Below, one piece after another: positions 1 to 23,788 of a DNA stretch of 23,788 nucleotides (the stretch's first letter is position 1; each line of letters opens with the position of its first letter). A model generated the notes under the pieces. The model did no database searches. It saw only the letters and a list, made by a program, of their open reading frames with translations, and had not been told where the DNA came from. The stretch comes from a virus, in the IMG/VR virus record IMGVR_UViG_3300012936_000166, positions 1-23,788 of that record; one strand, 5' to 3'. A program made the translations under genes and the position numbers.

Positions 1-3000
1 GCCGCTGAAATCTACCACTCTATTAAAAAATAGGTACGAATCGTCTGTCATACTTATTTCGTTTGTGTCTGTACCAATTTTGACTCTACCAGCAACTATT
101 CCGTTGGCCTCTAGATCTGAACCGCCAACTGATAATCTATCTGCTAAGAAAGTTGCAATTGCTTTTTGTGTTGGTACAATATTGTTACTGTCTGCACTAA
201 ATGTTGGATCTGTACTAAATTCGTTAATTACTGCACCCGAACCACCTAGTCTAACACCGCCTAGTGATAAAGAACTTAATCCATCTAAGTCAAAGAATTC
301 AGCACTAATCGTAACAATACCTGTGGCCTGTTGTACTGAGAACAATTCACCTGCTCTAAAGTTACCGTCTTGGTCTGTACTTACATAGAACACTCTACCA
401 CCATTAAGTTCTTCAACTTCGTTTTCAGGCGCCGCTACAAAATAATTTCCTGAAGCATAAATGTCAGGATAATTTGTTTCTACAAAATTTCCTGTGCCTA
501 TATCTAGGAAATCGTGTCCAGTAATTCTACATTGGCTATATCCGCTTCTTAGAGTTGCGGCTGTTCCGTGACGCATATTATTCTCATTACGAAGTCTTGG
601 ACTAATAGTAAATTTTACTTTTCTCGATCCTGTACCACTACCGTCGTCACCAAGATCAGTTATTTTTACTCCTGTATAAAGTTTTAAATCATTTGGATCT
701 TCTGTTTCTAAATCAGGTAATGTTGAAAATCTAATTTGCACTCCAGGCCCTGGTACTATTGCAACTCCATCTAAAACAACTTCGTTTGTTTCCGGAATAA
801 TATCAGCATATCCATCTCCACTAATAGTAATTGTTGAACTAGATGTTCTATAACCTGCGCCTCTATTAATGAAATCAGGTTGCGACAATACCCCATCGCC
901 ATAACGCATTTCTATTTCTAAAGGAACAGTAAATGTCGTATCTGTAATTGTTAATGCACAAGGATTAGATTCTGAATAACCACTACCTGGATCCCATATA
1001 ATAATTTTTCTAAACGAACCTTGGAATACGTCAGCTTTGAATTTAGCTTGTTTTCCTGTGGTCACTCTTGCAGTTGCATTAGATGTTGTTGAGTCTCCTA
1101 GAACAACAAATGTACCAACATTGCCCCAATTTCCTGCGGCAATTGTACTGTACAATCTAGCGTTGTTGTTAAGATTTCGTTCTGTCCAAATTAACCCGTC
1201 TTCGGTTGTAGCGCATCTATCTATTTCATCTTGAGAAGGTTGCGGAGCACCAGTTCCTGGAACTGATTGATCTCCTACTGCCATAAACACACCTTGCAAA
1301 TATTTGAAGTCTTTGACATGTAAATCTAATCCTCCTAATTGCGGTATGCTTGTACCTGTTTTAAATGTTGTACCTTTATCTAAGGAATATAATGTTGTGC
1401 CATCTGTTGTAACAGCAATAAATCTGTTGTCACCGTATGCAAATCCTGCAAAGTCATAATCACCTGCAGGTAAGCTGTTCAAATACAATATCCAGCTTGC
1501 ACCATCAGCAGTTCTCGCTGATTGATTTCCACTACCTGATATACAAACAAATCTTCCTTGTCCGTAGGTAATTTTTTGCCATTGAGCTGTAGTAGAGTCA
1601 TCGCTATCAGGTATAGTGCCAGCTGTCCAGTTCAACCCATCTGTACTGTACACAACATTATTGCTTCCTTCAGCTATCATAATAAATCTACCATTACCAT
1701 AAGCAATATCAACCCAGTTATCTGTTGTTGGAATACTTCTAGTAATCCAATTTTCTCCGTCATATGAAAAACTTACAGTGTTGTTATTATTTGATATCGC
1801 TACCCATGCATCTTCACCTGCTACAACTTTTCTAAAATCTCCTATGTAACTAAGGTTACTTTCTACCCATGTTATACCATCATCTGAATAGGCACTGAAA
1901 TTAGGATCTGCAATCGCCACCATGCGTTTACCTCTAGGTGTGCCTGCACTACTAAAAGTAAGAATAGCGTTTGTACTATCATCTGAAACTGTAAGCACAG
2001 TAATAGTCAAATCGTTAGCTGGTGATGTTCCTCCCAACAGTGTTCCTAAAACAGTAAATGTATCACCTACAGCATATCCAGCACCAGATACAGTTTTTGT
2101 AAGATTATAATTTTGTCCTTTTCTTTGAACATTGAATCTTGCAGGAATTGGATCGTCATCAAATGTGTCTCCAGTTCCGTTACCAATTGCAATATTAGTA
2201 TAATCTACAGTTTGATAACCCCAGTCTGCACCTCTCCATTCTCTACCCGCTGGAACGTCTCCATTTACAGCAACAAAACCTGGATGCGTTGATGCTATCC
2301 TCGGTTCTATTCTATAATTAGTTGTTGAATCAAAATCTGCCACTAAGTCTGTTCCAGCAATAATATGATCCCATCCTGCTGTATCATCTGATTCTTTAGC
2401 AACCGTAGTATCTCTAGTTACAATGTCAAAACCAGTAATGTAGGCATACTGTCCTGCACCTTTACCTGATGTGATAATAATACGCATTCCTTGAATGTCT
2501 GATAAGAATTGTGTAGGATCGTTTGCGTTTAATCTTATTGTGCTTGTTGCATCTACTGTAATTTGTGCTGAGTTTGCATTTACTTTAAACCCTGCGCCGC
2601 CTTCTGAACCAGAACCTTTTGTGTTTATTAGTCTAGGCTCGAATACTCCGCCATCTCTAAAATCTGTGTATTCAATATCTGCATCGTCACCAGCCCCTGT
2701 AATTACAGCATCAGCTGACGTATATTTTTCTCCGCAATTTTCATATTGGAATAAAAATAGTTCGTCTGATGTTCCGCCTGCAAATGCACTGTCTACTAAT
2801 GCTTCATTTTCTCTGTTGTTAACTGTTACAGCATCTGGAGTTTCTAAAGGATCGTTTCCGTCTGATACAGATCCAAAACTTCCGTAAGAGTTGTTACCGT
2901 TTGTAGCACGTATAATTCCGCCGGCTTCTGCTAGATATCCAACTGCACAATAATATGTAAACACTGACACAAGCTCAGCCCTAGCATTGTTCAAAATGTG

Positions 3001-5478
3001 TGCGCCAATACCGTCACTTAATACTTGTGTAAAATCATTTGATGTCATTGACTTATTACCGCCATTGTGAAGAGCACCGTTTACAACTTTTCCGTAACAG
3101 CGTTCACCTATGTTAGTAACACCTTGGATGTACGGAGATCTTTTCATTATCCACATACGATCATCATTCGGTCCCCAACCTGGATCTAGACTAACACAAG
3201 CACCACCTGTAGGACGTTGATAAATGTCATAAACGCCTGGCGGATTTAGTGTGCCTGACAATCCTTCAATCGTACAATTTCTTAAACCAGTGGTATCTCT
3301 GCAATAGAACATATCGGTAGTTGTAGATCCTGAAACTGCTCTAGCATATCTATCCGCGGCTTTTAATGTGCCGTAGTTTCCAGGATATTCTAAATCTCTT
3401 ATCATTGCACGAATGAAACTTTGTATATCATTTCTAATACGCACTAAGTCTCCTGTAAAACTTGGAAACACATTAGTAATATAAGCAAAACAATCTTGTA
3501 CAATAAATTCTTTGTTTTGATTTATTATTGCCGCCGCATTTGTTAGACCAGTATCTGTGGTTTTTGTATTTGTTCCTGTCATTGTTGGATTTGTGTCGCC
3601 ACTTTGTGATATGAATAAAACCCTATCTTTATATGTTTGAAACTGAGTTGACATTAAAACAAAAGCATCGTTTGATCCTGAAGGCAATGTGCGTTTTTGT
3701 TCTACTGTATTGCCTGCTGAAACAACTACAGGTAAATTCTGCACTAGATTTTGAGAAAGCGTTATAAATCTTTGTAATATACTAGTATGGAAAGTATAAT
3801 CGTCTTGATATTCTGGTTTAGGACCTGTTGCGGTAATTGTAGTTGCTCTAAGTTCATCGCCCATTACAACACATCCTGCTGGAATACTAATTGGTCCAAT
3901 TTCTTCAAAATTACCTGCGGCCACTGCAACTTTAGTTGGTACAAGTGGATCAAAGTTATCCTCTATCCATTCACAAGCATGTCTAATTGTTCTAAATGGA
4001 TTTTCCCATTCTCTACCAAAACCTTCTTCATCTTTACCATTTGTTGCAACATACACAATTTGACTTTCATAGTCTCTGTTGCGCCAAAATATTTCTTGAT
4101 CTGCTGTTATGCTTAGTATTTGATTTTGCTCACCAATTCCTAATCTTCCGTCACCTAATGAACTATCATCTTCATAATTATCAAATCTAAAATAATCATA
4201 TGTAAGAAGATCACCTTTAGTTGTCAATGCCGCAGGACGTCCTGCCTGAACATTAAGATCCCAGTAGTTGTACAAATCAACTGCTAAATCTCCTGGTGCA
4301 GTAGGATAAGAACTAGTATGTTCAAAATTACAAGTATAAGAACTTCCTAAATGATAAACTACATCGCCTCTGCTATAAAGAATACCTGTTGACCATTGAC
4401 CAATCCATCTTTGCCCTTTTGCTAATAAATTCCATACTTCTGGATCTATATCAGTTGCCGAACTATCGTCACCGTCTTGTAAATTAATATCTCTTACAGC
4501 TTCATATAAAAATCCGCCTCTTTGTACAACATCACCTGTTTGATATCTTCCTGATAAACTCCAGTCTCCTACAAAGTCATTTGTTTTTGCAAGTATTTGC
4601 CAATTTCTTGTAGAATCTCCGCCCATTCCTTCTTTGATTACATTTCCGTTTGCATCTATTGTAGACACAAACCCTGGTTGGCTATCTAGATTTGTAGCTA
4701 AAGCACTATATATAAATCCACCATATCTTACAATATCACCTATAGAATAAACAGTGCTTGGATCCCAAGTATTTTTAAAACTTGTACCTGTAAATCTTAT
4801 GCTAAAATCTGTTGTAGATATTTGTGAACCAGCTGAAGTATGACTTGTAATACATTCATATATAGCTCCACCAAAACTTACAAGATCATTTTTCCTATAA
4901 ACAGTTAATGTTGCCCAGGCACCTTTCCATTCTATACCAGGATGAAATAAGTCCCAACAATTATCCGAAGGGCTAGTAAAAATATTGTCTTCTAATTTAG
5001 ATCCGGCACTGTGCGCTTTTACACAACGATAGACATTACCGCTATATTTTACAAGTGCGCCTTCACCGTAATCTAATCCACTTACCCAATCTCCTACAAA
5101 GTCTATACCATCAACAAAATCTTGCCAATAGTTGCTTTGCTCTCCAAAACTTGTTGCAGTGTGTGGAATGGTACACAAGTGTAATGTACCTTGATAAAAT
5201 ACTAATTCGCCTGGCGCATAATCTTCTCCTGGTGTGTATGCTCCGCTAAAAGTTTTACCACTAACCATTACAATCCAATATGGATCTGGTTGCGGAGGAT
5301 TTGATCCAGGCAGAATTCTAGCGGCTTCATTTGCAAAGTTAGACGAACTTGTGTGGGCAGTTACACAAACATAACTTTTACCACCGTTATAAACAATATC
5401 ATCTTTTTTGTATACGGTGCTTTCTTCCCATTGGCCTTTCCAATTGTACTTAAACCTATCTAATCTAAATTCCGCCAT
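1..5478 (-). CDS. Giant modular adhesin/tail fibre, at least 1826 aa (3' end outside window)
   Basis: The frame starts at ATG 5478 (MAEFRLDRFKYNWKGQWEES) after AGGATACTAAA and is open without a stop to base 1; I checked about the downstream two-thirds triplet by triplet and the rest through its translation. Residues 6-388 hold seven repeats of a Y..GD.V.Y.G..Y.C...H.S type, like CBM5/12 chitin-binding-type modules. A TKGDLLTYD...GRLGIGEQNQIL module lies at 420-456. A pectate-lyase-like beta-helix spans about 474-870 (IVYVATNGKDEEG, KRSPYIQG, ATNGNNSYGSFGSVSDG). A GAGQYAYITGFD segment is near 1000, and six to seven S.DG..W blades lie at 1166-1440. GAGY modules follow, then STDQDGNFRAGELFSVQQAT near 1700. 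The inferred role is a surface-polysaccharide-binding virion fibre. Confidence 0.93.
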   Translation of the reverse strand, partial: MAEFRLDRFKYNWKGQWEESTVYKKDDIVYNGGKSYVCVTAHTSSSNFANEAARILPGSNPPQPDPYWIVMVSGKTFSGAYTPGEDYAPGELVFYQGTLHLCTIPHTATSFGEQSNYWQDFVDGIDFVGDWVSGLDYGEGALVKYSGNVYRCVKAHSAGSKLEDNIFTSPSDNCWDLFHPGIEWKGAWATLTVYRKNDLVSFGGAIYECITSHTSAGSQISTTDFSIRFTGTSFKNTWDPSTVYSIGDIVRYGGFIYSALATNLDSQPGFVSTIDANGNVIKEGMGGDSTRNWQILAKTNDFVGDWSLSGRYQTGDVVQRGGFLYEAVRDINLQDGDDSSATDIDPEVWNLLAKGQRWIGQWSTGILYSRGDVVYHLGSSYTCNFEHTSSYPTAPGDLAVDLYNYWDLNVQAGRPAALTTKGDLLTYDYFRFDNYEDDSSLGDGRLGIGEQNQILSITADQEIFWRNRDYESQIVYVATNGKDEEGFGREWENPFRTIRHACEWIEDNFDPLVPTKVAVAAGNFEEIGPISIPAGCVVMGDELRATTITATGPKPEYQDDYTFHTSILQRFITLSQNLVQNLPVVVSAGNTVEQKRTLPSGSNDAFVLMSTQFQTYKDRVLFISQSGDTNPTMTGTNTKTTDTGLTNAAAIINQNKEFIVQDCFAYITNVFPSFTGDLVRIRNDIQSFIRAMIRDLEYPGNYGTLKAADRYARAVSGSTTTDMFYCRDTTGLRNCTIEGLSGTLNPPGVYDIYQRPTGGACVSLDPGWGPNDDRMWIMKRSPYIQGVTNIGERCYGKVVNGALHNGGNKSMTSNDFTQVLSDGIGAHILNNARAELVSVFTYYCAVGYLAEAGGIIRATNGNNSYGSFGSVSDGNDPLETPDAVTVNNRENEALVDSAFAGGTSDELFLFQYENCGEKYTSADAVITGAGDDADIEYTDFRDGGVFEPRLINTKGSGSEGGAGFKVNANSAQITVDATSTIRLNANDPTQFLSDIQGMRIIITSGKGAGQYAYITGFDIVTRDTTVAKESDDTAGWDHIIAGTDLVADFDSTTNYRIEPRIASTHPGFVAVNGDVPAGREWRGADWGYQTVDYTNIAIGNGTGDTFDDDPIPARFNVQRKGQNYNLTKTVSGAGYAVGDTFTVLGTLLGGTSPANDLTITVLTVSDDSTNAILTFSSAGTPRGKRMVAIADPNFSAYSDDGITWVESNLSYIGDFRKVVAGEDAWVAISNNNNTVSFSYDGENWITRSIPTTDNWVDIAYGNGRFIMIAEGSNNVVYSTDGLNWTAGTIPDSDDSTTAQWQKITYGQGRFVCISGSGNQSARTADGASWILYLNSLPAGDYDFAGFAYGDNRFIAVTTDGTTLYSLDKGTTFKTGTSIPQLGGLDLHVKDFKYLQGVFMAVGDQSVPGTGAPQPSQDEIDRCATTEDGLIWTERNLNNNARLYSTIAAGNWGNVGTFVVLGDSTTSNATARVTTGKQAKFKADVFQGSFRKIIIWDPGSGYSESNPCALTITDTTFTVPLEIEMRYGDGVLSQPDFINRGAGYRTSSSTITISGDGYADIIPETNEVVLDGVAIVPGPGVQIRFSTLPDLETEDPNDLKLYTGVKITDLGDDGSGTGSRKVKFTISPRLRNENNMRHGTAATLRSGYSQCRITGHDFLDIGTGNFVETNYPDIYASGNYFVAAPENEVEELNGGRVFYVSTDQDGNFRAGELFSVQQATGIVTISAEFFDLDGLSSLSLGGVRLGGSGAVINEFSTDPTFSADSNNIVPTQKAIATFLADRLSVGGSDLEANGIVAGRVKIGTDTNEISMTDDSYLFFNRVVDFSG
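1159..1983 (-). repeat. Beta-propeller-like repeats in the giant adhesin
   Basis: Six or seven units carry a strand such as GRFIMIAEG or NRFIAVTTDG, then an S.DG..W turn, as in AYSDDGITWVE, SFSYDGENWIT, VYSTDGLNWTA, ARTADGASWIL and TTEDGLIWTE. The turn resembles the Asp-box turn of sialidase-type propellers. It is unrelated in motif to the DGTKMF propeller of the 1389-aa fibre. Confidence 0.75.
4315..5463 (-). repeat. Seven carbohydrate-binding-like repeats at the adhesin N-terminus
   Basis: Repeat cores are VYKKDDIVYNGGKSYVCVTA, DYAPGELVFYQGTLHLCTIP, DYGEGALVKYSGNVYRCVKA, VYRKNDLVSFGGAIYECITS, VYSIGDIVRYGGFIYSALAT, RYQTGDVVQRGGFLYEAVRD and LYSRGDVVYHLGSSYTCNFE. Each is preceded by a G(D/Q/A)W-type aromatic. 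The pattern matches the small CBM5/12 fold. Five of the seven keep the Cys, and most also keep the following His. Confidence 0.8.
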
Positions 5479-5479
5479 T

Positions 5480-5917
5480 TTAGTATCCTATCGTTTCTGA
5501 ACTGTATTTGGTCAATACTTGGTTGTCAACACCTGAACCGTAACCAGGTGTGCTTACTTTATCTGGATATTCGTACGCTTCGGATATTCGTTGTACAAAA
5601 AATCCTGTTTCTTCTTCAATATAATATAACAAACTTCTGTTTTCCCATTTAAACTGTTGATATCTCAAGTTAGGATAAATTTGTTCATGATCAACATCAA
5701 TACCATCTAAGAAGTCAATACCTTCTTCAAAGTCTGGATAGTTTTCAGATGCAATACCAAGGTCGTTTACAATCACTACGTTTTGATTTCCGCCTCTAAG
5801 TTGATCTAACACAACCAAAAACAATTCACCGTCTTCATTTCTACGCAATCCATAAAAATATCTTTTGATAAAACCTGCGGCTACCTCAGCTGGTGTAGTA
5901 CCTATGTAATAACTCAT
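5480..5917 (-). CDS. Virion-type protein, YIGTTPAEVAAGF family (145 aa)
   Basis: The N-terminus MSYYIGTTPAEVAAGFIKRY has a form I associate with short proteins in fibre clusters of marine T4-like phages; this is from memory and not checked. The middle has strands around ELFLVVLDQLRGGNQNVVIV and an acidic aromatic stretch (NYPDFEEGIDFLDGIDVDHE). A tyrosine-rich region with RYQQFKWENRSLLYYIEEE follows, and the C-terminus looks flexible. It is translationally coupled to the 109-aa gene by TAATG, and its stop lies one base before the giant adhesin start. It is probably a structural partner of the adhesin. Its function is not known. Confidence 0.75.
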   Translation of the reverse strand: MSYYIGTTPAEVAAGFIKRYFYGLRRNEDGELFLVVLDQLRGGNQNVVIVNDLGIASENYPDFEEGIDFLDGIDVDHEQIYPNLRYQQFKWENRSLLYYIEEETGFFVQRISEAYEYPDKVSTPGYGSGVDNQVLTKYSSETIGY

Positions 5918-6246
5918 TATACAATCTCCACGTAACTTATTATGACGTCAACAGCATCATTCAAGCTACAACTTACCCACATTTGATTACTGGGTGCTAA
6001 TATTAATTTTTCACCTGTTGATACAGCTCTTAAACTTGTGCCTGAAGGTAAAACAGAATCTTTCAAATAATAACCTCTAACACTGTCGTCACTTTGTATT
6101 TCTACATCACAGTATACAAACTTATCTGTCAGGTTTGTAAAACTAATACCTAGCACTGTTGCTCTCTGAGATGCTGTAGTTTCCAATACTTTGACTGGAA
6201 CTACGCCTACGTTTTTGACTACTGTGTTTCTAAAAAATGTTGCCAT
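5917..6246 (-). CDS. Small beta-sandwich virion protein (109 aa)
   Basis: The protein is all-beta by appearance: NTVVKNVGVVPVKVLET, ATVLGISFTNLTDKFVYCDV, SVLPSGTSLRAVSTGEKLIL and a closing VDVIISYVEIV. Its strand order and LPSGxxL turn match the 114-aa protein at 14953-15297, so the two are likely paralogs, each placed next to large fibre genes. AAGGA precedes the ATG, 10 bases after the 1271-aa fibre stop. Its stop overlaps the next start (TAATG). It may cap, join or decorate the adjacent fibres; this is inferred from gene order. Confidence 0.8.
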   Translation of the reverse strand: MATFFRNTVVKNVGVVPVKVLETTASQRATVLGISFTNLTDKFVYCDVEIQSDDSVRGYYLKDSVLPSGTSLRAVSTGEKLILAPSNQMWVSCSLNDAVDVIISYVEIV

Positions 6247-6256
6247 CTATTTTTCC

Positions 6257-9200
6257 TTATCCAAACATAAGAGCTTGTAAAATTCCTATATCCTCTGCTT
6301 CTTGTTGGTTTACACCTGCCGCAGTACCTGCAACACCTGTAAATTGTACCCCATCATATATTTCTACTCTGGAGTCAAAAGTATTATATCTCATCATTCC
6401 TATTTCTGGTGTTGCTGGTCTTCCGCTTCCGTCACCTTTTGGAATAACAAGACCATATGTACCATCAAACTTCCAATACGCATCTGCACCTGTTTTTTCA
6501 AACAATGTCACGGCATCTGCTACTGTGTTAGTAATTGTGTTATCTTTGAAAGCAAAGTTATCAATTATAACACTACCAGTACCGTTTGCTGTAAACTGTA
6601 GATCAGCATTAGTTGTTACTGTACTTATCACATTTCCGTCAATCTGTATATCATCTACGGTTACTCTTGGGGCGTTCAATCTAGTAGAATTTACATCAAC
6701 AATAGTGTTGTTGTTTACTACAAATCTAATGACATCATCGTTACCGCCCTCAGTATTTTCTGCTGTGACTTTAGTGTTTGCATCTAAATCTTCAACACCT
6801 TTGATATTAATCCAATTTGCGCCGTTGTAGCCTTCAAATCTGTTTAGTTCACTGTTGTATCTCAGTTGTCCTGCTACTGCTGTTGGTCTTTGCGCTGTGG
6901 TACCTGATGGCAATTTTATAGCACCAGTTGAAGCAAAAATTAAATTTTCACTGCCGGGAGAAAATGTCATATCTCCTGTTGTGCTTATATCGTTTACTTG
7001 GAACGTAAATCCTTCTGCTTGTACTGCTCCTGTCCCTGCGGCTCTAAGTTCTAGATCGCTGTTACTATTAGTGGTTGTTATAAAATTATCATCTATTAGA
7101 ATATCACCAGTGCTAAAACTATTTGCAGTGATATCTCCAGTACTGTTAACATCACTCACTGTAAATGTTCCAGCGACTGTCAAATTACCAGTAACCTGTA
7201 CATCATTGTTTGGAACAATAATTTTACCTGTTCCGTTTGCTCTTAATTCTAAATTAGCATTAGAAGTTGTTGTTGTAATAAAGTTGTCATCTACTAGTAT
7301 TTCTTCAAATTGAGCTGAGCCACTGATGTCTAAATTTTGTGTAGCAGTTAAGTTTCCTGTGATTACAGTGTCACCTGTTTGATTGTAATCACCTACATGT
7401 GTAATTGTTCCTGTTATTCCTGTATCTGCAAGTGTTGTTGTTCCGTCAACTTGTAGATTGTTTGTAACTTCAAGATTATTGTTAGGAATCAAAATTTTAC
7501 CTGTTCCGTTTGCACGTAACTCAAGATCACTGTTTGAAACAGTTGTTGTAATATAATTTGTGTTGATTTCTATATCATCAACTGCAATTTCACTTACCCA
7601 CAGTTTGCTCCAAATGTTTGTGCTTGTTCCTAAACTATAAGTGTCTGTTGTGTCTGGTACTAGATTACTTGCTATACCGGCTACAATAGTAATGTTGTCA
7701 GTAGCTTCATCACCTATTGTAATATTACCGCCAATTGTTACATCACCGCTAACATCTAAATTTCCTGTAATGTCAACGTTATCTAGTAGATTAATTACAC
7801 CGCTTGCTGAGTCTACATTAATAGCACCAGCCGTGCTTGATATTGTATTTCCAGAAAGTCTTAGGTTTCCTGTGTCAATTCTTTCACCATTAATAAATGT
7901 GTTTTGCCCGTTGGTAGTAAATGTTGCACCGTTTGTAAGATTGATATTTAAATCACTTGCAACAAAGTTTACAGTACCATCTGCTTGATTAACACGGAAT
8001 AAATCACCAACTCTAAAATCACCTTTGTGATCGACTGAATTATATCTAATCTTAGCGTCATTTAATTCTATAACTTCGTCAGCCTGATCAACAGTCCCCG
8101 GATCGTTTGTAACTTCTTTGCCGTTGCCTATGTATGCTAGATTTTGTCCAATAGCGTATACAATTACACCAGCACCGTCACCTACCAGTCCTTGGTTGCC
8201 GTACACACTAGCAGAACCAATCATTCTTATTTCTGCACCAAAGTCCTGTAGATCTACGTTTTCAATAGTAGTTGCTGTCCTAGTTGCACCTATCTGTATT
8301 GAAGCTGGTGTAGTATCAAATCCTACAAATTCGGTATGTCTGCCATCAAAAACAAGAATGTCACTATTTTCACCTTCTACAGCAATCATTTGTTTTGTAA
8401 TGACAGTACTACTGTCTGTAGAAGTAAATGTAACAGTTTGTGGAGCTCCAACTGTAATTGGTCCGTTAGTAATTCCACTTACTCTTACTCTTGTTTTGCC
8501 GTCACCTTTAATGCCGTCATTGCTGTCAAAAGCATATACAGATCTATTTGCAAAATATGTAAACGAATTAAGCCATTCAATCCTAGCACCGTTGGTTGCT
8601 GTTAAACCATCAACACCTGGCGTAATAAATGTTGCTGAATGGAAAAGCATACTTGCTTCTTTGGAATTTGCTGTAGCATATGCACCATCTACATAAGGAC
8701 CTTTACCAGCATCACCGGCATTGAATCCTCTAGGATCTTCTGCTGTTGTTGTGCTACCTTGTGTGATGACTGTAACATTTTTAATGTATGGTGAGCGTGT
8801 TGTAACTTCAAAGTCTGTAGCAAAACGGAATGAATATCCATTGTCTGGAAATGTTCTGTTGCCGCCGTTACAACTAAAAACTAATCCTGATAAAAATACA
8901 TCTACACCTGTGCCTGCATCTACACTTGTACCGCTATGGAAAACTGTTAATACGCCTGTGCTTTCAACGTAGTTAGCTCCTGTAACATTATAAGTATTGC
9001 CTCCAAATGTAATTGTTCCTCCACTTACATAAGTGTGAGCATCAGTTGTTGTTCCTACATTTACAATAACGCCGCCATTTATAGAACTTGTTGTATTGAA
9101 GAAGTTACCACCACTGTAAAAACCTGTTAGTGTTAGATCTTCAACTGTTGTTTCGCCATTTAGTAACACAGCATCATTGTAACGTGTTGCTGTTGTAGGT

Positions 9201-10072
9201 TGTATTGTAACAGTCCTTATACCTTGACCTTTGAGTGTTACACCTACTGGTATTGTTAAAGGAAATGCTTCTGTGTATACACCTGGAAATACCATTACTG
9301 TATCGCCCGATGTTGCTAAACTTAAACCTTGTGTGATTGATGCTACTGGATCTTGTGGGTGCGTTCCTGTATGGGTATCATCTCCGTTTTCTGCAACATA
9401 AATTATATTGCCTGCTCGCAATGTAAGATCAACTCCTCCTACAGTCAAATTTGGTGTGTTAATAGTTGTTGCTCTTACATCATTAATATAACCTGTTGCC
9501 CAATTTTTTGTTGCGCTTCCTAAATTGTACGTGTTATTTTGATCTGGTATAATATCACTTGCAAGATCAGCATTGATCACAATGTTATCAGTATCAGCAT
9601 CACCTAATGTAATGTCGCCGTCTGCTGTTATATTTCCTGTTGCGTGTATATTACCTGTGACATTCATGTCAGAATGTACATCAACAGTACCAGTTCCGTT
9701 AGGACGAAGTTCTAAATTAGCATTACTGTCATTTGTGCTAATGACATTGCCTTCTATATCAATTGAATCTATTCTTGCCTTGTTTTGATATACAACATTG
9801 TCAAGTGTACCTAAGTTAAGAGTACCTGAAGTAGAACTAATAGTATTACCTGTTATGTCAATGCTATTGATTTGAACATTATTATCTACTATAAGATTAG
9901 TTGTTCTGATTGTGCCGTTAACATCTAGTTCATATTGAGGGGTTGTGGTTTTTATACCGACACGCTGGTTATTAACATCTAAATATAGCAGGTCTGTCTC
10001 AAATGCCAGATCTATGCCGTTACGCAATAGATTAGACTTTAAGAGCGGACCGGATATGCGACCTACAGCCAT
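6257..10072 (-). CDS. Large tail fibre/adhesin with beta-helix (1271 aa), paralog of the 1389-aa fibre
   Basis: It has the same MAVGRISGPLLKSNLLRNGI start as the 1389-aa protein, then a VGIKTTTPQYELDVNGTIRT segment typical of fibre N-terminal repeats. A pectate-lyase-like beta-helix (about 224-660) includes NIIYVAENGDDTHTG, FPGVYTEAFPLTIPVGVTLK, RSPYIKNVTVITQG and NSFTYFANRSVYA. It carries two extra segments against the paralog: about 100 residues after GFYSGGNFFNTT, and a stretch with GAPQTVTFTSTDSSTVIT. VDHKGDFRVGDLFRVN follows near 680. Several SNxxLELRANGTGK modules then lead to LPSGTTAQRPTAVAGQLRYN and a C-terminal IPKGDGSGRPATPEIGMMRY module. There is no propeller. GAGGAG precedes the ATG. 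The inferred role is a host-binding fibre. Confidence 0.9.
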   Translation of the reverse strand: MAVGRISGPLLKSNLLRNGIDLAFETDLLYLDVNNQRVGIKTTTPQYELDVNGTIRTTNLIVDNNVQINSIDITGNTISSTSGTLNLGTLDNVVYQNKARIDSIDIEGNVISTNDSNANLELRPNGTGTVDVHSDMNVTGNIHATGNITADGDITLGDADTDNIVINADLASDIIPDQNNTYNLGSATKNWATGYINDVRATTINTPNLTVGGVDLTLRAGNIIYVAENGDDTHTGTHPQDPVASITQGLSLATSGDTVMVFPGVYTEAFPLTIPVGVTLKGQGIRTVTIQPTTATRYNDAVLLNGETTVEDLTLTGFYSGGNFFNTTSSINGGVIVNVGTTTDAHTYVSGGTITFGGNTYNVTGANYVESTGVLTVFHSGTSVDAGTGVDVFLSGLVFSCNGGNRTFPDNGYSFRFATDFEVTTRSPYIKNVTVITQGSTTTAEDPRGFNAGDAGKGPYVDGAYATANSKEASMLFHSATFITPGVDGLTATNGARIEWLNSFTYFANRSVYAFDSNDGIKGDGKTRVRVSGITNGPITVGAPQTVTFTSTDSSTVITKQMIAVEGENSDILVFDGRHTEFVGFDTTPASIQIGATRTATTIENVDLQDFGAEIRMIGSASVYGNQGLVGDGAGVIVYAIGQNLAYIGNGKEVTNDPGTVDQADEVIELNDAKIRYNSVDHKGDFRVGDLFRVNQADGTVNFVASDLNINLTNGATFTTNGQNTFINGERIDTGNLRLSGNTISSTAGAINVDSASGVINLLDNVDITGNLDVSGDVTIGGNITIGDEATDNITIVAGIASNLVPDTTDTYSLGTSTNIWSKLWVSEIAVDDIEINTNYITTTVSNSDLELRANGTGKILIPNNNLEVTNNLQVDGTTTLADTGITGTITHVGDYNQTGDTVITGNLTATQNLDISGSAQFEEILVDDNFITTTTSNANLELRANGTGKIIVPNNDVQVTGNLTVAGTFTVSDVNSTGDITANSFSTGDILIDDNFITTTNSNSDLELRAAGTGAVQAEGFTFQVNDISTTGDMTFSPGSENLIFASTGAIKLPSGTTAQRPTAVAGQLRYNSELNRFEGYNGANWINIKGVEDLDANTKVTAENTEGGNDDVIRFVVNNNTIVDVNSTRLNAPRVTVDDIQIDGNVISTVTTNADLQFTANGTGSVIIDNFAFKDNTITNTVADAVTLFEKTGADAYWKFDGTYGLVIPKGDGSGRPATPEIGMMRYNTFDSRVEIYDGVQFTGVAGTAAGVNQQEAEDIGILQALMFG

Positions 10073-10182
10073 CTTCTCTCCTCAATACGGGCATCCTGTG
10101 CCTCCAACCTGTTCAGACTTATGTCTCTATCGCTGGTTGACCACGGTTTGTACCTGCAGAACAATGGTCGCTGTAACTGCAT
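10063..10182 (-). CDS. Possible 39-residue leader ORF overlapping the fibre start
   Basis: An open frame starts at an ATG about six bases after the late promoter box and runs through the leader. It ends at a TAG ten bases into the 1271-aa gene, in another frame. It encodes MQLQRPLFCRYKPWSTSDRD, then a charged, helix-like ISLNRLEAQDARIEERRWL end. There is no ribosome binding site, so it would need leaderless translation. It could be a small protein, a translational control ORF or chance. The leader may instead act as structured RNA. Confidence 0.2.
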   Translation of the reverse strand: MQLQRPLFCRYKPWSTSDRDISLNRLEAQDARIEERRWL

Positions 10183-10187
10183 TAATA

Positions 10188-10215
10188 GTATTTATCGTTA
10201 TTGTGAAAATGTGCG
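10188..10215 (-). promoter_or_regulatory. Late promoter with upstream element for the 1271-aa fibre unit
   Basis: The minus strand carries CGCACATTTTC (10205-10215), then GATAAATAC (10188-10196). The same 11-mer lies at the same distance from a GTAAATAC box before the gp67-like gene. The predicted leader to the fibre ATG at 10072 is about 110 bases and can form nested pairings: CAACC with GGTTG enclosing AGAC-ATAA-GTCT. Confidence 0.65.
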
Positions 10216-10218
10216 TTG

Positions 10219-13200
10219 TTAGCCTAGTAAAAGGCTCCAAAGCTGGCCTTCGTTTTCCATGTATTCAGCGTCAACTCCGCCAATGTCTCCTGCGGCTGGA
10301 ATCCATGCATTTGTAGTTCCGTCATATACTTCAAGTACATTAGAATATGTATTCCATCTTATTTCGCCAGCTATGCCTAATGCACCTCTTGTAGTGTCGT
10401 CTCCAAAAGGTACAACAATGCCAGTTTCGCCAACAAATTTATGCCAACCACCAAATCCTGTTGGATTTCCTGTTCCAGATAATGCAAATGATCCTGCAAA
10501 TGATGCTTTGCCTGTTCCGTCATTTAGAAATGAATTTAAACTCAATTTGATATCACCGAATACTGCTTTACCTGTTCCATCTCTTTTAAGTTCTAAATCA
10601 CTGTTAGATACACTTGTACGTATTGTGCTATTGTCTAGGTATATGTCATCTACATCCAGTCTATGTATTGTAAGACCATTGCCGTTTATCTCGCCTACTA
10701 TTTTTGTACTGTCAGTTGTGCCAATAGCACCATTTACTGTAAGCAAAATATTATTTGCAGTTGCATCAGCTGTAATACTTGTTTGTCCGTCTGCTGAAAA
10801 AATACCTCCAAAGAATACATTATCAGTTGCATAGCCTTCAAAACTGTTGCTATCAGTGTTGAATCTTATGTTACCTGCTGTTGCTATTCTTTGAGCAGTA
10901 GTACCCTTAGGTAATTGTAAACTACCAGTGCTAGACACTGAGAAGTTTGCATCTGTGGTTAAAACTAAATCAGGTAATGTGCTATCTCCGTGCCTAGTTG
11001 TAATAGTTTCGTCTATTACTCCTATATTTTCCAAATAAACGTGTCCAGTACCTTGGCCTCTCAATTCTAAATTTGAGTTTGAATTTGTTGTTGTAATGTA
11101 GTTGTTTTCAATAAAAATATCACCAGTTGAATATGCTTCTGCTGTAACATCTTGATTTGTAAAAATATTGCTTGTTGAAGTAATAGTTCCAACTTGTAGA
11201 TTGTTTGTAATATCTACATCTTCTTGTAATTTCACCAAACCAGTACCAGTCGTTGCTACGCTGTAAGGAACACTTAATGAATATTGTTTAACTACATCGG
11301 TAGTATTGCCTACTATAAACATTTTAGTTCCGTCTGGGCTGATATGTATTCCTGACGGATTTCCTCCTGTAAGAAGAAATCCTATATGCGTAGCAGTTGA
11401 TATATCAAATGCAGTCTGACATCTAAATTCGTCTACGCCATTACCACGTGTGCCTACAATAAATAATCTGTGACCGTCAGGACTCCATTCTATACCAAAT
11501 GGTTCTATATCTATATTACCTACATACAATTCTTGATTAAATGTTGCTGTTGATATATCAAACGCAGATGACAAATTATATTCGTAAATTTTGTCATTTT
11601 GATTTCCTGTAATGTACATCTTAGTACCGTCATTATTAAAATCTAGGCCAAAATTATCATTATCTTTACCACTTGTCACTAATGTTTGTGTAAAACTTGA
11701 AGTTGATACATCGAAGCCTGTAGTAAGAGCATACTCATGAACATTGCTGTTGCCTACGCCTGTAACAAACATTTTTGTTCCGTTAGTATTAAATTTGACT
11801 GCTGTAGGATTTGGACATTGAGTAACTGCAAAACTATCTACAAACGTCACTGTAGATGTCAGATCAAATCCTGTTGAAACTGTGTATTCGTTTACATCGT
11901 CTCCTGTTGTACCAACAATAAACATTTTTGTTCCGTCATTGTTAAAAGTAATACCTCTAGGGTTGTTTTCCTGAGAATTAATATTAAATTGTGTGCCTAG
12001 AGTTGCTGTGATAGAAGCATTATGAGCTCTTATATCTAAATTTTGATTGCCTGATTGTGTTGTTATTACATTTCCAGCAAAGTCTATTTGTTCAAAGGTT
12101 GCGTTTGTTGCTCCTACAAAATTTCCTGTTGCTGTTACATTACCTGTTACTGTGTTGTTACCAGTTTGCGTTCTATCTCCAACATGTGTAACAGCACCAG
12201 TAATACCTGTATCTCTTATTGTTGTTGTTCCAACTATTGTTGTAGCATTTGTTATTTCAAGATTGTTATTAGGTAATAATATTTTGCCAGTTCCGTTAGC
12301 ACGTAGTTCAAAGTCACTATTTGATTCTGTAGTGGTAATATAATTTGTTTCAAACAACAAATCATCTGCTTGGATTGATCCTAAATGTGCTTTGCTCCAA
12401 GTTTTAGAAGCAGTACCTAAACTATATAATCCACTTACATCTGGCACTAGATTTTGACTAAAAGGAGTATTAAAATCTATTGTATCTCCTGGTTCATTAC
12501 CAAAACCTATTGCACTGCCGCCGATTGAAAAATCTCCAGTCATGCTTACATTGCCGGTTACATTTGTGTTATCTAACAAATTAATTTGTCCGGAAAAACT
12601 ATCGAAATCAATACGTCCTTGGAGTGAACTTATAGTATTGTCCTTAATTAGAAATTCACCTACTCTAATTTCTTCTCCGTCAATAATTGTTGTATTTCCG
12701 TTTGTAGTAAGTGTCAAACCGTTAAGCGCATCTACTTCTGCTTCGGTAATTGTAATTGTTGTTTCGCCAGTGTCTTGGTTAATGAAAAACTGATCGCCGA
12801 CACGATAGTTGCCTCTGTGATCAACTGTCTGATAATAAATGTTTGCATTATTTGCTTTGCTAATTTCTTGGCTCTGTATTACTTGACTTGGATCATTTTC
12901 AACATTTTTACCTAGACCAATATACGCCATATTATGTTGTATGAGATAAAATAAAACACCAGATCCGTCACCTACAGCGCCAAAGTTTCCGTATACGTTT
13001 GCACTTCCAATTGCACGTAATTCTGCACCAAACACAGTTGTACTTCCGTCTGAAGATAAATGGCCTGTGCTTCCATTTGTTGCATACAATCCTCTATTAG
13101 CAAAGTATGTAAATGAATTTAGCCATTCAACTCTCACTCCATTTGTCATTGTTAGAGCATCTACACCAGGAGTAATAAATGTAACTGAATGGAATAACAT

Positions 13201-14388
13201 GCTTGCTTCTTGACTAGTGCTTAAAACACTTGCTCCGTCAACTAAGGCACCTTTACCTGCATCGCCTTCGTCAAAGCCTCTTGGATCGCTTGCACTGACA
13301 ACACTACCTTTTGTAATCACAGTTACGTTTTTGATGTAAGGACTTCTAGTGGTCACAGTTGCGTTACTAGCAAAACTAAATCCGTGTCCTGGACTGTAAA
13401 AGTCTTTGATTGTAAGATTTTGTACAGTTGTTTCTCCGTTCATTAAGAAACAGTTGTTTGTGTTTGTAGCAGAAGTTGGTTTAATTATTGTGTTTCTAAA
13501 ATCTAATCCAGCTACTGTTACATTTGTTGGAATTTCCAAAGGAAATATTTCTTCGTATTCTCCAGGATATATGTAGATTGTGACAGGCCCTTGTACACTA
13601 GCATCTGCTCTTGCAAGTGCTTGCTTAACTGTAAGCAAAGGTGCATACATATTGTCGCCAACATTGGTGTCGTTACCTCCTTTAGCCACATAGAAAATAT
13701 TTCCTTGAGGAACATGAAAACTTGTTGTTCCTGATGTTACACCTTGCGCTATGACTGTTGCAGATTCAAGTGTATCTATATTTAGGCTATCCCATTTCTT
13801 TTGTGTAGCACCAATGTTATATGTATTTGGTTGATCCGGAATAATATCAGTTGCTATATCTGCATTTAGAATCAAATTATCTTCATCGTCATTACCAATC
13901 GTAATGTTACCGTCAGCTGTTATGTTTGCTGTTGAATGTAAATTACCAAATACTTCTAAACCATTTGCAACTTCAACTGTTCCAGTTCCATTTGGTAATA
14001 AATCTATATTACTATTTGTGTTGTAACTAGAAATAATATTATCGTCTATATTGATATTATCTGTTTGTAATGCACTTAAAACTATAGCTTCAGGCGAATT
14101 CAAATTAATTGGGCCAACAGGTGCACTTATTGTATCTCCGTTAGGACCTAAACCAAAATCTAAATCACCAGTATCTAATTGATTGTTGATGCCGAATATG
14201 ACACCTTTTGTAGTTCCAAGAACATGTATATCATCTGTGCCTGTATTACCTGCGATAGCAATTTTGCCGTTTACTACATCAAGATGAATTAACGCTGTAT
14301 CAGATACAGTGTTTTTGAAATTTAAATTTATATTATTGCGTAATAAATTTTCTTGTAATAAAGGTCCGGATATTCTACCTACAGCCAT
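10219..14388 (-). CDS. Large tail fibre/adhesin with beta-helix and five-repeat beta-propeller (1389 aa)
   Basis: The N-terminus MAVGRISGPLLQENLLRNN is shared with the 1271-aa fibre and probably attaches both to the same virion site. Next come beta modules with NGTGTVEV (about 130-150), then a pectate-lyase-like beta-helix (about 230-510) with NIFYVAKGGNDTN, VTIYIYPGEYEEIFPLEIPT, RSPYIKNVTVIT and NSFTYFANRG. VDHRGNYRVGDQFFIN follows. Copies of ITTTESNSDFELRANGTGK lie near 690. Residues about 795-1048 hold five repeats of about 50 residues (PRGITFNNDGTKMFIVG type), a likely beta-propeller absent from the paralog. The C-terminal part has LPKGTTAQRIATAGNIRFN and IVVPFGDDTTRGALGIAGEI modules. AAGGAG precedes the ATG. 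The role inferred is host recognition; the receptor is unknown. Confidence 0.9.
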   Translation of the reverse strand: MAVGRISGPLLQENLLRNNINLNFKNTVSDTALIHLDVVNGKIAIAGNTGTDDIHVLGTTKGVIFGINNQLDTGDLDFGLGPNGDTISAPVGPINLNSPEAIVLSALQTDNINIDDNIISSYNTNSNIDLLPNGTGTVEVANGLEVFGNLHSTANITADGNITIGNDDEDNLILNADIATDIIPDQPNTYNIGATQKKWDSLNIDTLESATVIAQGVTSGTTSFHVPQGNIFYVAKGGNDTNVGDNMYAPLLTVKQALARADASVQGPVTIYIYPGEYEEIFPLEIPTNVTVAGLDFRNTIIKPTSATNTNNCFLMNGETTVQNLTIKDFYSPGHGFSFASNATVTTRSPYIKNVTVITKGSVVSASDPRGFDEGDAGKGALVDGASVLSTSQEASMLFHSVTFITPGVDALTMTNGVRVEWLNSFTYFANRGLYATNGSTGHLSSDGSTTVFGAELRAIGSANVYGNFGAVGDGSGVLFYLIQHNMAYIGLGKNVENDPSQVIQSQEISKANNANIYYQTVDHRGNYRVGDQFFINQDTGETTITITEAEVDALNGLTLTTNGNTTIIDGEEIRVGEFLIKDNTISSLQGRIDFDSFSGQINLLDNTNVTGNVSMTGDFSIGGSAIGFGNEPGDTIDFNTPFSQNLVPDVSGLYSLGTASKTWSKAHLGSIQADDLLFETNYITTTESNSDFELRANGTGKILLPNNNLEITNATTIVGTTTIRDTGITGAVTHVGDRTQTGNNTVTGNVTATGNFVGATNATFEQIDFAGNVITTQSGNQNLDIRAHNASITATLGTQFNINSQENNPRGITFNNDGTKMFIVGTTGDDVNEYTVSTGFDLTSTVTFVDSFAVTQCPNPTAVKFNTNGTKMFVTGVGNSNVHEYALTTGFDVSTSSFTQTLVTSGKDNDNFGLDFNNDGTKMYITGNQNDKIYEYNLSSAFDISTATFNQELYVGNIDIEPFGIEWSPDGHRLFIVGTRGNGVDEFRCQTAFDISTATHIGFLLTGGNPSGIHISPDGTKMFIVGNTTDVVKQYSLSVPYSVATTGTGLVKLQEDVDITNNLQVGTITSTSNIFTNQDVTAEAYSTGDIFIENNYITTTNSNSNLELRGQGTGHVYLENIGVIDETITTRHGDSTLPDLVLTTDANFSVSSTGSLQLPKGTTAQRIATAGNIRFNTDSNSFEGYATDNVFFGGIFSADGQTSITADATANNILLTVNGAIGTTDSTKIVGEINGNGLTIHRLDVDDIYLDNSTIRTSVSNSDLELKRDGTGKAVFGDIKLSLNSFLNDGTGKASFAGSFALSGTGNPTGFGGWHKFVGETGIVVPFGDDTTRGALGIAGEIRWNTYSNVLEVYDGTTNAWIPAAGDIGGVDAEYMENEGQLWSLLLG
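11245..12005 (-). repeat. Five-repeat beta-propeller-like domain within the 1389-aa fibre
   Basis: Five consecutive units of about 48-51 residues share the pattern P.G(I/V).F..DGTKMF(I/V)(V/T)G......V.EY.L...FD(I/V)S(T)A. Examples are ITFNNDGTKMFIVG, VKFNTNGTKMFVTG, LDFNNDGTKMYITG, IEWSPDGHRLFIVG and IHISPDGTKMFIVG. This pattern fits a five-bladed propeller, or part of a larger one closed by flanking strands. Fold and ligand are inferred. Confidence 0.8.
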
Positions 14389-14405
14389 AACTACTCCTTG
14401 CAGTA

Positions 14406-14414
14406 GTATTTATT
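14406..14414 (-). promoter_or_regulatory. Late promoter box, AATAAATAC
   Basis: Minus-strand AATAAATAC lies in the 28-base gap before the 1389-aa fibre gene, at seven of eight matches to the late consensus. The expected start site falls just before the AAGGAG ribosome binding site, leaving a very short leader. Confidence 0.6.
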
Positions 14415-14416
14415 GG

Positions 14417-14950
14417 TTATTTGTCAAAGTTATGTAGGACAGTAATCGGCTTGCCAACATCGGGTGCTGATGTAAATTTTATATACCACCCGTCAGCATA
14501 CGGTGAATTAGGACCAGCTAAGTTGCCGCTAGTACTTTGTTCAAGAGTGTAGTTTGTTGTTGATATTTGAAAAACATTTTCTACAAATACAAGAACATTT
14601 TGTGCGGCTGCCGGAACTGGAAAATCAGCATCGCCGCTTGCTAATGGACCAAATACTGTTTCTGTAGCATCGCCATTACCTAGATTTTGTTGTGTAATGC
14701 CTGGGTCTTGATTTGGTTCTTTATATCGTAATTCTCTCCACGCACCATTTTGATACGCTTCAAATTGATCATCATCTGTATTATATCTAAAATGTCCATT
14801 TGCTGGACTACTAGGACGCTGTGCTTCTGTTCCTTTTGGAACAAGCACAACATTTGTGCTGTCTATTATAACCTGATCGTTAATGTCATACTTCACACCT
14901 TTTCCGTATATATTACGTAAGTTTGTATTTTGAGCTTTTAATAATCTCAT
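14417..14950 (-). CDS. Virion protein with fibre-shared GTxAQRP module (177 aa)
   Basis: The N-terminal half has a short helical start, then VLVPKGTEAQRPSSPANGHF and RYNTDDDQFEAYQNGAWREL. This is the same small module found near the ends of both large fibres (LPSGTTAQRPTAVAGQLRYN and similar). The C-terminal half (about residues 90-177) is beta-rich, with VLVFVENVFQISTTNYTLEQ and a PYADGWYIKFTSAP segment. That resembles the small domains of fibre-region proteins. The start at 14950 was chosen because GGAAG lies seven bases before this ATG and the upstream gene stops at 14953. A GTG six bases earlier would place the site too close. A late promoter for the next gene follows directly. Confidence 0.8.
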   Translation of the reverse strand: MRLLKAQNTNLRNIYGKGVKYDINDQVIIDSTNVVLVPKGTEAQRPSSPANGHFRYNTDDDQFEAYQNGAWRELRYKEPNQDPGITQQNLGNGDATETVFGPLASGDADFPVPAAAQNVLVFVENVFQISTTNYTLEQSTSGNLAGPNSPYADGWYIKFTSAPDVGKPITVLHNFDK

Positions 14951-14952
14951 AA

Positions 14953-15297
14953 TCACACTTCCAAATAACTTACAACGGCTGCCAAGTTTCCGTTAACGTC
15001 TCCAACAAAAGAAAGTTTATCTCCCGCATCTAAAACAATTCTTTCAGAATCAAAAGTAAATGTTTCTCCTGCAGGTAAACTTAATTGTCTCACAACACAG
15101 TTTAATGCTGTTGACAGAGCTTCGCCGCTTGGTAGTAGATGCATATCAAATAATGCTGTTTCGGCTTCTGGACTTGCACCGTTTGGGTCATATGTGTTAC
15201 AAACCATAATGTTTGTTATTGCATATCTTTTTCCTGCGGGTACTGTTATAATATCTTGTTGTGCCCCTGTGCTTAATGTTAATGTTTCTATAGCCAT
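14953..15297 (-). CDS. Small beta-sandwich virion protein (114 aa)
   Basis: The protein is predicted all-beta, with MAIETLTLSTGAQQDIITVP, GKRYAITNIMVCNTYDPNGA, ALFDMHLLPSGEALSTALN and a closing strand VSYLEV. Its outline is a strand with a YAITNI/VLGISF-type core, then LPSGxxLxxxxx, a strand containing a glycine turn, and an SY-hydrophobic-E end. The 109-aa protein at 5917-6246 has the same outline, so the two are probably distant paralogs. AAGGAAAAGAT precedes the ATG. Its stop lies two bases before the corrected start of the 177-aa gene. It may be a fibre-attachment or decoration protein; this is inferred from size, fold type and neighbours. Confidence 0.78.
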   Translation of the reverse strand: MAIETLTLSTGAQQDIITVPAGKRYAITNIMVCNTYDPNGASPEAETALFDMHLLPSGEALSTALNCVVRQLSLPAGETFTFDSERIVLDAGDKLSFVGDVNGNLAAVVSYLEV

Positions 15298-15306
15298 ATC
15301 TTTTCC

Positions 15307-16353
15307 TTAAAATAACATGCTATAAACTAGCGATCTGTTATTGCTTATTATTTCGTCATTTGTGCTACTACTATTTACAAAAAATAGTCCACTTCCCCCA
15401 AGACCCTGAGATTTAGAATAAATGATAGTTCCGTCTGCTGGTGCAGTTGGATCTGTTTGTGCATCATCTGCATGAGGAGTAGCTCTTATTAGTAGGTTAT
15501 CATTTATTTCAACATGTCCTGATGCTGGTGATTCTAAAATTAAATTGTCATTTGTGTTTAATGCTTGAATCTTGTTATTTTGGATTTGAATTTGATCAAG
15601 TTGTAGTCTATTTTGATACACATTTGCAATTACAGTTCCGTCAACTGTAACTTCAACTACGCTTTCATTTCCAGTAGTGTCAATGTCTCTTGTTCTTACT
15701 TTAGTGTCACCGTCTTCGATACCTGGTTGCAAAATATTTGATGCACTAAATGCTACATAGTCTACTAGAGCTTTTGTATTTACAAGACCATCATTTTGTA
15801 ATACAGGACCACCACCTGGGTCTGTAATAATAAAATCATTTTGTATAGCATCAAACGTGTAATTAAATAAATTTCTTTCATAGTTGCCTGTGCCTGCAAC
15901 ATTTACAACACTTGCTGGTGTTGTAATATAAAGAGTACTTTCTGCGTTTATGCTGTTCGTCGTAATTGGCATTATGTTACCATTTACATCTTGAAATCTA
16001 AATGCTCCTGTACCACTACTACCACCTGTAACAAATGCTGTTTGTTCATTAAATACCAAACGTGCCGCAGGTAAACTTCCTCTATCTATTTCTATACCAG
16101 AAATATATCCTAAAGATGCACTAACTCCTGCTCCTGCTTCGCCTTCGTTCAATGTTATAATATTATCAGCAATAGTAGTATCTGTAGATTCTACAGTAGT
16201 AGTTGTTCCTCTAACTTCTAGATTGCCGTTTATTACAGTAGTTCCTTGTATAGAACTTGCGCCTGCTGTTGTATCAAGTGTAATTGTTCCTGTAGCACCG
16301 TTTGCTACAACAATTTTATAATTTCCGTCTGTTACTTTTACTATCTTTGACAT
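15307..16353 (-). CDS. Fibre-like virion protein (348 aa)
   Basis: The protein is beta-rich and low in charged helices, like phage fibre or baseplate-associated proteins. Residues 30-70 contain TTVINGNLEVRGTTTTVEST followed by DTTIADNIITLNEGE, a segment I associate with tail fibre-like proteins of marine myoviruses. Near residue 255 is IQIQNNKIQALNTNDNLILE followed by SPASGHVEINDN. This is a divergent copy of the IxxNxI-x-SNxxLELRAxGTG module that recurs in the two large fibres downstream. The C-terminus (NRSLVYSMLF) resembles their hydrophobic ends. GGAAG precedes the ATG. It is coupled by overlap to the 122-aa gene upstream and lies 9 bases before the 114-aa gene. It is probably a short fibre or adaptor. 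Confidence 0.8.
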   Translation of the reverse strand: MSKIVKVTDGNYKIVVANGATGTITLDTTAGASSIQGTTVINGNLEVRGTTTTVESTDTTIADNIITLNEGEAGAGVSASLGYISGIEIDRGSLPAARLVFNEQTAFVTGGSSGTGAFRFQDVNGNIMPITTNSINAESTLYITTPASVVNVAGTGNYERNLFNYTFDAIQNDFIITDPGGGPVLQNDGLVNTKALVDYVAFSASNILQPGIEDGDTKVRTRDIDTTGNESVVEVTVDGTVIANVYQNRLQLDQIQIQNNKIQALNTNDNLILESPASGHVEINDNLLIRATPHADDAQTDPTAPADGTIIYSKSQGLGGSGLFFVNSSSTNDEIISNNRSLVYSMLF

Positions 16354-16721
16354 TACACTTCCTTATACTTTAATAAAACAACACTTGTTGTCGAATCGTT
16401 TTCAACAATCCAATTATAAGTAATTCCTTTGAAATCTTCTATAAGATCATAAACAATTTTTGAAACAAATGTAAAGGACATAGTATAATCAACATAGCCC
16501 TTTACACTCATTTCGTTATTGTCTAAATCTTCAGCGTCTTTAGCAACTAAAGTACAAACGCCTTTGTTTCCCACATCATCTTTCACTTCAAAAGTCGTTG
16601 GTGAAATTTGTGCTACAATTTTTCCTAACAAAGAAAATTTTGCACTTCCAATTTTCACATTCACTATTAAATCCTTAAGATTTTGTAGTATATCAAAAAA
16701 GACGTTTATTGGACGTTTCAT
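16353..16721 (-). CDS. Hypothetical structural-region protein (122 aa)
   Basis: The family is not recognised. The protein is a mixed alpha/beta sequence without signal peptide or membrane segment: an N-terminal helix (NVFFDILQNLKDLIVNVKIG), beta-type stretches around KIVAQISPTTFEVKDDVG, and a C-terminal half with aromatic strands (YVDYTMSFTFVSKIVYDLIE). It starts 10 bases after the 153-aa gene with only a weak AAGGC site. Its stop overlaps the start of the 348-aa gene (TAATG), so the two are probably translationally coupled. Operon context suggests a minor virion or assembly protein. Nothing in the sequence defines its job further. Confidence 0.75.
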   Translation of the reverse strand: MKRPINVFFDILQNLKDLIVNVKIGSAKFSLLGKIVAQISPTTFEVKDDVGNKGVCTLVAKDAEDLDNNEMSVKGYVDYTMSFTFVSKIVYDLIEDFKGITYNWIVENDSTTSVVLLKYKEV

Positions 16722-16731
16722 AGATTATGCC

Positions 16732-17193
16732 TTATGCGTCATCTGTGAAGTCTGTATCATCAGTACCAACTAATGTGTTATCATCACCAGCTTCTTCAAC
16801 TTCTGCCGCACCATCTGAAGTACTTGTGCTAAAGTTCCATGCAACAGACTTTCCGTCAAATGCATTTGAGCCAGTATTACTTGGTTTTGCTAATGTTGCT
16901 TTACGTCCTGCAATTTTGCTTACACCGTAGGTTTCGCCGTCATCCATTTTGAATGAAATTGCCATTTCACCTGCTGATAAAGACGCAGGCAATATGCCAG
17001 TTTTCAGTGTACAATCAAACGTACCAGCTGTTCCAATTTCTTCACAACGGAATTTTTTTGATCCTAGCTGTTTTACGATGTAACCTTCTTTAACTGCTGT
17101 GCCGTTATGAAAATTTACTTTGATTTCGTTGCCGGCAGCTGTAGGTCCTACACCTTCAACTCCAAACAATCTTTTATTAAGTGGTCTTCCCAT
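16732..17193 (-). CDS. Small virion-type protein, MGRPLNKRLFG family (153 aa)
   Basis: No function can be assigned firmly. The N-terminus MGRPLNKRLFGVEGVG resembles short structural proteins of marine T4-like phages. The middle has beta-strand character, with YIVKQLGSKKFRCEEIG and a segment ending GRKATLAKPSNTG. The last 25 residues are acidic (AAEVEEAGDDNTLVGTDDTD). The start at 17193 was chosen because AAGGAGAAAACAA directly precedes this ATG. A longer in-frame start at 17319 would lie inside a terminator hairpin and add a Cys/Arg-rich stretch with no ribosome binding site. It is the first gene after the late promoter at 17287 and precedes a chain of closely spaced structural genes. A virion role is likely from context. 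Confidence 0.82.
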   Translation of the reverse strand: MGRPLNKRLFGVEGVGPTAAGNEIKVNFHNGTAVKEGYIVKQLGSKKFRCEEIGTAGTFDCTLKTGILPASLSAGEMAISFKMDDGETYGVSKIAGRKATLAKPSNTGSNAFDGKSVAWNFSTSTSDGAAEVEEAGDDNTLVGTDDTDFTDDA

Positions 17194-17220
17194 TTGTTTT
17201 CTCCTTTTTAGAAGTCCGAT

Positions 17221-17269
17221 GCGGGTTCTATCCGCTACGCTGTGGGTACAGCATAAGTCCGCCTTGCGG
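17221..17269 (-). other. Structured 5' leader with three consecutive hairpins
   Basis: The leader between the late promoter and the 153-aa gene is GC-rich for this genome. On the minus strand it holds three small hairpins in a row: CCGC-AAG-GCGG (17259-17269), GCTGT-ACCC-ACAGC (17239-17252) and GCGG-CCGC (17221-17235). The plus-strand 7-mer AAGTCCG occurs at 17212 and again at 17255. The leader may stabilise the message or regulate translation; its function is unknown. Confidence 0.4.
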
Positions 17270-17286
17270 CACACTATCTGACGTAT

Positions 17287-17295
17287 GTATTTATC
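17287..17295 (-). promoter_or_regulatory. Late promoter box, GATAAATAC
   Basis: Minus-strand GATAAATAC matches the T4 late consensus at seven of eight positions. It lies just after the terminator at 17303-17334 and about 95 bases before the 153-aa gene. It is the likely promoter of the 153-122-348-114-177 aa gene group. Confidence 0.65.
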
Positions 17296-17302
17296 AAAAG
17301 AG

Positions 17303-17334
17303 AAAAAAGGCCCTACCAAGTTAATGATAGAGCC
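17303..17334 (-). terminator. Intrinsic terminator at the end of the island
   Basis: On the minus strand GGCTCTATC pairs with GGTAGGGCC (9 bp with two G-U pairs, 8-base loop) and is followed by six T. It ends whatever transcript covers 17335-17745. A late promoter box begins eight bases after the T-run. An open frame extending upstream of the 153-aa gene would begin inside this hairpin, which argues against that longer start. Confidence 0.8.
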
Positions 17335-17546
17335 TCGAATAAAAGTGATAGGTAGGACTTAATGATCACCTACAAATGCCAGTACAGATCATGTCTGTGT
17401 TACCAGCATAGCCCAGTATCGGATAGTTACTTCCAAATCTACATCTCTGTGTCTCCACAGTCATGCAATGCTACTACAGCTACTAGCCAAGTTACGCCTC
17501 TGTAAACGCCGTTCCTTGCACTATCTAACTAAAGGATATCTCCTAA
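17335..17546 (-). ncRNA. Candidate structured RNA between gp23 and the downstream gene
   Basis: About 210 bases without a convincing gene contain several complementary segments on the minus strand. A 6-bp closing pair joins GATAGT (17520-17525) to ACTATC (17422-17427). CTGTG-GAGA-CACAG (17447-17460) is a perfect hairpin with a GNRA-type loop. ACAGA-CATGA-TCTGT (17384-17398) has outer GCTGG/CTGGC pairing that includes two G-U pairs. A possible pseudoknot uses GTAGG/CCTAC (17369-17373 with 17352-17356) and GTGAT/ATCAC (17365-17369 with 17345-17349). An intrinsic terminator follows directly, and an upstream promoter is likely. It does not match tRNA or another RNA I recognise. The pairings were found by reading, with no energy or covariation test. 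Confidence 0.33.
17366..17464 (-). CDS. Possible 32-residue Cys-containing small ORF
   Basis: The ORF reads MTVETQRCRFGSNYPILGYA and continues to a C-terminus with Cys-Thr-Gly-Ile-Cys-Arg. The three cysteines and Gly/Tyr content look protein-like, but there is no Shine-Dalgarno sequence before the ATG. Two TAG stops lie just upstream in frame, and the start overlaps the GNRA hairpin of the candidate RNA. It is listed as an alternative reading of the region. A non-coding RNA explains the structure equally well or better. Confidence 0.2.
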   Translation of the reverse strand: MTVETQRCRFGSNYPILGYAGNTDMICTGICR

Positions 17547-17549
17547 GTT

Positions 17550-17567
17550 ATGTTATTAATATAACAT
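17550..17567. repeat. AT-rich perfect inverted repeat
   Basis: ATGTTAT and ATAACAT arms of 7 bases flank a 4-base TAAT spacer. It sits between the 28-codon ORF and the structured region. No T-run suited to termination follows on the minus strand. It may be a weak hairpin, a processing site or a protein-binding site. Confidence 0.5.
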
Positions 17568-17581
17568 ATAAAAAATAAAAG

Positions 17582-17668
17582 TCAACCTTTTTTTAATAAA
17601 AAGTTAATCTTTTTTTCACGATGCTGTTTGAGTAATTGTTTGAAGCACCAAAACGTGAATCTATCCAT
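17582..17668 (-). CDS. Putative 28-residue basic small protein
   Basis: The ORF begins MDRFTFWCFKQLLKQH and ends in a Lys-rich LLKKG. An AGGAG sequence lies seven bases before the ATG (plus-strand complement at about 17676-17680), as good as the sites of the large genes here. The product is small, basic and amphipathic: aromatic residues lie in the first ten positions and lysines dominate the rest. It could be membrane-associated or RNA-binding, but no family is recognised. It is the first possible gene after the candidate promoter at 17745, and the same transcript would continue into the structured region before terminating near 17303. Support comes from the ribosome binding site and context. 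A 28-codon ORF can arise by chance in AT-rich sequence. Confidence 0.42.
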   Translation of the reverse strand: MDRFTFWCFKQLLKQHREKKINFLLKKG

Positions 17669-17744
17669 AACACTTCTCCTCGTTAAAGGTTAAAGTGCGT
17701 TCCTTCGCTTTATGCTACTTCCGTCCCGTAGGATGAACGTACAG

Positions 17745-17752
17745 TATTTAGT
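17745..17752 (-). promoter_or_regulatory. Candidate late promoter box, CTAAATAC
   Basis: Minus-strand CTAAATAC shares the TAAATAC core with the other late boxes of the window and lies two bases beyond the T-run of the gp23 terminator. It would start a new transcript for the island 17335-17745. The first base differs from the consensus, and the same 8-mer also occurs inside gp23 (17355 plus 1 kb, near 18355), so the motif alone is not decisive. Confidence 0.5.
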
Positions 17753-17754
17753 CA

Positions 17755-17781
17755 AAAAAATAGGCCCCGTAGGGCCTATTT
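17755..17781 (-). terminator. Intrinsic terminator after gp23
   Basis: On the minus strand a perfect 9-10 bp stem (AATAGGCCC with GGGCCTATT, loop TACG) is followed directly by a run of T. It lies 20 bases after the gp23 stop and should end the gp67-21-22-23 transcript. A late promoter box begins immediately after the T-run. Confidence 0.9.
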
Positions 17782-17801
17782 AATATTTTGCAAAGCTAAA
17801 C

Positions 17802-18974
17802 TTAGCTGAAGCTTACGTTACCGTTTGTGATAGCAACGTTAGCTAGATAGTCAGCCGCGTTACCTAGTGACGAAGCTGTGTTTGATAGCTCAACATAACC
17901 ATAACGTGTCATAAATGATACGACTGGCTCGAATGTTGACGGATCTAATACAACACCGCTTGACATTAGTGGGATATATGGGCAATAGAACGCTGCCGCG
18001 TCTGATTCGCTTGATCCCTTGTAACCAACAAGTACGTTTGCACTGTCGGCAGCATATGTGTTTACGTACACTTTCATTGCGTTGTTTAGAGTACCAACCA
18101 TCTTTGTGTTAGTTGGAGCTTCAAACGAACCTTCTGTTGTACGTGCAAATGCTGATGTTGTAGCAGACTGTAGAATTGTTAACGCAAATGGGCTAACAAC
18201 TGCAAAGTTACCAGCGCCTCTACGTGTACGCTGAGCGATTAGGTTAGCCGCTCTGTTGATTTGAACTGCTAATGCCGCATGTTCGTCACCAACGAAAGTT
18301 GCTGTACCAGATACCGCTGCCTGGTCGTATGTTTCTACTGCTGTACCAGCAAGTGTATTTAGAGATGCTAGGACCTCTTGATCGATTTCAGCAGTAATCT
18401 CTTGAGCCAATGCGGCCATGATTTCTGCTTCTACATCGATACCATGCTGTGACTGTGCGTCCTGAGCTGACTCAAAAGTCCAACGTGCTGATAGCTTACG
18501 TGATTTAGCTTCAACAGTTTGCTTTAAGATCTGGATGCTTAGTCTGTTACCTGCTGAACCTTCAAGAGCGGCAGTTGCTTCTGCTGTTCCGCCTGTTGCA
18601 CCTGAATATGCTTCAGCAATTTTAAATGGTGAAAGTGCTTCCTCACCAGCTACTGCTCCGCTTGCGCCTGAGCCAGCTGTATCTGAGTAGCGTACTCTCA
18701 ATGTGTGGATTTGACCCACTGGACCTGTCATCGGCTGTACACCAACTAGCTCGTTTGCTATAACTGTTGGCATTACACGTCTGATAACGGGTAGGATAAC
18801 ACGATTAAGTGTTGCGACATTACCGGCAGATGTTGCGCCTGCTGTTGCAGTCTCTGAAAGATACTTGCGTGTATTTTCTAGAGTAGCCGCCATTACAGAT
18901 TTCTTTGTGCCTTGTAGGCCTTCAAGAAGTGCGCTTTTTGTATCCTGCCAGCGACTTTCTAATAGTTCTGACAT
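17802..18974 (-). CDS. 23: Major capsid protein gp23 (short form, 390 aa)
   Basis: gp23 builds the hexamers of the capsid shell. Clear T4-type gp23 signatures are NVATLNRVILPVIRRVMPTV (residues 52-71), IANELVGVQPMTGPVGQIHT, KLSARWTFESAQDAQSQHGI and the C-terminal RYGYVEL block. An N-terminal propeptide is expected. The best gp21 site is LSE at residues 39-41, just before TATAGATSAGN, leaving a mature protein of about 349 residues. The precursor is well below T4 gp23 (521 aa). The stretch between the GQIHTLRVRY segment and LSIQILKQTVEAKSRKL is only about 55 residues, so the region that holds the T4 insertion domain seems reduced. The start has AAGGAGAAAACT before ATG, and a strong terminator follows the stop. 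Confidence 0.97.
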   Translation of the reverse strand: MSELLESRWQDTKSALLEGLQGTKKSVMAATLENTRKYLSETATAGATSAGNVATLNRVILPVIRRVMPTVIANELVGVQPMTGPVGQIHTLRVRYSDTAGSGASGAVAGEEALSPFKIAEAYSGATGGTAEATAALEGSAGNRLSIQILKQTVEAKSRKLSARWTFESAQDAQSQHGIDVEAEIMAALAQEITAEIDQEVLASLNTLAGTAVETYDQAAVSGTATFVGDEHAALAVQINRAANLIAQRTRRGAGNFAVVSPFALTILQSATTSAFARTTEGSFEAPTNTKMVGTLNNAMKVYVNTYAADSANVLVGYKGSSESDAAAFYCPYIPLMSSGVVLDPSTFEPVVSFMTRYGYVELSNTASSLGNAADYLANVAITNGNVSFS

Positions 18975-18984
18975 AGTTTTCTCC

Positions 18985-20079
18985 TTAATTTAAACCAGCA
19001 AGACGTCTAATGTCAACGACATTATCATCTGCTTTTGAACTAACGTTAGTTTCTGTTTCTCGGTTGCCTGTTACTTCTGTGCCTTCTGTAATTACTGCCT
19101 TCTGCTTCGCTGGAGTTTTGCCGTCAATAACTGCCGGTAGGTACTTGTCAAATGCAGACTGTAGTCTGTTTGTTTGTACTGATTCCAGTAAATCTGTCAT
19201 GATGTCTCTTTGACCCTTGTTTAAAGGCTCAATGAGTGAATCAATTGTCTGTTTGCGTTCAGCGATTTGTGCCATACGCTTGATTTCGGTATCTTTAGCT
19301 TCTGCTAAATTCTTTGCTTTTACAGCAAACGCTTTTGCTTCTGCTAGTTGTTTGTCTTTTGCCGCTACAACCTTAATAAGTTTTGCAGTCTCTGACTTCT
19401 CATTCAGATGACTTGTTGCATACTCGGCTGCAAACGCTTCAAACATCTTACGACCAAAATCATTTTTACGTGCTTCTTCAATATCTTCTTTCAATCCTTT
19501 GATTTCACCTTTTAGTGTGTTTTCAACAATTGTAGATACTTTATCGGCACTTTTCGCAATGAAGTTTTGTTTAACTTCAGCAAATTTATTTTTAGCTTCT
19601 TTGATAAGTTTTACCTTAGTTTCAGCTAAATCTTTTTTGTCTTCGTGGAACTCTGCAATTTCTTTTGCAAGTGCGTCTACAATGAAGTTCTCAAGCATTG
19701 TGAACTTGTTAGCTATTGCTTTTTGATCTTCATGTAGTTCAGAAACTTCTTTCTTTAGCGATTCCATTACAAAACCTTTTAGTAATTCAGCATTTTCACG
19801 CTGTGCTACTGCATATTTTGCTTTGGCTTCTGCTAGTTGCTTACGGTCATCCGCAAACTCTGCAATTTCTGACTCTAAACGCTCTGAAACCATAGCATCG
19901 ATAGCTTCTACCATAGTAGTTTTATCATGCTCATATTTCTTTGCAAATTCTTCGCGGAGCTCAGCAGTCACAGACTGTCTGTTCTCTTTGATCTTTGCTT
20001 CCCAAGCGTTTTCAATTTCGGCACGTACTTCTTCTGAAACTACATCATTTTCAAAAAGTGTTTTAAGTGCGTCCAACAT
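18985..20079 (-). CDS. 22: Prohead scaffolding core protein gp22
   Basis: gp22 forms the inner scaffold around which gp23 assembles, and is destroyed by gp21 during maturation. The 364-residue protein is almost wholly charged alpha-helix and coiled coil, with no hydrophobic core motif. It is longer than T4 gp22 (269). Residues about 66-225 contain several degenerate repeats with an EI.EF/L.ED(K/R) signature (EIAEFADDRK, EVSELHEDQK, EIAEFHEDKK, EIKGLKEDIE). Four LAE sites (82-84, 151-153, 245-247, 258-260) and LIE at 282-284 fit the gp21 cleavage rule. The start has a strong AGGAG site. It follows gp21 by 13 bases and precedes gp23 by 10. The assignment rests on position, composition and cleavage sites. 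Confidence 0.93.
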   Translation of the reverse strand: MLDALKTLFENDVVSEEVRAEIENAWEAKIKENRQSVTAELREEFAKKYEHDKTTMVEAIDAMVSERLESEIAEFADDRKQLAEAKAKYAVAQRENAELLKGFVMESLKKEVSELHEDQKAIANKFTMLENFIVDALAKEIAEFHEDKKDLAETKVKLIKEAKNKFAEVKQNFIAKSADKVSTIVENTLKGEIKGLKEDIEEARKNDFGRKMFEAFAAEYATSHLNEKSETAKLIKVVAAKDKQLAEAKAFAVKAKNLAEAKDTEIKRMAQIAERKQTIDSLIEPLNKGQRDIMTDLLESVQTNRLQSAFDKYLPAVIDGKTPAKQKAVITEGTEVTGNRETETNVSSKADDNVVDIRRLAGLN

Positions 20080-20092
20080 TATGTTTCTCCTT

Positions 20093-20716
20093 TTATTGGA
20101 GTCTGCTGATTAAATTAATCAGAGATTCTTTTAAGTACTTTTGAGCCTTTGTGTCATGTCTTGTTGCCTGTGCTAATTCGTAAGCCTTGTACCCTCCGCG
20201 GGCATTCATTAAGTGTTCGTATATTGGCGTAGGGTACGCTCCTGGAGCACTTGGTTGTGCAACAACGTCCACTGTAATAATTTCAAAATCAGAGACAGTA
20301 TTATTACCGTCTTCTGAAACATTTCCACTACCTCTTGATGAGACGCCTAGTTTCACACCACTTTCAAGCATGGTGCGAACTAGGTTTCCCATTGGTGTTG
20401 GTAGAATTTTTAATTTACCATAACCGTTTGCGCCGTCCATCCAAGTTTCTTGGATCATATGACTTACACGGTCTAAGTTAATGTTAAGTCCTTCTGGATG
20501 ATCAACCTCACCGAGAACACTATATCCTCCTGTTATTTGATCATTGAGAGTTTTGACAGCCCTGCCAATTTCATTTACAGGATACACACGCTGGTTAGCA
20601 TTGCGTACTCCGCCTTGTATACAAATACCTTTCATATACAAGTCTTTTCCTTCGTTGGCATTCTCCACAACAATCTGTGCTTGGTCGAATGTCAAATGCT
20701 CTCGTAAATTAATCAT
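20093..20716 (-). CDS. 21: Prohead core protease gp21 (T4-type serine protease, peptidase S77)
   Basis: gp21 is the T4 maturation protease. Inside the prohead it cleaves the core and capsid proteins after (L/I)-x-Glu sites. At 207 residues the protein is close to T4 gp21 (212). Visible family motifs are the histidine in GEVDHPEGLN (His73), the nucleophile region GVSSRGSG (residues 124-131, Ser126 or Ser127), and SDFEIITVDVVAQPSAPGA (142-160) with a conserved Asp and the closing strand. It lies between the gp67-like core gene and the gp22 scaffold, as in T4. An AGGAAG site precedes the ATG. Candidate cleavage sites of the right type are present in gp22, gp23 and the gp67-like protein. The assignment is firm. 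Confidence 0.96.
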   Translation of the reverse strand: MINLREHLTFDQAQIVVENANEGKDLYMKGICIQGGVRNANQRVYPVNEIGRAVKTLNDQITGGYSVLGEVDHPEGLNINLDRVSHMIQETWMDGANGYGKLKILPTPMGNLVRTMLESGVKLGVSSRGSGNVSEDGNNTVSDFEIITVDVVAQPSAPGAYPTPIYEHLMNARGGYKAYELAQATRHDTKAQKYLKESLINLISRLQ

Positions 20717-20733
20717 TCAAAACTTCCTAACTA

Positions 20734-21723
20734 TTAGCCGCCAATTACAGGTTTCTTATTAGCCGCTGTGTCGCCTGCGCCTTTTTTCTCAGCACCGTGG
20801 CCTTTTGGCATGTTTTTATTTGACTTAGCCGCTTTACCGCCTGGTACGTTTACGTTTCCTGCATTCTCTTCTTTTGTAGAATTGTTTGCTAGTCCACCTG
20901 CTGTACCTTTGGTGTCAGCTTCGCCGCCTGCTACCAAGTTAGAAGCAGTACCGCCCATGTCGTTTTTACCAGCTACTGGACTCTTTGAATTAGCGCCATC
21001 GTCGCCGCCAATTTTTTGAGCATCAAGTCCACCACCTGCTACTTTTTCAACATATTCGCGCATTTGTTCTGCTTCTGATTTAGTTGATTCATCAGTTTCT
21101 TCATCATCTGATTCTTCAACTTCTTCGTCTGATGTTTCGTCGACTTCTTCGTCTGTTGCTTCAAATGCAACTGACTCTTCTTCAGCTTCGTCATCGTCTG
21201 CGTCCATGTCCATGTCCATGTCGCCTTCGTCTTCACCTTCGTCGTCTGACATCATTTTTTCAAATTCTGCTTTTAGGTCATCTAAAGCGGCTTCTAAATC
21301 GTCTACACGATCTTCAATTTCTTCTTCGCCACCTTCTTCGTCACCCATGTCCATGTCCATGTCCATGTCGCCACCTTCTGGCTCCATAGCTGACATCATG
21401 TCGTCTGCTGGATCACCTTCAACTTCAAACTCATCTAGATCAAAGTCTTCTTTGACGTCTTCATCGTCTGATGCTTCATCAACTTCTTCATCATCTGACT
21501 CATCTACTTCTTCATCATCTGACTCATCTACTTCTTCATCAGTAGCTTCTGTTGTTTCTTCGTCATCATCAGCTTCATCAACTTCTAGATCAGCTTCTAG
21601 TAATCCTTCGTAAATATCTCTTGATTTTTCTACAACTATTTCGTGGAATAGCTCTTCTGCGCCTGCTTTATCCTCATTAACGAGTTTCTCAAGCATTTCT
21701 TCAAATTTATTGCGATCTGCCAT
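20734..21723 (-). CDS. 67: gp67-like acidic prohead core protein, greatly enlarged (329 aa)
   Basis: In T4, gp67 is a small acidic internal protein of the prohead scaffolding core, cleaved by gp21 during maturation. Here residues 8-42 (MLEKLVNEDKAGAEELFHEI and following) match the short helical head of T4 gp67, which likewise precedes an acidic tail. The tail is far longer than in T4 (80 aa in total there). It contains repeats of DESDDEEV, runs of Met-Asp (MDMDMDMG and MDMDMDAD), and a predicted coiled coil with EDRVDDLEAALDDLKAEFEK near residues 135-160. The last 90 residues are a Gly/Ala/Asn/Lys-rich region that looks disordered. The start has a strong AGGAGA site, and the gene heads the gp67-21-22-23 unit. 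The gp67 identity rests on the N-terminal match, acidity and position. Confidence 0.8.
   Translation of the reverse strand: MADRNKFEEMLEKLVNEDKAGAEELFHEIVVEKSRDIYEGLLEADLEVDEADDDEETTEATDEEVDESDDEEVDESDDEEVDEASDDEDVKEDFDLDEFEVEGDPADDMMSAMEPEGGDMDMDMDMGDEEGGEEEIEDRVDDLEAALDDLKAEFEKMMSDDEGEDEGDMDMDMDADDDEAEEESVAFEATDEEVDETSDEEVEESDDEETDESTKSEAEQMREYVEKVAGGGLDAQKIGGDDGANSKSPVAGKNDMGGTASNLVAGGEADTKGTAGGLANNSTKEENAGNVNVPGGKAAKSNKNMPKGHGAEKKGAGDTAANKKPVIGG
21346..21369 (-). repeat. 6-bp tandem repeat coding for Met-Asp runs
   Basis: Four perfect copies of CATGTC on the plus strand encode an alternating Met-Asp run. A related run of three and a half copies lies at 21202-21222. Both are in frame within the gp67-like gene and are typical slippage-prone sequence. 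Confidence 0.85.
21482..21541 (-). repeat. 24-bp tandem repeat inside the gp67-like gene
   Basis: Two perfect copies of a 24-base unit, followed by a partial third copy, encode DESDDEEV repeats. The unit is in frame, so copy-number change would lengthen or shorten the acidic tail without a frameshift. Confidence 0.85.
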
Positions 21724-21766
21724 TTTTTTCTCCTATAAATGTTTTACCTATGGTAAGGCTGTCATT

Positions 21767-21794
21767 GTATTTACTATTTATGGGAAAATGTGCG
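21767..21794 (-). promoter_or_regulatory. Late promoter with upstream element for the gp67-21-22-23 unit
   Basis: In the 106-base gap before the gp67-like gene, the minus strand carries the element CGCACATTTTC (21784-21794), then GTAAATAC (21767-21774). The same 11-mer occurs before the 1271-aa fibre gene at the same spacing to ATAAATAC. A second candidate box, CATAAATAG, lies at 21774-21782, so the exact -10 element is uncertain. A small perfect hairpin (GCGTA, 4-nt loop, TACGC) at 21792-21805 overlaps the upstream end of the element. There is no U-tract after it, so it is not called a terminator. Confidence 0.6.
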
Positions 21795-21829
21795 TAGAAA
21801 TACGCCAAAAACGGCAGGTTTTGGTAAGA

Positions 21830-22588
21830 TCAGAACAATACAAACTGTTTTTTGAATTCATCTACAGTGATTGTACTGTAGTTTTCAAGTTTATTTAGCT
21901 CGTCAGGACAGTAATTATCTGGTGTTATTACACGAATAAACTGTATTTCTTTATGTGCTTTTACTACCGAAACTGTTTGTCTTAGCCAATTTCCGAAGAA
22001 CGTTGCACCGTCTTGAGACTTTTTGTAGTTAGGTGTATCGGCATAAATGTTGTTAAATTTTTGTCCGTTATTCAATCCTCTATAGTCAAAACCTAATACA
22101 TAAATTTTTTTATGGTTATGTTGTGCAGATAACCATAAAGCTGTGGGCCCACTTGACCAACCTTTACTAGGCTGGAAGTAATTAAGGTGTTGAATACCTC
22201 TATAACTATTATTAGGATTGGTCCAAACTTGATTTTTGTTTTGAAAACCTGTCTTGTTAATTTCCAAAACCATTTTGACATCAACTGCAATTAAATAATC
22301 TGGTCTAAAAGTTCTATAAAGAGCATTGCACCCGTATATCGGGCCATACTTTTTTAATTCTTGGGGCTCTATAGTTTCACGGCTTTTACCATTACCTAAT
22401 ACAAAAGCATAATTTTGATTGTGCCTAAATCTATCAATGTCTATTGGTTCTTCTTCAACAAACTCAATTGGTTTGTGTCTTGTCGCAAACACTTCTTTCT
22501 TTTGTTTGCCAAGTTTTTCCAGTCGTCTAATTTCCATTAAACGAGCGGCTTCTTCTTTTGAATATTGGGTCTTATCTAATTTGGGCAT
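21830..22588 (-). CDS. Rossmann-like protein, possibly glycosyltransferase or MptE-like (252 aa)
   Basis: The N-terminal 50 residues are charged and helical. A Rossmann-like core follows: a beta strand and glycine turn YAFVLGNGKSR (residues 60-70), YGPIYGCNALYR (81-92), PDYLIAVDVKMV (96-107), GWSSGPTALWLSA (143-155) and KIYVLGFDYRG (161-171). The layout of an LGNG(K/P)S turn, a GCNA segment, PDYL..D and a later SG..AL plus Y.LG.D strand recalls MptE/DUF115-type and GT29/GT42-like enzymes. A nucleotide-sugar-binding role is therefore possible. This is fold-level resemblance judged by eye, not a confirmed homology, and no catalytic residues can be assigned. The gene starts on the TAATG overlap with the 82-aa gene and precedes the gp67-like gene, which has its own promoter. 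T4 has no counterpart at this position. Confidence 0.75.
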   Translation of the reverse strand: MPKLDKTQYSKEEAARLMEIRRLEKLGKQKKEVFATRHKPIEFVEEEPIDIDRFRHNQNYAFVLGNGKSRETIEPQELKKYGPIYGCNALYRTFRPDYLIAVDVKMVLEINKTGFQNKNQVWTNPNNSYRGIQHLNYFQPSKGWSSGPTALWLSAQHNHKKIYVLGFDYRGLNNGQKFNNIYADTPNYKKSQDGATFFGNWLRQTVSVVKAHKEIQFIRVITPDNYCPDELNKLENYSTITVDEFKKQFVLF

Positions 22589-22836
22589 TACACACCGGCA
22601 GCGGCCGCTTGCGCCGCTATTCCATACATCTGTCTAACAAAGTCTAGTTCTTCGTTCTTTTCATTTGTATGTAGCTCGCTTGCTTTCCTTGCACGGTTAA
22701 TTTGGCGTAATGTTAGCCTTGTTTTCCTTGTATCATCAAGGTTCATAATAGAATCATCATACTGAGGCTCGTAGCGATTGTCCTCTACAGGCTCTACAGT
22801 TTCTTTGTCGTAATAAAATAATTCTCTCAGTATCAT
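22588..22836 (-). CDS. Small conserved-type protein between portal and core genes (82 aa)
   Basis: No function is assigned. The protein has an acidic N-terminal half (about residues 10-33) and a basic, helical central part with TRKTRLTLRQINRARKASEL, followed by an Ala-rich C-terminus. It sits between gp20 and gp21, where T4 has its small prohead core genes 67 and 68. A role as a minor capsid or core component is therefore plausible, but this is inferred from position. The ATG has no Shine-Dalgarno sequence and lies four bases from a late promoter box. No better in-frame start is visible. Its stop overlaps the start of the next gene (TAATG), implying translational coupling. The gene is about as long as T4 gp67 (80 aa), but the acidic gp67-like sequence is in a separate gene further downstream. 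Confidence 0.8.
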   Translation of the reverse strand: MILRELFYYDKETVEPVEDNRYEPQYDDSIMNLDDTRKTRLTLRQINRARKASELHTNEKNEELDFVRQMYGIAAQAAAAGV

Positions 22837-22840
22837 GTTA

Positions 22841-22849
22841 GTATTTATA
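22841..22849 (-). promoter_or_regulatory. T4-type late promoter box, TATAAATAC
   Basis: The minus strand reads TATAAATAC, an exact match to the T4 late promoter consensus TATAAATA recognised by the gp55 sigma-like factor. It overlaps the gp20 stop codon and lies only four bases before the ATG of the next gene. Transcription from it would start at or very near that ATG, which suggests a leaderless message. The call is by motif and position only. Confidence 0.65.
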
Positions 22850-23788
22850 TCGTTTGGTCTGTTGTTGCCGCCGGGGCTCCTGCGGTTAGGTCTCCACCTG
22901 TGACTGTATCTGGAGGTGTTGCTTCTGATCCTGTTTCGGGTGTAGTACCATCTGCGGCTATTTCTTCTGCACCTTCAATGTCAGCACTTATACCTGCTGA
23001 ACTAATACCTGCGCCTCTCATTTCTGCACTCGCATCAGTTGGTGGTGTGTTTAGATTCTCGTCATTTTCTTCACGCCATAGTCTTTCATTCTCTGCAATT
23101 TCCTCTGCGCTCATGCCTAAGAAACGTTTCATTGCAAATCTATTAGACACATAAGGTATAGCACTCATTTGTGTAAATGTAGGAACTCTTGCATTGTCTA
23201 GTTCTGATTGTCTATATGCCGCAAAGTTTTGTGGTGGTTCAAATTCTAAATCAAACATTGCAACGTCTATGTTGACGCCTTTTTCCATTAGGTAACGTTT
23301 GAATTCTTGATTAAATTCTTCAACAATTAAACCTTGTAGACGTTCGCAATATTTGTTAAAACGTAATTCTTGAATAAACGCAGTACCTACTCTGCCGTCA
23401 TTGTATGATGATGTTGCATCATCAGCACCCGTAGGCAGATAGCTGGAAGGTATTCGTAAACCGCGTACGAGCTTATTAGTAAAGTATCTAAGATCATCAA
23501 TCTCTCCTAGGTTAGTACCGCCTGGTAGAGTTTCAACCTTTGATCCTCTGCCTTCAGCAGTTTGTGGAAAGAAGTAGTCTTCGTTGATTGACAGTGGATT
23601 GTAAGAACTGTCTATGACATTTGTGCCTCCACCAGTCGCCGATGGGATACGTCTTTGGTGTATTTCCGTTTTGACCCGCTCCACAAACTGCATCGCAAGG
23701 TGTGAAGGCATGTTGCCCACATCAACGTAGAATACTCTGCGCTCTGGCGCACGTTGGACACGATAGATAATAATCGCATCTTCTAATA
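22845..23788 (-). CDS. 20: Portal vertex protein gp20, C-terminal part (5' end outside window)
   Basis: Portal proteins form the dodecameric ring at the unique capsid vertex, through which DNA is packaged and to which the tail attaches. About 313 residues are visible. The frame is open to the window edge and the edge codons read LEDAIIIYRVQRAPERRVFY, followed by VDVGNMP, a highly conserved stretch of T4-type gp20. An internal GTG at 23720 is therefore not the start. Further gp20-like segments are LRIPSSYLPTGAD and the GRVGTAFIQELRFNKYCERL block. The last 70 or so residues are a low-complexity Ala/Gly/Thr/Glu tail that looks disordered. The stop codon TAA lies inside a late promoter box (TATAAATAC). 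It is the first gene of the capsid assembly series gp20-gp67-gp21-gp22-gp23. The family assignment is firm; the missing N-terminus is simply off the window. Confidence 0.97.
   Translation of the reverse strand, partial: LEDAIIIYRVQRAPERRVFYVDVGNMPSHLAMQFVERVKTEIHQRRIPSATGGGTNVIDSSYNPLSINEDYFFPQTAEGRGSKVETLPGGTNLGEIDDLRYFTNKLVRGLRIPSSYLPTGADDATSSYNDGRVGTAFIQELRFNKYCERLQGLIVEEFNQEFKRYLMEKGVNIDVAMFDLEFEPPQNFAAYRQSELDNARVPTFTQMSAIPYVSNRFAMKRFLGMSAEEIAENERLWREENDENLNTPPTDASAEMRGAGISSAGISADIEGAEEIAADGTTPETGSEATPPDTVTGGDLTAGAPAATTDQTI

Follow-up and report, generated by a model that had tools for sequence, protein, structure and literature searches.

The gap downstream of the major capsid protein gene gp23 in IMG/VR virus record IMGVR_UViG_3300012936_000166 (the whole stretch of 23,788 nt was analysed and is called the window) is predicted to carry two small units, a late mRNA which begins with a glutamine riboswitch and encodes a 28-aa protein, and a manA RNA nested in it. 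Judged from sequence comparison, the account of a two-unit cargo site, with the riboswitch-led 28-aa mRNA, a free-standing manA RNA and a nitrogen-directed peptide, seems to us probable. A wider picture is tentative and rather doubtful: that in a large marine non-cyanophage T4-like lineage the glutamine-gated late tiny protein tunes host nitrogen assimilation, together with a manA RNA acting in trans from a tRNA slot.

The initial annotation had described an island between two terminator-promoter cassettes which would give one late RNA of about 400 nt. The coordinates of the flanking cassettes were confirmed, and such cassettes recur in the gp23-downstream gaps of relatives. Support was found for an insulated unit of about 437 nt, with late transcription predicted to start near 17739 and to end near 17303, and also for its absence from the T4 layout. 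The signals had thus been read correctly, but the 28-aa gene (17668-17582), a sigma70-type promoter (17585-17558) and three Rfam elements had been missed. The idea of one RNA without a protein gene did not hold, as the island has a conserved 28-aa ORF behind a riboswitch and a nested manA with its own sigma70 promoter. The island and the next leader together contain three known RNA elements (Rfam: RF01739, RF01745, RF02980). The single-RNA reading is therefore only partly supported, and we replace it with a predicted late mRNA led by a riboswitch, within which a manA RNA is nested under its own promoter.

Organization of the site downstream of gp23

The borders of the site and its next gene are as follows.

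17802..18974 (-): gp23 major capsid protein gene (PF07068, E 2e-98), upstream neighbour of the island
17758..17781 (-): gp23 terminator, 10-bp stem (17781-17758) and T-run; also found after gp23 in relatives
17751-17744 (-): first predicted T4-type late promoter box, CTAAATAC, with predicted +1 near 17739
17301..17336 (-): second terminator, 12-bp stem (17336-17307) and T-run; predicted end of the manA RNA and of the late read-through RNA
17295-17287 (-): second predicted late promoter box, GATAAATAC, a motif which precedes the 153-aa gene
17191..17273 (-): freshwater-2 RNA leader (RF02980), 76.6 bits against a cut-off of 49.9; contains the RBS and start codon of the 153-aa gene
16732..17193 (-): 153-aa gene, its product mostly beta in the model

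The gp23 terminator and the second terminator were the two best terminator-like sites in a 6.5 kb scan (14000-20500). Over the whole window, ATAAATAC was present in four copies on the minus strand and in none on the plus strand. The 153-aa gene had 211 relatives in IMG/VR viral contigs, and 80 of these 211 matches were kept. The gaps fell into 37 types. The ACTAAATA motif followed the gp23 terminator in many of the 37 types, and a GATAAATAC-type box was found about 100 nt 5' of the next gene in nearly all of them. Among 31 distinct sequences having the late box, 30 showed a distance of 5-6 nt from TAAATA to the first base of aptamer stem P1. The TATA box of a T4 late promoter lies about one helical turn 5' of the start site (PMC2988020). 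By motif, strand bias and fixed spacing the boxes of the window are candidate T4-type late promoters, and the spacing of 5-6 nt places the aptamer at the 5' end of the predicted late RNA.

The freshwater-2 leader was detected in 36/36 representative gaps, slightly under the cut-off in three (L087, L109, L115). No isolate match to the product of the 153-aa gene was found; by fold, it matched only uncharacterised phage proteins, and PDB matches were not significant. Elsewhere in the window (6257-14388) there are two very long ORFs of 1271 and 1389 aa without Pfam match.

Glutamine riboswitch and WC peptide

Three elements follow the first late promoter box directly.

17694..17741 (-): type-I glutamine riboswitch aptamer (RF01739), cmscan 50.0 bits against a cut-off of 35
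17671..17697 (-): expression-platform hairpin CACUUU/GAAGUG, which encloses the Shine-Dalgarno (SD) sequence AGGAG (17680-17676) and adjoins P1
17582..17668 (-): 28-aa ORF, here called WC peptide, MDRFTFWCFKQLLKQHREKKINFLLKKG, preceded by the aptamer and SD AGGAG

The match to RF01739 spans model positions 1-53 and is above the Rfam gathering cut-off, with P1 located at the predicted +1 of the late RNA. Of the 36 representative gaps from relatives, 18 contained glutamine aptamers, once in tandem. The aptamer takes a 5' UTR position, with the SD and a conserved ORF directly 3' of it in all 61 testable sequences. The SD hairpin pairs in 19/19 distinct tails, including the covarying variants CACUU/GAGUG, CACC/GGUG and CACUC/GAGUG. 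A clear alternative fold for an ON or OFF state was looked for and not found, and the predicted fold contained the SD hairpin whether or not the native aptamer was present. Membership in this riboswitch class suggests that the ligand would be glutamine.

A search from a five-sequence alignment revealed 61 viral loci with relatives of the WC peptide, most of them after gp23. Counting the window, 61 of the 62 sequences carry the aptamer directly 5' of the peptide, and the one other sequence is on a contig with only 19 bases upstream of the ORF. The SD and start codon stand at a fixed distance, and the median pairwise dN/dS was 0.16 over 31 distinct sequences, which means purifying selection. In cellular genomes the peptide was found on one contig, from a MAG labelled Euryarchaeota, with terminator, late-type box, aptamer and peptide; this contig is probably viral.

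The WC peptide is cationic (charge +6). Searches of Pfam and PHROGs gave only weak matches, all of unknown function. In cyanobacteria the small protein IF17 (gifB), whose gene is controlled by a glutamine riboswitch, inactivates glutamine synthetase and increases with glutamine (PMC7760959). By analogy with such proteins, we hypothesize that the WC peptide most likely binds an enzyme or regulator of host nitrogen assimilation. The nitrogen role rests on this analogy, because no gene for glutamine synthetase or PII was found in 36 related records. Two other peptide types, of 50 and 64 aa, occupy the same place after the aptamer in other relatives, and the presence of at least three unlike peptide types behind the aptamer counts against our preferred explanation.

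manA RNA

The second unit starts at the end of the 28-aa ORF.

17558..17585 (-): sigma70-type promoter, TTGACT-16-TATATT with extended -10; its -35 box shares bases with the stop codon of the 28-aa ORF
17338..17551 (-): manA RNA (RF01745 match at 17549-17342, 41.3 bits, E 5.5e-9), closed at its ends by a short helix that the Rfam model does not cover

The score of 41.3 bits is below the RF01745 gathering cut-off of 55.2, while relatives at the gp23 site with the same promoter reached 55-62 bits (maximum 61.9). The window copy was aligned over the full length of the model (positions 1-192), pseudoknot included. This pseudoknot, which was marked uncertain by the original authors, who described manA as a potential 5' UTR element (PMC2864571), pairs in 62/62 sequences, with both sides changed in a compensatory manner in five. 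In the rows gathered by pattern, part of the 5' strand had been set by the search pattern itself, and for this reason the gp23-site set is less biased with respect to the pseudoknot.

A promoter with TTGAC and extended -10 was found 5' of manA in 24/24 representative gp23-site copies but in 0.46% of random windows; a terminator stood 3' of it in 22/24, compared with 5% of shuffles. These terminators keep their position, differ in sequence and do not overlap manA. The closing helix, which joins the predicted start to the bases just 5' of the terminator, exceeded 200/200 partner shuffles, although relatedness inflates such tests; the helix of the window copy is short (4 bp). Promoter, closing helix and terminator are thus conserved across relatives, as compared in sequence.

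manA was present in 23 of 36 representative gaps. Elsewhere it is a leader, as in Pelagibacter phage Mosig, where rubrerythrin lies about 22 nt downstream. The gp23-site copies do not stand in such a cis-regulatory 5' UTR position: they have their own terminator, and the next gene is separately promoted. The own promoter and the shared stop at the second terminator therefore indicate that manA at the gp23 site is a free-standing RNA and not a leader. Its transcription would follow from these signals, and any role in trans is likewise inferred.

Variable cargo in related viruses

In relatives, gp23 and the 153-aa gene were 184 to 2,940 nt apart. Some gaps lack the island (L033, L071), some have aptamer-peptide units without manA (L023, L280) and others manA without aptamer (L035, L019). 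tRNAs occurred in two of 36 representative gaps; in L010, tRNA-Gly fills the promoter-RNA-terminator slot which is held by manA in the window. An iscU-like ORF was identified within the site of L004 (3116-4000). Variable content between fixed edges therefore makes this gap a cargo site, and since many related viruses have the block as well, it resembles a store of small regulatory RNAs.

Several other contents were observed. In L280 (701-1407), iscU and iscA lie immediately 5' of the aptamer-peptide unit, and in L276 and L278 a class II (D, K, N) tRNA-synthetase-like protein and a tRNA-like sequence take this place. The manA slot of L023 (3400-3700), L276 (1180-1330) and L280 (1640-1790) has a sigma70-type promoter, a mini-ORF of 18-20 aa ending in GGMS or GRGMS, and a terminator; the mini-ORF is possibly a leader peptide, or the slot holds an unknown RNA. 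In the gaps of L018, L020 and L064, a ~90-aa ORF begins within a few bases of a late-promoter box, which would leave its mRNA almost without a leader.

Proposed mechanism and alternative explanations

We propose that the gap downstream of gp23 serves as a cargo site, flanked at either end by a terminator plus late promoter, and that it houses two units here. In the first, late transcription would begin near 17739, where the glutamine aptamer starts. Free glutamine would fold the aptamer and alter the access to the SD in the adjoining hairpin, and translation of the 28-aa cationic protein would thereby track host glutamine. The direction is probably ON, as we infer from cyanobacterial gifB. The elements of this unit, their spacing and their conservation can be read in the sequences; its transcription, ligand and switching direction are deduced from them. 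In the second unit, the sigma70 promoter would yield a manA RNA of about 210 nt, probably early. The late RNA would read through manA, and both RNAs would stop at the second terminator. Against this proposal speak the score of the window manA under its cut-off, its closing helix of 4 bp and the lack of a clear alternative fold around the SD.

The strongest competitor keeps the riboswitch and ORF as described and gives the 28-aa protein a target outside nitrogen metabolism (lysis timing, membrane or capsid assembly), glutamine only reporting the host state. The late promoter, the capsid-gene neighbour and the charge of +6 would fit it, as would the 36 related records in which nitrogen genes were not found, whereas other small proteins governed by glutamine riboswitches have roles in nitrogen control (PMC7760959). 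We regard it as a serious possibility, if not quite the one to be expected. It is unlikely that manA is a regulated leader of the 153-aa gene, acting as a riboswitch whose terminator is controlled. The class is cis-regulatory and elsewhere stands before genes, such as rubrerythrin in Mosig and others without terminator, and four gp23-site copies have no clear terminator (L098, L109, L132, L144). However, in nearly all relatives a late promoter and a freshwater-2 leader of its own precede the 153-aa gene, the terminators have no sequence in common and are clear of manA, and tRNAs sit in the same slot.

That the aptamer chiefly controls transcriptional read-through into manA and its terminator, with the 28-aa ORF incidental, is very improbable. 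Aptamer and manA would share one predicted late RNA and co-occur in many relatives, but the ORF is conserved at protein level (the dN/dS above) and keeps a constant spacing of SD and start, and either element also occurs without the other (aptamer-peptide in L023 and L280, manA in L035 and L019). The earlier reading, an anonymous late noncoding RNA of about 400 nt, can hardly be maintained: the start and stop signals do predict a late RNA of ~437 nt, but the island includes a riboswitch and a conserved ORF, and also a manA RNA with its own promoter. So we keep to the cargo site with a riboswitch-led mRNA and a free-standing manA RNA.

Comparison with known systems

Cyanophage origin was considered and rejected. 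The top gp23 matches (about 66-69% identity) were large T4-like phages such as Phosso, Vibrio 2.275.O and PA5oct, and psbA was absent from the 40 records of the lineage in which it was looked for, which counts against such an origin. Glutamine riboswitches are said to have been regarded by Klahn et al. (2018) as limited to cyanobacterial genomes, whereas the riboswitch phages here were without psbA in the tested records.

The cyanobacterial glnA RNA of gifB type (RF01739) resembles the window in aptamer consensus, in a small-protein gene 3' and in translational layout. The aptamers of this lineage differ in belonging to T4-like phages, in starting at a predicted late promoter of the phage and in preceding unrelated proteins, 28-64 aa long. 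In cyanophage DSL-LC02 and T7-like phage MedDCM-OCT-S28-C3, as in the window, a small ORF, here DUF4278-like, stands behind a glutamine-I or -II aptamer. These ORFs are of YRG type (PF14105 E 7e-4 and 3e-3, both below cut-off) and unrelated to the WC peptide. The T7-like phage L303 (AP013539; 701-885) has a glutamine-II aptamer and a DUF4278-like 38-aa ORF about 500 nt 5' of the major capsid gene, and by this arrangement is the same predicted theme in an unrelated phage.

Methylophilales phage Melnitz has an aptamer, SD hairpin and ATG nearly identical to those of the window. Its glutamine riboswitch was published as a control of tmRNA (PMC9004378). The aptamer (L002, 6000-6048) lies 3' of the tmRNA matches, which end at 5992 or earlier, and directly 3' of it there is an unannotated 32-aa ORF starting MTLYQQWCY with the same SD hairpin. 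The likeness of this ORF to the WC peptide is only suggestive (HMM E 0.47, not significant) and is not taken as proof of homology. These positions suggest that the riboswitch regulates the overlooked 32-aa ORF, which would be simpler than control of the tmRNA lying upstream.

If our account is true, this phage lineage would gain a testable metabolite-sensing control over a late, capsid-adjacent gene, and a tiny-protein family invariably linked to a glutamine riboswitch would be added. In a literature search, we did not find a paper joining gp23 with a glutamine riboswitch. The freshwater-2 element (RF02980) matches in full length, including RBS and AUG, with no difference seen, and here precedes the 153-aa gene. 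The manA RNA (RF01745; PMC2864571) is alike in full-length match and pseudoknot, and the gp23-site copies differ in having their own promoter and terminator, with the window copy scoring below the cut-off; manA, known since 2010, may thus also be a self-contained RNA gene. Each of the parts is of a known kind, and their arrangement, the WC peptide family and the free-standing manA appear to be new.
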